From Chromobacterium violaceum ATCC 12472 (GTDB lineage Bacteria > Pseudomonadota > Gammaproteobacteria > Burkholderiales > Chromobacteriaceae), in NCBI RefSeq assembly GCF_000007705.1, contig NC_005085.1, forward strand, positions 3,419,752 through 3,483,751: a DNA stretch of 64,000 bases. Reading direction: 5' to 3'. Position 1 is the stretch's first letter, and each line of letters starts with the position of its first letter. This document shows, in pieces, positions 1 to 64,000 of this stretch. The position numbers and the translations under genes are program-made. The notes below the pieces were generated by a model. That model did no database searches, was not told the origin of the DNA, and saw nothing but the letters and a program-made list of their open reading frames with translations.

Positions 1-106
1 GCGACAGGGCCTGGGTGAAGCCGTCCAGCGAAGCCGGGCTCCAGCTGCTCCAGCTTTCCAGCTCCTCGCCGGGAATGATGGGTCCGTTACTCGATGAGGC
101 CTTCAT
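1..106 (-). CDS. fliH: FliH, flagellar export ATPase regulator (N-terminus only)
   Basis: Only the first 35 codons are inside the window; the gene continues off the left edge. The ATG lies at 104-106, inside the 3' end of fliG, so the two genes overlap by 20 bases. The translated start reads MKASSSNGPIIPGEELESWS, and the segment IIPGEELESW matches the usual FliH beginning. FliH binds and restrains the export ATPase FliI at the cytoplasmic face of the flagellar type III export gate. Position directly after fliG is the standard fliEFGHIJ order. The fragment is short, so identity rests mainly on gene order. Confidence 0.85.
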   Translation of the reverse strand, partial: MKASSSNGPIIPGEELESWSSWSPASLDGFTQALS

Positions 107-1085
107 CGCCGCCCTTGCTGCCTAGCACGATCTGGCCGTCGTCGGCGAGCTTGCGCACCACCTTGAGGATTTCCTTCTGCTCGGCCTCCACTTCGGACAG
201 CTTGACCGGCCCCTTGGATTCCAGATCGTCGCGCAGCATTTCCGCGGCGCGCTGGGACATGTTGCGGAAAATCTTTTCCTTCAGATCGGTGCTGGTGCCC
301 TTCAGCGCGATCACCAGCGAGTCGGACTGGATCTCGCGCAGGATGGTCTGGATCGAGCGGTCGTCGATGTCCAGCAGGTTCTCGAACACGAACATCTTGT
401 CCTGGATGCGCTGGGCCAGCTCCGGATCGTACTCGCGGATGAAGCTGAGCGCCGACGCCTCGACGTTGCCGCCCATGAAGTTGAGGATTTCCGCGGTGAG
501 GCCGACGCCGCCGGACGCGCTCTTCTTGATGCGGTCGGAACCCGACAGCAACTGGGTCAGCACGTCGTTCAGCTCGCGCAGCGCCTGCGGCTGCACGCCT
601 TCCAGCGTGGCGGTCCGGATCAGCACTTCGTTGCGCATCCGCTCCGGAAAGAAGGACAGGATGGAGCTGGACAGGTCCGGCTCCAGGTGCACCAGGATGG
701 TGGCGATGATCTGCGGGTGCTCGTGGCGGATCAGGTCTGCCGCGGACGAGGGATCCATCCACTTCAGGCTTTCGATGCCGCTGTGGTCGTTGCCCTGCAT
801 GATCTTGTCCAGCAGATTGGCGGCCTTGTCCGGTCCCAGCGCCTCGATCAGCACATTGCGCAGGTATTCGTCGGACGCGCCGATGCTGGCGCGGGCGTCG
901 CATTCCTTGCGGAATTCGGCCACCACCTCGTCGATCTGCTCGTAGCTGAGGTTGTTGATCGCCGCCATCGCCAGCGAAATCTTCTGGACTTCCTTGGGGC
1001 CGAGGTATTTGAACACCTCGACCGCCTCGTTCTGGCCGAGACTGAACAGCAGCACGGCGCTCTTGCGGATTCCGTTGTCACTCAT
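87..1085 (-). CDS. fliG: Flagellar motor switch protein FliG
   Basis: FliG, 332 aa, the usual family length. It forms the rotor ring between the MS ring (FliF) and FliM/FliN and carries the charged C-terminal residues that meet the stator MotA. The EHPQ motif of the middle domain is visible at about residue 123 (RHEHPQIIATILVHL). The C-terminal domain contains the alternating charged helix DDRSIQTILREIQ that carries the torque residues. The ATG overlaps the fliF stop by 8 bases and the 3' end overlaps fliH, indicating tight translational coupling. It is transcribed as part of the cheB-fleR-fliEFGH block. Confidence 0.98.
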   Translation of the reverse strand: MSDNGIRKSAVLLFSLGQNEAVEVFKYLGPKEVQKISLAMAAINNLSYEQIDEVVAEFRKECDARASIGASDEYLRNVLIEALGPDKAANLLDKIMQGNDHSGIESLKWMDPSSAADLIRHEHPQIIATILVHLEPDLSSSILSFFPERMRNEVLIRTATLEGVQPQALRELNDVLTQLLSGSDRIKKSASGGVGLTAEILNFMGGNVEASALSFIREYDPELAQRIQDKMFVFENLLDIDDRSIQTILREIQSDSLVIALKGTSTDLKEKIFRNMSQRAAEMLRDDLESKGPVKLSEVEAEQKEILKVVRKLADDGQIVLGSKGGDEGLIE

Positions 1086-2817
1086 CGGCGCTTATCCATT
1101 CCTTGATGATCTGGGCCGCCATGCGCGGATCAGACTTCACCAGCTCGCGCACGGCTTCCAGGTTGCTGCTGTACTGGCGCTTCTGCGCTTCGCGCGGGTC
1201 TTCTCCGCCGCCCGCCATCGCGGCGGCGACGCCGGGTTCGCCCTCTTCCCCGGCCACGCCCAGCAGGCGCCCTCCCGGCCCGGCCGCGCCGGCGGCCGCA
1301 GCCTCGCCCTCGGCGCCGGGGGCAGGCGCCGGCGGCCGAACCAGATCTCGCATGATGGGCCGCACCACGCCGAACAGCAGATAGAGCACCGCGATCCCCA
1401 GCAAGCCGTACTTGACCAGGCTGGTGCCGTTGCCGCTGACGTAATCGATCACCCGCTCCTGCATGGTGACCGGCTGGGCATTGTCGGCGAAGGCGGCGTT
1501 GACCACGTTGAGCGTATCGCCGCGGCCGGAGTTGTAGCCCATCGCCTCCTTGACCAGGTTGTTGATTTGCTGCACCTCTTGCGGCGTCAGCGGCGTCGGC
1601 TTCATCTCGCCGCTCTTGTCAGGCATGCGGCGATAGTTGACCACCACGGCGGCCGACAGCCGCTTGACCACGCCGGTCGGCACCTTGGTGTGCTGTATGG
1701 TCTTGTCCACCTCGTAATTGGTGGTGATGTCGCGCTGCAGCGTGCCGCTGGCGCTGACGCTTCCCCCGGACAGATTGGCCGTGCCCGGGGCGGCGCCCGG
1801 CGGCAGCGTGATCGGCGCGGACGCCGCCGACGGCGGCTGGTTGGACAGCGCGCCCGGCACGCCGGTGGGGTTGGCCGAGCCGTTGACCAGCTTCTCGCTG
1901 ATCTGCTGGCTGCGGGTGGCCGAGGGATTGGGGCTGGAGTTGGGCCGGTAGGTTTCCGACGTCTGCTCGGTTTCGGAGAAGTCGACGTTGGCCGTCACCT
2001 GGGCGCGGGCGTTGCCGCGGCCGAAGATGGGCTCCAGTATGTCCTCGATGCGCTTGACGTAGCCCTCCTCGATCTGGCGCACGAAGCCCAGCTGGCGCTG
2101 ATCCAGGCCGGAATTCTCGTCCGGGCCGGCCTGCTTGGACAACAGGTTGCCGTCCTGGTCGACGATGGTGACGTTCTTCAACGGCAGATTGGGCACCGAA
2201 CTGGACACCAGGTGCAGGATGCCGGCCACCTGGCCGCCGTCCAGCATGCGTCCCGGGTACAGCTGCAGCATCACCGAGGCGGTGGGCGACTGCTGCTCGC
2301 GGACGAACACGCTCTGCTTGGGCGTGGCGATGTGGACGCGGGCGCTCTGCACCGAGGAGATGGCCTCGATGGTGCGGGCGAGCTCGCCCTCGATGGAGCG
2401 CTGGTAATTGACTTGCTCGGCGAACTGGCTGATGCCGAACTTCTGGTTGTCCATCAGTTCGAAGCCCACGCCGCTGGCCTTGGGCAGGCCCTGGGCCGCC
2501 AGCTTCAAGCGGACGTCGTACACCTTGTCCGCCGGCACCGAGATCACGCCGCCCTCGCCCAGCTGGTAGGGAACGTTCATCTGCTGCAGCGCGGCCGTGA
2601 CCTGGCCGCCGTCGCGGTCGGCCAGATTGGAGAACAGGATCTTGTAGGAAGGCGTGCGGTTGAGAAGCACCGCGCCGACGACGACGGCGAAAATCGCCGC
2701 CAGCGCCGTAAGAAACAGGATTTTTCGGTTGTTGGGCAGCGCCTTGAAGCGGTCTCCCGCCTCGTTCAGTCGAGCGCGCCAAACTGGAGTAGCGTTTTCT
2801 TCTGCCAGATCAGCCAT
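1078..2817 (-). CDS. fliF: Flagellar MS-ring protein FliF
   Basis: FliF, 579 aa, builds the MS ring of the flagellar basal body in the inner membrane. A transmembrane segment is seen at about residues 33-53 (ILFLTALAAIFAVVVGAVLL) and a second at about 447-466. Between them lie the periplasmic ring-building motifs, including the YscJ/FliF-type region at about 54-230. A low-complexity Ser/Pro/Gly stretch (about 300-350) is normal in FliF. The cytoplasmic C-terminus, which binds FliG, is separated from TM2 by an Ala/Gly-rich linker. The start is 53 bases after the fliE stop; no terminator is visible in that gap. Confidence 0.97.
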   Translation of the reverse strand: MADLAEENATPVWRARLNEAGDRFKALPNNRKILFLTALAAIFAVVVGAVLLNRTPSYKILFSNLADRDGGQVTAALQQMNVPYQLGEGGVISVPADKVYDVRLKLAAQGLPKASGVGFELMDNQKFGISQFAEQVNYQRSIEGELARTIEAISSVQSARVHIATPKQSVFVREQQSPTASVMLQLYPGRMLDGGQVAGILHLVSSSVPNLPLKNVTIVDQDGNLLSKQAGPDENSGLDQRQLGFVRQIEEGYVKRIEDILEPIFGRGNARAQVTANVDFSETEQTSETYRPNSSPNPSATRSQQISEKLVNGSANPTGVPGALSNQPPSAASAPITLPPGAAPGTANLSGGSVSASGTLQRDITTNYEVDKTIQHTKVPTGVVKRLSAAVVVNYRRMPDKSGEMKPTPLTPQEVQQINNLVKEAMGYNSGRGDTLNVVNAAFADNAQPVTMQERVIDYVSGNGTSLVKYGLLGIAVLYLLFGVVRPIMRDLVRPPAPAPGAEGEAAAAGAAGPGGRLLGVAGEEGEPGVAAAMAGGGEDPREAQKRQYSSNLEAVRELVKSDPRMAAQIIKEWISADE

Positions 2818-2870
2818 ACGGTGGTTTGTGGTTTAGGTCCACCGCCGCCGGGCCGTGGCCATCGGCAGCG

Positions 2871-3194
2871 CTAGACTTGGGTATTCATGATTTCCTGATA
2901 GGCGCTGACCAGCTTGTTGCGCGCCTGAACCATCGTCTGGAACGACAGGCTGGCTTTCTGCAGAGACATCATCACATCCTGCAGATTGACTTCCTTGTTG
3001 TCGCCCAGCTGAAACTGCTTCTGCATCTCCTCCGATGTCTGCTGCGCCGAATTGACCTGCTCTATCGTCGACTTGAGCACGTCGGAAAAGTCGACCTGCG
3101 GCGTCTGCTGTGCCGCCGGCGCCTGCTTGCCGGAAGCCAGCGCCGCCGCGCTTTTCAGCTCGCCAAGCAACTGGTCGATGTTATTGACTGACAT
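2871..3194 (-). CDS. fliE: Flagellar hook-basal body protein FliE
   Basis: FliE, 107 aa, is the small adaptor that joins the MS ring to the proximal rod and is itself exported by the flagellar type III system. The C-terminal conserved helix is clear (LQDVMMSLQKASLSFQTMVQ, followed by RNKLVSAYQEIMN). There is no signal peptide, as expected. The ATG is only two bases after the stop of the upstream sigma54 regulator gene, so fliE is probably translated from the same message. fliE normally opens the fliEFGHIJ operon. Confidence 0.96.
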   Translation of the reverse strand: MSVNNIDQLLGELKSAAALASGKQAPAAQQTPQVDFSDVLKSTIEQVNSAQQTSEEMQKQFQLGDNKEVNLQDVMMSLQKASLSFQTMVQARNKLVSAYQEIMNTQV

Positions 3195-3196
3195 GG

Positions 3197-4573
3197 CTAC
3201 TCCGTGCCACTTCCCTCCGGAACATTTCCACCGGCATCCGCAGCATCCTCATCACGGTAGCGCTGCAGTTTGTAGCGCAAAGTGCGCTCGCTGATGCCCA
3301 GTTTCTCCGCAGCCAGCTTCTTCACGCCGCCGACTGCCGCCAATGTTTCCAGGATATGGCGTTTCTCAAGGGTTTTCATGTCGGTTTCACCCGACACCGA
3401 ACTGTCCGATTCGGACTCCGCTCGGGTAAACTGCCCCACGCCAGCAATATCGCCCAGCATCAGATCGGCGGCAAGAATTTCCGCTCCGGCGGCAAGAATC
3501 ACCGCCCGCTGCACGACATTATCCAGTTCGCGGATGTTACCCTCCCAACTATAGGCCGTCAAATGACGTTCCGCATCCCTGGAAAACACCAGAGATGCCC
3601 GTCCAGCGGCCTCCGCATGTTTTTTAAGCAGGAATCGTGCCAAAGGTAGAATATCCTCCGGCCGCTCGGCGAGCGCCGGTATTCTCAGCGGGAAAACATT
3701 CAGACGGAAATACAGGTCTTCTCTGAAATTCCCAGCCTCCACCGCCGCCTGCAGATCGCGATTGGAGGTGGCCAGCACGCGAATGTCCAGCTTGATGGTG
3801 CGCGTGGCGCCTATCCGCTCCACCTCGCGCTCCTGCAGCACCCGCAACAGCTTGGCCTGCAAGGGCAGCGGCATCTCGGTCACTTCGTCCAGCAGGATGG
3901 TGCCGCCCTGAGCCTGCTCGAACTTGCCCGGCAAGGCCTGCGCCGCGCCGGTGAAGGCGCCGCGCTCATGGCCGAACAGCGTGGACTCCAGCAGATTGTC
4001 CGGGATAGCCGCGCAATTGACCGCGACGAACGGCCCGCTGCCGCGCTTGGAGTGGCGGTGGATGTAACGCGCCAGCACTTCCTTGCCGCTGCCGCTGGGG
4101 CCGGAAATCATCACGCTGGCGTCGCTCTGCGCCACCCGGCCCGCCAACGCGAACAACTGGCGCATCGCCGCGGATTCAGCCACCACATCGCCGCCGCCGT
4201 CTCCCGGCATCGCCAGCAGATGCTTGTCCACCTCGGCCAACAGGCTCTGCGGCTCGAAGGGCTTGAGCAGGTAATGCGCGGCCCCGGCGCGCAAGAGCTC
4301 GATCGCGCGCTCGATCACGCCATAGGCGGTCATCAGGATGAAGGGCACGCCGGGATAGCGCTTCTTCGCCTCCTCGAACAGGTCATAGCCGTCCATCGGC
4401 GCCATCTGGGCGTCGGAAATGATCAGCCCCACCGGCTCCTGGGCCAGCTTCTGCAGAGCGGAGCCGCCATCGGCGGCCTCCAGCGTCGGATAGCCCGCCA
4501 GGGAAAGCGTGTCGACGATGGCCTCGCGCAGATCCGCGTCGTCTTCGACCACCAGAATCGGAAGATACTTCAT
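3197..4573 (-). CDS. fleR: NtrC-family sigma54 response regulator, FleR-like
   Basis: 458 aa counted from the ATG at 4573; a TTG three codons upstream is also possible but sits too close to its AAGAAG. The receiver domain (about 1-120) has the acidic pocket (VEDD), the phospho-acceptor Asp in ISDAQMAPMDG, the Thr in LMTAYG and the Lys in LLKPF. The AAA+ domain has Walker A GPSGSGKE, the sigma54-contacting GAFTGA loop and Walker B TILLDE. The C-terminus has a Fis-type helix-turn-helix (KLAAEKLGISERTLRYKLQR). Its place directly before fliE matches FleR, which activates middle flagellar genes. No FleS sensor kinase gene is adjacent here, so the partner kinase is unknown from this window. Confidence 0.88.
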   Translation of the reverse strand: MKYLPILVVEDDADLREAIVDTLSLAGYPTLEAADGGSALQKLAQEPVGLIISDAQMAPMDGYDLFEEAKKRYPGVPFILMTAYGVIERAIELLRAGAAHYLLKPFEPQSLLAEVDKHLLAMPGDGGGDVVAESAAMRQLFALAGRVAQSDASVMISGPSGSGKEVLARYIHRHSKRGSGPFVAVNCAAIPDNLLESTLFGHERGAFTGAAQALPGKFEQAQGGTILLDEVTEMPLPLQAKLLRVLQEREVERIGATRTIKLDIRVLATSNRDLQAAVEAGNFREDLYFRLNVFPLRIPALAERPEDILPLARFLLKKHAEAAGRASLVFSRDAERHLTAYSWEGNIRELDNVVQRAVILAAGAEILAADLMLGDIAGVGQFTRAESESDSSVSGETDMKTLEKRHILETLAAVGGVKKLAAEKLGISERTLRYKLQRYRDEDAADAGGNVPEGSGTE

Positions 4574-4598
4574 GGAGTCCAATGCTTCTTAATTATGG

Positions 4599-5294
4599 TT
4601 ACACCGACGGCTGACGCTGGTGAACCAGCGTGACCAGCCTCTGGGCGATGCTGGGCAGTCCCAGCACCTCGTGGGTGGCGCCGATGGCGATCGCCTCCTT
4701 GGGCATGCCGAACACCACGCAGCTCGCCTCGTCCTGGGCGATGTTCCAGGCACCGGCCTGCCGCATCTCCAGCATGCCGTTGGCGCCGTCGCGGCCCATG
4801 CCGGTCAGGATGACGCCGATGCTGTTCTTGCCGACCAGATTGGCGGCGGAACGGAACAGCACGTCGACCGACGGTCGGTGGCGGTTGACCGCCGGGCCAT
4901 TGTTCAGCGAGGTGCTGTAGCCTATCGTCGGCGCGCTCTTGATCAATAAATGGGAATGGCCGGGCGCGATGTAGACGGTCCCGGCCTGCAGCCTTTCGTT
5001 ATCCTCCGCCTCCTTCACCCTCAGCCGGCACAGCGAGTCCAGCCGCTGGGCGAACGAATGGGTAAACATTTCCGGCATGTGCTGGGCGATCAGTATCGGC
5101 GGCATATTGGCGGGCAGCGTGGTCAGCAGCGTACGCAGCGCCTCGGTGCCGCCGGTGGACGAGCCGATGACGATGACGGTCTGGCTGGCCAGCGGCGTCT
5201 TGGTCGGCTGGCGCGGCAGGATCACGTCCGCGTTGTGGCTGGGAACGATTTCCAGCGGAGTCTTGTTCGCTCGCTCGCGCGAAGTCAAGGCCAT
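4599..5294 (-). CDS. cheB: CheB-type protein-glutamate methylesterase lacking a receiver domain
   Basis: 231 aa from the ATG at 5294, chosen because GCAAGG sits 7 bases upstream; an upstream start at 5354 adds 20 residues with no homology. The protein is almost entirely the CheB catalytic domain: Ser in [10 protein letters not shown], His in [12 protein letters not shown] and Asp in [11 protein letters not shown] form the Ser-His-Asp triad that hydrolyses glutamyl methyl esters of chemoreceptors. Canonical CheB (about 350 aa) has an N-terminal CheY-like receiver; here only about 45 unrelated residues precede the enzyme. It lies 25 bases upstream of the FleR-like gene, so it may be cotranscribed with flagellar genes. 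Confidence 0.88.
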
Positions 5295-5405
5295 GTTTTT
5301 ACCTTGCAGACAGGGTTCGCCCGCGCAGCCGTCGGCTTCGGCCCGCTCAGGCATGACGGGGTTGTTTCAAATAGCTTAGCAGGAGCGCCGCTTTCGGTCA
5401 GGCGC

Positions 5406-5888
5406 TCAACGCAAGCCGGCCGCGATCCGCGCCAGCCAGGCGTCGCAGGCGGCCTCCAGCAGATCGAGCACCTGTTCGAAACCGCGCTCGCCGCCGTAAT
5501 ACGGATCCGGCACCTCCCGCCCCTCGCCAAGCGGCTCCAGCATCAGGCGCAGCCTGCCGGCCAGCGCCTCGGGACAGCGCCGGCGCAGATCGGCCAGGTT
5601 GCGGCAGTCCGCGGCGAGTATCAGATCGAAGGCGGAAAAATCGCTGTCGACCACCTGCCTGGCCCGTTGCGCGGAAAGGTCGTAACCGCGAGCGGCGGCG
5701 GCGCGCGCGCTTCGCGCGTCCGGCACCTCGCCGACGTGATAGCCGTGCGTGCCGGCGGAGTCGATCTCGACCCTGCCCGTCAAACCAGCCCCCTCCAGCC
5801 TCGCCCGCATCACACCTTCAGCGGTCGGAGACCTGCATATATTTCCATGACATACAAAAAGGATAGAGAAAACATCCTTTTCGCTCAT
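5406..5888 (-). CDS. Low-molecular-weight protein tyrosine phosphatase
   Basis: 160 aa from the ATG at 5888, which has GAGGGGA about 6 bases upstream; a longer reading to 5921 lacks a ribosome-binding site. The N-terminal signature CHGNICRSP gives the CX5R catalytic loop, with the Ser that follows. The general-acid loop is DPYYGG near the C-terminus. These define the LMW-PTP/arsenate-reductase-like fold. Family members dephosphorylate tyrosine residues, often on polysaccharide-export tyrosine kinases (Wzb-Wzc pairs), but no such kinase is nearby, so the substrate is unknown. It is separated from cheB by 111 bases and is probably its own unit. Confidence 0.93.
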   Translation of the reverse strand: MSEKDVFSILFVCHGNICRSPTAEGVMRARLEGAGLTGRVEIDSAGTHGYHVGEVPDARSARAAAARGYDLSAQRARQVVDSDFSAFDLILAADCRNLADLRRRCPEALAGRLRLMLEPLGEGREVPDPYYGGERGFEQVLDLLEAACDAWLARIAAGLR

Positions 5889-6457
5889 ACCGTTCCCCTC
5901 GATTGATGCCGAACACGCCATCCCGCCTGTAATCGGCGGCGTTTAAGACCGTCATTTCAGGCCTTTGCTGAATACAGGCATCTTGACACGAAAACCGCAT
6001 GGCGGCCAGTCGCGCTCATTTGCCAACGCAAAGATGGAGCAATGCTTGGGCCGGCATGATGAAACGCTCCAGACTACCGATGCTTATACAACACCGAAAG
6101 CATTTACTCTCCAGGCGTCATTTAGAAATCCAACCATCCCAAAAACAATTATCTCAAACACCCTTAGTCGAATATGACGTCCATTCAAAATAGCAATTCA
6201 AACATTATCCATAGCAACTTAAAATCAAAACAAACCAAAAACACCACAAAAAACTGTACCTTCAGACATCAACCTTATATTCCAATGCGCAAACATCGAA
6301 ATTGCCGACATTTATATATTGCCCCCACATTGAGTCGGGAATAATATCCGCCCAGCATGTGAATCGCGACATGCCTCCCGATGAGTAATCGGCCGGCGCA
6401 ATCCACATCGCTTTCTGCCTCAGCTTTCCTGACAACCTTATTTAAAGGAGTGGCAAC
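5889..6457. other. AT-rich intergenic region upstream of the lectin gene
   Basis: A 569-base gap with no gene I can support. Roughly 6090-6300 is strikingly A+T-rich compared with the surrounding GC-rich DNA, with runs such as aaacaaccaaaa-like tracts and few G residues. The short open frames here lack ribosome-binding sites and family resemblance. The part nearest the lectin gene (6300-6457) should hold its promoter, but I cannot choose one -35/-10 pair. The composition suggests a nucleoid-protein-silenced regulatory region or acquired DNA. Confidence 0.6.
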
Positions 6458-6799
6458 ATGGCAAATACCCTTCTGCCCAACCAAGTCCTGGGCATCAACG
6501 AATACCTGCTGTCCACCAACGGCGCCTATCAGCTGATCCTGCAAAGCGACGGCAATCTGGTGCTGTACCGGATGGCCAATCATCATCCGCTGTGGGCCTC
6601 CAACACCAATGGCAAGGACGCGATGCGCGCCATCATGCAGACCGACGGCAACTTCGTGCTGTACGACTTCCACGGCAAGCCGCTGTGGGCGTCCGGCACC
6701 AACGGCAAGCCGGGATGTTTCGTCACCATGCAGGATGACGGCAACCTGGTGATTTACGAGCCGAAGATCCCGGTCTGGGCATCCAACACCGCTCAGTAA
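6458..6799 (+). CDS. GNA-type (bulb-type) mannose-binding lectin domain protein
   Basis: 113 aa, preceded by AAAGGAG 7 bases before the ATG, so the start is firm. The whole protein is one B-lectin (monocot mannose-binding, GNA-like) domain. All three carbohydrate sites are intact, each with the QxDxNxVxY pattern: QSDGNLVLY (about 28-36), QTDGNFVLY (about 61-69) and QDDGNLVIY (about 92-100). Each is followed by the conserved W-A-S turn (PLWAS, PLWAS, PVWAS). No signal peptide is present, so it is cytoplasmic or leaves by an unconventional route. Single-domain members are less usual than the two-domain LlpA-type lectin bacteriocins. It stands alone with its own leader and a hairpin downstream. 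Binding to mannose is inferred from the motif. Confidence 0.92.
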   Translation: MANTLLPNQVLGINEYLLSTNGAYQLILQSDGNLVLYRMANHHPLWASNTNGKDAMRAIMQTDGNFVLYDFHGKPLWASGTNGKPGCFVTMQDDGNLVIYEPKIPVWASNTAQ

Positions 6800-6808
6800 G
6801 CTCCAAAT

Positions 6809-6842
6809 CGCCCGGACGCGCCGATAGGGCGACGTCCGGGCG
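6809..6842. terminator. GC hairpin between convergent lectin and LysR genes
   Basis: Perfect 10-base arms CGCCCGGACG (6809-6818) and CGTCCGGGCG (6833-6842) enclose a 14-base loop, just after the lectin stop and before the end of the convergent LysR gene. No clean T-run follows on either strand, so it may end transcription weakly or protect the lectin mRNA 3' end. Confidence 0.5.
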
Positions 6843-6871
6843 CCTGTCCTCCCCGATCAGCACCTCCCCGC

Positions 6872-7786
6872 CTACGCGACCCGCTGGGCCAGCGTCTGCA
6901 ATGGCCCCCTCATCTCCAACACCAGCCGCCATACGCGCTCCGCGGCAGGCGACAACGTGCGGTTGGGCCGGCGGATCAAGACGATGCGGCGGCTGGCGCG
7001 CGGCGACAAGCGGCGCGCGGTCAGGCCACAGTTTTCCGGCAAGGGCATGGCCAGCCCCGGCGACACGCTGACGCCGATGCCGGCCGCCACCATGCGGAAC
7101 ACCGAGTGGGAATGCCCCAGCTGCTGCGACACCGGGCAGTTCAGGCCATGATCGCGCAGCAGTTGATCGATCAGCGGCCGGCTGCCGGAGCTGCCGTCCA
7201 GCAGCACCAGCGCCTCGCCGTCCAATTGCTTCCACGCCACCGCCTCGCTTGCGGCCAGCCGGTGGTCGGCGCGGCACACCAGCCAGAAGTCGTCGATCAA
7301 CACCGTTTCCTGCTCCAGATCGTCGCAGGCCTCCGGCTCCACCACCAGGCCGAAGTCCGCCTCGCCATTGCGCACAGCGGCGATGTTCAGCCTTTGCACC
7401 TGGTCATGCAGATGCAGGTCCAGCTGCGGATAGCGCTCGCGGCAGGCGGACACGATGGCCGGCATCAAGCTGGCCGACAGCGTCGGGCTGCTGGCGACGT
7501 GCACGCTGCCCAACGCCTGCTCGCCCTCCTTGCGCGCGGCGTCCAGCACCTCGTCCAGCTCCGCCAGCGCGCGCCTAAGCTTGGGCAGCAGCCGCGCCCC
7601 GGCCGCGGTCAGCGCCACTTCGCGGGTGGTACGGTCCAGCAGCCGCAATTCCAGCGCCTGCTCCAGCTCGCGTACCGCGCGGCTGACCGCCGGCTGGGTC
7701 AGGCCCAGCTCATCGCCGGCGCGGCTGAAGCTGGCGCATTCGGCCACCCGGCAAAAGGCTCTCAACTGCCTCAGCGTGAAATTCAT
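6872..7786 (-). CDS. LysR-family transcriptional regulator
   Basis: 304 aa, the normal LysR length. The N-terminal winged helix-turn-helix is clear (FSRAGDELGLTQPAVSRAVR, about residues 20-39), followed by the linker helix and the periplasmic-binding-protein-like effector domain from about residue 90. It is divergently transcribed from the SBF-type transporter gene at 7880, with 93 bases between the starts. LysR regulators usually control the divergent neighbour, so it probably regulates that transporter in response to an unidentified small molecule. Confidence 0.92.
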   Translation of the reverse strand: MNFTLRQLRAFCRVAECASFSRAGDELGLTQPAVSRAVRELEQALELRLLDRTTREVALTAAGARLLPKLRRALAELDEVLDAARKEGEQALGSVHVASSPTLSASLMPAIVSACRERYPQLDLHLHDQVQRLNIAAVRNGEADFGLVVEPEACDDLEQETVLIDDFWLVCRADHRLAASEAVAWKQLDGEALVLLDGSSGSRPLIDQLLRDHGLNCPVSQQLGHSHSVFRMVAAGIGVSVSPGLAMPLPENCGLTARRLSPRASRRIVLIRRPNRTLSPAAERVWRLVLEMRGPLQTLAQRVA

Positions 7787-7879
7787 AAAAATAAGTTATT
7801 AATTGATCAGATAAATACATTTGTATTCTGAATTGATCCGCGCTTCAATAGCGGCATCGAACAACGAACGCCCGATGCC

Positions 7880-8851
7880 ATGCCCAAACTGTTGGATTCC
7901 TTCACCGCCGCGCTGCTGGCCACCGTGGCCCTGGCCAGCCTGCTGCCCTGTTACGGCCCAGCCGCGCAGATCTTCAACCTGGCCACCAATCTGGCCATCG
8001 GCCTGCTGTTCTTCCTGCACGGCGCCAAGCTGTCGCGCGAGGCCGTGATCGCCGGCGCCGGCCACTGGAGGCTGCACCTGACCGTGCTGGCCTGCACCTT
8101 CGCGCTGTTCCCGCTGCTGGGCCTGCTGCTCAAACCGGCGCTGACGCCGCTGGTGACGCCGGAGCTGTACTTGGGCGTGCTCTATCTGTGCATGCTGCCG
8201 TCCACCGTGCAGTCATCCATCGCCTTCACCTCCATGGCCCAGGGCAATGTGCCGGCCGCCATCTGCAGCGCCACCGCGTCGAACTTGCTGGGCATCTTCA
8301 TCACGCCGCTGCTGACGGGTTGGCTGGTGGCCGGCCACGCCGGCGGGGCGCAGAACATGGGGTCGGCGCTGGACATCGTCTACCAGCTGCTGTTGCCCTT
8401 CATCGCCGGCCAGATCGCCCGCCGCTGGATAGGCGGCTGGGTGGACAAGCACAAGGCCCTGCTGAAATACGTGGACCAGGGCTCGATCCTGATGGTGGTG
8501 TACACCGCGTTCAGCGCGGCGGTGATCAGCGGGCTGTGGCGGCAGACGCCGCCGTCGGCGCTGGCCGGCCTGCTGGCGGTCAACGCCATCCTGTTGGGCC
8601 TGCTGCTGGCGATCACCTCGCTGGCCGGCCGCAAGCTGGGCTTCAGCCGCGAGGACAGGATCACCATCCTGTTTTGCGGCTCGAAGAAGAGCCTGGCCAG
8701 CGGCGTGCCGATGGCCAAGGTGCTGTTCGCCGGCCACGCCATCGGCGCCATCGTGCTGCCCTTGATGCTGTTCCACCAGATCCAGCTGATGGTGTGCGCG
8801 ATGCTGGCCCAGCGCTTCCGCCAGCGCCAGCTGGCCGAAGCCCGCGCCTGA
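7880..8851 (+). CDS. Bile acid:sodium symporter (SBF/YfeH-like) family transporter
   Basis: 323 aa inner-membrane protein with about nine or ten hydrophobic segments, of the SBF-like/YfeH branch of the bile acid:sodium symporter superfamily. Typical family features include the early segment LAIGLLFFLHGAKLSREA, the central LCMLPSTVQSSIAFTSMAQGN and FCGSKKSLASGVPMAK near the C-terminus. The substrate cannot be read from sequence; family members carry organic anions. It is divergent from the LysR gene and followed by a hairpin at 8859-8878, which reads as a terminator on the other strand. Confidence 0.9.
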   Translation: MPKLLDSFTAALLATVALASLLPCYGPAAQIFNLATNLAIGLLFFLHGAKLSREAVIAGAGHWRLHLTVLACTFALFPLLGLLLKPALTPLVTPELYLGVLYLCMLPSTVQSSIAFTSMAQGNVPAAICSATASNLLGIFITPLLTGWLVAGHAGGAQNMGSALDIVYQLLLPFIAGQIARRWIGGWVDKHKALLKYVDQGSILMVVYTAFSAAVISGLWRQTPPSALAGLLAVNAILLGLLLAITSLAGRKLGFSREDRITILFCGSKKSLASGVPMAKVLFAGHAIGAIVLPLMLFHQIQLMVCAMLAQRFRQRQLAEARA

Positions 8852-8878
8852 AAGAAAAATCCCCGCCGAAGCGGGGAT
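8852..8878 (-). terminator. Intrinsic terminator of the racemase operon
   Basis: On the minus strand an 8-base stem ATCCCCGC/GCGGGGAT with a TTCG tetraloop is followed directly by TTTTTCTTT. It lies 18 bases beyond the stop of the racemase gene and is a textbook Rho-independent terminator for that operon. It may also help end the convergent transporter transcript. Confidence 0.9.
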
Positions 8879-8895
8879 GGTTCACCGGCAAGCCC

Positions 8896-9639
8896 TCAGG
8901 CCTGCCGCGCCAGCGAGGTGATGACCGGCAGCGACTCCTTGCCGTAGCACAGCCGGCTGGGACGCACGCGCATCCGAACCAGCGACAGCAGCAGGCTGAA
9001 GCCGGCCTGGTTGGGATCGATCACCGGCACATAGCAGCCCAGCGTCGCCTCCAGCAGCTGCTCCACCCGGCGCGCCACGCCGACGAAGCCGGTGCAGCCC
9101 AGCAGGATGGACTGGGCGCCGTCGCGGCGCACCGCCTCCAGCGCGCACTCGTACACCTTGGGCACCACCACATCCATATTGGACAGCTGGTCCACCGGGC
9201 AGTCTATCGCGCGGATCGAGCTGAACGAATCCTGCAGGCCGTAAGCCTGGACATGGCCGTGCTGCATCGCCAGCGTCGACTGCAGCACGGTGACGATGGA
9301 GAAGCGCTGGCTGAGCATCAGCGCGCTGAACGCCGCCGTCGGAAAACCGCCGACGATGGGGATGTTCACCGCCTCGCGCGCGGCCTCGACGCCGCACATG
9401 TCGAAATCGCTGAGCCAGATGCCGTCGAAGCCCTCGCGCTCCAGCTGCAGCGCCGTCTCCACCACCGCCAGGCCATTGGCCAGCCAGTCGATGCGGTCCT
9501 GGATGTGGCTGGTGCCGCGCGGCAGGTTGCGCGCCTCCACCTCGACGTCGGCCGGGATCACCGGGCGGATGGATTCCAGGATCGGCTGATTGAAGGTGTC
9601 GACGCCCACCGGCACCAGCACGCAGATGCGCAAGCTCAT
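8896..9639 (-). CDS. Asp/Glu/hydantoin racemase family protein
   Basis: 247 aa from the ATG at 9639, which overlaps the stop of the upstream DUF917 gene as ATGA. The protein has the two-Cys layout of the Asp/Glu/hydantoin racemase superfamily: Cys in SDFDMCGVEAAR (about residue 75) and Cys in ILLGCTGFVG (about 184), which would act as the two acid/base residues on opposite faces of the substrate. No signal peptide. Its tight coupling to a DUF917 gene suggests a role in hydantoin or thiohydantoin breakdown, or a related amide racemisation. The exact substrate is inference. A strong terminator follows. Confidence 0.85.
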   Translation of the reverse strand: MSLRICVLVPVGVDTFNQPILESIRPVIPADVEVEARNLPRGTSHIQDRIDWLANGLAVVETALQLEREGFDGIWLSDFDMCGVEAAREAVNIPIVGGFPTAAFSALMLSQRFSIVTVLQSTLAMQHGHVQAYGLQDSFSSIRAIDCPVDQLSNMDVVVPKVYECALEAVRRDGAQSILLGCTGFVGVARRVEQLLEATLGCYVPVIDPNQAGFSLLLSLVRMRVRPSRLCYGKESLPVITSLARQA

Positions 9640-10829
9640 CGCGCGCCCTCCCGGCCGGCGTCCACCGGCGCGTACGGTCCCAGGTAGCCTAGCTGCGCCA
9701 GTTCGTCGGCGAAGCTTTGCAGGATCAGCCCCTCGCTCAGCGGCGCGGCGGCCGGCAGCGCGATCACCGCCGCCTTGCGGCCGCGCACGGACGGGTCCAG
9801 ACCATGGTCGTTGCCCGACAAGTCGCCGTTGCTGAACACATGCTGGCCCTCGCCTTCGACGAAATAGCTGATGGCGTCCGGCGCGGTCGCCAGCGGATGG
9901 GACAGCGCGCTGTCCCAGGCCAGCAGCGATTCGTTCTGATACAGCACGGTGCAGCGGCGCTCGCCGTCCTCCAGCACCACCTTGCCCAGGTCGAAGCCGC
10001 CGGCGGTGCTCACCTCGGACGACGCCAGCGTCGCCGGGCCGAACAGCAGCTTGCCCTTGATGTCCAGCTCGCGGCGCAGGAAGTCCAGCATCGCTTCGGC
10101 GGTCTTCACCTTCCCGTCCTGCAGCGCGCGGCCCAGCTTCAGCGCCCGGCTCAGCGTGCCGCGCACCGGCAGCGCGCCGCCCAATTGCGCCGGCGACATC
10201 ATCCACATCGCCAGGCCGCCGAATTGGCCGAACTGCGGATTGGTCAGGATAGGCCGCAGCATCTGCTCCACCACGGTGGAAATGTCTTCCCGCCGCTGGC
10301 CGTCCGGCGGCGGCATGCGCACGCCCAGCTCCACGCACAAGCCGCTCTCGCCCGCCAGAAAGGCCGGCGTCGGCGGCACGCCGGCGGCGGCGTAGGTCAG
10401 CATCGGCAAGGACGGCACCGCGCGGCCGGCGCCGTCGGCGTCCACCACCGCCAGCCCCAGCTTGGCCGCCACCAGACTGGCCACCACGAAACCCAGCGCG
10501 CCGCTTTCCGGCGCCACGACATAAGCCAGCTTGCGCCCTTGCGATTCCAGCCGCTGCCGCGCCGCGAGGGCGGCCTCCACCGGTCCGTTCGGCCACTGCA
10601 CCTGGTTGATCGCGTCCGGCGCGCCCATATAGGCCACCATCACGCAATCGCCGTCGGTCGCCTCGTCCACATCCACCACCCGCACCTTGTCGGTCGGATA
10701 GTAATCGCCCTTGCGAAAGTTCGCCGCCAGATGGCGGGCGGAAATCATCGTCCCGCCGCCGCCGCTGCCGAAAAAGCACGCCCCTTGCAGCAAGGGTTCC
10801 AGATCGCTGGGAGAAAGTTCAAAAGCCAT
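9636..10829 (-). CDS. DUF917 / S-methylthiohydantoin desulfurase family protein
   Basis: 397 aa from the ATG at 10829 (MAFELSPSDLEPLLQGACFF); a start three codons upstream is also possible. The N-terminal glycine-rich segment FFGSGGGGTMISAR and VMVAYMGAPDA are typical of the DUF917 family, now linked with S-methyl-thiohydantoin desulfurase and found beside hydantoinase-like genes. The C-terminal half contains a beta-rich domain (GFDLGKVVLEDGERRCTVLY). It overlaps the end of the upstream sigma54 activator gene by 11 bases and the downstream racemase by 4, so all three are probably one transcript. The chemistry for this member is not established. Confidence 0.82.
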   Translation of the reverse strand: MAFELSPSDLEPLLQGACFFGSGGGGTMISARHLAANFRKGDYYPTDKVRVVDVDEATDGDCVMVAYMGAPDAINQVQWPNGPVEAALAARQRLESQGRKLAYVVAPESGALGFVVASLVAAKLGLAVVDADGAGRAVPSLPMLTYAAAGVPPTPAFLAGESGLCVELGVRMPPPDGQRREDISTVVEQMLRPILTNPQFGQFGGLAMWMMSPAQLGGALPVRGTLSRALKLGRALQDGKVKTAEAMLDFLRRELDIKGKLLFGPATLASSEVSTAGGFDLGKVVLEDGERRCTVLYQNESLLAWDSALSHPLATAPDAISYFVEGEGQHVFSNGDLSGNDHGLDPSVRGRKAAVIALPAAAPLSEGLILQSFADELAQLGYLGPYAPVDAGREGAR

Positions 10830-13146
10830 GGCTTGCACCTGTTGTTGCGTTGTGGTCGGCGCGCCCGCCCGGCAGGCTGCCGAGCCGGATGCGCGCCCAT
10901 TGCAGCACGGGATGGGCTGGCTCGGCGGAGCCGTCGCAGGCCCGCAAAACCGACTCCAGCAACGCCCGCGCCTGCTCTTCCCTTCCAGACTCGGCCAGCA
11001 GTTCCGCCAGCCGCGTCGCGGCCTCCACCCTGGGCGGCACCGCGCCCAGCGCTTCCGCCGTGGTCAATGCGCTGCGCAGGCCATGCTCGGCGCCGGACTC
11101 ATCGCCCAAGGCACGCAGCGCGTCCGCGCGCGCGATCAGCAATTCGCCGAGGTAGGCTCGCTCCTTGTGCGCCATCGCCAGTTCCAGCCCGCGGTCGGCC
11201 AAGGCCAGCGCCTCCTCCGCCCTCCCGGCGGCAAGCAGCAGTCGGCTGCGCTGCCAGGCATAGAAAGAATGGAACAGCTTGCCGCCATGGCGCAGCATCT
11301 GCCCTTGGTAGCCCTCCTCCATCGCGGCCTCCGCTTCCCGGAGCTGGCCGCGCCGCGCCAGATGGCAGCCCAGGAAGAACTGGGCGACGCCCTGGTAAAA
11401 GGCGAAACCATGTTGCCGCGACAGCCCCTCCATCTGCGTCGCGAGGCTGCCCAGCGCCTCGTCTTCGAACAGGCAGGCCAGCCAGACCGCCCCCTGCAGG
11501 GCGATGGCGCGGCTGAAAGGCTGGTCTTCGCTACCCTGCCGCGAGCGCAGCGCCTCCAGCGCCGTGCGCGCCTGGGCGAACTGGCCCAGCTGAAACGCCG
11601 CCAGCCCTTCGAAGGTCAGCACCAGGCCGCTCAGATCGAAACCCTGGGTTCCCATCCTCCGGCTGGGACCGCCGTCCAGCAGGCCGCCCCGCTCCAGGCA
11701 CGCCAGCACCTCGGCGTGATCGCCAAGCCAGAACAGGGTGTTGGCCATCACGAAATGGGCGTCGGCCAGCGCGCTGGCGTCCCCGGTGGCCTGACCGCGC
11801 TGCAGCATCTGCTGCGCCGCGCCGCGAGCCCGGTCCAGCTCCAGCGACATCAGCTGGCTGGTCCAGATGCCGAACAGGATGGACATGATCTCCGGCTCGC
11901 AATCCAGCTCCTTGCCCACGGCCAGCGCGGCTTCGTAGCAGGACAGCGCCTCCGCGCTGGACCAGCCGTGCCGCGCGCTGTGGCAAATGCCGAGCTGGCG
12001 CAGCAGGTGGAAGTGCTCCTCCCTCGCCTCGTCCTGCAATGAGGCGCTTTCCAGCAACGCCAGTCCGCGCGACAACTCGCGCTCGGCCGCGGCGAAATCG
12101 CCGCCGTCCATCAAGCGGCCGCCCTCGTCCAGCAAGCGGCGCAACTGCTGCCGCCTGTCCTGCCGCGCGCCCAGCCGGCGCTCCACCACCTTGCGGCCGA
12201 CGCCCAGCGCGCGCGCGGCCGCGGCCTTGTTGCCGCGGCTCAGATGCAATGCCCGGTTGAGCAACAGCGTCTCGGCCGCCGCCAGCTTGTCTTCTCCCGG
12301 CAAGGCCAGCAGCGCGTCGGCCAGTTCGGCGGCGTCCGCATGCCATGCGTGGGCCTGCGGTTCCAGGAACTCGTCCAGCGCCGCCGCGGTGATCAGCGGA
12401 CCGTCGGCCAGCACGCCCAGCCGGTCCACCAGGCTGCGCAGCTGGCGCACATTGCCCGGCCAGCGGCTGTGCTGCAGACGCGTCACGGCATCGGCGGCGA
12501 AGCGCAGCGGACGCGGCTGCATCGCGCAGAAATGCTCGATCAGCGCGGGGATGTCGTCGCGGCGCTGCTCCAGCCCCGGCAGGCTGAGCACGAATACCGA
12601 CAGCCGGTAATACAAGTCCTCCCGGAACCGTCCGTCGCGCACCGCGGCCTGCAGATCGCGATGCGTGGCGGCGACCACGCGTCCGGCGAAATGCTGGGAT
12701 TCGGCCGAGCCCAGCGGGCGAAAGCTGCGCGTCTCCAGCACCCGCAGCAATTTGGGCTGCAGCGTCAGCGGCAACTCGCCGATCTCGTCCAGAAACAGCG
12801 TGCCGCGCCCTACCCTGGCCAGCAGGCCGACCCGGCTGCCCTGCGCGCCGGTGAAGGCGCCGCGGGCGTGGCCGAACAGCTCGGCCTCCATCAGGTGCTC
12901 GGGAATCGCCGCGCAGTTGAGATCGATGAAAGGCTGCCCGGCCACCAGGCTGTGGCGGTGCAGCTCATGGGCAATGACTTCCTTGCCGGCGCCGGTCGGC
13001 CCCCAGATCAATACCGTCTTGTCGGTGGGCGCCACCCGCCGCACCAGTTGCAGCAGCCGCTGGAAAACCGCGGACTGGCCTATCGCGCGCTCGGCCGGAT
13101 CGGCCCGTGCATGCAACGGGGATACATCGTATGTGGGAATGTCCAT
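10819..13146 (-). CDS. Sigma54-dependent activator with C-terminal TPR region
   Basis: 775 aa from the ATG at 13146, with AAGG 5 bases upstream. The AAA+ domain starts almost at once (about residue 20): Walker A GPTGAGKE, the GAFTGA sigma54-binding loop, Walker B GTLFLDE and the arginine-finger segment FREDLYYRLSVF. A Fis-type helix-turn-helix (GNKAAAARALGVGRKVVERR) follows at about 315-335. Instead of ending there, about 430 residues of TPR-like helical repeats continue to the C-terminus. There is no N-terminal receiver, GAF or PAS domain, so sensing must lie in the C-terminal repeats or in partners. It heads the operon with the DUF917 and racemase genes and is divergent from a gene with a -24/-12 promoter, its likely target. 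Confidence 0.9.
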   Translation of the reverse strand: MDIPTYDVSPLHARADPAERAIGQSAVFQRLLQLVRRVAPTDKTVLIWGPTGAGKEVIAHELHRHSLVAGQPFIDLNCAAIPEHLMEAELFGHARGAFTGAQGSRVGLLARVGRGTLFLDEIGELPLTLQPKLLRVLETRSFRPLGSAESQHFAGRVVAATHRDLQAAVRDGRFREDLYYRLSVFVLSLPGLEQRRDDIPALIEHFCAMQPRPLRFAADAVTRLQHSRWPGNVRQLRSLVDRLGVLADGPLITAAALDEFLEPQAHAWHADAAELADALLALPGEDKLAAAETLLLNRALHLSRGNKAAAARALGVGRKVVERRLGARQDRRQQLRRLLDEGGRLMDGGDFAAAERELSRGLALLESASLQDEAREEHFHLLRQLGICHSARHGWSSAEALSCYEAALAVGKELDCEPEIMSILFGIWTSQLMSLELDRARGAAQQMLQRGQATGDASALADAHFVMANTLFWLGDHAEVLACLERGGLLDGGPSRRMGTQGFDLSGLVLTFEGLAAFQLGQFAQARTALEALRSRQGSEDQPFSRAIALQGAVWLACLFEDEALGSLATQMEGLSRQHGFAFYQGVAQFFLGCHLARRGQLREAEAAMEEGYQGQMLRHGGKLFHSFYAWQRSRLLLAAGRAEEALALADRGLELAMAHKERAYLGELLIARADALRALGDESGAEHGLRSALTTAEALGAVPPRVEAATRLAELLAESGREEQARALLESVLRACDGSAEPAHPVLQWARIRLGSLPGGRADHNATTGASHGF

Positions 13147-13163
13147 GGCCACCTTGCGCAAGC

Positions 13164-13184
13164 GGCGCGCCCGGCGGGCGCGCC
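13164..13184 (-). other. Leader hairpin close to the activator start codon
   Basis: Perfect 9-base arms GGCGCGCCC and GGGCGCGCC flank a 3-base loop, ending 17 bases before the ATG of the sigma54 activator gene. No T-run follows, so it is not a terminator. A structure this stable next to the ribosome-binding site could limit translation of the activator or stabilise the message. Role is inference. Confidence 0.5.
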
Positions 13185-13251
13185 CAACATGGCAAGGCAT
13201 TATGCCAACGACTTTTAAAATGACAAGGATGAAAAAAATGAATGCCGCGTC

Positions 13252-13293
13252 GATTCGTCCGGCATGAAACCGAAAAATGGACGAATCCGTCCA
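13252..13293. promoter_or_regulatory. Paired dyads, candidate enhancer sites for the sigma54 activator
   Basis: GATTCGTCC (13252-13260) and GGACGAATC (13279-13287) form a perfect 9-base inverted repeat with an 18-base spacer. The right arm is also part of a second dyad, TGGACG-AATC-CGTCCA (13278-13293). Both lie about 80-120 bases upstream of the predicted start site of the -24/-12 promoter, the usual distance for enhancer sites of NtrC-type activators. A looser dyad TGGCA-N8-TGCCA is at 13190-13207. Confidence 0.55.
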
Positions 13294-13346
13294 CTCGAGC
13301 GCGCGCTGCATCGGGACAAGCGCAATGAATACAATACTTTACAAAC

Positions 13347-13362
13347 TGGCACGCTTGCTGCT
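13347..13362 (+). promoter_or_regulatory. Sigma54 (-24/-12) promoter
   Basis: The sequence cTGGCACGcttgCTGCt matches the RpoN consensus TGGCACG-N4-TTGC with one mismatch (C for the first T of the -12 element). The invariant GG (13348-13349) and GC (13360-13361) are exactly 10 bases apart. Transcription would start near 13373, about 60 bases before the ATG at 13432. A sigma54 activator gene is divergent and close by, which strongly supports the call. Confidence 0.75.
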
Positions 13363-13431
13363 GTAGACAGCGGATGCCGCAAGACCGGCCTGGCCCGGAG
13401 GCGGCGAAAAACACACACCCGGAAATTGGGC

Positions 13432-14133
13432 ATGAACGCTCGCTACACCATCAATATTCTCAACAACAGCAGGCACAGCCAGGACTTCTTCCTGTTCCAG
13501 GAGCCGGCCCGCTACGTCGGCTCGGACAGCCGCGTCTACAGCAACAGCCTCTACCACCGGGCCTTGCCGCCGATATCGGAAACCGGCGCCATCCTGATCC
13601 TGGAGCTGCTGCCGTCCAGCTTCGCCGCCGCGCAGGCCCGCGCGGACCCGGCGCCGCGCCCCGGCCTGCCCTCTGGGCACGCCATGTCCTGCCAGCCGGT
13701 GCGGACCGCCCGCCCGGGCCACTCCGCGCCTAACGCGGTCACCATGAGCCTGGAGCCCGAACCTGAACTCAGCGCCGCCCGCCATCATCCCGGCGTGAGA
13801 GAGAACGCGTTTCGCATCAGCATTCCCGACTACGACGCCGGGCGGCGGCCCTGCAACGTCGGCCAGGCGGTGCGCACCGGCGACGGCCGCATGGTGCTGT
13901 CCAGCTTCATCGACGCCAGTCCGGGCCGCGACATCGACTGCGCGCCGCTTCCGCGCTTCTACGCCGGCGTCGGCCGCCGCCACGCCGGCACCGTCATCGA
14001 TTTCGCCAGCTGCCGCGAAGGCGCGGCCGTCTGCGACGCCGGCGAAGGCCATACCACTTTCAACCTGATCTACGACCGCCGCGGCGACTGGATAGTCGAG
14101 GTCGTCGAAGGCCGCCCCGCCTGGCAGACCTGA
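13432..14133 (+). CDS. Protein of unknown function under a sigma54 promoter
   Basis: 233 aa from the ATG at 13432; the open frame extends upstream but only this start lies downstream of the predicted sigma54 start site. The N-terminus YTINILNNSRHSQDFFLFQE, with the later SRVYSNSLYHRALPPI, resembles a group of small proteins that begin with a beta-rich NNS...FQ segment. I have a weak recollection of similarity to the rhizosphere-induced RhiA group, which I do not rely on. The middle (about 65-110) is Pro/Arg/Ala-rich and looks disordered. There is no signal peptide or membrane segment. It ends 2 bases before the stop of the convergent beta-lactamase gene. Function unknown; regulation by the neighbouring activator is inferred. 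Confidence 0.75.
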   Translation: MNARYTINILNNSRHSQDFFLFQEPARYVGSDSRVYSNSLYHRALPPISETGAILILELLPSSFAAAQARADPAPRPGLPSGHAMSCQPVRTARPGHSAPNAVTMSLEPEPELSAARHHPGVRENAFRISIPDYDAGRRPCNVGQAVRTGDGRMVLSSFIDASPGRDIDCAPLPRFYAGVGRRHAGTVIDFASCREGAAVCDAGEGHTTFNLIYDRRGDWIVEVVEGRPAWQT

Positions 14134-14135
14134 GC

Positions 14136-14993
<858 letters not shown>

Positions 14994-15091
14994 TCAGGTG
15001 TGCCTGCCCAAACCGCGATCCCGGCAGGATTCTAGCCAGCCCGATCCGGCGGGGTAAACCGCGCCGGCCGTAACTGCCGTAACCGAACGAC

Positions 15092-16651
15092 ATGACCGCC
15101 GACTCCATACGCTTTGAACTCACCCCGCCCTATCGCCATGACGGCAAACCTGCCCGTTTCCAGTCGCTGTGGCTGCTCGCGCGGCTCCATTACGCGGCGG
15201 CCCACGAAGACGGCATGGTGGCGGTTTCCGCGCTGCGCCAGCGTTTTCCCGCCAGCCGGACGCCGCGCATGCTGGTTTCCCGAGCGTTTGCCGATTTCGC
15301 CGCCTGGGGCGTGGAGGTCGGCTGGGGCGCGCCGCCCAGCGAATCCATCGCCCTGCTGAACCCGGACGGCCGCAGCCGCGGCCCCTTCTGGCTGAGCGCC
15401 GCCGGCCACGCGCGGCTGGGCTTCCTGGTGGACGGAAAACCCGCCGATCGCCGCCAGCTGGAACTATTCCTGGGACTGGCGCCCTGGCCCTCCTCGGAGC
15501 CGGACGCCGCCCGCTTGGACACGTTGTCGCACAACCTCGATTACTGGAGCCAGCTCACCCAGGCGATCCGCGACGAACGCGACGGCATGGGCAGGCTGGC
15601 GGGACCGCAGGTGGCCGCCTCCTTCCATGCCGCCAGCCTGGCGGCGCGCAACGATTTCCAGCAGGCGCTGGCGTTGACCAAGGAGAGCCTGGCCTGGCGC
15701 CGCAGCGCCCAATTCGACGACAGCAGGCTGGCGCTGAAAAAACTGGGGCGGGTGCTGGACGGCCGCCGTTTCGAAACCGCCCAGCCCACCTTCGCCGCGA
15801 TGGCTTGCATCGCGCGCGCTTGGGACCATTACGCGCGCGGAGAATCCGTGAGCGCCGAAGCTTGCCTCGGCCAACTGCTCGGCCCGGGCGAGTTGCAGCC
15901 GGTCTACCGCTACAACCCCCGCGTGCGTTTCGAATGCCTGAACCTGGGCGCGCTGCTGCACAAGCAGGCCGCCATCGCAGAGCGCGCGCCGGAACGCGCG
16001 GAAGCGGCGTTGCGCGATTTGGCCGGCGCCCTGGAAGCCGCCTACGAGGCGGACTCCATCGACGCCGCCCAGCACGTGGCGGCCAATCTGGGCTGGTGCC
16101 TGTGGCTGTTCTGGCAGCAACAGCTGATCGATCCGCTGCGCGTGCTGCGGATGGCGGACATGCAGCGTCTGGCGATGCGCTGGCTGGGATTGTCGGAATG
16201 GATTTGCGACCGCTTCGGCGTGGGCAACGGCTCAGCCTGGAACGTCGTGTTCCTGCTGCGCATCGCCCGCGGCGATTGCCTGCATGCCAAGCGGCCGTCC
16301 CTCGCCGGATTCCGGTCCGCCAAGCCGTTCCCGCTGCAAGACCTGCGCGACGCGCTGGCCCTGTCGCCCTGCCCGTTTTCCGCGGCCAAGGGCTACCGCA
16401 GCTGGGCGGCCGTCGCGGAAGTGACGCTGGAGGAGCACGACCAGGGCCGCCTGCCGCTGACGCCGCTGCAACTGGCCAACCTGTTGCTGGAGACGCTGTG
16501 GTTCCAGGCCTGGGAAGACGGGCTCAGCAGGCGGGCCTGCGGCAACGCGCAGAGGCTGAAGCTGCTGCTGCCGCATCTGCGCCGCAGCGAGCGCAGCTTC
16601 TTCCGCGCCGAGATGGCCGCACTGCCGCCGGAGCTGTTGGAGTCCGGATAA
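15092..16651 (+). CDS. Hypothetical protein, 519 aa, helical
   Basis: A 519-aa protein I do not recognise. It has normal codon use, begins with an ATG 188 bases after the divergent beta-lactamase start, and is followed by a hairpin, so it is very likely real. There is no signal peptide and no clear membrane segment. The sequence is rich in Ala, Leu and Arg, with long amphipathic helices suggestive of a TPR-like or all-helical fold, for example FHAASLAARNDFQQALALTK and an Ala/Glu-rich stretch at about 300-325. Trp residues are unusually frequent (for example WLGLSEWICDRF and WFQAWEDG). It shares no operon with its neighbours, so the role is open. Confidence 0.8.
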   Translation: MTADSIRFELTPPYRHDGKPARFQSLWLLARLHYAAAHEDGMVAVSALRQRFPASRTPRMLVSRAFADFAAWGVEVGWGAPPSESIALLNPDGRSRGPFWLSAAGHARLGFLVDGKPADRRQLELFLGLAPWPSSEPDAARLDTLSHNLDYWSQLTQAIRDERDGMGRLAGPQVAASFHAASLAARNDFQQALALTKESLAWRRSAQFDDSRLALKKLGRVLDGRRFETAQPTFAAMACIARAWDHYARGESVSAEACLGQLLGPGELQPVYRYNPRVRFECLNLGALLHKQAAIAERAPERAEAALRDLAGALEAAYEADSIDAAQHVAANLGWCLWLFWQQQLIDPLRVLRMADMQRLAMRWLGLSEWICDRFGVGNGSAWNVVFLLRIARGDCLHAKRPSLAGFRSAKPFPLQDLRDALALSPCPFSAAKGYRSWAAVAEVTLEEHDQGRLPLTPLQLANLLLETLWFQAWEDGLSRRACGNAQRLKLLLPHLRRSERSFFRAEMAALPPELLESG

Positions 16652-16655
16652 AAGA

Positions 16656-16685
16656 CAAGCCCGCGCGGGTCGACGCGCGGGCTTG
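16656..16685. terminator. Hairpin between convergent hypothetical gene and uvrB
   Basis: Perfect 12-base arms CAAGCCCGCGCG (16656-16667) and CGCGCGGGCTTG (16674-16685) with a 6-base loop, starting five bases after the stop at 16651. No T-run of note on the plus strand. Probable shared terminator of the convergent pair. Confidence 0.6.
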
Positions 16686-16706
16686 CCGGGGAGACAGGGC
16701 CATCGC

Positions 16707-18719
<2,013 letters not shown>

Positions 18720-19013
18720 GGCGGACCCGGAACAATGGCGAAAAGGTTGATTTTACGCCGATATCCGCCCGATCTCACCCCCCGTTTCCCGGTGCCCGGC
18801 GCAGCGCCGCCCGGCAAGGAAAAACCGCCGCCGCGCGCCCCTTAGAAAAACCGCATTTTGCCCTACACAGAGCGGAGACATTGTTTAAAATGCAATCAGG
18901 GCGCAGCGGGTGCCTGCAGCAAATGATGTCAACATCTTGACGGATTTTGCCGGCAGATGCCATGAAGATGCAGTCCGGTTTCCTCCAAAAATAAGCGCAC
19001 AACGGAGTGACGC

Positions 19014-19883
19014 ATGATCAAGAAAATCGCAAGCCTGCTGGTATCGGCGGCACTGGCCATGCCGGTGCTGGCAGGTTCGCCGCAGGGCGTGCTGGTAGCC
19101 AGCGAAATGGCCGGCTACACCGCCCCCAGGCTCAATTCCCATTCGGTGCTGATCCTCAACGGCCAGACCGGCGAGGCGCTCTACGAGAAGAACGCCCACC
19201 AGCGCATGCCGATCGCGTCGATCAGCAAGCTGATGACGGCGATGGTGCTGCTGGATTCGGGCGCGCCGCTGGACCAGATGGTCACGGTATCCGACGCCGA
19301 AATCGACCGCGTCAAGCACACCACCTCGCGGCTGGCGGTCGGCACCACGCTCAGCCGGCAGGAAATGCTGCTGCTGGCGCTGATGTCGTCGGAGAACCGC
19401 GCGGCGGCCACGCTGGCCCGCACCGCCTTTCCCGGCGGCACGCCCATCTTCGTCGAGCGGATGAACCTCAAGGCGCGCAGCCTTGGCATGACGGAAACCG
19501 TCTTCCACGACCCCACCGGCCTGGACGTGCGCAACACCTCCACCGCCGCCGACCTGGCCAAGATGGTGCAAGCCGCGCAGAAATACCCGCTGATCCGCGA
19601 ATTCACCACCACCGAGCGCCACCAGATCGTCTCGGTGCGCAACCGCGTGCTGCAGTACAAGAACAGCAACGCGCTGGTGCGCGAAGGCGACTGGGACATC
19701 GCCGTGCAGAAGACCGGCTATATCCAGGAGGCCGGCCGCTGCATGGTGCTGCAAGCCACCGTCGGCTCGCAGCCACTGATTTTCGTGCTGCTGGACGCCG
19801 GCGCCAGTTCCGCGCGCGCCAACGACGCCAAGAACATCAGGACCTGGCTGGAATCCCATCCCGGCAGCTGGCTGGCCGGCTGA
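19014..19883 (+). CDS. pbpG: D-alanyl-D-alanine endopeptidase (PBP7 type)
   Basis: 289 aa with a signal peptide (MIKKIASLLVSAALAMPVLA) and GGAG 7 bases before the ATG. The serine peptidase S11 motifs are all present: SISK (Ser and Lys of SxxK, about residue 68), SSEN (SxN) and QKTGY (KTG). The length and lack of a C-terminal amphipathic membrane anchor match PbpG/PBP7, a soluble periplasmic endopeptidase that cuts D-Ala-meso-DAP cross-links in peptidoglycan, rather than DacA-type carboxypeptidases. It is monocistronic, with a good terminator 22 bases after the stop. Confidence 0.93.
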   Translation: MIKKIASLLVSAALAMPVLAGSPQGVLVASEMAGYTAPRLNSHSVLILNGQTGEALYEKNAHQRMPIASISKLMTAMVLLDSGAPLDQMVTVSDAEIDRVKHTTSRLAVGTTLSRQEMLLLALMSSENRAAATLARTAFPGGTPIFVERMNLKARSLGMTETVFHDPTGLDVRNTSTAADLAKMVQAAQKYPLIREFTTTERHQIVSVRNRVLQYKNSNALVREGDWDIAVQKTGYIQEAGRCMVLQATVGSQPLIFVLLDAGASSARANDAKNIRTWLESHPGSWLAG

Positions 19884-19904
19884 TCCCCAACGCCTCTTCA
19901 ACCG

Positions 19905-19926
19905 GGCCGGCCATGCCGGCCTTTTT
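19905..19926 (+). terminator. Intrinsic terminator of pbpG
   Basis: GGCCGGC (19905-19911) and GCCGGCC (19915-19921) form a 7-base stem with a CAT loop, directly followed by TTTTT (19922-19926). It abuts the stop codon of the convergent LysR gene. Confidence 0.88.
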
Positions 19927-20864
19927 CATGGGGAACGCGCTTCCGGCCCGCAGGCCGCCAGCTGCCGCCACACCCAGTCGTGCGCGGCCGAGCCCGCGTG
20001 CCGGCGATGGCGGTACAGTTTCAGCCGGTACGGCGGAATGGCGAAGGGCGCCGGATACAGCCGCACCCCCGCGGCTTCGGCCAAGCGCTGCGCCGCGCGC
20101 CTGGGCAGCGTCATGATCAGCTCGCTGCCGCCGATGACGAAGGGCGCCGCCAGCACCGACGGCAGCTGCAGCGCCACGCTCCGCGCCAGGCCCATCCTCT
20201 CCAACACCAGGTCCACCACCCCGCGCGGCTCGCTCCACGGCGTCACCACCGCATGGCGCTCCGCCAGGTAGGCCTCCAGGCTCAGCCGGCCCCGGATGCG
20301 CGGATGATCGCGGCTGGCGATCGCCACGTACTCCTCCTCCGGCCAATCGAACTCCTCGATATCCGCCGGCGGCGGCCCGTCTTCCTCCGAGTAGCCGAGC
20401 GCGAAATCGATGCTGCCGGCCAGCAGCGCATCCAGCGGCACCTTGCGCTCCGCCTGCAGCACGCGAAAGCTCAGCGCCGGCGCCAGCGACTGCATCCGGT
20501 TCAGGAAGCGCGGCAATACGGCGAAAGCGGTGTAGTCGGTGGCGGCCAGCACGAAGCGGCGCTCGCTGCGGGCCGGATCGAACTCCGCGCCCCGCGCCAG
20601 GCCGTCGGACAGCAATGCCAATGCCGCCTCCACCAGCGGCGCCAGCTGTTCCGCCCTCGGCGTCGGCCGCATCCCGCCGCCCACCCGCACGAACAGCTGG
20701 TCGCCCAAAGCCAGGCGCAGACGCGCCAGCGCGTGGCTGCAGGCGGAGGCGCTGATCGCCAGACTGTCCGCCGCGCCCTGCACCGAGCCGGCTCGGAACA
20801 GCGCGTCCAGCAGCAGCAACAGGTTGAGATCCAGGCCGCGCAGACCGGGATGAATATTCTTCAT
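19926..20864 (-). CDS. LysR-family transcriptional regulator (NodD/SyrM-like branch)
   Basis: 312 aa from the ATG at 20864 (MKNIHPGLRGLDLNLLLLLD). The start LDLNLLLLLDALFRAGSVQGAADSL is typical of the LysR subgroup that includes NodD, SyrM and LeuO; helix-turn-helix SVQGAADSLAISASACSHAL at about 26-45. An effector-binding domain follows from about residue 90. It is divergent from the acetyltransferase gene at 20955 with 90 bases between the ATGs, so it probably controls that gene and itself. The intervening DNA contains a TGCAcTgTTTGCAttttaatGCttGCA cluster in which TGCA-type half-sites recur. Confidence 0.9.
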   Translation of the reverse strand: MKNIHPGLRGLDLNLLLLLDALFRAGSVQGAADSLAISASACSHALARLRLALGDQLFVRVGGGMRPTPRAEQLAPLVEAALALLSDGLARGAEFDPARSERRFVLAATDYTAFAVLPRFLNRMQSLAPALSFRVLQAERKVPLDALLAGSIDFALGYSEEDGPPPADIEEFDWPEEEYVAIASRDHPRIRGRLSLEAYLAERHAVVTPWSEPRGVVDLVLERMGLARSVALQLPSVLAAPFVIGGSELIMTLPRRAAQRLAEAAGVRLYPAPFAIPPYRLKLYRHRRHAGSAAHDWVWRQLAACGPEARSP

Positions 20865-20954
20865 TTTTACCTGAAAACAATGCACTGTTTGCATTTTAAT
20901 GCTTGCACTAAGATGTCCGAAACCGACATTTCGACCATCCACGGGAAACGACGC

Positions 20955-21452
20955 ATGCAGATTTCCATCACCCCGGCCCGGCCGCAGGACGCGGCCGAGA
21001 TCCACCGCTTCATCACCGAGCTGGCCATCTACGAACGCGCCGAGCGCGAAGTGAAGGCCGGCGTCGCCGACATCGAGGCCACGCTGTTCGGCCCCGGGGC
21101 CAAGGCCCAGGCGCTGATGTGCGAAGTGGATGGCAAACTGGCCGGCTTCGCCGTGTATTTCTTCAGCTACTCGACCTGGCTGGGCAAGAACGGGCTGTAT
21201 CTGGAAGACCTGTACGTGACGCCCGAGCTGCGCGGCGCCGGGGCCGGCAAGGCGCTGCTGAGGCATCTGGCCAGGCTGGCCTGCGACAACGATTGCGGGC
21301 GCTTCGAATGGAGCGTGCTGGACTGGAACCAGCCGGCGATAGACTTCTACGAATCGATAGGCGCCGCGCCGCAATCCGAGTGGATACGCTACCGGCTGGC
21401 GGGCGAGGGATTGCGCCGCTTCGCTTATGGCGAGGATACGGTCGCCGCCTGA
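20955..21452 (+). CDS. GNAT-family N-acetyltransferase, diamine/spermidine acetyltransferase-like
   Basis: 165 aa from the ATG at 20955 with GGGAAA upstream; an in-frame ATG at 20913 would add 14 residues and has no better site. The GNAT acetyl-CoA loop is visible as LRGAGAGKALLRHL (about 98-111), preceded by LYLEDLYVTPE and followed by DWNQPAIDFYESIGA, a set typical of the SSAT-like diamine acetyltransferases. The protein would transfer acetyl from acetyl-CoA to a primary amine. The natural substrate is not known. Its tail overlaps the convergent YidD-like gene by 28 bases. Confidence 0.88.
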   Translation: MQISITPARPQDAAEIHRFITELAIYERAEREVKAGVADIEATLFGPGAKAQALMCEVDGKLAGFAVYFFSYSTWLGKNGLYLEDLYVTPELRGAGAGKALLRHLARLACDNDCGRFEWSVLDWNQPAIDFYESIGAAPQSEWIRYRLAGEGLRRFAYGEDTVAA

Positions 21453-21838
21453 TCAGCTCCGACTGCCTTTCGGCGGCGGTTCCGCCGCCAGCCGGGCCAA
21501 TAATGCGCCAGGCACTCGCCGGAGCGGCAGGCGGCATCATCCAGGCAGCCATCGCAATGGGCCGGACTCAGGCAATCCGGGCCGCACGGCGGCGGCTCGC
21601 AATAGCCGGACTGGCGCAGCCGCGCCGCCGGCTCCCTGGCCGCTCGCGCGCAGCGCGACAAGCGGGCGCGGGCGATCCCGCCTCCGCGCCACAAGCCGTA
21701 GCGGCGAATCGCGCGGAAAGCCAGGCCGGAACATCCCGCCCGGCCAGTGCCGGCCCGGTAAGCGCAGCCGAAGCCCTTGCGCGGCGACAGATGCCGCTGG
21801 TAGATCCGGATCAGGCACAACGCCAGCCATTTCGACAC
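21425..21838 (-). CDS. YidD-like membrane insertion factor with Cys-rich tail
   Basis: 137 aa. The first 70 residues follow the YidD (DUF37) pattern: an amphipathic N-terminus WLALCLIRIYQRHLSP, then GCAYRAGTGRAGCSGLAFRA and IRRYGLWRGG. YidD assists insertion of inner-membrane proteins near YidC. Here the usual PTCS motif is replaced by AGCS and the conserved GYDPVP end is missing. Instead there is a tail with about nine cysteines (for example CEPPPCGPDCL, CDGCLDDAACRSGEC). This looks like a second, divergent YidD-type family rather than the yidD of the rpmH-rnpA-yidC locus. The 3' end runs 28 bases into the convergent acetyltransferase gene. Confidence 0.72.
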   Translation of the reverse strand: MSKWLALCLIRIYQRHLSPRKGFGCAYRAGTGRAGCSGLAFRAIRRYGLWRGGGIARARLSRCARAAREPAARLRQSGYCEPPPCGPDCLSPAHCDGCLDDAACRSGECLAHYWPGWRRNRRRKAVGADQAATVSSP

Positions 21839-21998
21839 GGTCCCTTCCTTTCCCCAAGCGATTCATCATACCCATTCCCCGCCCACGCTGCTAAAGTCGT
21901 CGGCGAGCGCGCCCGCGCCGCCGGCGAGCGTTTCGGCACAATCTCGCCGCGCGCCGACGCATAACATCGTCGAACCCTCTAGCCACAGGAGAACCGAT

Positions 21999-22544
21999 AT
22001 GCGCACCACCCTGCTGATCGCCAGCCTGCTCGCCCTGCCGCTGGCCGCCCATGCCGACGCCTTCAGGCTGTCCAGCGACAGCATGGCCGACGGCAAGCCG
22101 TTGAGCCTGAAACAGGTCTACCGCGGTTTCGGCTGCGAAGGCGGCAACGTCTCGCCGCAACTGTCGTGGAGCGGCGCGCCGCTCGGCACCAAGAGCTTCG
22201 CGATCACCGCCTACGATCCGGACGCGCCCACCGGCAGCGGCTGGTGGCACTGGACCGTGGCCAACCTGCCGGCCAGCGTGCACTCGCTGCCCGAAGGCGC
22301 CGGCAGCCAAGGCGGCTCGCTGCCGCCAGGCGCGGTGCAAGGGCGCACCGACTACGGCGAATCCCGTTTCGGCGGAGCCTGCCCGCCCGCAGGCGACAAG
22401 CCGCACCGCTACCAGTTCACCGTCTGGGCGCTGAAGATCGACAAGCTGCCGATCGACGCCAACGCCAGCGGCGCGCTGGTAGGCTTCATGCTCAACGCCA
22501 ACGCGTTGGGCAAGGCGCAGCTCACCGCCACCTACGGCCGCTGA
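21999..22544 (+). CDS. YbhB/YbcL-family PEBP-like periplasmic protein
   Basis: 181 aa with a signal peptide (MRTTLLIASLLALPLAAHADA) and GGAG upstream of the ATG. It has the phosphatidylethanolamine-binding protein fold signatures of the bacterial Raf-kinase-inhibitor-like group: NVSPQLSWSGAPLGTKS, the ligand-site DPDAPTGSGWWHW and GGACPPAGDKPHRYQF. The function of bacterial members is largely unknown. It lies 4 bases upstream of the AraC-type regulator, so the two are probably cotranscribed. Confidence 0.93.
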   Translation: MRTTLLIASLLALPLAAHADAFRLSSDSMADGKPLSLKQVYRGFGCEGGNVSPQLSWSGAPLGTKSFAITAYDPDAPTGSGWWHWTVANLPASVHSLPEGAGSQGGSLPPGAVQGRTDYGESRFGGACPPAGDKPHRYQFTVWALKIDKLPIDANASGALVGFMLNANALGKAQLTATYGR

Positions 22545-22548
22545 GCCC

Positions 22549-23349
22549 ATGGCCGACATCGCTCACCGCCTGAGCCGCATCGAGGCCGGCGAAATACGCG
22601 CCCGCCTGCCGCAGCACGTGCGGCGAGTGCCGGTGTGCATGCCGGCGCTATGCCGCGTCCGCCATGGCGGCAAGCGCATCCGGCTGGGCGATAGGGAGAT
22701 GTCGGCCGGGCCATCCCAGCTGGTGCTGTTGCCGGCCGGCTGCGAACTGGACATCGTCAACCTGCCGGGGCCTGGCGGCTACCTGGCCGACGTGGTCGGC
22801 CTGCCGCCGGACTTGCTGGACCGCTTCCGCGACCGCCACGGTCCGTTGCTGCTGAGGCAGCGGCCAGGCCAGGAACTCTGCCCGACGATGGATGGCCCCC
22901 TGGCGTCGGCATGGACGCTGCTGATGGACAGCCTTCACGGCAACGCCGCGCCGGAAATCCGCCAGCATCACGCCGAAGGCGTGCTGCTGGCCCTGGCCCT
23001 GGCCGGCCAGGCCGGACCGTTGCTTCGGGAAAAGACCGACAGCCTGACGCAGGGGCTGCGGCAACTGATGATGCTGGATCCGGCGGCGCCGTGGAGCGTG
23101 GAAACGGCGGCGCGCCGGCTCAACCTGGGCGCGTCGACCTTGCGCCGCCGGCTGGCTGAGGAAGACGCCGGCTTCCAGGCGATTCTGGAAGAGGTGAGGA
23201 TGGGCCTGGCCCTGCAGCAAGTGCAGGATGGCCGGCGGTCCATCGCCCAGATCGCCGAGGCCAGCGGCTACGCGTCGGCGTCCCGCTTCGCCGCGCGCTT
23301 CCGCCAGCGTTACGGATTGACGCCCAGCGCCTTGCGCCGGACGCTTTGA
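22549..23349 (+). CDS. AraC-family transcriptional regulator
   Basis: 266 aa. The N-terminal half is an AraC-type effector domain of the EutR/ToxT kind; the C-terminal 100 residues hold the two AraC helix-turn-helix units. The first is VETAARRLNLGASTLRRRLAE, the second is SIAQIAEASGYASASRFAAR followed by FRQRYGLTPSALRR, the standard AraC signature. The gap to the upstream ybhB-like gene is only four bases. The target is unknown; the upstream gene and the convergent VOC gene are candidates only by position. Confidence 0.92.
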   Translation: MADIAHRLSRIEAGEIRARLPQHVRRVPVCMPALCRVRHGGKRIRLGDREMSAGPSQLVLLPAGCELDIVNLPGPGGYLADVVGLPPDLLDRFRDRHGPLLLRQRPGQELCPTMDGPLASAWTLLMDSLHGNAAPEIRQHHAEGVLLALALAGQAGPLLREKTDSLTQGLRQLMMLDPAAPWSVETAARRLNLGASTLRRRLAEEDAGFQAILEEVRMGLALQQVQDGRRSIAQIAEASGYASASRFAARFRQRYGLTPSALRRTL

Positions 23350-23363
23350 CGCCGGCCCGCCGC

Positions 23364-23768
23364 TCAGCCGGCGTCCTGCCTCAGCTCCAGCAGATTGCCC
23401 GCCGGATCCCGGACGAACAGCTGCTCCAACCTGTCGGCGGCGACGTTGCGCTGGCTGAAGAAGGCGATGCCTCTCTCCTTCAGTTCGGCCGCCGCCCGCT
23501 CCAGGCTGGCCACCGTCAACGCGACATGATTGCTTACCGGGTCCTGTCCCTCGCCCTGCGCGTACGGCGACACGCCGTCCTTGCCCATGATGTGCAGTTG
23601 AGTAGCGTTGGGAAAATCGAGGAAGCAACCCGGCACGCCGGGAATGTGCCAGCGCGACGGATCCGCCTCCAGGCCGAACACCTGGCGGTAGAAAGCCTGC
23701 AGCGCCGCCACCTGATGCTTGGGCACGCTGAAGCCGACGTGATGCAAGGCCTGCACTTCGATAGCCAT
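23364..23768 (-). CDS. VOC-family (glyoxalase/dioxygenase-like) protein
   Basis: 134 aa from the ATG at 23768, which has AAGGA 6 bases upstream; the ATG at 23774 abuts that sequence and is less likely. It has two beta-alpha-beta-beta-beta modules of the vicinal oxygen chelate fold with possible metal ligands His in HHVGFSVP, His in NHVALTV and Glu in DPAGNLLEL. Substrate specificity cannot be read; family members include glyoxalases, dioxygenases and resistance proteins. It is convergent with the AraC-type gene. Confidence 0.88.
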   Translation of the reverse strand: MAIEVQALHHVGFSVPKHQVAALQAFYRQVFGLEADPSRWHIPGVPGCFLDFPNATQLHIMGKDGVSPYAQGEGQDPVSNHVALTVASLERAAAELKERGIAFFSQRNVAADRLEQLFVRDPAGNLLELRQDAG

Positions 23769-23940
23769 CTCCATTCCTTTCCGATGTGAGTCCGGCCCCT
23801 GCCGGCCACACAATAATACGCAAAACATATAATTAGTCAAACTAACAAAATGACCGGGAACGGAGTTCGACGTAACGACGCTTTTCGGCTAGCATCATCG
23901 CGGCCCATCACATAGCCACAACTCAGCCAGGCGAATCCTC

Positions 23941-24468
23941 ATGGACGCACGACACCCGCAAGACGCCAGCGCCGCCATGGCGCCCCATCTGCAATTGATG
24001 GCGGATACCGCCGACGCCGACACCCAGCAGGACGCCGCCGCCGCCGGGCTGTTGCTGCTGTGGCTGGGCGACGACGTGCTGCTGCGTCTGAACCGGCATC
24101 TGGCGCCGCTGGGGATTTCGGAAAACAAGCTGCATGTGCTGCTGCTGTTCCGCCTGTTCGAAGACGGCCGGCTGGGCGCGGAGCCGCCGACGCCGTCCAG
24201 CATCGCCGACTATTTCGGCATCACCCGCGCATCGGCCACCGGCTTGCTGGACTGGCTGGAAAAACGCCGGCTGATCGCCCGCCACCCCCACCCTGCCGAC
24301 CGCCGCAGCCTGCAGTTGAGCCTGACGCAAGAGGCCCGCGCGCTGCTGGAACAGGCGCTGCCCGACTTCTGGCGCGCCTGCGCCGGCCTGACCGCCCACC
24401 TTGACGCCCAGGAACGGCAGCAATTGCTGCGCCTGCTGGCCAAGGTCTGGGGGCCGGTCAAGAGCTGA
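23941..24468 (+). CDS. MarR-family transcriptional regulator
   Basis: 175 aa. The winged helix is clear: PSSIADYFGITRASATGLLDWLEKRRLIARHP, then the wing DRRSLQLSLTQEA, and C-terminal dimerisation helices. MarR proteins bind DNA as dimers and usually release it on binding a phenolic or other ligand. The 3' end overlaps the thiQ gene tail by 11 bases (convergent). The start faces the VOC gene start with 172 bases between them, so that gene may be its target. Confidence 0.9.
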   Translation: MDARHPQDASAAMAPHLQLMADTADADTQQDAAAAGLLLLWLGDDVLLRLNRHLAPLGISENKLHVLLLFRLFEDGRLGAEPPTPSSIADYFGITRASATGLLDWLEKRRLIARHPHPADRRSLQLSLTQEARALLEQALPDFWRACAGLTAHLDAQERQQLLRLLAKVWGPVKS

Positions 24469-25417
24469 GCGCGGGAAAACGCAGCAGGCGCGATTCGTCG
24501 ACGCCGACGCCCAGCGTTCCGCCTATGAACAGCGCGTCGCCCAGCCTCTCGGCCTCGCGCGCGGACAGCATCAGCGCCAACGGACCGGCCTGGGCCTCCA
24601 CCCTCAGCCGCAGGCCATCCGCCAGCGGCGTCAGCTCGACGATGCGCGCCGGCGGCTGATCGTCGCCCAGCAGCAGCGCGCCCGGCGGCACCGCCGCATG
24701 CTCCAGCACATTGTCAAAGCCGATGAAGCGCGCCAGCCAGGCGCAGGCCGGCGCGGCCAGCAGCTGGCGCGGCGGCGCGCACTGCAGCAGCCGGCCATCC
24801 TTGAGCACCGCCACCCGGTCCGCCAGCGCGAACGCCTCGTCGCGGTCGTGGGTGACGATGATGGCCGGTATGCCGGCCTCGCGCAGCAGTTCGCGGAATT
24901 CGCGCTGCAGCATGCGGCGCAGGTCGGCGTCCAGGCTGGAAAACGGCTCGTCCAGCAGCAGCAGCCTGGGTCGCGTGACCAGCGCCCGCGCCAGCGCCAC
25001 CCGCTGCTGCTCGCCGCCGGACAGCGTCCACACCTTGCGCGCGCCGTGCTCGGCCAGCCCCACGCGGGCCAGCATCGCCTGCGCGCGCGCGGCGGCGTCG
25101 CGTTTGGATACGCCCTGCTCGACCAGGCCGAACATCACATTGCCCAGCGCGTCCAGATGCGGAAACAGCGCGAAATCCTGGAACATCAGCGCGAAGCCGC
25201 GCCGCTCCGGCGGCACCCGCGCGAGGTCTTCGCCGTCAAAGGCCAGCGCGCCGCCGTCCGGCCGCTCCAGGCCGGCGATCATCTTCAGCAGCGTGCTCTT
25301 GCCGCAGCCGGACGGCCCCAGCATCGCCAGCGTTTCGCCGGCGGACACCTCCAGCGACACATCGTCGGCCACCACGCGCGCGCCGAAGCGCTTATTCAGG
25401 TTTCGCAGCGTCAGCAC
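24458..25417 (-). CDS. thiQ: Thiamine ABC transporter ATP-binding protein ThiQ
   Basis: 319 aa from a GTG at 25417, chosen because GGAGGAGGA ends about 5 bases upstream; longer readings lack this. The ABC ATPase motifs are complete: Walker A GPSGCGKST, Q-loop MFQDFALFPH, signature LSGGEQQR, Walker B LLLLDEPFSSLD and switch His in IVTHDRDEA. A C-terminal extension of about 90 residues resembles the regulatory domain of larger importers, making it longer than E. coli ThiQ. It overlaps thiP by 26 bases. Assignment to thiamine rests on the linked ThiB and the TPP riboswitch upstream. Confidence 0.88.
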   Translation of the reverse strand: MLTLRNLNKRFGARVVADDVSLEVSAGETLAMLGPSGCGKSTLLKMIAGLERPDGGALAFDGEDLARVPPERRGFALMFQDFALFPHLDALGNVMFGLVEQGVSKRDAAARAQAMLARVGLAEHGARKVWTLSGGEQQRVALARALVTRPRLLLLDEPFSSLDADLRRMLQREFRELLREAGIPAIIVTHDRDEAFALADRVAVLKDGRLLQCAPPRQLLAAPACAWLARFIGFDNVLEHAAVPPGALLLGDDQPPARIVELTPLADGLRLRVEAQAGPLALMLSAREAERLGDALFIGGTLGVGVDESRLLRFPALSS

Positions 25418-26957
25418 GGCTGTCCTCCTCCGGGCCGGCGCCGCCGGCGGTTTCAATGATCCAGAAAGCAATGAGCGCCAGCAGCATCAGCGCGCAGGAG
25501 AGCTGCATCGCCGCGTCGGCATTGGCTTCGCCGGGTCGCCCCAGCCGCTGGTAGATCAGCGTGGTCAGCGTCAGCCACTCCGGCCGGGACAGGAACAGCG
25601 TGACGGCGAACTCGCCGACCGCGGTGGCGGCGGCGAAAGCCAGCCCGCGCCGCAGCGCAGGCTGCAGCAAGGGCCAGGTGACGCGGCGGAAAGCGCGCCA
25701 CGGGCCGGCGCCCAGGCCGCGGGCGGCGGCCCGCCAATGCGGCGGCTGGCCGTCCAGCGACGCCAGCGCAGCCTTGGCCACCAGCGGGTAGGCCAGCAGC
25801 GCGTAAGCCGCCATCAGCAGGCCCAGCGCGCCGCTCCATTGCGGGTACAGCAACAGCAGGCCGAAAGCCACGCACACCGGCGAAGCGACGAAGGGCAGAA
25901 AGACGGCGGCGCGCAACGCCAGGCTGCGGCCGCAGGCCAGCGCATGCGCCAGGCCCAGCGCGCCGGCCGCCAGCACGGTCACGCCGGTGAAGCGGGCGCT
26001 GTTCCACAAGGCCTGGCGCGTATCCTCGTCCCACAGCGCCGCCCATTCCGCGCCGGCGCAAAGGCCACGCCACAGCACCGCCAGCAGCGGCAGGCCGCTG
26101 CACAGCAGCAGCGCGGACAAAGTCGCGCCCAAAGCCAGCCGCTCGATCCCGCTCGCAGCCGGCCGCAGCGGCAGCGGCTCCACCTTCGCCACGGTAGCCA
26201 GCCGGCGCGCCAAGGCGGCATAAACTGCGGCGATGCCGCCGCACACCAGCAATACCAGCAAGGCCAGCGCGCCGGCGTCGGCCAGGTTCAGCTCGTAAGC
26301 CACCAGGGTGTAGATCTCCACCTCCAGCGTCGCGTAGCGCTGGCCGCCCAGCACCAGCGCCAGGCCCAGGCCGGAGAAGCAGTACAGGAATACCAGGCAC
26401 AGGCTGGACAGCAGCCAGGGCAGGGCCGCCGACCATTCCACGCGCCAGAAGGCGCGCCAGCGGGTGGCGCCCAGCGTGCGCGCGGCGGCCAGGCGGCTGG
26501 CCGGCACCTGGGAAAAGCCGTCGCAGCCGGCGCGCACCACCAGCGGCAGATTGAAGAACAGATTGCCGTACAGCAGCAGCCACGGCGTGTCCTGCAGGTT
26601 GACGCCGAACGCGCCCCGCGGCCCGAACAACGCCAGCACGCCCATCGCCGCCACCAGCGTCGGCATCACGAAAGGCAGCATCAGCAAGCGCAGCAGCAAC
26701 GCGCGTCCGGGAAAGCGGTAACGGGCCAGCATCCAGGCCAGCGGCACGCCCAGAACCAGGCACAGCAGGCAACTGGCCGACGCCTGGATCAGCGACCACA
26801 GCAGCCGCCAGCGCAGGTAGTCGTCGGCCAGCAGCGAGAGATTGAACTGCAGGCCGCCTTCCGCCAACAGGCGGAACAGCGGCGCGACGGCCAGCAGCAA
26901 GAGGAAGGACAGCGGAAGTCCGGCCAGGATCAGCCGGGGCACGGCGGACTGCTTCAA
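25392..26957 (-). CDS. thiP: Thiamine ABC transporter permease ThiP
   Basis: 521 aa from a TTG at 26957 whose first bases form TTGA with the stop of the acetyltransferase gene, with GGAG 8 bases upstream. A GTG five codons later is the alternative. It is a fused double permease with about 12 membrane segments and two copies of the inner-membrane-component EAA loop (ASRLAAARTLGATRWRAF and HWRAAARGLGAGPWRAFRR). This duplicated arrangement is typical of ThiP/FbpB-type importers. It forms the membrane channel of the ThiBPQ uptake system. Confidence 0.88.
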   Translation of the reverse strand: MKQSAVPRLILAGLPLSFLLLLAVAPLFRLLAEGGLQFNLSLLADDYLRWRLLWSLIQASASCLLCLVLGVPLAWMLARYRFPGRALLLRLLMLPFVMPTLVAAMGVLALFGPRGAFGVNLQDTPWLLLYGNLFFNLPLVVRAGCDGFSQVPASRLAAARTLGATRWRAFWRVEWSAALPWLLSSLCLVFLYCFSGLGLALVLGGQRYATLEVEIYTLVAYELNLADAGALALLVLLVCGGIAAVYAALARRLATVAKVEPLPLRPAASGIERLALGATLSALLLCSGLPLLAVLWRGLCAGAEWAALWDEDTRQALWNSARFTGVTVLAAGALGLAHALACGRSLALRAAVFLPFVASPVCVAFGLLLLYPQWSGALGLLMAAYALLAYPLVAKAALASLDGQPPHWRAAARGLGAGPWRAFRRVTWPLLQPALRRGLAFAAATAVGEFAVTLFLSRPEWLTLTTLIYQRLGRPGEANADAAMQLSCALMLLALIAFWIIETAGGAGPEEDSRADAAKPE

Positions 26958-27505
26958 ACAAAGGCTCCAGGCAATGGCCAATCGGCCGTCAGCACATCTT
27001 CGCAACCGTCGTCATCTCGCGCCTGGCCCACCTTGGCGAAGCCAAGCTGGGCGGCCAGCGCCTGCGACGGCAGGTTGCCGGGCTCGATCGACAACACCAG
27101 CCGCTGCACGCCGCCCTGCCGCGCCGCCCAGCCGGCCATCGCCAACAGCGCCTCGCGGGCATAGCCCTGGCGGCGGAATGCGGGATAGACCGCATAGCCG
27201 AGCTCGACGTCGCCATAGCCGTTCAGATAGGGATGGCCGGGCCGGGTATGGAAATTGATGTGGCCGATCATGGCCAGATCGTCGCGGCGCAATAGCGCCC
27301 GCACCGACCACGGCGCATAGGCTGGCTCCGCAGCCATATCGGCCAGCCGCATCTCCATCAGCGCGGTCTCCCCCATCCAGCCAGCGGCCGGGCGGCAGCC
27401 CAGCCGGGCCGCGGCGGCGTCGATGTCGCCGCGCAGGCAGGATTCGAGAAAATCCGCGTCCAGGTGGCGCAGGAGCAGGCGGGGGCTGGTGATGTCGTCG
27501 ATCAT
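26954..27505 (-). CDS. GNAT-family acetyltransferase inside the thiamine operon
   Basis: 183 aa from the ATG at 27505 (MIDDITSPRLLLRHL). The opening TSPRLLLRHLD and the acetyl-CoA loop RRQGYAREALLAMAGWA, followed by VLSIEPGNLPSQALAAQLGFAK, identify a RimJ/RimL-type GNAT N-acetyltransferase. The gene lies between thiB (65 bases upstream) and thiP (TTGA overlap), all on one strand, so it should share their transcript. A role in thiamine metabolism is not known for this family; the insertion may be incidental. A hairpin with GGCCAGT/ACTGGCC arms straddles the thiB stop. Confidence 0.9.
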   Translation of the reverse strand: MIDDITSPRLLLRHLDADFLESCLRGDIDAAAARLGCRPAAGWMGETALMEMRLADMAAEPAYAPWSVRALLRRDDLAMIGHINFHTRPGHPYLNGYGDVELGYAVYPAFRRQGYAREALLAMAGWAARQGGVQRLVLSIEPGNLPSQALAAQLGFAKVGQARDDDGCEDVLTADWPLPGAFV

Positions 27506-27570
27506 GAATGAGCTTCCAAACAAACATGCCCGGATCATAACAGAGGCGATGCCGGGCCAGTCATCGTCGC

Positions 27571-28587
27571 TCACTGGCCGGACTTCAGCACCACCCGCGT
27601 CCAGCGGCCGACCCAGGCGCGCTGCTTGGCCGCCAGCGTCGCGCTGTCGGGGGTGTCATGCGCGGCCGGCTGCTCGACATGCTTGTACACCGGGTCCAGC
27701 GGAATATTGTCCATCGCCGGATACATCCACATCCGGGTCGGAATGTCCTTCTGCACCGCGTCCGAGCGCAGGAAGGCGATGAACTGCTGGGCGAGCTTGG
27801 GCTCCTTGCCGCCCTTGACCAGCGCCGCGCCCTCCACCTGGCGGAACACCGTGCCCGGCAGCAACAGATTGCCGGTCGGCGCGTCCGCCGGCTTGTCCTT
27901 GCTGTAGAACACCTCGGCCGCCGGACTGGTGGCGTAGCTGACCACGATGGGCCGACCGCCGCCGTTCTTGGAGAAATCGGTGTAGTAGGCTTCGGTCCAG
28001 CCCTTGCTGACCTTCAGGCCGTTGTCGCGCAGCTTGCCCCACAGCGCGAAGGCCTTGTCCTCGCCCAGCGCGTGGATGGTGGCGGACAGGAAGGCGAGGC
28101 CCGGACTGGAGGTGGCGGGGTTTTCCACCACCAGCAGGTTCTTGTAGGCCGGCAGCGCCAGGTCGTTCAGGGTCTTGGGCAACGGCAGCTTGTTCTTGGC
28201 GAACCAAGCCTTGTCGTAGTTCAGCGTCACGTAACCGTAGTCGACGGCGGCCGCGCCCGGCAGTCCCACCTTGCCGCCCTTGGCCAGTTCCGCCGGCAGC
28301 GGCGCGAGCGCGCCGGCCTGCTCGGCCTTGCCGATCAGGCTGTTGTCGATGCCGAACACCACGTCGGCGATCGGGCTGCCCTTGGTCAGTATCAGCTTGT
28401 TGACCATCTCGCCGGCGTCGCCGGCCTTGATGATGGACACCTTGGCGCCGGTCTGTTTCTCGAAGGCGGCGAGCAGCGGCTTGTCGACGCTGAACGAACT
28501 GTGCGCAAGCACGCGCAGTTCGGCGGCCTGGGCGGACAGTCCAGCCAGGCTCAAGGCGGCGGCGGCAATTTTGGGGAACAGTTTCAT
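27571..28587 (-). CDS. thiB: Thiamine-binding periplasmic protein ThiB
   Basis: 338 aa from the ATG at 28587 with GGAG about 7 bases upstream, giving a clean signal peptide (MKLFPKIAAAALSLAGLSAQA). The mature start ELRVLAHSSFSVDKPLLAAF and the segment ADVVFGIDNSLIGKAEQAG are typical of ThiB/TbpA, which delivers thiamine and its phosphates to ThiPQ. It is the first gene after the TPP riboswitch. Its Shine-Dalgarno lies in the 3' arm of a hairpin at 28595-28617. Confidence 0.95.
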   Translation of the reverse strand: MKLFPKIAAAALSLAGLSAQAAELRVLAHSSFSVDKPLLAAFEKQTGAKVSIIKAGDAGEMVNKLILTKGSPIADVVFGIDNSLIGKAEQAGALAPLPAELAKGGKVGLPGAAAVDYGYVTLNYDKAWFAKNKLPLPKTLNDLALPAYKNLLVVENPATSSPGLAFLSATIHALGEDKAFALWGKLRDNGLKVSKGWTEAYYTDFSKNGGGRPIVVSYATSPAAEVFYSKDKPADAPTGNLLLPGTVFRQVEGAALVKGGKEPKLAQQFIAFLRSDAVQKDIPTRMWMYPAMDNIPLDPVYKHVEQPAAHDTPDSATLAAKQRAWVGRWTRVVLKSGQ

Positions 28588-28594
28588 GGACAAT

Positions 28595-28617
28595 CTCCGT
28601 GCGATGCGGCCACGGAG
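28595..28617 (-). promoter_or_regulatory. thiB: Shine-Dalgarno-masking hairpin of thiB
   Basis: On the minus strand CTCCGTG and CACGGAG form a perfect 7-base stem with a 9-base loop; the 3' arm contains the GGAG that serves the thiB ATG. It lies about 37 bases after the TPP aptamer and is a likely expression platform controlling translation initiation. Pairing is seen; its switching by TPP is inferred. Confidence 0.65.
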
Positions 28618-28653
28618 CAAGCAGGCAAGGCGGACGAGATTCCGCTTCATCAC

Positions 28654-28735
28654 GCTCCCTCCGCTGGCATGATCCAGATCAGGTTCTCAGGGTGTCTCTC
28701 AGCCCGCATGGCGGGCACCCCCGGTGACAGGGCGA
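28654..28735 (-). ncRNA. TPP riboswitch (THI element)
   Basis: Read on the minus strand, the leader contains GGGGGTGCCCGC, then GCTGAGAGACACCCTGAGA, ACCTGATCTGGATCATGCC and AGCGGAGGGAG. These are the conserved blocks of the thiamine pyrophosphate aptamer, in order and with normal spacing. It controls the downstream thiB-acetyltransferase-thiP-thiQ operon, normally lowering expression when TPP is plentiful. The 5' boundary is approximate. Confidence 0.96.
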
Positions 28736-28736
28736 C

Positions 28737-28765
28737 AGTATAGCCCAGATGCGCAAACAACTTAA
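28737..28765 (-). promoter_or_regulatory. Candidate sigma70 promoter of the thiamine operon
   Basis: On the minus strand TTAAGT (28765-28760) and TATACT (28742-28737) are separated by 17 bases. The -10 has five of six consensus bases; the -35 is weak. Transcription would begin near 28730, exactly at the start of the riboswitch. Confidence 0.55.
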
Positions 28766-28856
28766 CACTCTGACCAGTCCGCTTAATACCGCAGCGAAGA
28801 GTGGCCACTATGCTCACAGTCAATCGCTTATGCAAACGGCTTGCCGCGGTGAACCC

Positions 28857-30302
28857 ATGATCAAAAGAATACTGCTCGCCTCCGCCCTGCTCGGCCTGCC
28901 GCTATGCGCGCTGGCCGGCATCGGCGCGGACGGCGCCCGCCACCTGCTGGCGCGCGCCGGCTTCGGCGCCAACCCGGCGCAGATCGAGGCTTTCGCGCCG
29001 CTGAGCCGCGAGGCGGCGGTGGACAAGATACTGGCCGGTGTCCGCACCCAGGCGGCGACGCCGCCGCCTGGGTGGGCCAACGAGCCGTTCGAACGGCCCG
29101 GCCAGCCCGGCCTCACCGAGGAACAGAAAAAGGCGCTGCAACAGGAACGCAATCAGCACGCGGTCGAGCTGCGCAGCTGGTGGCTGGCCGAGATGCGCAA
29201 CACGCCGTCGCCGCTGACGGAGAAGATGACGCTGTTCTGGCACAACCATTTCGTGTCGGCGTTGGACAAGGTGCGCTCGCCGCAGATGATGTACCAGCAA
29301 AACCTGCTGCTGCGCCACTACGCGCTGGGCGACTTCGGCCAGCTGCTGCACGCGGTGGCGCGCGATCCGGCGATGATGCGCTACCTCGACACCGCCAACA
29401 ACCGCAAGGACCAGCCCAACGAGAACTTCGCCCGCGAGGTGATGGAGCTGTTCACGCTGGGCGAAGGCCGCTACAGCGAACAGGACATCCGCGAGGCCGC
29501 CCGAGCCTTCACCGGCTGGGGCCTGGACCGCGACGACCAGTTCATCGTCCGTCCGCGGCTGCGCGACACCGGCGAGAAAGTCATCTTCGGCCAGCGCGGC
29601 AATTTCGACGGCGACGACGTGATCGACCTGCTGCTGCAGCAGCCTAGCACCGCGGTGTTCGTCACCAGCAAGCTGTGGCGCAACTTCGTGTCGCCGACGC
29701 CCGATCCGGCCACGATCAACAAGCTGGCCGCCGACTTCCGCCGCGGCCATTACCAGTTGAAGCCCTTGATGCGCGCGCTGCTGCTGACGCCGCAGTTCTG
29801 GCGCAGCCAGGGCCAACTGGTGAAATCGCCGCTGGAGCTGACCGTAGGCACGCTGGTGACTTTCGACCTCAATCCGCCGGACTGGCGCGTGATCGCCGGC
29901 CTGAACCGCCAGCTGGGTCAAGACGTGTTCGCGCCGCCCAACGTCAAGGGCTGGCCCGGCGGCGAGGCCTGGATCAACAGCGCCACCCTGCTCACCCGCA
30001 AGCAGTTTCTGGACCGCATCGCCCGCGACGCCGCGCCGGCGCGCGACGCCTACGTCCAGGCCGATGGCGGCCTGAACGAGATGGCCGGCCGCGAGGCGCG
30101 CATCCGCCGCTTCGTCGGCAACGGGCTGAATTCGATGAAGCTGCAACCCGATGAATGGGCCGCCGTCTACGGCGTCCGCACCGCCGCCGACGCCGCGCGG
30201 CTGCTGCTGGCCGTGCCGCCGACCAACCCCTTGCCGCAGGGCGCCAGCGGCGCCAAGGCCATCGCCCAGTTGCTGCTGGACCCGGCCTATCAGGTGGAAT
30301 GA
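28857..30302 (+). CDS. DUF1800 domain protein
   Basis: 481 aa from the ATG at 28857, giving a signal peptide (MIKRILLASALLGLPLCALAG). DUF1800 hallmarks include ARHLLARAGFGANPAQIE, the central MTLFWHNHFVSA, NENFAREVMELFTLGEGRYSE, AARAFTGWGL and the late DVFAPPNVKGWPGGEAWI. DUF1800 genes are nearly always paired with DUF1501 genes, as here (10 bases to the next gene). The molecular function is unknown; a periplasmic or exported role is likely from the signal peptide. Confidence 0.93.
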   Translation: MIKRILLASALLGLPLCALAGIGADGARHLLARAGFGANPAQIEAFAPLSREAAVDKILAGVRTQAATPPPGWANEPFERPGQPGLTEEQKKALQQERNQHAVELRSWWLAEMRNTPSPLTEKMTLFWHNHFVSALDKVRSPQMMYQQNLLLRHYALGDFGQLLHAVARDPAMMRYLDTANNRKDQPNENFAREVMELFTLGEGRYSEQDIREAARAFTGWGLDRDDQFIVRPRLRDTGEKVIFGQRGNFDGDDVIDLLLQQPSTAVFVTSKLWRNFVSPTPDPATINKLAADFRRGHYQLKPLMRALLLTPQFWRSQGQLVKSPLELTVGTLVTFDLNPPDWRVIAGLNRQLGQDVFAPPNVKGWPGGEAWINSATLLTRKQFLDRIARDAAPARDAYVQADGGLNEMAGREARIRRFVGNGLNSMKLQPDEWAAVYGVRTAADAARLLLAVPPTNPLPQGASGAKAIAQLLLDPAYQVE

Positions 30303-30312
30303 GGAAACTTCC

Positions 30313-31491
30313 ATGTTCAAGAGACGAGAATTCCTGAAAGCGGCCGGCGCCGGCCTGATGATGTCGGTGCTGCCCAATCTGTCCTGGGCGCTGGCGCCAG
30401 CCGGTTACAAGCGCCTGTTGGTGCTGGTGGAATTGAAGGGCGGCAACGACGGCCTCAACACCGTGGTCCCCTACGCCAGCGCCGACTACTACCGGCTGCG
30501 TCCCGGCATCGCCATCGCCCGCGAGCAGGTGCTGCAGATCAACGGCGACATCGGCCTGCACCCGTCGCTGGCGCCGCTGATGCCGTTGTGGCAGGACAAG
30601 CAGCTGGCGCTGCTGCAGGGCGTCGGCTACCCCGATCCCAATCTGTCGCACTTCCGCTCGATCGAGATCTGGGACACGGCGTCGGCCAGCCAGCAATACC
30701 TGAGCGAAGGCTGGCTGACCCGGCTGTTCCATGAGCAGCCGACGCCCAAGAACTTCGCCGCCGACGGCGTGGTGCTGTCCAGCCAGGTGCTGGGACCGCT
30801 GGACGGCGGCGCGCGCGCGGTGGTGCTGTCCAATCCGCAAGACTTCGCGCGCCAGGCCAAGCTGGTGGCGGACCAGCAGCCCGGCCGCGCCGGCGCGGCG
30901 CTGGAGCATATCTTGAAAGTGGAAGGCGACATCCGCCAGGCCGCCGCCAGCCTGGCGCCGCTGCCGCGCACCGCGGCGAGCGAAGCGCCCACCGCCGGCC
31001 CCAAGCCCAACGGCGGCTTCGGCGTGGCGGTGCGCACGCTGACCGACACCCTGGCCCGCGGCGTGGACATCGCCGTCGCCCGCATCACGCTGACCGGCTT
31101 CGACACCCACGGCAACCAGCAGCCGGTGCAGGCGCGGCTGCTGGCGGAACTGGCGGACGGACTGGCGCAGCTGAAAAGCGAGATGACGCGGCTGGGCCGC
31201 TGGAACGACACGCTGGCGCTGACTTACGCCGAATTCGGCCGCCGCCCGCGCGAGAACGGCAACCGCGGCACCGACCACGGCACCGCCAACGTCCACTTCG
31301 CGCTGGGCGGCCGCGTCAACGGCGGCCTGTACGGCCAGATGCCGCAACTGGCCGGCGTCAGCGAGGGCAATCTGCCGCATGCGATAGACTTCCGCCAGGT
31401 TTACGCCACGGCGATAGACGGCTGGTGGGGCAAGGACAGCCATAACGTGCTGGGCGGACGCTTCGCGCCGCTGCCCCTGCTGCGCGGCTAG
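30313..31491 (+). CDS. DUF1501 domain protein, Tat-type signal
   Basis: 392 aa, with GAGGAAA upstream of the ATG. The N-terminus KRREFLKAAGAGLMMSVLP is a twin-arginine signal, so it is exported folded. Family motifs: LVLVELKGGNDGLNTVVPYA, YPDPNLSHFRSIEIWDTAS, GFDTHGNQQP and TDHGTANVHFALGG; the His/Asp-rich pattern resembles alkaline-phosphatase/sulfatase-type metal sites (inference). It is the partner of the upstream DUF1800 gene. Its stop overlaps the convergent binding-protein gene by 4 bases. Confidence 0.93.
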   Translation: MFKRREFLKAAGAGLMMSVLPNLSWALAPAGYKRLLVLVELKGGNDGLNTVVPYASADYYRLRPGIAIAREQVLQINGDIGLHPSLAPLMPLWQDKQLALLQGVGYPDPNLSHFRSIEIWDTASASQQYLSEGWLTRLFHEQPTPKNFAADGVVLSSQVLGPLDGGARAVVLSNPQDFARQAKLVADQQPGRAGAALEHILKVEGDIRQAAASLAPLPRTAASEAPTAGPKPNGGFGVAVRTLTDTLARGVDIAVARITLTGFDTHGNQQPVQARLLAELADGLAQLKSEMTRLGRWNDTLALTYAEFGRRPRENGNRGTDHGTANVHFALGGRVNGGLYGQMPQLAGVSEGNLPHAIDFRQVYATAIDGWWGKDSHNVLGGRFAPLPLLRG

Positions 31492-32279
31492 GGATCGGGA
31501 TACGCGATATTGAAGCGGCTGCGGTACAGCCGGTCCACCACGCCGTCGCGCTTCATGTCGCTGAGCGCGGCGGCAAAAGCGTGGCACAACTCAGGAGACA
31601 CGCTGCGCTTGCTGAAAACGTAAAAGGCCCCGCCTATCGGCCATACCGGCGGCAGGGCGACGATCGCAGGCTGCTGCGGCAGGCGGGCCAGTTCATTCGG
31701 CGCCGTGTCCATGGTGGCCAGCAGCAGATCTATCCTCCCCAGCTGCAGCTTGCGCAAACTGCCGGCCAGGGTTTCCCCGGCGTCCACCTTCACCGTTCCG
31801 GGAGGCGCTTTCAGCCAACGGTCCCATTTGTCGCCGTAACTGTCGCCATGCGTCACCCCCAGCCTGACGACGCCCAGCTTGCCCAAGTCCTGCTGCTGGG
31901 CAACCGGCCAATGCGCAGCGCGATCGCCGCGCGCCCACAGCCGCACCAGCGAGGAACTGTAGCCTGGCACAAAACAGGCGTACGCCTCCCGTTCCGGCGT
32001 TTTCAGCGCCTGCATCGCGGCATCCACCTTGCCCAGCTCCAGCGCCTGCAGCGTGCGCGACCAGGGAATTCGGCGATACGCCAGGCGGCAGCCAACGCGC
32101 GCGGCCGCCTGGTTCAGCAGCTCCACCGAATAGCCCGCGGGCCGGCCATCCCGTCCCTGATAATGATACGGCGGCCTCTCCTCCCAGCCCACCTGGATAG
32201 TCTTGCCGCATATCCCGCCCGCCATCGCCGGCAAAGCCCAGCACGCCAGTAAAGCAAAACCCCCGATAAACCGCACCAT
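31488..32279 (-). CDS. Periplasmic substrate-binding protein, amino-acid type (SBP_bac_3-like)
   Basis: 263 aa. GGGAGGG lies directly before the ATG at 32279; a GTG in the next codon would have better spacing. The signal peptide is MVRFIGGFALLACWALPAMAG. The mature protein has IQVGWEERPPYHYQGRDGRPAGYSVELLNQA, the usual start of family 3 solute-binding proteins, and a central ALELGKVDAAMQALKTPERE. Two Cys pairs may form disulfides. No permease or ATPase gene is adjacent, so it may be an orphan binding protein or a sensor subunit. Ligand unknown. Confidence 0.85.
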   Translation of the reverse strand: MVRFIGGFALLACWALPAMAGGICGKTIQVGWEERPPYHYQGRDGRPAGYSVELLNQAAARVGCRLAYRRIPWSRTLQALELGKVDAAMQALKTPEREAYACFVPGYSSSLVRLWARGDRAAHWPVAQQQDLGKLGVVRLGVTHGDSYGDKWDRWLKAPPGTVKVDAGETLAGSLRKLQLGRIDLLLATMDTAPNELARLPQQPAIVALPPVWPIGGAFYVFSKRSVSPELCHAFAAALSDMKRDGVVDRLYRSRFNIAYPDP

Positions 32280-32397
32280 CCCCTCCCGCGACCGGCAAGC
32301 GCAAGCGCGCTCCCCTACAATGTAGGATAGAATTCCCATGCCGATGGCGTCCCGCGGGCGCAGGCACACGACCACCCAGCGACAGAACCCTAGCCAC

Positions 32398-33225
32398 ATG
32401 ACTTCGAACAATACCCAGAATAACGATCCACACCAGACAACGGAAGAGATTCCGCTGCCGCCGCCGGAAAGCGAAGTCACGCTGGCCAACCTGGCCATCC
32501 CACTGGGCGAAACCATACTGACGCTCAGCGGCGACGGCCGCCCCATCTACGGCATCCTGCAGCGCAGCCGGGCGATGACGGCCCAGTCCGACTATTTCCG
32601 CCTGCAGTTCCGCGGCTATGCCCGCTCCGACGGCGCGCACTGGCAGCCGCTGGAAGGCGACGACAGCCGTTTCCACGCCGTCTACAACCTGGCCTGGGTC
32701 AGGGTGGATCGCCCGAGCAAGACCGTCACCTTCGGTCCCAAGAGCGGCGTGCAGGCCAGTCCTGGACTGGCAGGCAGCGGCTTGGACGCCTATCTGTTCG
32801 CCAGCGTCATCGCCTGGGCCAAGGGCGTCTGCCCCGATTTCGCCATCAGCCCGGGCATGATCACCATGGGACAGAACCATACCGAGGAAGAACGGCTGAA
32901 GTGCCACGCCTTCTATGCCGGCCAGGGCTTCCAGTTCGAGTGGCAGGATCCGGCCCAGCGCAGCGCGCTGTATTTCAAGGACAAGGTGAACAAGCTCTTG
33001 GGCGTCTGGAACAAGGAAGCGGTCAAGGAATTCGGCGGCGAGGAAATGCTGAAGACGCTTGCCGGCCAGGACGAGGCCCGGGCCGAGCTGCAGCAGCAGC
33101 TGGACAAGCTGGAAAGCGCGCACGACAGCCTGAAGCGCGCGCTGCAAAAGGAAAAAAGCACCTCGCAAATCCTGACCGGGGTGCTGATACTGGCAGCCAT
33201 CTTCGCGATCTGGGCCGTCATCTAA
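32398..33225 (+). CDS. Unknown tail-anchored protein with coiled coil
   Basis: 275 aa from the ATG at 32398. The first 25 residues are polar and likely disordered. Residues about 30-225 form a soluble domain I cannot assign; part of it (EEERLKCHAFYAGQGFQFEW) recalls the C-terminal helix-strand of GNAT acetyltransferases, which is only a hint. A coiled coil follows (about 228-252, ELQQQLDKLESAHDSLKRAL), then a single membrane segment at the extreme C-terminus (ILTGVLILAAIFAIWAVI). The layout points to a tail-anchored inner-membrane protein with its domain in the cytoplasm. The gene stands alone, 118 bases from the divergent binding-protein start. Confidence 0.78.
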   Translation: MTSNNTQNNDPHQTTEEIPLPPPESEVTLANLAIPLGETILTLSGDGRPIYGILQRSRAMTAQSDYFRLQFRGYARSDGAHWQPLEGDDSRFHAVYNLAWVRVDRPSKTVTFGPKSGVQASPGLAGSGLDAYLFASVIAWAKGVCPDFAISPGMITMGQNHTEEERLKCHAFYAGQGFQFEWQDPAQRSALYFKDKVNKLLGVWNKEAVKEFGGEEMLKTLAGQDEARAELQQQLDKLESAHDSLKRALQKEKSTSQILTGVLILAAIFAIWAVI

Positions 33226-33278
33226 GCGCCTGTTCGCGATCTTTTGGCGGCATCGGCCGTTTTCTGCCGGACGCTGGG

Positions 33279-33360
33279 CGCCAACAACGGCCTACCGCAG
33301 CGTCATTCGCAGCCGGGGACGTTTGACAAAGCCAGCGCCGGCAACAACGGCCCCGCAGCG
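33279..33360. repeat. Imperfect 60-base-spaced direct repeat
   Basis: The 11-mer CAACAACGGCC occurs at 33282-33292 and 33342-33352, each followed within a few bases by CCGCAGCG and preceded by GCGCC. It lies in the gap between the tail-anchored protein gene and the MarR-like gene. No open frame is associated. Confidence 0.4.
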
Positions 33361-33377
33361 CAGCCCAGGGCTGGCGC

Positions 33378-33896
33378 TCAGAAAGAGGCGCCGGCCCGGG
33401 CCGCCTGGTCGTAGACCCCGGCCAGCGTCCGCATCAACTGGGCGATGTCCCCGATCAGAGGATTGGCGATGCCGCCGTCGCCCAGCGTGGACATCAGGCA
33501 CTGCTCGCGCACCTGCCGGTAGCGCTCGCACAGCTGGCGGCCGCTTTCCGTGGTGGAAAACAGCACCTCCTTGCCGCTTTTCTCGCTGGCCACATACCCC
33601 ATCTTCACCAGCTTCTTCAACGCGTAGGACACCACGTGGGTATCCTCCATGTTCAGCACGAAACAGATGTCGGCCAGCTTTTTCTGCCGCCCCCGATGAT
33701 TGACATGGTGGACCAGCAGCACTTCGGTCGGCGTCATGTCCTTCTCCCCCGCCGCCGACATGCAACGCACCATCCAGCGATGGAAGGCGTTGTTGACCAC
33801 CGTCAGGCTGAATTCAAACTCGGACAGCTCCGGACTGCGCTCGGAAACCAGATGCTGCGAGGACACGATCTTAGGCAAGTCTTGCGTCGTTGACAC
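33378..33896 (-). CDS. MarR-like winged-helix regulator
   Basis: 172 aa from a GTG at 33896, with GGAG 7 bases upstream; longer readings run into non-coding DNA. The helix-turn-helix region KLADICFVLNMEDTHVVSYALKK and the wing ASEKSGKEVLFSTTESG match the MarR-type winged-helix group. It is divergent from pxpB (142 bases between starts) and is therefore the best local candidate to regulate the 5-oxoproline operon. This link is by position only. Confidence 0.82.
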   Translation of the reverse strand: MSTTQDLPKIVSSQHLVSERSPELSEFEFSLTVVNNAFHRWMVRCMSAAGEKDMTPTEVLLVHHVNHRGRQKKLADICFVLNMEDTHVVSYALKKLVKMGYVASEKSGKEVLFSTTESGRQLCERYRQVREQCLMSTLGDGGIANPLIGDIAQLMRTLAGVYDQAARAGASF

Positions 33897-34038
33897 CCAT
33901 TCTCTCCATATTGCGCCACGGAAAGGTGGCCGGCATCCAGGTAACGATAAATTGACGAGAAATTCTCGACATTGCATCATCGCCACCATCCAACCCATTA
34001 TCATATCCATATTCCCGGATCACGCCATCCCGTACGCA

Positions 34039-34701
34039 ATGTCATCCGAATCCCACATTCCGCCGGCCGTTCACTGGCTCGGCAACCAGGCGCTGGTGCT
34101 GGAGCTGCCCCCCCCGGCGACGCTGGACTGCCAGCGCCGAATCTGGCGATTGGCCGAACGGCTGCGCGCCGACGCCGACTTCCGCGAGGTCATTCCCGGC
34201 ATGAACAACCTGACGCTGGAGCTCCGGCCAGGCGCGAACGCCGCCGCCCTGCCCTCGCGGCTGCGCAAGCTGTGGCAGTTCACGGAAGGCATCGTCGAAG
34301 ACGGCCGCGTCGTGGATATCCCGGTCAGCTACGGCGGCCGTCACGGCCCGGACCTGGAAGCCGTCGCCCGGCATTGCGGCCTGGCGCCCGACGAGGTCGT
34401 CGCCCGCCATGCGGCGGGCCGCTATACTGTGTTCTTCCTGGGTTTCCAACCCGGCTTCGCCTACCTGGGAGGCCTGGATCCGGCTTTGTCCGCGCCGCGC
34501 CGCGCGACGCCCAGGCAAAAAGTGCCGGCCGGCTCCGTCGCGATAGGCGGCAGCCAGACCGGCATTTATCCGACCGCCTCGCCCGGCGGCTGGCAAATCA
34601 TCGGACGCAGCGACGCCGCGCTGTTCGATCCTTCGCGACAGCCGCCCTGCCCGCTGCGGCCCGGCGATATCGTGCGCTTCGTACCGATGGAGGACGCCTG
34701 A
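34039..34701 (+). CDS. pxpB: 5-oxoprolinase subunit PxpB
   Basis: 220 aa. PxpB (KipI/AHS1 family) has the conserved GFQPGFAYLGGLDPALSAPRR and the GSVAIGGSQTGIYPTASPGGW segment. PxpA, B and C together form the ATP-dependent 5-oxoprolinase that opens 5-oxo-L-proline to glutamate. The ATG at 34039 has only a weak Shine-Dalgarno. The stop overlaps the pxpC ATG by one base (TGATG), so translation is coupled. Confidence 0.95.
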   Translation: MSSESHIPPAVHWLGNQALVLELPPPATLDCQRRIWRLAERLRADADFREVIPGMNNLTLELRPGANAAALPSRLRKLWQFTEGIVEDGRVVDIPVSYGGRHGPDLEAVARHCGLAPDEVVARHAAGRYTVFFLGFQPGFAYLGGLDPALSAPRRATPRQKVPAGSVAIGGSQTGIYPTASPGGWQIIGRSDAALFDPSRQPPCPLRPGDIVRFVPMEDA

Positions 34702-35627
34702 TGCTGGAGGTGATCAAGGCCGGCCCACAGACCACGGTGCAGGACCTGGGCCGTTTCGGCGTCCGCCATCTGGGCGTGTGCCGCGCCGGCACGATGGACG
34801 CGCTGGCGCTGACCGTGGCCAACCGGCTGGCGGGCAACCCGGCCGGGGCCGCGGCGCTGGAAATCGCGCTACCGCCGGCCTGTTTCCGCTTGCTGCGCGG
34901 CGGCATGCTGGCGCTGGCGGGCGCCGACTGCCGCGCCACGCTGGACGGCGAACCGGTTTTCCCGGGCTGGCGCACCGCTTTCCGCGCCGGCCAGGTATTG
35001 AAGCTGGAAGCGCCACGGAGCGGCATGCGCGCCTACCTGGCTGTGGATGGCGGCATCGCCGTGCCCTTGCTGATGGAATCTGCCAGCACCGACCTGATGG
35101 CCGGCTTCGGCGGCCACTTAGGCCGCGCGCTGCGCGACGGCGACCGCCTGCCGCTGGGAGAAGCGCGGCCGCCGCGTCCCCGGCTGGGCGTCTGGCTGCC
35201 GCGGCCCGGCAACCGGATCCGCGTCTGCGCCGGCCCGGAATACGCGTGGCTGTCCAAGCCGGACCGCCAGCGCTTGTGGGGCCATCCCTGGCAACTGACT
35301 CCGCGCAGCAACCGCATGGGCTACCGCCTGGCGGGAACGGCGCTGCGCATGAGCGAACCCGCCGAAATGCCGTCACACGGCGCCTTGCCCGGCCTGATCC
35401 AGCTGCCTCCGGACGGCCAGCCCATCGTGCTGATGGCCGACGCCCAGGCCACCGGCGGCTATCCGCGGCTGGGCATGGTGGCCGCGGCGGATCTATGGCA
35501 GCTGGGCCAGGCCCGGCTGGGCAGCCAGCTGCGTTTCGTGGAGGCCAGCCGGGACGAGGCCGAACAGGCCGACCGGGAACTGCAACGCTACCTGCGGAGA
35601 ATCGAGAGGCTGTGCGATGAAAATTGA
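34701..35627 (+). CDS. pxpC: 5-oxoprolinase subunit PxpC
   Basis: 308 aa, KipA/AHS2 family. Typical opening [20 protein letters not shown], then [40 protein letters not shown] and [16 protein letters not shown]. It works with PxpA and PxpB in the cytoplasm to hydrolyse 5-oxoproline. It starts in the last base of the pxpB stop and overlaps pxpA by 11 bases at its end. Confidence 0.95.
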
Positions 35628-36354
35628 CCTCAACGCCGACCTGGGCGAAGGCTGCGGGGACGACGCCGCGCTGCTCGGCCTGGTCAGTTCCGCCAACATC
35701 GCCTGCGGCTGGCACGCCGGCGACGCCGACACCATGCGCAGAACCGTCCTGCTCGCGCTGGAGAAAGGCGTCGCCATCGGCGCCCACCCCGGCTTCCCCG
35801 ACCGCGAAAACTTCGGCCGCAGCGAAATGCGGCTGCCGATGGAAGCCGCGCGGGCCGGCCTGCTGTACCAATTGGGCGCGCTGGACGCCATCGTCCGCGC
35901 CGAAGGCGGCGCGCTGCGGCACGTCAAGCCCCACGGCGCGCTGTACAACCAGGCGGCGCGCGAGCCCGAACTGGCCGCCGTACTCGCCCGCGCGATCCGG
36001 GACTTCAATCCCGCCTTGCGGGCGGTCGGCCTGGCCGGAGGGTGCTTCATCGACGCCTGCCGCGCCGAAGGCCTGGAGGTGTGGCAAGAGGGCTTCGCCG
36101 ACCGCGGCTACCGCGCCGACGGCAGCCTGGTGCCGCGCGGCCTGCCCGGCGCCCTGTTGCAAGACGACTCCGCCATGCTGGCCCAGGCGGAAGACATGGC
36201 GCTGCGGCAAACCGTGGCCGCCGTCAACGGCCTGCGCATTCCGGCGCGCGTGGACACGCTGTGCCTGCACGGCGACGGCGAGCACGCATTGCGCTTCGCC
36301 CGTCTGCTGCGCGAGCGGCTCGAAGCGCTGGGCGTGGAAATTTGCGCCGACTGA
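35617..36354 (+). CDS. pxpA: 5-oxoprolinase subunit PxpA
   Basis: 245 aa, LamB/YcsF family. Signature residues: DLNADLGEG at the N-terminus, [40 protein letters not shown] and the late [10 protein letters not shown]. PxpA is the third part of the prokaryotic 5-oxoprolinase. Its ATG lies inside the pxpC end. A 31-base gap separates it from the DUF969 transporter gene. Confidence 0.96.
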
Positions 36355-36385
36355 GCCGGCGCCATCCGGACCACAAGGACGAATC

Positions 36386-37087
36386 ATGGACCAGACCGTC
36401 AATCTTTGGCCCTTGCTGGGCATCGCCGCCGTCATTCTCGGCTTCCTGCTGCGCGGCAATCCGCTGCTGGTCGTCTGCTGCGCCGGCGTCGTCACCGGCG
36501 CGGCCGCCGGCCTGGATCCCCAGGCCATCCTGGCCAAGGTGGGAGAAGGCTTCATCAAGACCCGCGGCTTGTCGGCTGCCCTGCTGCTGGCGCTGCTGGC
36601 GGTCGGCCTGGCCGAGCGGCACGGGCTGCGCGAGCGGGCCTATCGCTGGATACAGGACATAGGCGATGCCACCGCCGGCGGCCTGTTGATCGTCTATCTG
36701 CTGGCGCGCCAGCTGTCGGCCGCGCTGGGTTTGTCCGCCCAGGGCGGCCACCCCCAGGTGGTGAGGCCCATCCTGGTGCCGATGGCGGAAGGCGCCTGGG
36801 AAAAACTGCACGGCAAGCTGAACGCCGCGCAACGCACCCGGCTGCGGGCGATGTGCGCCGCCACCGACAACATCGGCCTGTTCTTCGGCGAAAACCTGTT
36901 CGTGGCCTTCAGCGCCGTGATCCTGATGCACGCCTTCCTGCGCGAGAACGGCCATGCGCTGGACCCGCTCTACCTGGCACTGTGGGGCATTCCTACCGCC
37001 ATGTTCGCCTTCCTGATCCATGCCGGCCGGCTGGCCTGGCATGAGTACAGGATCAGCCGCGCCGCGCGCGCGGAGGAAAGCGAATGA
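36386..37087 (+). CDS. DUF969 family membrane protein, 5-oxoproline transporter subunit
   Basis: 233 aa from the ATG at 36386. Several membrane segments, for example LLGIAAVILGFLLRGNPLLV and LSAALLLALLAVGLAE, plus the family motif GGHPQVVRPILVPMAEGA. DUF969 and DUF979 proteins occur together next to pxpABC and are annotated as the two subunits of a 5-oxoproline transporter. The stop overlaps the DUF979 start (ATGA), so the pair is translated together. Confidence 0.9.
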   Translation: MDQTVNLWPLLGIAAVILGFLLRGNPLLVVCCAGVVTGAAAGLDPQAILAKVGEGFIKTRGLSAALLLALLAVGLAERHGLRERAYRWIQDIGDATAGGLLIVYLLARQLSAALGLSAQGGHPQVVRPILVPMAEGAWEKLHGKLNAAQRTRLRAMCAATDNIGLFFGENLFVAFSAVILMHAFLRENGHALDPLYLALWGIPTAMFAFLIHAGRLAWHEYRISRAARAEESE

Positions 37088-38040
37088 TGCTGCGGGCGGA
37101 GCATCTGTACTGGCTGGTGGGCGGCATCCTGCTGCTGGCGGCGGGCATGGCGCTGCGGGACCGGTCGCATCCGCGCCGACTGGGCAGCGCGGCCTTCTGG
37201 GGTCTGTTCGGCCTGCTGTTTATCGCCGGCGACCGGCTGCCCGCGGAATGGACCGGCGCCATGGTGCTGACCATGGCGCTGCTGGCCGGGCTGGGGCGGC
37301 TGGCGCCGGGCAGCCATGGGAAGCTGTCGCCGGAGCGGCTGCGGGACAGCATGGAAAAACTGGGCAACCGCATCTTCCTGCCCTCGCTGCTGCTGCCGCT
37401 GCTGACCATCGCGCTGAGCCTGCTGGCACGGCGGCTTCCCGCCTCGGTCGCCGCTTGGCTCGAGCCAGCAAACCTCACCCTTCTCGCGCTGGGCCTGGCC
37501 TGCCTGGCCTCCACCGCGCTGGCCTGCCGGCTCACCCGGGAAACGCCGTTGCAGGCGGTGCGTGAGACGCGCCGCCTGCTGGACAGCGTGGGCTGGGCCT
37601 TCCTGTTGCCGCAGGTGCTTGCCCTGCTGGGCCTGCTGTTCGCCGACGCCGGGGTTGGCAAGGCCATCGCCCACTTGTCGGCAAGCTATCTGCCGCTGGA
37701 CACCCGCGGGCTGGCGGTGCTGACCTATGTGCTGGGCATGGCGCTGTTCACGGTGGTCATGGGCAACGCTTTCGCCGCCTTTCCAGTGATGACCGCCGGC
37801 ATCGGCCTGCCCTTCCTGGTGGGAACGCATCACGGCGACCCGGCGGTGATGGCGGCCGTCGGCATGTTCTCCGGCTATTGCGGCACGCTGATGACGCCGA
37901 TGGCCGCCAACTTCAACATCGTGCCGGCGGCGCTGCTGGAGCTGCCCGACCGCAATGCGGTGATCAAGGCCCAATTGCCGACCGCGCTGGCCTTGCTGGC
38001 GGTGAATGCAGTATTGTTGGACTGGCTGATGTTCCGCTGA
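37084..38040 (+). CDS. DUF979 family membrane protein, 5-oxoproline transporter subunit
   Basis: 318 aa, about nine or ten membrane segments. It includes VLTYVLGMALFTVVMGNAFA, followed by AFPVMTAGIGLPFLVGTHHG and FSGYCGTLMTPMAANFNIVP, characteristic of DUF979. With DUF969 it should import 5-oxoproline for the PxpABC enzyme. It is followed after 12 bases by the pyroglutamyl peptidase gene. Confidence 0.9.
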   Translation: MMLRAEHLYWLVGGILLLAAGMALRDRSHPRRLGSAAFWGLFGLLFIAGDRLPAEWTGAMVLTMALLAGLGRLAPGSHGKLSPERLRDSMEKLGNRIFLPSLLLPLLTIALSLLARRLPASVAAWLEPANLTLLALGLACLASTALACRLTRETPLQAVRETRRLLDSVGWAFLLPQVLALLGLLFADAGVGKAIAHLSASYLPLDTRGLAVLTYVLGMALFTVVMGNAFAAFPVMTAGIGLPFLVGTHHGDPAVMAAVGMFSGYCGTLMTPMAANFNIVPAALLELPDRNAVIKAQLPTALALLAVNAVLLDWLMFR

Positions 38041-38052
38041 GGAAATGACCGC

Positions 38053-38685
38053 ATGAAAACCGTCCTGCTGACCGGCTTCGAGCCTTTCGGCGGCGAAACC
38101 GTCAACCCATCCTGGGAAGCCGCGCGCCAGTTGGACGGCGAAACCATAGCCGGCGCCCGCGTGCACGCGCGGCTGCTCCCCTGCGAGTTCGGCGCGGCGC
38201 TGGATGAGCTCTACCGTCAGCTGGACGCGCTGCGGCCCGACGTCGCCATCGCGGTGGGACAGGCTGGGGGGCGGCCCGACATCGCGGTGGAGCGCGTGGC
38301 GATCAATGTCGACGATGCCCGCTTCCCCGACAACGCGGGCCGGCAGCCGATAGACGAGCCAGTCGTCGCGAACGGCCCCGCCGCCTATTTCGCCACCCTG
38401 CCGATCAAGGCCATCGTCGCCGGGCTGCGCGAGCGCGGCCTGCCGGCGACGGTGTCTCAGAGCGCCGGCACCTTCGTCTGCAATCACGTGATGTATGGGC
38501 TGTTGCACCGCGGCGGCCCGCGCGCCGGCTTCATCCATTTGCCCTTCCTGCCGGAACAGGCGATCCGGCATCCCGGCGCCTTCAGCCTGAAGCTGGACGA
38601 CTGCGTGGCAGCGTTGCGGCTGGCGGTGGAGCTGTCGCTGACACGCGGGAAGGATGAAAAGCGGGAGGGCGGGACCATTCATTGA
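38053..38685 (+). CDS. pcp: Pyroglutamyl-peptidase I
   Basis: 210 aa, peptidase family C15. The catalytic Glu is in the segment around [13 protein letters not shown] ([15 protein letters not shown]), Cys in [12 protein letters not shown] and His in [10 protein letters not shown]. The enzyme removes N-terminal pyroglutamate from peptides, releasing 5-oxoproline, the substrate of the PxpABC enzyme encoded upstream. It closes the operon and makes the pathway from pyroglutamyl peptides to glutamate complete. The C-terminal dozen residues are charged and variable. Confidence 0.96.
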
Positions 38686-38764
38686 ACACCGCAGGCGCCC
38701 CCTGCCCTGCGCCGACAAGCTTCCGTGCCGGCGCGCTCCGGCCCTGGGAAGCTTGGCCGGCGGC

Positions 38765-39205
38765 TCAACGCCGTCGCGCACGCCATGCCAGGATGGCCAT
38801 CGCCGCCGCACCGCAAGCCGATGCGGCGCCCAGCTGCCGCCAGGTACCATCCAGCGGAAACAGCCAGCCGGCGCAGAGGACAGCGGCCAGCGAGGTCCAA
38901 CCGCCCATGCGCATCAGCTCGGGGCCCAAGCCATGCCCGGCGCGGGAGGAAAGCAGCGCGCCGGCCTGCAAGGCGCTCCCTGCCAGTTCAAAGGCCAGGG
39001 GGGTGCGGGTATCGCCGCCGGCATAGAAATAACGCGCCAGCAATCCGTTCCAGCCGCCGAACACCAGCCCCGGCGCATAGCAGGCCAGCAGCGCCGGCAA
39101 GGGCCCGGCCGCCAGTCCCCGGGGCGACAGCACGCCGCCGAACAACAGCCGGTCGAGATGAGGGCCGGCGTTGCGCACCGGCAGGATCAGCGCGGTGGTG
39201 CTCAT
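38765..39205 (-). pseudogene. Glycosyltransferase/MurJ-like chimeric remnant
   Basis: 146 codons, with two unlike parts. Residues 1-20 (MSTTALILPVRNAGPHLDRL) are the start of a family 2 glycosyltransferase (the LPVRN-AGPHL nucleotide-binding beginning). From about residue 21 the sequence changes to the C-terminal region of a MurJ/MviN-type lipid flippase (YAPGLVFGGWNGLLARYFYA, then GGDTRTPL), with membrane segments. Neither half is complete. The simplest reading is a deletion that fused the first codons of one gene to the end of another, with a junction near 39145. The ATG overlaps the manC stop (ATGA), so it may still be translated. Product function is doubtful. Confidence 0.7.
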
Positions 39206-40659
39206 CCGGCGCTCTCCGAGCGGCCGTAATGGTCGGAGAAGCGGACGATGTCGTCCTCGCCGAGGTAGTCGCCGCTCTGAACCTCTATCATCACCAGATC
39301 GATCACGCCCGGATTGGCCACCCGGTGCCTGACACCGGCCGGGATGAAGGTGGATTCATTGCAGTGGACCAGCTTCTCGTCCTCGCCGTTGACCACCAGC
39401 GCGGTGCCGCTCACCACCACCCAGTGCTCGCTGCGGTGGTGGTGCATCTGCAGCGACAGCGTGGCCCCGGGCTTCACCACAATGCGCTTGATCTTGTAGC
39501 GCGGGCCATCCTCCAGCACCGTGTAGTGCCCCCAGGGTCGCTGCGAAGTGCGGTGCTGCAGATAGGCCGGGTGGCCGCGCCGCTTCAGCTCGGCGACGAT
39601 GTCCCGCACATCCTGGCTGCGCTTGCGGTCCGCCACCAGCAAGGCGTCCGGGGTGTCGATGATCAGCAGATCGTCCACGCCCAGCGTGGCGATCAGGCGC
39701 CCCCGGCTTTGCACGAAGCTCCGGCGGGTATCGCACAGCAGCACCTCCCCCGAGCTGCTGTTGCCGTTGCCATCGGCGGGAAACTCGCCCATCAGGCTGT
39801 CCCAATTGCCGATGTCGCTCCATCCAAGGTCGCAGGGCACCACGGCGGCGTTGTCGGTCTTTTCCATCACCGCGTAATCGATGGAAATGTCCGGACACAA
39901 GGCGAAGCTCGCCTTGTCCAGCTCGCGTTGTCGCCGCCCTGCCCCGCTCAGGCAGGGGCTCGCCCTCAAGCAGGCCTCCACGCCATCCAGCACCTCCGGC
40001 GCTAGCCGCGCCAACGCATCGCACATGACCAAGGCGGAAAAGCACAACATCCCGCTGTTCCACCAGTAGCGCCCGTCGTCCAGATAGGCTTGCGCGGCGG
40101 CGGCGTCCGGCTTTTCGACGAAACGCGCCACCTCAAAACCCTTTCCGGCGAGCGGCTCCCCCTGCTCGATGTAGCCGAAGCCGGTTTCCGGCCGGCTAGG
40201 CTTGAGGCCGAAGGCGACGATGCGCCCCGCCTCGGCCAGCTCCCAGGCTTCCTGGACTGCCGCGGCGAATGCCTCTTCGTCGGTCACCAGATGATCGGCC
40301 GGCAGCACCAGCAGAATGGCCTCGCTCCCTTCCTGCCTCTCCAGCATGTCCAGCGCCGCTGCGGCGATGGCCGGGGCGGTGTTGCGTCCCGCCGGCTCCA
40401 GCAGCAACTCCAGCGCCAACTGGCGTTCGTTGACCTCGCTGCACTCTTCCAGGGTCCGGAACATCGCCTGTTGATTGGTGACCGCCATGACGCGGCGTAC
40501 TCCCGGCAAGCGGGCCGCGCGTTGAAAGGTCTTCTGCAACAGGCTGTGGCCATCCGCCATCCGGATGAAAGGCTTGGGCAACTCCATTCGCGAAACCGGC
40601 CACAACCGGGTGCCGGCCCCTCCGGACAGGATGCAGGGGATCAGTTCTGTGTTTGCCAT
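39202..40659 (-). CDS. manC: Mannose-1-phosphate guanylyltransferase / mannose-6-phosphate isomerase
   Basis: 485 aa, the normal size of bifunctional type II PMI-GMP (ManC/AlgA/XanB). The N-terminal nucleotidyltransferase has SGGAGTRLWPVSR and FVEKPD; the C-terminal cupin isomerase has QRPWGHYTVLEDG and LQMHHHRSEHWVVVSG with its metal-binding His residues. It makes GDP-mannose for polysaccharides such as colanic-acid-like exopolymers or O-antigen. It sits between two broken genes (38765-39205 and 40670-41402) and looks intact, perhaps kept because GDP-mannose is used elsewhere. Confidence 0.96.
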   Translation of the reverse strand: MANTELIPCILSGGAGTRLWPVSRMELPKPFIRMADGHSLLQKTFQRAARLPGVRRVMAVTNQQAMFRTLEECSEVNERQLALELLLEPAGRNTAPAIAAAALDMLERQEGSEAILLVLPADHLVTDEEAFAAAVQEAWELAEAGRIVAFGLKPSRPETGFGYIEQGEPLAGKGFEVARFVEKPDAAAAQAYLDDGRYWWNSGMLCFSALVMCDALARLAPEVLDGVEACLRASPCLSGAGRRQRELDKASFALCPDISIDYAVMEKTDNAAVVPCDLGWSDIGNWDSLMGEFPADGNGNSSSGEVLLCDTRRSFVQSRGRLIATLGVDDLLIIDTPDALLVADRKRSQDVRDIVAELKRRGHPAYLQHRTSQRPWGHYTVLEDGPRYKIKRIVVKPGATLSLQMHHHRSEHWVVVSGTALVVNGEDEKLVHCNESTFIPAGVRHRVANPGVIDLVMIEVQSGDYLGEDDIVRFSDHYGRSESAG

Positions 40660-40669
40660 GCTTGCCGTC

Positions 40670-41402
40670 TCAATAGGCTGCTTCGGTTGAAATCACTGCG
40701 GGGTCGTGATCGGTCTTGTCCGCGTACATGGAGCGGAACTTGTACACTTCGATCAACCTGCTGTTGTAGCCGTAGCGCTTCTGCCGGAACAGCACGGGTC
40801 CGGGAGAGTCCAGCCTGATGCAAATCGCCGTCGCGCACCATGCGCTCCAGCTCGCGCAGATCGCCCAGGCAGGACAGCGTCGCCATCGTTTCATGCGGAC
40901 GGTCATGACGGTCCTCGACGTAGCCGATCAGGCGGCTGCGCAAATCGGCGTTCTCGCACAGGAATTCCGCCAGCAGCTTGCCGCTCGCTGTCGCGCCCAA
41001 TACCACCGCGCGCTGCAGCCCCACGCCGCGGCTTACCAGGCGCGCGCCGCTCCAATGCATGGCCAGCCGCTGCAGGATCAGCGGCACAAGGGGCCGGACC
41101 AGCAGCAGCAGGAAAGCCACGCTCCAGGCAAGCGCCAGGGGACGGATGCGCAGGAAGCGGCTGAACAGGTCCTGGCCGTAGATATCGGCCGCCTGGAACA
41201 CCACCATGGCAAGCAGGCCCGCGTAAAAACAGGCTTCCAGCAGATAGACCGCTTGCGCCCGCAGCTGCGGCAGCCGCAACCAGCACAGCGCGTAGCCAGG
41301 CAGCGTCACCATGGCCAGATGCAACAACCTGAGCATCAGCGCGATATAGCTCAATACCTCGGGGTGGGTCACAACCAGGTTGTCTACAGTCCGCACACGC
41401 AT
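40670..41402 (-). pseudogene. WcaJ-type polyprenyl glycosylphosphotransferase, internally deleted and frameshifted
   Basis: From the ATG at 41402 the first about 195 codons read as the N-terminus of an exopolysaccharide polyprenyl glycosylphosphotransferase: hydrophobic segments, then AVVLGATASGKLLAEF and LGDLRELERMVRDGDL. Near 40820 the frame breaks. A second frame continues with RLDSPGPVLFRQKRYGYNSR and VYKFRSMYADKTDHDP, the start of the Bac_transf catalytic domain, and ends in TEAAY-stop, which resembles a normal WcaJ C-terminus (AAY). Intact family members have about 460 aa; only about 240 remain, and the catalytic SLDELPQ region is missing. At least one, probably two internal deletions removed the active site. 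Confidence 0.8.
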
Positions 41403-41581
41403 GCTTACCCACCCATGAAAGCAGATCAAACGTCAATCTGTTTATAATTATTCATGATTAGTGTGTCAATTAATTCTTCAAAATAAAACATGATGTACTG
41501 CCTGCCGCTCCGCCTGTACCGGTCCCTCCCTAATGCATGACCAGAGTCAACCCATCCTTAGTCCAGGCACAATCCGGACGC

Positions 41582-41606
41582 AAAAAAGCCCGCATTCATG
41601 CGGGCT
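41582..41606 (-). terminator. Intrinsic terminator of phhA
   Basis: On the minus strand AGCCCGCA/TGCGGGCT, an 8-base stem with a 4-base loop, is followed by TTTTT (complement of 41582-41587). It lies 22 bases after the phhA stop. Confidence 0.9.
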
Positions 41607-41628
41607 AGGGGAACCGGATCGATGCGGT

Positions 41629-42522
41629 TCAGACGTCTTCGGTATCCGCCCATCCTTGGCGGTCGCCGGCATTCAGCACCAGGTCGTCCGGCGCGACGTC
41701 GCCAGCGCCCCACGGTTGCGCGTCGGCCAGCTGCAAGTATAGCGGAGCGAAATCCGGCGCGGTGGCGTCGAACAGCTGCTTGAAGCTGTCGATGACGAAG
41801 TAGGTTTTCTGGAAGGTGTCGATCCGGTAGCGCGTGTTCATGATGCGCATCAGGTCGAAGCCGACGCGGTTGGGGCTGGCGCTGTCCAGGCAGTAGATGG
41901 ATTCCGACTTGCTGGACAAGATGCCGGCGCCGTAGATGCGCATGCCGGCCGGAGTATTGATCAGGCCGAATTCCACCGTGTACCAGTACAGCCGCGCCAG
42001 CATCGGCAGCGCGCCCAGCGCCTTCGCCTTCACCCCGCCCTTGCCGTAGGCCTCCAGGTAATCGGCGAACACCGGATTGATCAGCAGCGGCACGTGGCCG
42101 AACAGGTCGTGGAACACGTCCGGCTCCTGCAGGTAGTCGAGCTGGTGCGGCTCGCGCAGCCACCAGGTGACCGGGAAGCGGCGGTTGGCCAGGTGCTCGA
42201 AGAACACGTCGTCTGGAATCAGGCCCGGCACCGCGACGATCTTCCAGCCGGTGGCGGCCATCAGCTTCTGGTTCAGCTTATTGAAGTCCGGCACCCGGTC
42301 GGCATCCACCTCCAGCCGCTCCAGGCCCTCCATAAACTCGTCGCAGGCGCGCCCCGGCAGCAGCTTGCATTGGCGTTGGTACAGCGTGGCCCAGGTGGCG
42401 TGATCTTCCGCAGAGTAGCGATCCAACGGCTGCGGCAAGGTGAAGTCGTTGGCGTCGTGGCTCAATCCGACATTCTTGCGGGTGGTGATGTCGGGCACCA
42501 CAAAGTCGGCGCGGTCGTTCAT
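41629..42522 (-). CDS. phhA: Phenylalanine 4-monooxygenase (phenylalanine hydroxylase)
   Basis: 297 aa, the length of the crystallised C. violaceum enzyme, which it matches closely as far as I recall. It converts phenylalanine to tyrosine using tetrahydropterin and O2. Iron ligands: two His in DVFHDLFGHVPLL and Glu in YTVEFGL. The substrate region FPVTWWLREPHQLDYLQEPD is conserved. Bacterial members are monomeric and lack the N-terminal regulatory ACT domain, as here. The gene is divergent from an Lrp-type regulator; the shared 128-base gap contains repeated CCGCAT motifs. No pterin dehydratase gene (phhB) is adjacent. Confidence 0.98.
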   Translation of the reverse strand: MNDRADFVVPDITTRKNVGLSHDANDFTLPQPLDRYSAEDHATWATLYQRQCKLLPGRACDEFMEGLERLEVDADRVPDFNKLNQKLMAATGWKIVAVPGLIPDDVFFEHLANRRFPVTWWLREPHQLDYLQEPDVFHDLFGHVPLLINPVFADYLEAYGKGGVKAKALGALPMLARLYWYTVEFGLINTPAGMRIYGAGILSSKSESIYCLDSASPNRVGFDLMRIMNTRYRIDTFQKTYFVIDSFKQLFDATAPDFAPLYLQLADAQPWGAGDVAPDDLVLNAGDRQGWADTEDV

Positions 42523-42571
42523 TGCTGGGCTCCTGGAATTTGGCGATTTACTCTAGTTTAGCCCGGCCGCC

Positions 42572-42629
42572 ATGCGGAAAGACCGCATTATTTGCCGTTT
42601 TGCCGGAAATTTTGCATACTTACCGCATA
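42572..42629. promoter_or_regulatory. Candidate operator between phhA and the Lrp-type gene
   Basis: ATGCGG (42572-42577) and CCGCAT (42583-42588) form a perfect dyad with a 5-base spacer. CCGCATa recurs at 42623-42629, 40 bases on, about four helical turns. Regular same-face spacing of short dyads is typical of Lrp/AsnC binding. Function inferred. Confidence 0.45.
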
Positions 42630-42650
42630 AAATGTCATAAAGTGCACAAA

Positions 42651-43130
42651 ATGCGCAAAATAGAATTAGACCGCTTCGACCTGCAGATCCTGCACCTGTT
42701 GCAGCAGGATGCCCGCGCCACCCATCAGAAGCTGGCGCAGGACATTCCGCTGTCCGCCTCCCAGATCGGCCGCCGCATCCAGCGCATGGAACAAAATGGC
42801 GTCATCCAGGGTTACCAGGTGGCGCTCAACCCCGAGCATGTCGGCCTGTCGGTGATGGCCTTCGCCAACGTCAGCCTGGAGCGGCACAACGAAGCCGCGC
42901 TGCAGGACTTCGCCCAGTCCATCGACAATCTGCCCGAGGTGCTGGAATGCTACGCTGCGGCCGGCGAGGCCGACTACCTGCTGCGCATCGTGGTGCCGGA
43001 CCTGCCGTCTTTGTCGTCCTTCGTGATGAACAAGCTGATGCAGCTGTCGCTGGTGCGCAGCGTGAAGTCCACCATCGTGCTCAACGCGATCAAGCAGACG
43101 ATGAAACTGCCCTTGTCGTCCCTGCCCTGA
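42651..43130 (+). CDS. Lrp/AsnC-family transcriptional regulator
   Basis: 159 aa from the ATG at 42651. N-terminal helix-turn-helix: LDRFDLQILHLLQQDARATH, then KLAQDIPLSASQIGRRIQRM. The C-terminal RAM ligand domain includes EVLECYAAAGEADYLLRIVV. Lrp-type proteins form octamers and respond to amino acids. Divergent from phhA, it is probably the regulator of phenylalanine hydroxylation; the amino acid it senses (phenylalanine or tyrosine) is a guess. Confidence 0.93.
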   Translation: MRKIELDRFDLQILHLLQQDARATHQKLAQDIPLSASQIGRRIQRMEQNGVIQGYQVALNPEHVGLSVMAFANVSLERHNEAALQDFAQSIDNLPEVLECYAAAGEADYLLRIVVPDLPSLSSFVMNKLMQLSLVRSVKSTIVLNAIKQTMKLPLSSLP

Positions 43131-43442
43131 AAGCCGGTCCACGGCCTTTCGCGTTGCCAAGCAGGGTCTTGCAATGCCTCCTCCGCCTTGCATCCGGTCC
43201 GCTGGCAGGGCTGCGTTGCCCGCCAAAAGATTGTGAGCCGGCTCGGGCACCCGGAAACTCTCTGACATTTCTGCCCGTCCATTCCCCATGCCGCCGCGGC
43301 TATACCGGTTCATGGCGGCAATCCGTTTTTGCCGATGGTTTATGCTGAAATCAATATAAGAAAACGGCCTGACATCTCCGAAAATAGCCGTCATTCCAGC
43401 ATGACCGCCGCCGCGCCACGTTCAGAGATCAAGGAGAAACCG
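43131..43442. other. Intergenic region before cysteine dioxygenase
   Basis: 312 bases. I see no supported gene and no strong hairpin. The last 100 bases should hold the promoter of the cysteine dioxygenase gene; 43345-43385 is relatively AT-rich (gctgaaatcaatataagaaa) and contains a plausible -10 (TATAAG), but no matching -35 stands out. Confidence 0.6.
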
Positions 43443-44003
43443 ATGGAATCGTCCGACTGTCCGCCGTTCGACACATTCAGCCCCAACCTGGCCGCCTCGC
43501 TGCGCCAGCTGTCGCTCCATGCCGGCCGCCTGAGCCAGGAACAGATTCTTCAATTCCACCGCGCGCTGCGCCCCGCCCAGGAAGACCTCGCGCCGTTTCG
43601 CCGCTTCGACGACGAACGCTATTGCCGCAACCGCATCTACCGCGACGAGCATTGCGAATTGCTGCTGCTGTGCTGGCGCGAAGGCCAGCGCAGCCAGATC
43701 CACAACCACAAGGGCAGCCTGTGCGGCGTCAGGGTGATAGAGGGCGTCGCCACCGAGACCGTGTTCGAAGCCACGCCATCCGGACAGCTGGCCGCGCGCG
43801 AAACCCGGGAGCTGGCCGCCGGCAGCCTGGTGATCAACGGCCATCTGGACATCCACCAGGTAGCCAATCTGCAAGCCGATGGCGGAGATCTGGTCACCCT
43901 GCATCTCTATTCGCCGCCGCTGTCCCGGATGGAGCTGTTCGGCATGGAGCCGCAGCAACGGCGCGTGCAGTTGCTGGACGACTGCCTGGAATTCCAGATC
44001 TGA
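43443..44003 (+). CDS. Cysteine dioxygenase type I
   Basis: 186 aa from the ATG at 43443 with AAGGAG 7 bases upstream. Cupin fold: HxH of motif 1 in QIHNHKGSLCGVRVIEG, and His of motif 2 in LDIHQVANL. The facial three-His iron site is that of CDO, which oxidises L-cysteine to cysteine sulfinate. The Cys in GSLCGVRV takes the place of the Cys that forms the Cys-Tyr crosslink in mammalian CDO or lies near it. The gene is monocistronic and followed by a strong terminator. Confidence 0.92.
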   Translation: MESSDCPPFDTFSPNLAASLRQLSLHAGRLSQEQILQFHRALRPAQEDLAPFRRFDDERYCRNRIYRDEHCELLLLCWREGQRSQIHNHKGSLCGVRVIEGVATETVFEATPSGQLAARETRELAAGSLVINGHLDIHQVANLQADGGDLVTLHLYSPPLSRMELFGMEPQQRRVQLLDDCLEFQI

Positions 44004-44015
44004 TCCGGACAAACA

Positions 44016-44043
44016 AAAAGGCGCGGCCTGGGCCGCGCCTTTT
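44016..44043. terminator. Bidirectional terminator between cysteine dioxygenase and FadL genes
   Basis: AAAGGCGCGGCC and GGCCGCGCCTTTT form a 12-base stem around a TG loop, with an A-run on the left and a T-run on the right, so it can end transcripts from both convergent genes. Confidence 0.93.
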
Positions 44044-44061
44044 CTCATATCCCGACGGATA

Positions 44062-45399
44062 TCAGAAGCGGTACTGCATCTGCACGCCCAGCAGGTGGCC
44101 GCTGATCGAGGAGTAATCGCCCTGCAGACGGCTGGTGGTGCCGAACGGGCTATGCGAAGTATTGTCGATCTTGGTGTCGCCCACCGCGCGCAGATAGGCG
44201 TAGCTCACGTCCACGCTCGCCTGCTTGCTGATCCGGTAGCCGGCGCCCAGGGTCAGCCACATGCGGTCGGCGTCCGGAATCAACACGTTGCGGTGCTGCG
44301 GGTTCGGCACCGGCGTGGTCTCGTAGCCCAGGCCCGCGCGCAGGGTCAGCGCTTCGCTGTAGAAGTAGTCGCCGCCCACCGAGAACAGCCAGCTGTTCTT
44401 CCAGTGGTTGTCGATGGTGGTGGTGGTGTCGATCGGCGCGGGCGTCAGGCCCGGCAACTTAGGCACCACGGGGCTGCCCTTGACCACCAGCTGGTCGAAG
44501 CGGCTCCAGCGCGTCCAGCGCGCGGTGGCGCCGACTGCGAACTTGCTGTTCAGCTTGCTGTAGCCGCTCAGCATCAGCCATTCCGGCGTGGTCACCTCGG
44601 CCGAGCCGGAATACGTGCCATTGAGCAGGCCGCCCAGCGGCGCGGGAAAACCGGCATTGGTGTAATCGCCCTTGGCGTCGTGATGGATCTTGGAGCGATA
44701 GGACAGGCCGACGCGGGTATCGGCGCTGTAGGAGTACATCACGCCCAGGTTGTAGCCGAAGCCCCAGCTGTCGGCCTTGAGCTCGCCGCTGGCGCCGGGC
44801 AGATAGGCGCCCTGCTTCAGGTCCGCCTTCGCGTATTGCGCAGACACGCCGCCGCCAAAGCTCCACTTGTCGTTCAGCTTGTAAGCCAGCGACGGATTGA
44901 TGTCCACCGTCATGATGCTGCTGGAGATGCCGTTGTCGCGGCCGCCCCAGTTGTCGCTATAGCTTGCGCCCAGGCCGAACGGCGTGGTCACGCCCAGGCC
45001 CAGGAACAGCTGGTCGTTGACCTGGTGGGTCAGGTAACCGTTCGGAATCACTTCGCCCGCGCCGCGGCCATTGTCGTTGGCAGAAGTCGTCACGGTGGCG
45101 GGAGGCGTGCCAGGCAGATGGCTGACGCTGGTATTGCGGCCGCTGAACGGCGCGTCGATTTCCGCGTAGGTCAGGCCGCCTTGCACGCGGGTGCCGGACA
45201 GCAGGGTCATGCCGGCTGGGTTGTAGAACACGGCGGACAGGTCGTCGCCGGCCATGCCGGCGCCGGCGTAGGCGCGGCCCATGCCAGTGACGCTTTGCTC
45301 GGTCAGTTGGAAACCGGCGGCCTGCGCGGCGGGCGCGGCGGCGAACAGGGCGGCGAGGGAAACGGACAACAGGCTCAGGGAGCGGGGTGCGGCTTGCAT
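44062..45399 (-). CDS. fadL: FadL/OmpP1-family outer-membrane fatty acid transporter
   Basis: 445 aa from the ATG at 45399, which gives a signal peptide ending AAPAAQA. The mature start AGFQLTEQSVTGMGRAYAGA and DDLSAVFYNPAGMTLL are the FadL N-terminal hatch motifs. The remainder is beta-strand rich and ends in QMQYRF, with the C-terminal Phe of outer-membrane barrels. FadL proteins let long-chain fatty acids or aromatic hydrocarbons diffuse across the outer membrane. No fad genes are adjacent. The Shine-Dalgarno is distant (AGGA about 13 bases). Confidence 0.94.
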   Translation of the reverse strand: MQAAPRSLSLLSVSLAALFAAAPAAQAAGFQLTEQSVTGMGRAYAGAGMAGDDLSAVFYNPAGMTLLSGTRVQGGLTYAEIDAPFSGRNTSVSHLPGTPPATVTTSANDNGRGAGEVIPNGYLTHQVNDQLFLGLGVTTPFGLGASYSDNWGGRDNGISSSIMTVDINPSLAYKLNDKWSFGGGVSAQYAKADLKQGAYLPGASGELKADSWGFGYNLGVMYSYSADTRVGLSYRSKIHHDAKGDYTNAGFPAPLGGLLNGTYSGSAEVTTPEWLMLSGYSKLNSKFAVGATARWTRWSRFDQLVVKGSPVVPKLPGLTPAPIDTTTTIDNHWKNSWLFSVGGDYFYSEALTLRAGLGYETTPVPNPQHRNVLIPDADRMWLTLGAGYRISKQASVDVSYAYLRAVGDTKIDNTSHSPFGTTSRLQGDYSSISGHLLGVQMQYRF

Positions 45400-45645
45400 T
45401 GTATTTTGAATTCCTGAAATGAATCGCGCCGGGCGGTGCCGGCGCATCATGCAGACAGAATAAAAAGATAGTGCTTGCATCTTTTAGAGTGCGGAGTCTA
45501 AGCTCGAAATCGGCCCGCCGCAAGAGAAAGACACGACTTTGTTAACGATTGCGAACCCGGCCGCGCGCCGACGCGCCCCTATCCGCCGCAGTCGGCTGTG
45601 CTAGAATCAGCGCCCTGTCCCACACGTCCGCAAAGCCCATCCACG

Positions 45646-46203
45646 ATGAAGAAACTGATCAGCAGCCTGGCCCTCGCCGCCCTGCCCGCACTCGCCTTCG
45701 CCGCCCCGGTGGCGGAGATGGTCACCAACAAGGGCAATATCGAAATCGCGCTGGATTCGGCCAAGGCGCCCAAGTCCGTCGCCAATTTCGTCGCCTACGC
45801 CAAGGCCGGCCACTACAACGGCACCGTGTTCCACCGCGTGATAGACGGTTTCATGATCCAGGGCGGCGGCTTCGACGCCAAGCTCAACCAGAAGCCGACT
45901 CGCGCGCCGATCGCCAACGAGGCGAGCAACGGCCTGAAGAACGATGTCGGCACCATCGCGATGGCCCGCACCTCGGATCCGAACTCCGCCACCGCGCAGT
46001 TCTTCATCAACGTCGCCGCCAACGACTTCCTCAATTACAGTTCGCCGACCCCGCAGGGCGCCGGCTACGCCGTATTCGGCAAAGTCACCAAGGGCATGGA
46101 TGTGGTCAACCGCATCGCCAAAGTCCGCACCGGCAGCATGAACGGCATGCAGGACGTGCCGTTCGAGCCGGTGATCATCCAGAAAGTCACCATCAAACCG
46201 TAA
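45646..46203 (+). CDS. ppiA: Periplasmic peptidyl-prolyl cis-trans isomerase (cyclophilin)
   Basis: 185 aa with a signal peptide ([19 protein letters not shown]). Cyclophilin motifs: [15 protein letters not shown] (catalytic Arg in FHRV), [18 protein letters not shown] and GYAVFGKV. It speeds proline isomerisation in periplasmic proteins. Directly downstream (35 bases) is a second, cytoplasmic cyclophilin with about 60-65 percent similar sequence by eye, suggesting a local duplication. Confidence 0.95.
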
Positions 46204-46238
46204 GGCCGTCCCGCGGCTGCATCGCAAAGGAAAACGCA

Positions 46239-46730
46239 ATGATCAAACTGACGACCAATTTCGGTGAAATCACCCTGGAACTGGATCACGAGAAGGCGCC
46301 GAAAACCGCCGCCAACTTCGAGCAATACGTGAAAAGCGGCCACTACGACGGCACCATCTTCCACCGCGTGATCAACGGCTTCATGATCCAGGGCGGCGGC
46401 TTCGACGCCGACATGAACCAGAAGCCGACCCAGGAGCCGATCCAGAACGAGGCCAACAACGGCCTGTCCAACAAGACCTACACCGTCGCCATGGCCCGCA
46501 CCATGGATCCGCACTCGGCGTCGGCGCAGTTCTTCATCAACGTCTCCGACAACGATTTCCTGGACTTCAAATCGGAAAGCACCCAGGGCTGGGGTTACGC
46601 GGTGTTCGGCCAGGTCGTCGCCGGCCAGGACATCGTGGACCGCATCAAGACCGTACGCACCGGCCGCACTGGCATGCATCAGGACGTGCCGGTGGAGCCG
46701 GTGGTGATCCAGAAGGCCGAGATCGTCTAA
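46239..46730 (+). CDS. ppiB: Cytoplasmic peptidyl-prolyl cis-trans isomerase (cyclophilin)
   Basis: 163 aa with AAAGGA upstream of the ATG and no signal peptide. Motifs [33 protein letters not shown] and GYAVFGQV repeat those of the upstream gene. It corresponds to PpiB, the cytoplasmic prolyl isomerase. A hairpin ending in TTTGTCTTG follows 20 bases after the stop, separating it from lpxH. Confidence 0.95.
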
Positions 46731-46750
46731 ACCCGTCTCGCCGAAAAACC

Positions 46751-46773
46751 AGCCGGGGCCCCGCCCCGGCTTT
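46751..46773 (+). terminator. Terminator after ppiB
   Basis: AGCCGGGG (46751-46758) and CCCCGGCT (46764-46771) with a 5-base loop, then TTTGTCTT. The T-run is short but the stem is strong; lpxH starts 27 bases later, so read-through may feed it. Confidence 0.7.
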
Positions 46774-46799
46774 GTCTTGCCCCGGATAAGGCAGCAGCC

Positions 46800-47513
46800 A
46801 TGGCCATTCACTTCATTTCCGACCTGCATCTCGCCGACGACACCCCGGCGCTCAACCAGCTGTTCCTGGACACGCTCGCCGCCTGGCGGGGCCGGATCGC
46901 CGCGCTGTACATCCTGGGCGACCTGTTCGAATACTGGGTGGGCGACGACGACGACTCACCCTATCTGGCAGCGCCGCTGGCGGCGATGCGCGACTTCGCC
47001 GCGCAAACCCCGCTCTACGTGATGCGCGGCAACCGCGATTTCCTGCTGGGCGCCGGCTTCGAGGCCCGCAGCGGCGCCAGGCTGCTGGACGACCCGACGC
47101 TGATCGAAGCGCACGGGCAGCGCATCCTGCTCAGCCACGGCGACGCGCTGTGCACCGACGACGCCGCCTACCAGCAATTCCGCGCGATGAGCCGCAACCC
47201 GCAGTGGCAGCAGGCGATGCTGGCCAAGCCGCTGGCCGAACGCCATGCCATCGCCCGCCATGCCCGCGCGCAAAGCGAGATGAACAAGCAGCAGACCGGC
47301 CTGACCGACATTTCCGATGTCACCGAGAACGCGGTGCGCGAGCTGCTGGCCGCCCATGGTTGGCCGACGCTGATCCATGGCCACACCCATCGGCCCGCCC
47401 ACCACCTTCACGACGCGTCCAGCCGCTGGGTGATCCAGGACTGGCACGGCGGCCGCGGCGGCTATCTGCTGCTGGACGACGGCGGCATCCGTTCGCTGCC
47501 GCTCGGCAACTGA
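46800..47513 (+). CDS. lpxH: UDP-2,3-diacylglucosamine diphosphatase LpxH
   Basis: 237 aa. It hydrolyses UDP-2,3-diacylglucosamine to lipid X in lipid A synthesis, at the inner-membrane surface. Metallophosphoesterase motifs: FISDLHLADDTP (D-x-H), YILGDLFEYWVGDD (GD), VMRGNRDFLLG (GNRD), LLSHGDALC and LIHGHTHRPA (GHxH). All manganese ligands are present. Linkage of lpxH to ppiB is common in proteobacteria. Confidence 0.97.
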   Translation: MAIHFISDLHLADDTPALNQLFLDTLAAWRGRIAALYILGDLFEYWVGDDDDSPYLAAPLAAMRDFAAQTPLYVMRGNRDFLLGAGFEARSGARLLDDPTLIEAHGQRILLSHGDALCTDDAAYQQFRAMSRNPQWQQAMLAKPLAERHAIARHARAQSEMNKQQTGLTDISDVTENAVRELLAAHGWPTLIHGHTHRPAHHLHDASSRWVIQDWHGGRGGYLLLDDGGIRSLPLGN

Positions 47514-47995
47514 GAGTTGTCCTGTGGGCGGCCCGCGACGCCGCCCCTCCCCTCCAACGACATTTCATGCCATTCAACTACAATGGCAGCCCATCACTTA
47601 ATCCTTACAATTCATTAACATATTTCGCCAAACAAGCGAAATATCGCTGTCAACCCCACCTCTTCTGCCCGTAATTCTCAACATAAAGACATATTTGTTT
47701 ATTCTTTTCGTAACAGTTGTTTCTTGAAAACGAAATGACAATCGACTAGATTTGCCGCTTAAAAATAATTTCCAGGCAAAATAATTCGAATTGATAGCAT
47801 TTCAAGAACTTGGGTGAGCAGCCATTCTCAACCATGACTCTTTCCTCAATCGAATAAAGCCACCGCTCCTCCGCTCCGACCAGCAGTCGATCTGCGCAAC
47901 GATAGCCGTAAAACCCATGCCTTGCGGCAGGGGAACGGCTGCGCAGAAAACACAAACGATTTAAAAATTGATTTCTCTACAAATCAGGAAATTCA
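47514..47995. other. AT-rich regulatory region before the TonB receptor gene
   Basis: 482 bases without a supported gene. Composition drops to AT-rich from about 47570 to 47850. It includes a perfect inverted repeat at 47620-47644 (listed separately). I looked for a Fur box (GATAATGATAATCATTATC type) and found none convincing. A minus-strand open frame at 47746-47955 needs a TTG start, has no ribosome-binding site and is not called. Confidence 0.6.
47620..47644. repeat. Perfect AT-rich inverted repeat, possible operator
   Basis: ATATTTCGC (47620-47628) and GCGAAATAT (47636-47644) are exact 9-base arms around a 7-base spacer. No T-run follows, so it is not a classic terminator. It lies about 350 bases before the TonB receptor ATG and 107 after the lpxH stop. 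Confidence 0.6.
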
Positions 47996-50347
47996 ATGAA
48001 TAAAAAAGCATATTTGCGTCCTTTGGCTCTGGCCGTGCTCACCGCGCTCGCCAGCCAGGCCGCGCTCGCGGAGGAAACCCAGCTGCAGACCGTCACCATC
48101 ACCGGCGCCGGAGACAAGCTGGGAGTCGGCTTGCTGCAGCAGCAGGAAGGCGCGCGCGCGCGCAGCGACGTCAGCAAGGCCGCGCTGGAGAAACAAAGCC
48201 CGACCTCGAACATCTACCAGGGCATCAACATGCTGCCCGGCGTCAACGCCTCCAGCCAGGACAACACCGGCATGTTCGGCGGCGCGCTGACCATACGCGG
48301 CTTCAACTCCGATCAGATCGGCGTCACCATCAACGGCGTGCCGGTCAACGACTCCGGCAGCTACAACGTCTACCCGCAGGAATTCGTCGATCTGGAAAAC
48401 CTGTGCCAGGGCTCGGTCACCCAGGGCTCCAGCGACACCGATGCGCCGCACATGGGCGCCAGCGGCGGCAATATGAGCTTCGTCACCTGCGATCCGGAAA
48501 AAGAACGCCGCGTGCGATTTGCCCAGACCCTGGGCAGCAACAGCCTGCAACGCACCTATGTGCGCGGCGATACCGGCCTGTTCGCCGACGGCAAGGCGCG
48601 CGCCTTCGCCAGCTACTCGCACAGCGAAACCGACAAGTGGAAAGGCGCCGGCGGCATGAAGCGCGACCACGTCGACACCGGCATCCGCTACGACTTCAGC
48701 GGCGGCTACATCAACGCGTCCGTGCTGTACAACCGCCAGATCGGCAACGCCTTCGGCACCCCGACGCTGCAGCAGCTGCAGCAGACCGGCTACGGCTACG
48801 ACTACTCCACCAGCTTCGTGCCGGGACACTTGCCGCCGAAGAACGGCACCGCGCAGAAGGAAACCGGGCCGACGCCCGCCTACTACCAGCTGCAGCAGAA
48901 CCCGTTCGAGAACGTGATCGCCAAGGTGGACGCCGTGCTGAAGCTGGGCCCCGACACCCGCGTCAAGATCCAGCCCTACTTCTGGTACGGCTACGGCGGC
49001 GCCACCAGCCAGCAGACCCAGTCCGAAAGCGCCTTCCTGAACAAGTCCGCCCATACCGACACGGCGGCCAGGGACCTGAACGGCGACGGCGATACGCTGG
49101 ACACCATCGTGGTCAACGGCAGCAGCATCACCCGCACCCGCCGCCCGGGCATCACCGTCACCATGGAGCAGAGCCTGGGCAACCACCTGCTGCAGGCCGG
49201 GGTCTGGTACGAGCGCGCCCAACACATCCAGACTGGACCGGAAAGCCTGACCAACGCCGACGGCAGCCCGCAGGACCCATGGATGCGGTCCGGCCTGATC
49301 ACCCGTCCGGACGGCAGCTTGTACCAGTACCGCGACTGGGAAACCGTCAGCACCGCCACCCAGCTGTTCGCCATCGGCACCTTCAATTTCCTGGACGACC
49401 GCCTCGGCATCAACGCCGGCCTGCGCACGCCGCAGATCAAGCGCGAGTTCACCAACCACGCCAACGAAGGCTGCGGCGCCTCCAGCAAGACCTGCGCGGC
49501 GGCCTACGATTACACCATCAGCAAAACCTACCGCGAAACCTTGCCCAGCTTCGGCATGCGCTATTATCTGACGCCCAAGCAGCAGGTATTCTTCAACATC
49601 ACCAAGAACTACCGCGCGGTGCCCAACTACGCCTACAGCAGCAGCAACGGCAATGTGCAGGTGGTCAACGGCCAGGTGGTGCTGAACAACGACGTGGTGC
49701 CGGAAACCTCGGTCAACACCGACCTGGGCTATCGCTGGCAGGGCGACATCGTCACGCTGAGCGGCTCCTTGTTCAACGTCGATTTCAGCAATCGCCAGGC
49801 CAATTCCTACGACCCGGTGACGCTGAAATCGGTGAACATCAATGCCGGCGGCGTACATACCTGGGGCGGCGAGATCGAGCTGGGCACCGTGCCGGTCAAG
49901 GGCTGGAGCGCCTACGCCTCGTTCACCAGCAACCACAGCGCAATCCAGAGCAACCTGAACTGGAAGGACGCGTCCGGCAGCAACACCGTGCTGCAGACCC
50001 AGGGCAACGACTTCCCGATGACCCCGCGCTGGATGGCCGCGCTGTCGCTGCAGTACTCGCCGGGCGCTTGGTATGTCCGCACCGACGTCAAGCACACCGG
50101 CAAGCAGTTCGCCACCCTAGTCAACGACGAGGTGGTGCCGGAATACACGACGGTGGATCTGGATGCCGGCTACCGCTTCGGCAATATCGGCATGCTGAAG
50201 AATCCGACCATCAAGCTGAACGTCAGCAATATGTTCAATACCAGCTACCGCATCCCGACCTCGTCCAAGGTCAACGCAGCCGACACCGTGCGTTACAACC
50301 TGGGCGCGCCCCGCAGCGCGGCGGTGACGATGCAGGTCGATCTGTAG
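47996..50347 (+). CDS. TonB-dependent outer-membrane receptor
   Basis: 783 aa with AGGAAA 6 bases before the ATG. The signal peptide ends ASQAALA; the next residues EETQLQTVTITG contain a TonB-box-like stretch. The plug domain (about 45-170) shows NIYQGINMLPGVNASSQD, LTIRGFNSDQIGVTINGVPV and GNMSFVTCDPE, and the rest is a beta-barrel ending SAAVTMQVDL. It is shaped like siderophore or metal-chelate receptors of the FecA/FepA kind. The ligand cannot be told; no siderophore or sigma-factor genes are adjacent. A plug Cys pair (NLCQG, VTCDP) may form a disulfide. Confidence 0.94.
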   Translation: MNKKAYLRPLALAVLTALASQAALAEETQLQTVTITGAGDKLGVGLLQQQEGARARSDVSKAALEKQSPTSNIYQGINMLPGVNASSQDNTGMFGGALTIRGFNSDQIGVTINGVPVNDSGSYNVYPQEFVDLENLCQGSVTQGSSDTDAPHMGASGGNMSFVTCDPEKERRVRFAQTLGSNSLQRTYVRGDTGLFADGKARAFASYSHSETDKWKGAGGMKRDHVDTGIRYDFSGGYINASVLYNRQIGNAFGTPTLQQLQQTGYGYDYSTSFVPGHLPPKNGTAQKETGPTPAYYQLQQNPFENVIAKVDAVLKLGPDTRVKIQPYFWYGYGGATSQQTQSESAFLNKSAHTDTAARDLNGDGDTLDTIVVNGSSITRTRRPGITVTMEQSLGNHLLQAGVWYERAQHIQTGPESLTNADGSPQDPWMRSGLITRPDGSLYQYRDWETVSTATQLFAIGTFNFLDDRLGINAGLRTPQIKREFTNHANEGCGASSKTCAAAYDYTISKTYRETLPSFGMRYYLTPKQQVFFNITKNYRAVPNYAYSSSNGNVQVVNGQVVLNNDVVPETSVNTDLGYRWQGDIVTLSGSLFNVDFSNRQANSYDPVTLKSVNINAGGVHTWGGEIELGTVPVKGWSAYASFTSNHSAIQSNLNWKDASGSNTVLQTQGNDFPMTPRWMAALSLQYSPGAWYVRTDVKHTGKQFATLVNDEVVPEYTTVDLDAGYRFGNIGMLKNPTIKLNVSNMFNTSYRIPTSSKVNAADTVRYNLGAPRSAAVTMQVDL

Positions 50348-50368
50348 CTCCGGCAGCGGACGCTATCC

Positions 50369-50396
50369 AAAAGCCGGGCGAAAGCCCGGCTTTTTT
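50369..50396 (+). terminator. Intrinsic terminator of the TonB receptor gene
   Basis: AAAAGCCGGGC (50369-50379) and GCCCGGCTTTT (50384-50394) with a GAAA tetraloop and TTTTTT from 50391. A classic terminator. Confidence 0.95.
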
Positions 50397-50552
50397 CTTG
50401 TTTCCAGAAGTGATGAAGGCGCCGCGCCCCACTGAACGGCCAGATGCAAAACATGATCGGAAGAAAGGGGGATGGATCGCGGAACGGCGATCCGGGGACT
50501 TGGGGAACGCCCATCGCGTCAAGCGGCCTGAGTTCTGGGGAAGACCCTCATC

Positions 50553-50580
50553 CGCCGCCGACGGTCCGCCAACGGCGGCG
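50553..50580 (-). terminator. GC hairpin just after tilS
   Basis: CGCCGCCG (50553-50560) and CGGCGGCG (50573-50580) with a 12-base loop, 4 bases beyond the tilS stop on the minus strand. No T-run follows; a weak or Rho-assisted terminator at best. Confidence 0.35.
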
Positions 50581-50583
50581 TTT

Positions 50584-51921
50584 CTAAGGACGGGCAGGCC
50601 GCCACAACGGCCACCAGCCGCCATCCGCCGCCGCGCGGTAGGAGACCGCGATGCCCGGCACCGCCAGCAATTCGCCATCCGCGCCATACAGCAGCGGCCA
50701 GCGGCGACGCAGCAACGGCGGCACCCCAGCCTCCCGCAGCAGGTCCTTGACTTCGCGCCGCCCAACCCGAGCCGACAGTTTTTCTCCGCCTCGCCGCGGC
50801 GCCAGATAGGCGCCGCTTTCCAGCAAGGCCGCTGGCACGCCGGCGTCTCGCCGCTCCCAGGCCAGTTCGCCGCCCCACTCGGACAGCGACTGAGCGTCGC
50901 CTCCGCGCCACAGCAGAGCAGTGGAGGCCGGCGGCTCTGACTGTGCTTTAGGCCAGGCCTGCAAAGTATCGGCAAAACGCAACAGACACCCCTGCCGCAG
51001 TCTCAGAACCGGGCTGGCGCCCCGCTCCGCGTATTCCGCCTGCCGCAAAAACTCCAACAGCGCGCCCGGCTCCGGCGCGGGCCAACCCAGCGCATCCAGC
51101 CAGGCAAGCAGGGTCTGGCGCCGGCGCGGCGCGGACAGCGCCAGCACGCTCCCGCAGTCCAATCCGTTTTCCGTTCGGCAGGCTTGCAGGTCTTCCCGCG
51201 CGACTTCGTCCAGGATGGCGGCGGCATCCGCCTGCAGCATCGCCGCGCGCGCCAGGTGGCTGCGGTAATGCGGAAGCGCCCGCTCCAGCCGAGGCAGAAT
51301 GTCGTGCCGCAACAGGTTGCGACGGTAGCGGGTGTCCAGATTGCTTTCGTCGTCCACCCAGGCAAACCCGCGCGCCTTGACGTAAGCCTCCAGCCGCTCG
51401 CGGGGGATCTCCAGCAACGGCCGCCACAGCAGCTTGCCCGGCGCCAGTTCGCGCAATGCCGGCATCGCCGCCAGCGCCCGCGCGCCGCCGCCGCGCAACA
51501 GTTGCAGCAGGATGGTTTCGGCTTGATCGTCCTGATGGTGGGCCAGCGCGATCACCTCGGATGCGGAGCGCCGGTAAACCTGGTAGCGCGCCTCGCGCGC
51601 CGCCGCCTCGACGCTTTCGCCGCCGCCGGCGCGGACGTGCACCCGTTCGATGCGCAAAGGCACCCGCAGGGAGTCGCACAGCGCCTGGCAATGCGCGGCC
51701 CAGGCATCGGCGTTTGGACTCAAGCCGTGATGAACGTGCACCGCGGACAAGCCGATCTCCGGCCGGCGCGCGCGCGCCTCGCACAGCAGCGACAGCAAGG
51801 CGACCGAGTCGAGTCCGCCGGAAAACCCGACCTCAAAAGCGAAAAGGCCGGACAACTCGTCCGGCCAATGCTCGATCAGGCTATCCGCCAGCTCAGGCGG
51901 CGTCTTCCTTGAAGCGGCCAT
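50584..51921 (-). CDS. tilS: tRNA(Ile)-lysidine synthetase
   Basis: 445 aa. TilS converts C34 of tRNA-Ile(CAU) to lysidine, changing decoding from AUG to AUA; it is essential. The PP-loop ATP site is [14 protein letters not shown] (about 33-46), with the [17 protein letters not shown] and [20 protein letters not shown] motifs that follow in TilS. The C-terminal tRNA-binding domains occupy about 215-440. It overlaps the end of accA by 29 bases; the accA-tilS pairing is common in betaproteobacteria. Confidence 0.96.
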
Positions 51922-52858
51922 AGCTCATCAGGCGATCAAAACGTTCTTTCAGCAGCGCATCCATGGGCTTGGACTGCACTTCTTTCAGCTGATCCTGCAG
52001 CACGCGCTTCAAGGTGGTCATCATCTGAGCATGGTCGCGATGGGCGCCGCCCACCGGCTCGGTGACCACGCGGTCGATCAGGCCCAGCGTCTTCAGGCGC
52101 GGCGCGGTGATGCCCAGCGCTTCGGCCGCGTCGGACGCGCGCTCGGCGGTCTTCCACAGAATGGACGCGCAGCCTTCCGGAGAGATCACCGAATAAGTCG
52201 CGTACTGCAGCATGTTGACGTGGTCGCCCACAGCGATGGCCAACGCGCCGCCGGAACCGCCCTCGCCGATCACCGTGACGACGATGGGCACGCGCAGATT
52301 GGTCATCTCGTACAGATTGCGGCCGATCGCCTCGGACTGGCCGCGCTCTTCCGCGCCGATGCCCGGCCAAGCGCCGGTGGTATCGACGAAGGTGAGCACC
52401 GGGATGCCGAACTTCTCGGCCAGCTTCATCAGGCGCAATGCCTTTCTATAGCCTTCCGGGTGCGGCATGCCGAAATTGCGGCGAATCTTTTCCTTGGTGT
52501 CGCGTCCCTTTTGGTGGCCGATCACCATCACCGACTGGCCGTTGAAGCGCGCCAGACCGCCGACGATGGCGGCATCGTCCGCAAAGGCGCGATCGCCGTG
52601 CAACTCTTCGAAGTCGGTAAAGATGGCCTGGATGTAATCCAGCGTATAAGGGCGCTGCGGATGGCGAGCCACCATCGCGATCTGCGACGGCGTCAGCTTG
52701 GCGTATAGAGTCTTGGTCAGTTCCAGACTCTTCTTCTGCAGACGGGCGATCTCCTCGGAGATATCCAGCACGGAGTCGTCCTGCACGAAACGCAGCTCTT
52801 CAATTTTGTTCTCGAGCTCGGCAATCGGCTGCTCAAAATCGAGAAAGGTCGGCTTCAT
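51893..52858 (-). CDS. accA: Acetyl-CoA carboxylase carboxyltransferase subunit alpha
   Basis: 321 aa, full length. AccA with AccD transfers the carboxyl group from carboxybiotin to acetyl-CoA, the first step of fatty acid synthesis. Motifs: [18 protein letters not shown] at the N-terminus, [40 protein letters not shown], and the oxyanion segment [17 protein letters not shown]. It is followed by tilS with an overlap. Its promoter lies in the 212 bases shared with the tRNA array upstream. Confidence 0.98.
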
Positions 52859-53002
52859 TCTTTACAATCATCCGTCAAACCTAATCGCGGCATGATACAT
52901 GAGGCGCGAAGCCGGCGTCACCCGCAGACCCGGCAAAAACCTGAAAAAATGGAGCAAATATTCAAAACACGGGCTTTCTGCAAAAAAACTTCCGCCTGGC
53001 AC

Positions 53003-53031
53003 TTGCGCGAGCTTAAACCCTGTGCTTTAAT
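53003..53031 (+). promoter_or_regulatory. Candidate promoter of the tRNA array
   Basis: TTGCGC (53003-53008) and TTTAAT (53026-53031) are 17 bases apart. The -10 has five of six consensus bases; the -35 has three. A GC-rich discriminator (cgcctcct) follows, as expected for growth-rate-controlled stable RNA promoters. The first tRNA begins 40 bases later. Confidence 0.5.
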
Positions 53032-53070
53032 TCGCCTCCTCGCTGAAACGCACACAGCGAAACGGTTTCA

Positions 53071-53146
53071 GGGCGTTTAGCTCAGTTGGTAGAGCGTCTG
53101 CCTTACAAGCAGAATGTCGGCGGTTCGACTCCGTCAACGCCCACCA
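53071..53146 (+). tRNA. tRNA-Val (UAC), copy 1
   Basis: 76 bases with encoded CCA. Acceptor stem GGGCGTT/AACGCCC; anticodon loop CTTACAA between CTGC and GCAG, giving anticodon UAC. First gene of the array, starting 40 bases after the candidate -10. Confidence 0.97.
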
Positions 53147-53158
53147 AAGTTTGCGGTT

Positions 53159-53235
53159 GGAGTGGTAGTTCAGTTGGTTAGAATACCGGCCTGTCACGCC
53201 GGGGGTCGCGGGTTCGAGTCCCGTCCACTCCGCCA
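53159..53235 (+). tRNA. tRNA-Asp (GUC), copy 1
   Basis: 77 bases with encoded CCA. Acceptor stem GGAGTGG/CCACTCC; anticodon loop CTGTCAC, anticodon GUC. It follows Val copy 1 after 12 bases. Confidence 0.97.
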
Positions 53236-53261
53236 ACGGTTTCAAGCAGTACCCGAATATC

Positions 53262-53337
53262 GGGCGTTTAGCTCAGTTGGTAGAGCGTCTGCCTTACAAG
53301 CAGAATGTCGGCGGTTCGACTCCGTCAACGCCCACCA
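53262..53337 (+). tRNA. tRNA-Val (UAC), copy 2
   Basis: Identical over its 76 bases to copy 1, 191 bases downstream of it. Confidence 0.97.
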
Positions 53338-53349
53338 AAGTTTGCGGTT

Positions 53350-53426
53350 GGAGTGGTAGTTCAGTTGGTTAGAATACCGGCCTGTCACGCCGGGGGTCGC
53401 GGGTTCGAGTCCCGTCCACTCCGCCA
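53350..53426 (+). tRNA. tRNA-Asp (GUC), copy 2
   Basis: Identical to Asp copy 1; anticodon GUC, CCA encoded. Confidence 0.97.
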
Positions 53427-53452
53427 ACAGTTTCAAGCAGTACCCGAATATC

Positions 53453-53528
53453 GGGCGTTTAGCTCAGTTGGTAGAGCGTCTGCCTTACAAGCAGAATGTC
53501 GGCGGTTCGACTCCGTCAACGCCCACCA
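53453..53528 (+). tRNA. tRNA-Val (UAC), copy 3
   Basis: Identical to copy 1; third 191-base unit. Confidence 0.97.
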
Positions 53529-53540
53529 AAGTTTGCGGTT

Positions 53541-53617
53541 GGAGTGGTAGTTCAGTTGGTTAGAATACCGGCCTGTCACGCCGGGGGTCGCGGGTTCGAG
53601 TCCCGTCCACTCCGCCA
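53541..53617 (+). tRNA. tRNA-Asp (GUC), copy 3
   Basis: Identical to Asp copy 1; partner of Val copy 3. Confidence 0.97.
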
Positions 53618-53643
53618 ACGGTTTCAAGCAGTACCCGAATATC

Positions 53644-53719
53644 GGGCGTTTAGCTCAGTTGGTAGAGCGTCTGCCTTACAAGCAGAATGTCGGCGGTTCG
53701 ACTCCGTCAACGCCCACCA
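53644..53719 (+). tRNA. tRNA-Val (UAC), copy 4
   Basis: Identical to copy 1; last UAC-type valine gene of the array. Confidence 0.97.
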
Positions 53720-53731
53720 AAGTTTGCGGTT

Positions 53732-53808
53732 GGAGTGGTAGTTCAGTTGGTTAGAATACCGGCCTGTCACGCCGGGGGTCGCGGGTTCGAGTCCCGTCCA
53801 CTCCGCCA
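53732..53808 (+). tRNA. tRNA-Asp (GUC), copy 4
   Basis: Identical to Asp copy 1; followed by a 27-base spacer that changes to agtagatagttttct before the CAC-type genes. Confidence 0.97.
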
Positions 53809-53835
53809 ACAGTTTCAAGCAGTAGATAGTTTTCT

Positions 53836-53912
53836 GGGCGGTTAGTCTCAGTTGGTAGAGCACTGCCTTCACACGGCAGGGGTCGCTGGTTCGAGTCCAG
53901 TACCGCCCACCA
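53836..53912 (+). tRNA. tRNA-Val (CAC), copy 1
   Basis: 77 bases with CCA. Acceptor GGGCGGT/ACCGCCC; anticodon stem CTGCC/GGCAG with loop TTCACAC gives anticodon CAC, reading GUG. The D arm reads AGTCTCAGTTGGTAGAGC where the UAC gene has AGCTCAGTTGGTAGAGC, that is one extra T in the 5' strand of the D stem. The other stems pair normally. Confidence 0.9.
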
Positions 53913-53918
53913 GAAAAC

Positions 53919-53995
53919 GGAGTGGTAGTTCAGTTGGTTAGAATACCGGCCTGTCACGCCGGGGGTCGCGGGTTCGAGTCCCGTCCACTCCGCCA
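53919..53995 (+). tRNA. tRNA-Asp (GUC), copy 5
   Basis: Identical to Asp copy 1; six bases after Val-CAC copy 1, a much shorter gap than in the UAC units. Confidence 0.97.
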
Positions 53996-54022
53996 ACAGT
54001 TTCAAGCAGTAGATAGTTTTCT

Positions 54023-54099
54023 GGGCGGTTAGTCTCAGTTGGTAGAGCACTGCCTTCACACGGCAGGGGTCGCTGGTTCGAGTCCAGTACCGCCCACCA
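54023..54099 (+). tRNA. tRNA-Val (CAC), copy 2
   Basis: Identical to Val-CAC copy 1, including the extra D-stem T. Confidence 0.9.
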
Positions 54100-54105
54100 G
54101 AAAAC

Positions 54106-54182
54106 GGAGTGGTAGTTCAGTTGGTTAGAATACCGGCCTGTCACGCCGGGGGTCGCGGGTTCGAGTCCCGTCCACTCCGCCA
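54106..54182 (+). tRNA. tRNA-Asp (GUC), copy 6
   Basis: Identical to Asp copy 1; last gene of the array, followed after 10 bases by the terminator. Confidence 0.97.
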
Positions 54183-54192
54183 ATCTTGCAAG

Positions 54193-54216
54193 AAAGCAGC
54201 CCAAGGCTGCTTTTTT
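54193..54216 (+). terminator. Intrinsic terminator of the tRNA array
   Basis: AAAGCAGCC (54193-54201) and GGCTGCTTT (54205-54213) with a CAA loop and a T6 run to 54216. It closes the tRNA operon. Confidence 0.95.
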
Positions 54217-54345
54217 GCATTTCCCGCCACAGCATGAGCCCAACATGCGCAGCCCTCCTCACCCCATTCGCATGTTGCGGTTGCAAAATGCAGGATTGCT
54301 GGCAATACTGTCAGACTTTTAAAAATTCACATCAAGAGATTTCAC

Positions 54346-55878
54346 ATGAACAAGACAGCCCTGCTGGCGCTGTGCTTGAGCAGCCACGCCTCCTGGGCCG
54401 GCAGCGGCGGCGATGAGGCCACATGGCAGTACACGGTCCAGGCGGGAGATACGCTGTGGTCGTTTGCCGCCAAGCACCTGACCTCCCCCTCCTATGTGCC
54501 GAAACTGCAACAGCAAAACGGCATCGCCAACCCCTACCGGCTGACGCCCGGCAGCCAGCTGGTCGTGCCTTACAGCTGGACCCGGCAGAACGAATCCTCG
54601 GTCACCATCGAAGCCCTGTCCGGCATGGTCAGCGTGCAGGATTCGGATGGGCAGGCGCTGAAGGCGGCGCCGGGCCTTCACCTACAGGCCGGCAGCCGCA
54701 TCTCCACCGGCAAGGACGCCATGCTGAAACTGCGGATGGCGGACGGCTCCATGCTCCAGCTCTGGTCCAACAGCAAGCTGACGCTGGGCAAGCAAGTGTT
54801 CTACCCCACCACCGGCGCCATCCAGTCGCAAAACCGGCTCGATCACGGCTCGGCCAGCAACGCCGTGGTGCCCAGGCAGCTGATGCCCAACCGCTACCAG
54901 ATCTACACACCCTCCGCGGTGACCACGGTGCGCGGCACCGAATTTCGCGTGCGCAGCCTGGATGACAAGGATACGGCGACCGAAGTGCTTCACGGCAAGG
55001 TCAGCCTGGCGTCCGATGCCGGCGAAATCGACATCCCCGCCAGATTCGGCGGCCGCAACGGCGGCAAGCAATCGGTGGCGCTGCCCAAGGCGCCCGCGCT
55101 CGACGGCGTGATCACGGTCAGCCCTTTCAATCCGCCCTTGCTGGAATGGCACAAGCAGGAAGGCGAAGCCGGCTATCAACTGGCGATTTCCGACGCCCAG
55201 ACCCAGCAGCAACTGTACAATCGCAGCGCGGAAACCGCGCGCTTTTACCCTGAACTCCCAAAAAATGGCCGCTATTTGCTGACAATTCGCGCCCGAAACG
55301 CCCAAGGCATCGAAGGCTACGACGCCAGCCGCGGCTTCATGCTGGCCGCCAGTCCGCTGCCGCCGCTGATCTTCAGCGACGGCAAGCGGATCAGCCAGCG
55401 CGGGCAAACCCTGTGGGTGGGCAGCAGCGCCAGCCCCGAACGTCCGGCCTGGCTCCAGGTCGCGCGCGACCCGGCCTTCGCCGACATCTGGTACCAGGGC
55501 CGGCTGGAGCAGGATAGCTTCGCCCTCAACCTGCCGGACAAGGGGAAATGGTACTGGCGGCTGGCTTCGCTGGACAGCCAGGGCCAGCCCGGCCCCTACG
55601 GCAACACTCAGGAACTGAGGATCAAGGCCTGGTATGAAATGAGCCTGCCCGGCGACCGCAAGCTGCAGGCCCGCCGCTATCCGGTCGCAAACGCCCGCTA
55701 CACGCTGCAACTGGCCCGGCCGGACGAACCCGGACGCATAGTCTGGCAACAAAGCGCGGCCGAACCCAGCTGGTCCTTGCTGCGCATGCCCAGCGGGCGC
55801 TTCGCCGCCACCATCCTGGTGGACGGCGATGGCGGATATCATGCCGAAGAGCGATATCCGGCGCTGCTTTTGCCGTAA
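54346..55878 (+). CDS. LysM and FecR domain periplasmic protein
   Basis: 510 aa with a short signal peptide (MNKTALLALCLSSHASWA). A LysM domain follows at about 28-76 (YTVQAGDTLWSFAAKHLTSP, then LTPGSQLVVP), which binds peptidoglycan. The FecR-type beta domain lies at about 85-230 (LQAGSRISTGKDAMLKLRMA, IYTPSAVTTVRGTEFRV). The C-terminal half has repeated fibronectin-like modules (YLLTIRARNAQGIEGYD, WYWRLASLDSQGQPGPYGN). It is 9 bases from a CHASE2-GGDEF gene. FecR-LysM and CHASE2 cyclase pairs are a known combination, and the first may feed a periplasmic signal to the second (inference). Confidence 0.92.
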   Translation: MNKTALLALCLSSHASWAGSGGDEATWQYTVQAGDTLWSFAAKHLTSPSYVPKLQQQNGIANPYRLTPGSQLVVPYSWTRQNESSVTIEALSGMVSVQDSDGQALKAAPGLHLQAGSRISTGKDAMLKLRMADGSMLQLWSNSKLTLGKQVFYPTTGAIQSQNRLDHGSASNAVVPRQLMPNRYQIYTPSAVTTVRGTEFRVRSLDDKDTATEVLHGKVSLASDAGEIDIPARFGGRNGGKQSVALPKAPALDGVITVSPFNPPLLEWHKQEGEAGYQLAISDAQTQQQLYNRSAETARFYPELPKNGRYLLTIRARNAQGIEGYDASRGFMLAASPLPPLIFSDGKRISQRGQTLWVGSSASPERPAWLQVARDPAFADIWYQGRLEQDSFALNLPDKGKWYWRLASLDSQGQPGPYGNTQELRIKAWYEMSLPGDRKLQARRYPVANARYTLQLARPDEPGRIVWQQSAAEPSWSLLRMPSGRFAATILVDGDGGYHAEERYPALLLP

Positions 55879-55887
55879 AATCACACC

Positions 55888-57564
55888 ATGCGTTCCATCC
55901 AGATATCCCGCTACAGCAGGGGCATTCCCCTGCTGCTCGCTCTCCTTGGCCTGCTGCTCATCGCCAGCCAGCTGATGGGGCGACTGGATTTCTGGCTGTA
56001 CGACAGTCTGACCCGGGCCAACCCGCTGCACAAGCCGGACCAGAACCTCATCGTCATCGCCATAGATGAAAAAAGCCTGGCTGAGCTGGGCCGATGGCCA
56101 TGGCCGCGCGCCTATCACGCCCAACTGCTCGACAAGCTGGGCGGCGCCAGCTCGATCGGCTTCGACATCGCCATCGCCGAGCCCTCGCGCGACCATCCCG
56201 AGGCGGACAAGCATCTTGCCGAGGCCATCCGCCGCAACGGCAAGGTGGTCGGCCCGGTCTTTCCCGAACTGCAGGGCGGCCAATTGCTGGAAACCCGCCC
56301 CCTGCCGCCGATCGCCTCCGCGATGGCCGCCCTCGGCCACACCGACTATGAGCGCGACGACGACGGCACCATACGCCGCGTCTACCTGAAAGCCGGGCTG
56401 GGCGCGCCGCGCTATCCCAGCTTCGCCGCCGCCGTCTGCGCCGTCTCAGACGGCAGGAAGGAAACCATCCCCGCGCCCCAACGCCCTCGCCCGGGCCAGG
56501 CCTGGCAGCGCCGCGACCTGGTGATGGTGCCGTTCAGCAGCGGCCCCAAGCCCTTTCACACGGTGTCGTACAGCGACGCGCTGAACCGGCTGCCGGCCTC
56601 GTTCTTCGAAGACAGCATCGTGCTGATAGGCGTGACCGCCAACGGCCTGGGCAATCAGCAGCCGACCCCGGTCTCGGCCAACAATACCGGCATGTCGGGC
56701 GTGGAAATCGACGCCTACATGGTCCACGGCCTGCTCACCCACCAGCAGATACGCCCGATGCCGCTGCTGCTGGAGTGCCTGCTGGGGGCCCTGCTGCTGG
56801 GACTGGGAGACTGGCTGCTGTCGCGCCGGGTGCGCGCGCGCAGCCTGCTGGCAGGCTACGCGCTGGCGTCGGCGGTGGTGCTGCTGTCTTCGGCCGCCCT
56901 GCTCTACTTCGCCTCGCTGTGGGCCGGCGGCAGCGTGGTGGCCATCCTGCTGCTGCTCAGCGGCACGATGCGCTACGTCAGCGGCCAGGCCCAGCTGTTC
57001 TCGCTGGCTTTCACCGATGGCTTGACCCGGCTCTACAACCGCCGCCATTTCGACGAGGCGTTCGGCCACGCGGTGGAACAATGCCGGCAGAAACGCAAGC
57101 CGCTGGCGCTGCTGATCCTGGACATAGACCACTTCAAGAAATACAACGACCATTACGGCCACTACGCCGGCGACGAAGCGCTGCAGAAAGTGGCCCGCGC
57201 GCTCAAGGACTGCTTTCGCCAGAAAGGCCAGCTGACCGCCCGGCTGGGCGGGGAGGAGTTCGGCGTGCTGCTGACGCCGGGGGACACGCCGCAGGCGCTG
57301 TCCGCCGCGGAGCGCTTTCTCGGCCGCCTGGCGGCGATGGAGCTGCCCCATTCCGCCAGCCCGCTCGGCAAGATCAGCTGTAGCATAGGCGTATGCGCCT
57401 GCATCCCCGGACCGGCGGACAGCACGCGCACCCTGTTCGAGCAGGCAGATCAGGCGCTGTACGAAGCCAAGCGCGGCGGCCGCAACCGCGCCAGCCTTTA
57501 CCAAGGCCCACCCGGGAACGGCGCAAAAAAAAGCGCGGACATAACGTCCGCGCGGCAGGATTGA
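55888..57564 (+). CDS. CHASE2 sensor diguanylate cyclase
   Basis: 558 aa. An N-terminal membrane segment (PLLLALLGLLLIASQLMG) is followed by a periplasmic CHASE2 domain (about 35-285), then about three membrane segments (to about 360) and a GGDEF domain (about 375-540). The active site is GGEEF, and the substrate motifs FTDGLTRLYNRRHFDEAF and DIDHFKKYNDHYGHYAGDEA are intact, so it should make cyclic di-GMP. The inhibitory I-site RxxD is RQKG here, so product inhibition may be lost. The last 12 codons contain the terminator of the convergent dsbB gene. Confidence 0.95.
   Translation: MRSIQISRYSRGIPLLLALLGLLLIASQLMGRLDFWLYDSLTRANPLHKPDQNLIVIAIDEKSLAELGRWPWPRAYHAQLLDKLGGASSIGFDIAIAEPSRDHPEADKHLAEAIRRNGKVVGPVFPELQGGQLLETRPLPPIASAMAALGHTDYERDDDGTIRRVYLKAGLGAPRYPSFAAAVCAVSDGRKETIPAPQRPRPGQAWQRRDLVMVPFSSGPKPFHTVSYSDALNRLPASFFEDSIVLIGVTANGLGNQQPTPVSANNTGMSGVEIDAYMVHGLLTHQQIRPMPLLLECLLGALLLGLGDWLLSRRVRARSLLAGYALASAVVLLSSAALLYFASLWAGGSVVAILLLLSGTMRYVSGQAQLFSLAFTDGLTRLYNRRHFDEAFGHAVEQCRQKRKPLALLILDIDHFKKYNDHYGHYAGDEALQKVARALKDCFRQKGQLTARLGGEEFGVLLTPGDTPQALSAAERFLGRLAAMELPHSASPLGKISCSIGVCACIPGPADSTRTLFEQADQALYEAKRGGRNRASLYQGPPGNGAKKSADITSARQD
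57525..57553 (-). terminator. dsbB terminator inside the diguanylate cyclase gene end
   Basis: On the minus strand GCGCGGAC/GTCCGCGC (8 bases, 5-base loop) is followed by T8. It is 28 bases beyond the dsbB stop and lies wholly within the last codons of the convergent cyclase gene, where the A8 run encodes Lys-Lys. Confidence 0.93.
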
Positions 57565-57580
57565 ACATCCGGGAAACGGT

Positions 57581-58081
57581 TCAGCCGCGGCGGCGGCGCC
57601 CAACCAGCCACAAGGTCCAGACGATCACGCCGGCAAAGAACACCGCCACCCAGAACGGCATGGTCATGCCGAGGAAACGCCCCTGGATGGCCGCGCACTC
57701 GCCGCTGCCCTTCAGCACCTTGGACAACACCTCCCACAATGGGAAGGACTCCATCAGGAACTCCAGGCCCGGCCCGCACTGCGGCACCTGGTCGGCCGGC
57801 AGGCTCTGCAGCCACAGCTGGCGCAGCGACACGCCCGCGCCGGAAAGCGCGGCCAGCGTCATCAGCCCGCCCCATACCTTCGCGCCAGTCTTGCCGGGAT
57901 TGTGCAACGCGGCCAGCAAGGCCAGCGCGCCGACCGCCATCACGCCGATGCGCTGCAGAATGCACAGCGGGCATGGCTCCTCCCCCAGCTGGTATTGCGC
58001 GAACAGCGCAAAGCCGATGGCGCCGGCGCAAGCCGCCGCCACCAGCAAGAACCCCTGACGGTTCGTGATATTCAAACCCAT
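57581..58081 (-). CDS. dsbB: Disulfide bond formation protein DsbB
   Basis: 166 aa inner-membrane protein with four membrane segments. The first periplasmic loop has the CPLC redox pair (GEEPCPLCILQR), the second has Cys in VPQCGPGLEF and Cys in GSGECAAIQG. DsbB reoxidises DsbA and passes electrons to quinones. The conserved Arg after CPLC (LQR) that contacts quinone is present. It is monocistronic with its own terminator. Confidence 0.96.
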   Translation of the reverse strand: MGLNITNRQGFLLVAAACAGAIGFALFAQYQLGEEPCPLCILQRIGVMAVGALALLAALHNPGKTGAKVWGGLMTLAALSGAGVSLRQLWLQSLPADQVPQCGPGLEFLMESFPLWEVLSKVLKGSGECAAIQGRFLGMTMPFWVAVFFAGVIVWTLWLVGRRRRG

Positions 58082-58297
58082 CCCCCTTGACCTTTCCTGT
58101 TATGTCTTGTGAGTGAACGCAGTGTAAACGGAAAAGCTGAGATTGGGGCGGCCCGGCAAAGTTCCGGAGCGGGGAGCCTGCTCAAAGGCTTTTCCGGCCG
58201 CAGGCCGCTTTCCGCCGGACACAGGGTGCGGAAAACGGTCCCAAGGGAAGCCAGCGCCGCCAGGCTTGCTCCCGCCTGGCCCGCCTGCCCAAAGCGC

Positions 58298-59437
58298 CTA
58301 CAGCTCCAGAAACTCGCGGATGGCGTGCTTGTGATGCAGCGTGTCGCGGTAACCGAGCGCGATCAGCTCCCGGCAATAAGCCGGCTCGAACAGCAGATAA
58401 GTGGCCAACGCGGTGCCCCGCTGACGGGTTGCGCCGGCGCCGCGCATGATGAAACGCAGCATCGGCGGAAACAAATGGGTATGGCGGTAAACGATGCCCT
58501 CCAGCGACTGGCTGGGATTCAACTGGAAGATGTCCACCTTTTTCAGCTGGGTCTGGCAGGCCAGCTCCTCGTTGCTTTGCAGCAGCGATACGGTATGGTT
58601 GATCCGGGTCAGGCGCTCCATGTCCACCGCCATGCTGTCGATGAACACGCTGTTGAGCAGGTGGCCGAAGATCTGGGCCGGCATTGGATAAGAGCCGACA
58701 GTGCGGCGTTCTATCGTGTCCGGACGCTTGCTGGCCAACCCGACCACGAACAGCTTCTCCGCCCCCAGGTGCAGCGCCGGCGACAATGGCGACAGCTGGC
58801 GCACCGCGCCGTCGCAATAAAACTTCTCGCCTATCCGCACCGAGGGAAAGATCAGCGGAATCGCCGCCGTGGCCATCAGGTGATCCAGCCCGATCCGCTC
58901 GCGCACCCCCAGCCGCTGGTAGCGCGTCCACTCCCCCAGGCTTTCCTCGCCCTGGAAGAACGTGACCGACATCCCGGTGGTGTAGCAGGACGCGGTCAGC
59001 GCCAGCGCCTGCAGCGCGCCGGAAGCGATGGACGGCTCGATGCCGTCGAAAGGCATCATCTTGCCCAGCGTCTGCCGCAGCGGCGCGTTGTCGAGAAAGC
59101 TCTGCGGATTCGTCCAGGCATGGCCGGCGCTCAACAGCGAAACGCCGAAGTGGAGAAAGGTCTTGATGAAATACATGGCGCCGACGTCGTAGACATCGGG
59201 GATGTGCAGCTGCTTCCACACCTTGGCCAGCGTGCTCACCGCCAGCTGGTAATTGCCGGCGCCGGAAGCCAGCGCCACCGCGTTGATCGCGCCGGCCGAG
59301 GTGCCGCAGATGATGGGAAAAGGATTGTGCCTGGGGTCCGGCAGCAAGCGGGCAATGCCCAGCAGCACCCCTACCTGGTAGGCCGCGCGGGCGCCCCCGC
59401 CCGACAGCACCAAACCGATCTTGCTCGGTCTGCCCAT
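58298..59437 (-). CDS. Patatin-like phospholipase
   Basis: 379 aa. Patatin fold motifs: the oxyanion-hole GGGARAAYQVG (about 13-23), the nucleophile elbow GTSAG (about 45-49) and DGA (in FYCDGAVRQ) giving the catalytic Ser-Asp dyad. No signal peptide, so it acts in the cytoplasm or at the inner membrane, unlike ExoU-type effectors, although export by other means cannot be excluded. Family members hydrolyse phospholipids or other acyl esters. The gap of 216 bases to dsbB holds no gene I can support. Confidence 0.9.
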   Translation of the reverse strand: MGRPSKIGLVLSGGGARAAYQVGVLLGIARLLPDPRHNPFPIICGTSAGAINAVALASGAGNYQLAVSTLAKVWKQLHIPDVYDVGAMYFIKTFLHFGVSLLSAGHAWTNPQSFLDNAPLRQTLGKMMPFDGIEPSIASGALQALALTASCYTTGMSVTFFQGEESLGEWTRYQRLGVRERIGLDHLMATAAIPLIFPSVRIGEKFYCDGAVRQLSPLSPALHLGAEKLFVVGLASKRPDTIERRTVGSYPMPAQIFGHLLNSVFIDSMAVDMERLTRINHTVSLLQSNEELACQTQLKKVDIFQLNPSQSLEGIVYRHTHLFPPMLRFIMRGAGATRQRGTALATYLLFEPAYCRELIALGYRDTLHHKHAIREFLEL

Positions 59438-59645
59438 GCTCGTCTCTTTCTTAACGCCTTGTCAGTTCTATTTAGACATAGTCAAAAAGACGAAGCGACG
59501 GCAAGCGCCAGACCGCGTTCGCGATCCGGCGGGCTTGGGCATGCGAGACAGCGCGGCGAGAAAAGCGGAACTTGCCCGCGAAGATAGCCATTCGGATGGC
59601 GTTTGCGATATCGCCTCGACAAAGCGCGGCGGATCGCGCGAGCGG

Positions 59646-60539
59646 TCAGAATCCCCCCGCCTGCAGCGATGCCCACAGGTGGGCGGCCACCAGCGCCCGC
59701 CACGGCGAGAACGCGTCCAGCCACTGCTGCGCCTGCTTCTGGTCGGGCTTGTCGGCCATGCCCAGCGCCATGCCCAGCGCCTTGCGCACCGCCACGTCGC
59801 CGTGCAGCGAGCCGTCCAGCCAGCCGTAGCCGCGCAACAGCGCGTAGCTGACCGTCCATGGCCCGATGCCCGGCACCGCCAGCAGCCGCTCGGCGATCTC
59901 CTCCGCCGGCGCGCCGTCCAGCCAGCCATCCAGCGGCAGCGCGCCGCTCGCCGCGCCCTGGCTCAGCGCCAGCAAGGCCCGGCTCTTGGCGCGGGAAAAG
60001 CCGGCCTCGCCCAGTTGATCCGCCGTCAGCGCCGCCAGCCGCGGCGCGTCCGGGTGGCACAGCAGGCCGGAAGAATGGCGGCAATCGCACAATTGCAGCA
60101 GCCGCCGCCGTATCGTCACCGCCGCCGCCACGCTGATCTGCTGGCCGGTGATCGCCCAGGCCAGCGCCTCGAACGGCGTGGCCGTCTGCGGCACCCTGAG
60201 GCCGGCGCGCGCGGCGATCAGGCCGCCCAGTTGGGGATGGTCGCGGTATCGGCGCTCGAACGCCTCCACCGGCTGGTTCAGGCCCAGCATGCGCCGGCCG
60301 ATGTCCTCCAGCGCCCGGGCCTCTGCCGCCCCGCCGTCGACATCCAGCCTGAGGACGGCCCAGCCGGGCCGGAAGCGCAAGTCTAGGCAGGCGGGCAGGC
60401 CTTGCCACAACAGGCCCTTTCTCAGGCCGTCGTCGTCCACCTGCTCGGCGAGGCGCTCGCCGTCGCGACGGTGGAAGGCCAGGATGTCCTGCGGCCGGAA
60501 GCCGGCCGGCAGCGCGATATCGCAATCGATGACGGACAT
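59646..60539 (-). CDS. alkA: DNA-3-methyladenine glycosylase II (AlkA-like)
   Basis: 297 aa. The N-terminal AlkA-type domain is followed by the HhH-GPD motif: LAVPGIGPWTVSYALLRGYG with the catalytic Asp a little later in SLHGDVAVRKALGM. It removes alkylated bases (3-methyladenine and others) from DNA. The start is 3 bases after the alkB stop, so translation is coupled. There is no Ada-type N-terminal regulator domain, so this is AlkA rather than an Ada-AlkA fusion. Confidence 0.92.
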   Translation of the reverse strand: MSVIDCDIALPAGFRPQDILAFHRRDGERLAEQVDDDGLRKGLLWQGLPACLDLRFRPGWAVLRLDVDGGAAEARALEDIGRRMLGLNQPVEAFERRYRDHPQLGGLIAARAGLRVPQTATPFEALAWAITGQQISVAAAVTIRRRLLQLCDCRHSSGLLCHPDAPRLAALTADQLGEAGFSRAKSRALLALSQGAASGALPLDGWLDGAPAEEIAERLLAVPGIGPWTVSYALLRGYGWLDGSLHGDVAVRKALGMALGMADKPDQKQAQQWLDAFSPWRALVAAHLWASLQAGGF

Positions 60540-60542
60540 GGA

Positions 60543-61190
60543 TCAAAAGGCCTTGCGGAAAGTGAGGTTGAGACGCCGGCCGCCGAGCAGCGGGTGAATG
60601 CCCGGCTGGACCGGCAGCACGCCATGAAAGCGCAACCGGTCCGGCCCGCCCCACACCAGCACGTCGCCATGCTGCAGCAGGATGCGGGCGGTTTTGTCGG
60701 CGCGGCTCAGGCCGCCCAGCAGGAATATCGCCGGCAGGCCCAGCGACACGGAAACGATGGGCGCGGAGAAATCGCGCTCGTCCTTGTCCTGATGCAGGCC
60801 CATCCGGGCGCCGGGCAGGTAGCAGTTGATCAGGCAGGCGTCGGGATCGAAGCCGGCAAAACCCGCCTCGGCGGCCGCGCCGCGCGCCAGTTCGCGCAGC
60901 GGCCCAGGCATCGCCGGCCAGGGCCGTCCCTTATCCGGATCGACGGCGGAATAGCGGTAGCCGCGGCGATCGGACACCCAGCCCCAGTCGCCGCAGCTGG
61001 CGGTGGTCACCGACATGGCCTGCCCGCCGGGCGTCACCATGCCGCGCAGCGGAGACTGCGCTACGACCGCCTCCACCGCGGCGACCAGCTCCGCGTCGCC
61101 GGCGCAGGCCCAGCCGTGCAGCAAGGCGGCGCCGGCCGACAGCCGCTCGGTCCACGGGCCGTCGTCCGGCGCGAACAGGCTGTCGCTCAC
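60543..61190 (-). CDS. alkB: Alpha-ketoglutarate-dependent DNA repair dioxygenase AlkB
   Basis: 215 aa. Fe(II)/2-oxoglutarate ligands: H and D in GLHQDKDE (HxD), His in RFHGVLPV and the 2-oxoglutarate-binding Arg residues in GRRLNLTFR. The segment GYRYSAVDPDKGRPWP is typical of the AlkB lid. It oxidatively removes methyl groups from 1-methyladenine and 3-methylcytosine. It overlaps pmbA by 4 bases (ATGA) and precedes alkA, so the two repair enzymes are made together. Confidence 0.94.
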   Translation of the reverse strand: MSDSLFAPDDGPWTERLSAGAALLHGWACAGDAELVAAVEAVVAQSPLRGMVTPGGQAMSVTTASCGDWGWVSDRRGYRYSAVDPDKGRPWPAMPGPLRELARGAAAEAGFAGFDPDACLINCYLPGARMGLHQDKDERDFSAPIVSVSLGLPAIFLLGGLSRADKTARILLQHGDVLVWGGPDRLRFHGVLPVQPGIHPLLGGRRLNLTFRKAF

Positions 61191-62530
61191 TCCTCGCCGG
61201 CCACCATCATGCCGCCCACCAGCACCGAGCCGATGCGGCGGCCGCCGCGGTCCAGCGTATCGTCGGCGATGGCTTCGATATTGACGAACATGTCGCGCAG
61301 ATTGCCGGCGATGGTGATTTCCTCCACCGGGTAGGCGATCACGCCGTTTTCCACCCAGAAGCCGGCCGCGCCGCGCGAATAGTCGCCGGTGACGGTATTG
61401 ACGCCCTGGCCCAGCAGCTCGGTCACCAGCAGGCCGCTGCCCATGCGCGACAGCACCTCGGCGAAACTCTCGCCGGTGGAATGGACCACCAGGTTGTGCG
61501 CGCCGCCGGCGTTGCCGGTGGTCTGCATGCCCAGCTTGCGCGCAGAGTAGCTGCTGAGGAAGTAGCCCTGCAGCACGCCGCCGTCCACCAGCCGCCGCGC
61601 CTTGGTCGCCACGCCCTCGTTGTCGAAGGCGCTGCTGGCGAGGCCGCGCAGCAGGAACGGGTCTTCGTCTATCGTCACCCGGGACGCCATCACCGGCTTG
61701 CCCAGCGCGTCCAGCAGGAAGGACGACTTGCGGTACAGGTTGCCGCCGCTGATCGCCGCGGCCAGATGCCCGAGCAGCGACATCGCCACCGGCGCTTCGA
61801 ACAGCACCGGGTACTGGCCGGTCTTGACCCGGCGCCCGCCCAGACGGCGCACCGCGCGCTCGCCGGCGATGCGGCCGATCTCCTCCACCGACGCCAGATC
61901 ATCCTGATGGCGGGCGGCGGAGTACCAGTAGTCGCGCTGCATCACGCCATCCTGCTCGGCCACCACGGCGGCCGACAAGCTGTGGCGGCTGCCGGCGAAG
62001 CCGCCGCTGAAACCGTTGCTGTTGGCGTATACGAACTGGTTGGCCTGCACCGACACGCTGGCGCCCTCGGAGTTGCGGATGCGGGCGTCCACCGCGCGCG
62101 CGGCGTCCTCGCAGCGGCGCGCCAGCTCGATCGCCTCTTCCACCGGCAACTGCCAGGGATGGAACAGGTCCAGGTCCGGCAGATCGTCGGCCAGCAGTTG
62201 CGGATCCGCCAGGCCGGCGCAGTCGTCCTCCGCCGTGTAGCGGGCAATGTCCAGCGCGGCCCGCACGGTATCGGACAGCGCCTCGTCAGAGAAATCCGAC
62301 GTGCTGGCATGCCCCTTTTTCTTGCCCAGATAGACGGTGACGCTGACGCCCTTGTCCTGGTTGTACTCTATGGTTTCCACCTCGGACAGGCGCACGCTCA
62401 CGGTCTGGCCGACGCCCTCGGAAACGTCGACCTCGGCCGAGCTGGCGCCCTGCTGGCTCGCCAGCTCGAGCACGCGGCCGGCGATGCCGCCCAGGGTGTC
62501 GGAACTGAAACTGAATGTCTTATCTGCCAT
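61187..62530 (-). CDS. pmbA: Metalloprotease PmbA/TldE
   Basis: 447 aa, family U62. PmbA (TldE) works with TldD to degrade unfolded peptides and to mature microcin B17 and related products. Recognisable segments are EVETIEYNQDKGVSVTVYLG, SDFSDEALSDTVRAALDIAR and GNAGGAHNLVVHSTGESFAE. The HExxxH motif is found in TldD and not expected here. It heads the pmbA-alkB-alkA operon; its start is divergent from yjgA, 83 bases away. The pmbA-yjgA divergent layout is common in proteobacteria. Confidence 0.95.
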   Translation of the reverse strand: MADKTFSFSSDTLGGIAGRVLELASQQGASSAEVDVSEGVGQTVSVRLSEVETIEYNQDKGVSVTVYLGKKKGHASTSDFSDEALSDTVRAALDIARYTAEDDCAGLADPQLLADDLPDLDLFHPWQLPVEEAIELARRCEDAARAVDARIRNSEGASVSVQANQFVYANSNGFSGGFAGSRHSLSAAVVAEQDGVMQRDYWYSAARHQDDLASVEEIGRIAGERAVRRLGGRRVKTGQYPVLFEAPVAMSLLGHLAAAISGGNLYRKSSFLLDALGKPVMASRVTIDEDPFLLRGLASSAFDNEGVATKARRLVDGGVLQGYFLSSYSARKLGMQTTGNAGGAHNLVVHSTGESFAEVLSRMGSGLLVTELLGQGVNTVTGDYSRGAAGFWVENGVIAYPVEEITIAGNLRDMFVNIEAIADDTLDRGGRRIGSVLVGGMMVAGEE

Positions 62531-62613
62531 AGTATCTTTCGGAACAGTGGAAACGGCCGACGGCCTTTTCCGGTATCATACCAGCCTTGAAAACCGAGTG
62601 AGACCTAGCAACG

Positions 62614-63156
62614 ATGACCGATTACCAGAACGACGACGACGGCTTCGTCAGCAAGTCCCAGCGCAAGCGCGACATGGACGCGCTGCAGGATCTGGGCCGC
62701 GAACTGGTCGACCTGTCCAAGGACACGCTGAAGAAGATGCAGCTGCCGGAAGATCTGCTCACCGCCGTACTGGACTATAAACGTTTCACCGCCAACGGCG
62801 CGCTGCGCCGCCAGATGCAGTACATCGGCAAGCTGATGCGCGACGTCGATCCGGAACCGATCCGCGAATACCTGAAAGTGCTGAAGGGCGAGTCGTCCGA
62901 ACACATCGCCTGGCAACACCTGCTGGAACGCTGGCGCGAAAAGCTGATGGCCGACGACAAGGCGCTGTCCGACTTCCTGGCCGCCTTCCCGGAAGGCGAT
63001 CCGCAGCAGCTGCGCACGCTGATGCGCAACGCCCGCAAGGAGCTGCAGGACAACAAACCGCCCAAGGCCTACCGCCAATTGTTCCAGGAAATCAAGGCGC
63101 TGATCCCGGAGCCGGGCAAGCCGCGGCTGTGGCAAAAGGACGAGGACGAAGAATAA
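62614..63156 (+). CDS. yjgA: Ribosome-associated protein YjgA (DarP, DUF615)
   Basis: 180 aa, highly charged and helical. DUF615 signature: KSQRKRDMDALQDLGRELVD followed by LPEDLLTAVLDYKRFTANGALRRQMQYIGKLMR. YjgA/DarP assists late 50S ribosome assembly. The stop overlaps the start of the mogA-type gene (TAATG), so translation is coupled. Confidence 0.94.
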   Translation: MTDYQNDDDGFVSKSQRKRDMDALQDLGRELVDLSKDTLKKMQLPEDLLTAVLDYKRFTANGALRRQMQYIGKLMRDVDPEPIREYLKVLKGESSEHIAWQHLLERWREKLMADDKALSDFLAAFPEGDPQQLRTLMRNARKELQDNKPPKAYRQLFQEIKALIPEPGKPRLWQKDEDEE

Positions 63157-63734
63157 TGCTGAAGATAGGCCTGGTTTCCATTTCCGACCGCGCCAGCCAA
63201 GGCGTGTACGAGGACAAGGGCCTGCCCGCGCTGCGGGAATGGCTGGCGCGCGCGATCGCCACGCCGTTCGAAACCGTCAGCCGGCTGATCCCCGACGAGC
63301 AGCCGGGCATCGAGGCCGCGCTGAAGGCGCTGGTCGACGACGAGGGTTGCCAGCTGGTGCTGACCACCGGCGGCACCGGCCCGGCGCCGCGCGACGTGAC
63401 GCCGGACGCCACGCTGGCGGTGGCCGACCGGGAAATGCCCGGTTTCGGCGAACAGATGCGCCAGATCAGCCTGCGCTTCGTCCCCACCGCCATCCTGTCG
63501 CGCCAGGTCGGCGTGATCCGCAAGCAGAGCCTGATCCTGAACCTGCCCGGCCAGCCCAAGGCGATCCAGGAAACGCTGGAAGGCCTGCGCGGGGCCGACG
63601 GCAAGGTGGAGGTGCCCGGCATCTTCGCCGCCGTGCCCTACTGCCTGGACCTAATCGGCGCGCCCTACATCGAAACCGATGAAGCGGTGGTCAAGGCCTT
63701 CCGGCCCAAGTCCGCCGTCAAGCCGGCGCCATGA
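63156..63734 (+). CDS. mogA: Molybdopterin adenylyltransferase MogA
   Basis: 192 aa from the ATG at 63156, inside the yjgA stop. Motifs: IGLVSISDRASQGVYEDKG at the N-terminus, VLTTGGTGPAPRDVTPDAT (the TGGTG binding loop) and LNLPGQPKAIQETLEGL. MogA activates molybdopterin with ATP before molybdenum insertion. The order yjgA-mogA is usual in betaproteobacteria. The stop overlaps the hydrolase start (ATGA). Confidence 0.95.
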   Translation: MLKIGLVSISDRASQGVYEDKGLPALREWLARAIATPFETVSRLIPDEQPGIEAALKALVDDEGCQLVLTTGGTGPAPRDVTPDATLAVADREMPGFGEQMRQISLRFVPTAILSRQVGVIRKQSLILNLPGQPKAIQETLEGLRGADGKVEVPGIFAAVPYCLDLIGAPYIETDEAVVKAFRPKSAVKPAP

Positions 63735-64000
63735 GCTACCGCGCGCCGCGCTGGCTGCGGGGCGGCCACGCGCAAACCATCTGGCCGGCGCTGGCGGTCA
63801 AGCAGGACGCGCCGTCCTACCGCCGCGAGCTGTGGGATACCCCGGACGGCGCGCGCATCGCGCTGGACTTCGTCGACGGCCAGCCCGGCGCGCCGCTGGT
63901 GGTGCTGTTCCACGGCCTGGAAGGCAGCAGCGCCAGCCATTACGCCAAGGCGCTGATGCAGGCGGTGGCCGCGCGCGGCTGGCACGGCGCGGTGTCGCAC
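63731..64000 (+). CDS. YheT-type alpha/beta hydrolase (N-terminus only)
   Basis: The first 90 codons are in the window and the gene runs off the right edge. The start MSYRAPRWLRGGHAQTIWPA and the LVVLFHGLEGSSASHYAKAL oxyanion-hole segment are typical of the YheT (UPF0017/Hydrolase_4) family, related to EMB8. It is the last gene here in the yjgA-mogA unit, with an ATGA overlap. Catalytic Ser lies outside the window, so activity cannot be judged. Confidence 0.9.
   Translation, partial: MSYRAPRWLRGGHAQTIWPALAVKQDAPSYRRELWDTPDGARIALDFVDGQPGAPLVVLFHGLEGSSASHYAKALMQAVAARGWHGAVSH

Follow-up and report, generated by a model that had tools for sequence, protein, structure and literature searches.

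A sigma54 activator gene of Chromobacterium violaceum ATCC 12472 lies next to and diverges from a gene that had been described as encoding a protein with no known role. This raises the question of whether the two genes and the gap between them form a dedicated regulatory module and, if so, what such a module would switch on. We analyzed a 64,000-nucleotide stretch of the genome (hereinafter, the window) around this gap; the source genome is a single contig of 4,751,080 bases. The coordinates given in the original prediction for the two divergent genes and the gap are right, and the genes relevant here are as follows.

8896–9639, minus strand: gene of the Asp/Glu/hydantoin racemase family, with a start that overlaps the end of the desulfurase-like gene
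9636–10829, minus strand: S-methyl-thiohydantoin-desulfurase-like (DUF917) gene, with a start that overlaps the 3' end of the activator gene by 11 bases
10819–13146, minus strand: sigma54 activator gene, recognized by Pfam domains and motifs
13147–13431: gap of 285 bases between the divergent genes
13432–14133, plus strand: target gene, an open reading frame for a protein of 233 aa, assigned by profile comparison to the RhiA superfamily

The intergenic control region

The following elements were delineated in the gap.

13164–13184, no strand: GC-rich palindrome GGCGCGCCCG-C-CGGGCGCGCC, just 5' of the activator start codon, from the four-species alignment
13199–13226, minus strand: predicted sigma70-type promoter, TTGTCA-16-CATAAT with TG before the -10 hexamer, facing the activator gene, from a consensus scan
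13252–13260, no strand: upstream half-site GATTCGTCC, a possible second activator site near -117, partly conserved and weaker than the dyad
13278–13293, no strand: dyad TGGACGAATCCGTCCA, candidate activator binding site (enhancer), from pattern search and conservation
13314–13373, plus strand: promoter block (-59 to +1) of the gap alignment
13347–13362, plus strand: predicted -24/-12 (sigma54) promoter TGGCACG-CTTG-CTGCT, TGGCACGCTTGCTGCT, from consensus fit and conservation, with the predicted start at 13373

The gap had been proposed to contain a near-perfect -24/-12 promoter facing the 13432 gene, and this element is indeed present, with GG-N10-GC intact and with one mismatch to the sigma54 consensus TGGCACG-N4-TTGCW given in PMC3538637, where the G at -24 and the C at -12 are described as near-invariant. 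The start site at 13373 was placed by rule from the position of the element. With a tolerance of up to two mismatches, the window shows no excess of the pattern (nine matches observed vs 16.5 expected, two of these with one mismatch and none exact). Genome-wide, there are 44 matches with at most one mismatch, vs 19 for the reversed-pattern control, and arithmetic from this control puts the chance of a correctly oriented match in one 285-base gap at about 6e-4. Conservation of the element in related Chromobacterium, a check suggested along with the prediction, is complete: all 16 bases are identical in the four genomes that carry the locus. Across the surrounding block, the four species agree at 57 of 60 columns, vs 128 of 228 over the remainder of the gap alignment; the Fisher value of 8e-10 for this difference is descriptive because the limits of the block were picked after viewing the alignment and the columns are not independent. 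At the level of sequence, this cross-species conservation is strong evidence and settles the predicted promoter as beyond chance.

It is very unlikely that the conserved block is instead a sigma70 promoter or a site for some other regulator and that the -24/-12 match is coincidental. The hexamer TTTACA at 13338–13343, immediately 5' of the -24/-12 element, might serve as a -35 hexamer, but a simple consensus scan of 13100–13460 detected no sigma70 promoter on the plus strand, and the -24/-12 fit, with the chance rate given above, is kept unchanged alongside a dyad of the activator type.

Upstream dyads at enhancer distance were also part of the prediction, and one of them stands. The dyad at 13278–13293, centered about 88 bases 5' of the predicted start, has 13 of 16 columns invariant in the four species, with both GGACG/CGTCC arms unchanged (its sequence is TGGACGAATTCGTCCA in two of the other carriers and CGGACGAAACCGTCCA in the remaining one), whereas the half-site at 13252–13260 is conserved only in part. 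The only exact match to the dyad pattern in the genome is the dyad itself. With up to two mismatches, 37 strand-counted matches are found genome-wide vs 9 for the control, many places being counted twice because the pattern is nearly palindromic. The one other dyad with a single mismatch, at 2567967, lies inside a coding frame and was ruled out as a second regulated site.

On the side of the activator gene, the -10 hexamer of the putative sigma70-type promoter is kept in all four aligned species and the -35 hexamer in three. The GC-rich palindrome is largely kept across these species: one C-G pair is replaced by A-T, the changes at its outer ends are unpaired, and its RNA fold z is only -1.46; an operator and a leader hairpin are both candidate readings of this element.

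The activator and the accessory block

The activator contains an AAA+ sigma54-interaction domain (residues 22–187; PF00158, E 1.6e-63) in which the Walker A motif (at 49), GAFTGA (at 96) and the Walker B motif (at 117) are intact. The AAA+ domain is followed by an AAA lid, a putative central Fis-type HTH (289–325; HTH_8, E 3.7e-4, with a score of 20.6 bits that falls slightly short of the Pfam cut-off of 22 bits) and C-terminal TPR matches between residues 461 and 757. Since the AAA+ domain starts at residue 22, there is no room for an N-terminal sensor domain. The AAA+ sigma54-interaction domain and, probably, the Fis-type HTH are shared with RtcR, NorR, PspF and other enhancer-binding proteins, from which the activator differs in its layout, i.e., no N-terminal sensor and a long TPR region after the HTH. 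An N-terminal regulatory domain is usual but not obligatory in enhancer-binding proteins, and PspF, too, is not known to have an N-terminal sensor domain. The system had been suggested to be signal-specific, which is an inference; the activator has a TPR region in place of a recognized sensor domain.

This architecture appears to be unusual. Among the 25 of 33 NCBIfam matches listed for the activator, none scores as high as its own cut-off, the nearest being NorR (278/476 bits). A comparison of the TPR region with 321 genomes of the class yielded, besides the window's own, just two weak matches (25% identity), and in a local tblastn search with the whole activator, both of these loci (about 1.5 kb on each side) aligned with the TPR part only, so that no second activator of this layout was found at that sensitivity. 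Among the open-licence papers listed as matches in literature searches, none is titled on a sigma54 activator with a TPR region and, for C. violaceum sigma54/RpoN, none is titled on this locus.

The window encodes another sigma54 activator (3197–4582, minus strand), whose N-terminus is receiver-like and whose gene is next to genes which, judging from their translations, resemble fliF and fliG; another -24/-12 match with one mismatch (3627–3642, minus strand) is located inside its reading frame.

The activator gene overlaps the desulfurase-like gene, after which comes the racemase gene. The desulfurase-like protein contains both Pfam S-Me-THD domains above the cut-offs and scores far under the NCBIfam equivalog cut-offs (64.3 vs 440 and 63.5 vs 450 bits). 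These two linked enzyme genes were not part of the original prediction, nor was the finding that, together with the activator and target genes, they form an accessory block. All four genes are present in 4 of the 19 Chromobacterium genomes (the source genome, G000, along with G006, G010 and G013), and in all four carriers nine genes around the module are in identical order. The activator (E<=1e-100) and close target orthologs are found in the same 4 of 61 genomes, all of them Chromobacterium, the sole other target relative in this set being a 41% one in G033, which lacks the activator. The two enzyme genes are equally restricted: of 41 genomes, these four alone have the desulfurase-like gene (E<=1e-60), and of the 19 in the genus, these four alone have the racemase gene (E<=1e-20).

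At the uvrB-transporter region, the target, desulfurase-like and racemase genes are absent from all five non-carriers examined (G003, G007, G009, G015 and G017, of the 15 in the genus). Activator matches of 45–47% in non-carriers were rejected as a flagellar-type regulator located further off. In G003, 33 bases separate the end of the transporter gene from that of the metallo-beta-lactamase-fold gene, at the place where the carriers have the four-gene block; in the other four non-carriers, the metallo-beta-lactamase-fold gene is absent from this region as well. In a three-gene tree of the nine loci, the five non-carriers group together with support of 100; the tree of uvrB only is unresolved (supports 46–76, except for the G013–G010 pair). 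By these comparisons, one gain or loss can explain the distribution of the four genes. Their co-occurrence is not independent proof of a functional link because a single inheritance event could produce the same pattern. Neither the target nor either of the linked enzymes has a match in PADLOC.

The divergent sigma54 module proposed in the original prediction is thus well supported: the genome has one Sigma54_DBD gene, the GAFTGA and Walker motifs are in place, the putative promoter and dyad are conserved, and the activator and target are found in the same genomes. An unlikely variant is that the promoter depends on sigma54 but a different activator drives the 13432 gene, with the neighboring one serving other genes or its own operon. 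The genome yields 12 Sigma54_activat matches, 8 of them at E 4.1e-49 or better, so other activators could act at the gap, and the dyad is only a candidate site for the adjacent one. However, an exact match to the dyad occurs nowhere else in the genome, and the activator and target genes are adjacent and co-occurring. The adjacent activator is the likely regulator; the module is real and conserved, and on sequence grounds the activator looks private to the target.

The RhiA-like target and the proposed switch

The target has no match among Pfam, NCBIfam or PHROG families, and PDB sequence searches gave nothing significant. The AlphaFold2 model, mostly strands, is poor (mean pLDDT 45.1, pTM 0.48) and was set aside. 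Comparison of profiles by hhalign, in contrast to these searches, links the target to RhiA over 201 columns (probability 97.3, E 2e-11; profiles of 13 and 6 sequences), and on this profile evidence the target is a member of the RhiA superfamily, distantly related to the rhizosphere protein RhiA itself. A plain tblastn search with RhiA at E<=1e-3 did not recover the locus of the target; it matched a gene adjoining target relatives in Pseudomonas sp. MF4836 and Paludibacterium. The description of the target as a protein with no known role is half right: it holds for the biochemical role and gives way to a superfamily assignment. A 2008 paper (PMC2275737) describes RhiA as cytoplasmic, strongly expressed and without an assigned function, and the rhi papers in the reference list of that paper date from 1984–1992.

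Compared with rhiABC of Rhizobium leguminosarum, the target is homologous to RhiA but is encoded by a single gene: the next gene is the convergent metallo-beta-lactamase-fold gene, and there is no rhiB- or rhiC-like gene downstream or elsewhere among its neighbors. The control also differs, being of the LuxR type for rhiABC and apparently of the sigma54 type here. Quorum regulation of the target through a LuxR-type protein, as for rhiABC, has only the slimmest probability. Such regulation would fit the RhiA-like nature of the target, the location of five Rhizobium relatives beside acyl-homoserine-lactone synthase genes, and the induction of rhiABC through RhiR and rhiI reported in PMC4149787. 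Against it, a search with a crude motif pattern found neither CTG-N10-CAG nor CTG-N11-CAG in the gap.

We consider it highly probable, then, that the gap is a divergent switch, probably with a single target, comprising its own activator, the dyad, sigma54 and the RhiA-superfamily protein. Under the proposed scheme, an ordinary sigma70 promoter would drive the activator gene, the Fis-type HTH of the activator would bind the conserved dyad, which is centered some 88 bp 5' of the predicted start, and the GAFTGA loop would open the sigma54-RNA polymerase waiting at the -24/-12 element, so that one RhiA-superfamily protein is switched on. Our guess is that the C-terminal TPR region gates the ATPase activity of the activator. 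As to the signal, which is also a guess, a small molecule made or removed by the linked enzymes seems most likely because the activator gene overlaps the desulfurase-like gene, followed by the racemase gene.

The interest of the locus lies in the RhiA link and in the unusual layout of the activator. A free-living, easily cultured bacterium in which a single RhiA-like gene has a single promoter and, it appears, an activator of its own would offer a simpler system for studying RhiA function, and the two adjoining enzyme genes may hint at the signal.

Relatives of the target and their regulation

The target is rare: at 1e-5, matches were obtained in 4 of 398 genomes of the phylum (its own included), two of them partial. 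Relatives are present in Paludibacterium, two Pseudomonas, a Desmonostoc MAG and Venteria, and on 100 plasmid records (44 from Rhizobium, 29 from Serratia, 21 from Phaeobacter, 3 from Agrobacterium and three others); phage records contain no match at E<=0.01. The relatives are frequently arranged as two tandem genes with a small third gene after them; in A. vitis, this third gene is annotated as rhiC.

In the alphaproteobacteria, the upstream regions of 16 relatives (15 from plasmids, and strain 248) were tested. A -24/-12 element with a NifA-type TGT-N10-ACA site 73–84 bases upstream was detected in five of these, whereas shuffled upstream regions contained the pair in at most 0.5% and the element alone in 7–20%. 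The test leans towards pRL10 because the score limit was set at the score of the pRL10 site, seen beforehand; the sites on the plasmids of L045, L048 and L060 clear this limit by a margin. The five represent two lineages, one consisting of pRL10 and strain 248 and the other of three R. leguminosarum/ruizarguesonis plasmids. In pRL10 and strain 248, two tandem RhiA-like genes with a NifA-type sigma54 promoter (L017, 9001–10509; L055, 9933–11441) are located between fixABCX-nifA and fixNOQP. RHLv8130-1, which is 5- to 30-fold up in pea bacteroids in a transcriptome described in PMC6421345, would by its numbering between fixABCX-nifA and fixNOQP be the two tandem genes. Some root-nodule relatives of the target thus appear, from their upstream sequences, to be under sigma54 control, and their NifA-type promoters would add candidates to the nodule sigma54 regulon.

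The NifA/sigma54 modules of rhizobia resemble the Chromobacterium locus in having an activator site upstream of a -24/-12 element. They differ in that the activator of the latter is not NifA, the gap contains no TGT-N10-ACA site, and the activator is encoded right beside its putative target, in divergent orientation.

The remaining 11 of the 16 alphaproteobacterial relatives have no element-plus-site pair, and five of these 11, all from Rhizobium, adjoin an acyl-homoserine-lactone synthase gene. Among the four other relatives outside Chromobacterium, that of Pseudomonas sp. MF4836 has a fair -24/-12 element (shuffle fraction 0.01) and the other three have none; the region upstream of rhiA contains no such element either.

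A broader conjecture, to which we give limited credence, is that bacteria produce RhiA-superfamily proteins when these are needed and that the regulators in charge were recruited independently: NifA with sigma54 in the nodule, a quorum-sensing system in the rhizosphere and, in Chromobacterium, a TPR-type sigma54 activator linked to two genes for thiohydantoin/hydantoin-type enzymes. In this case, the Chromobacterium cassette might by itself both sense a small molecule from a host or neighbor and respond to it and, if so, would provide a way into the function of RhiA.

Large regulators or ATPases are encoded near several relatives (a kinase-AAA protein in Pseudomonas, a cyclase-AAA protein in A. 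fabrum and a winged-helix TPR protein in Phaeobacter); the matches of the activator to these three (best BLASTP E 0.054, 0.006 and 0.31, respectively) were not accepted as homology. In Pseudomonas sp. MF4836 (L013, 9651–14511), an FHA-domain gene and a protein-kinase/AAA gene come after the genes for the target relative and a RhiA relative. The match in Venteria (L016, 36–690) extends over two frames near a contig end, reflecting a frameshift or a sequencing error, and was left out of the alignments because it changes frame. Finally, the tandem RhiA-like genes that adjoin a gene for acyl-homoserine-lactone synthase (L046, L047, L056, L057 and L058) are candidate targets of the raiIR quorum system, given that PMC4149787 describes the genes under raiIR control as not yet identified.
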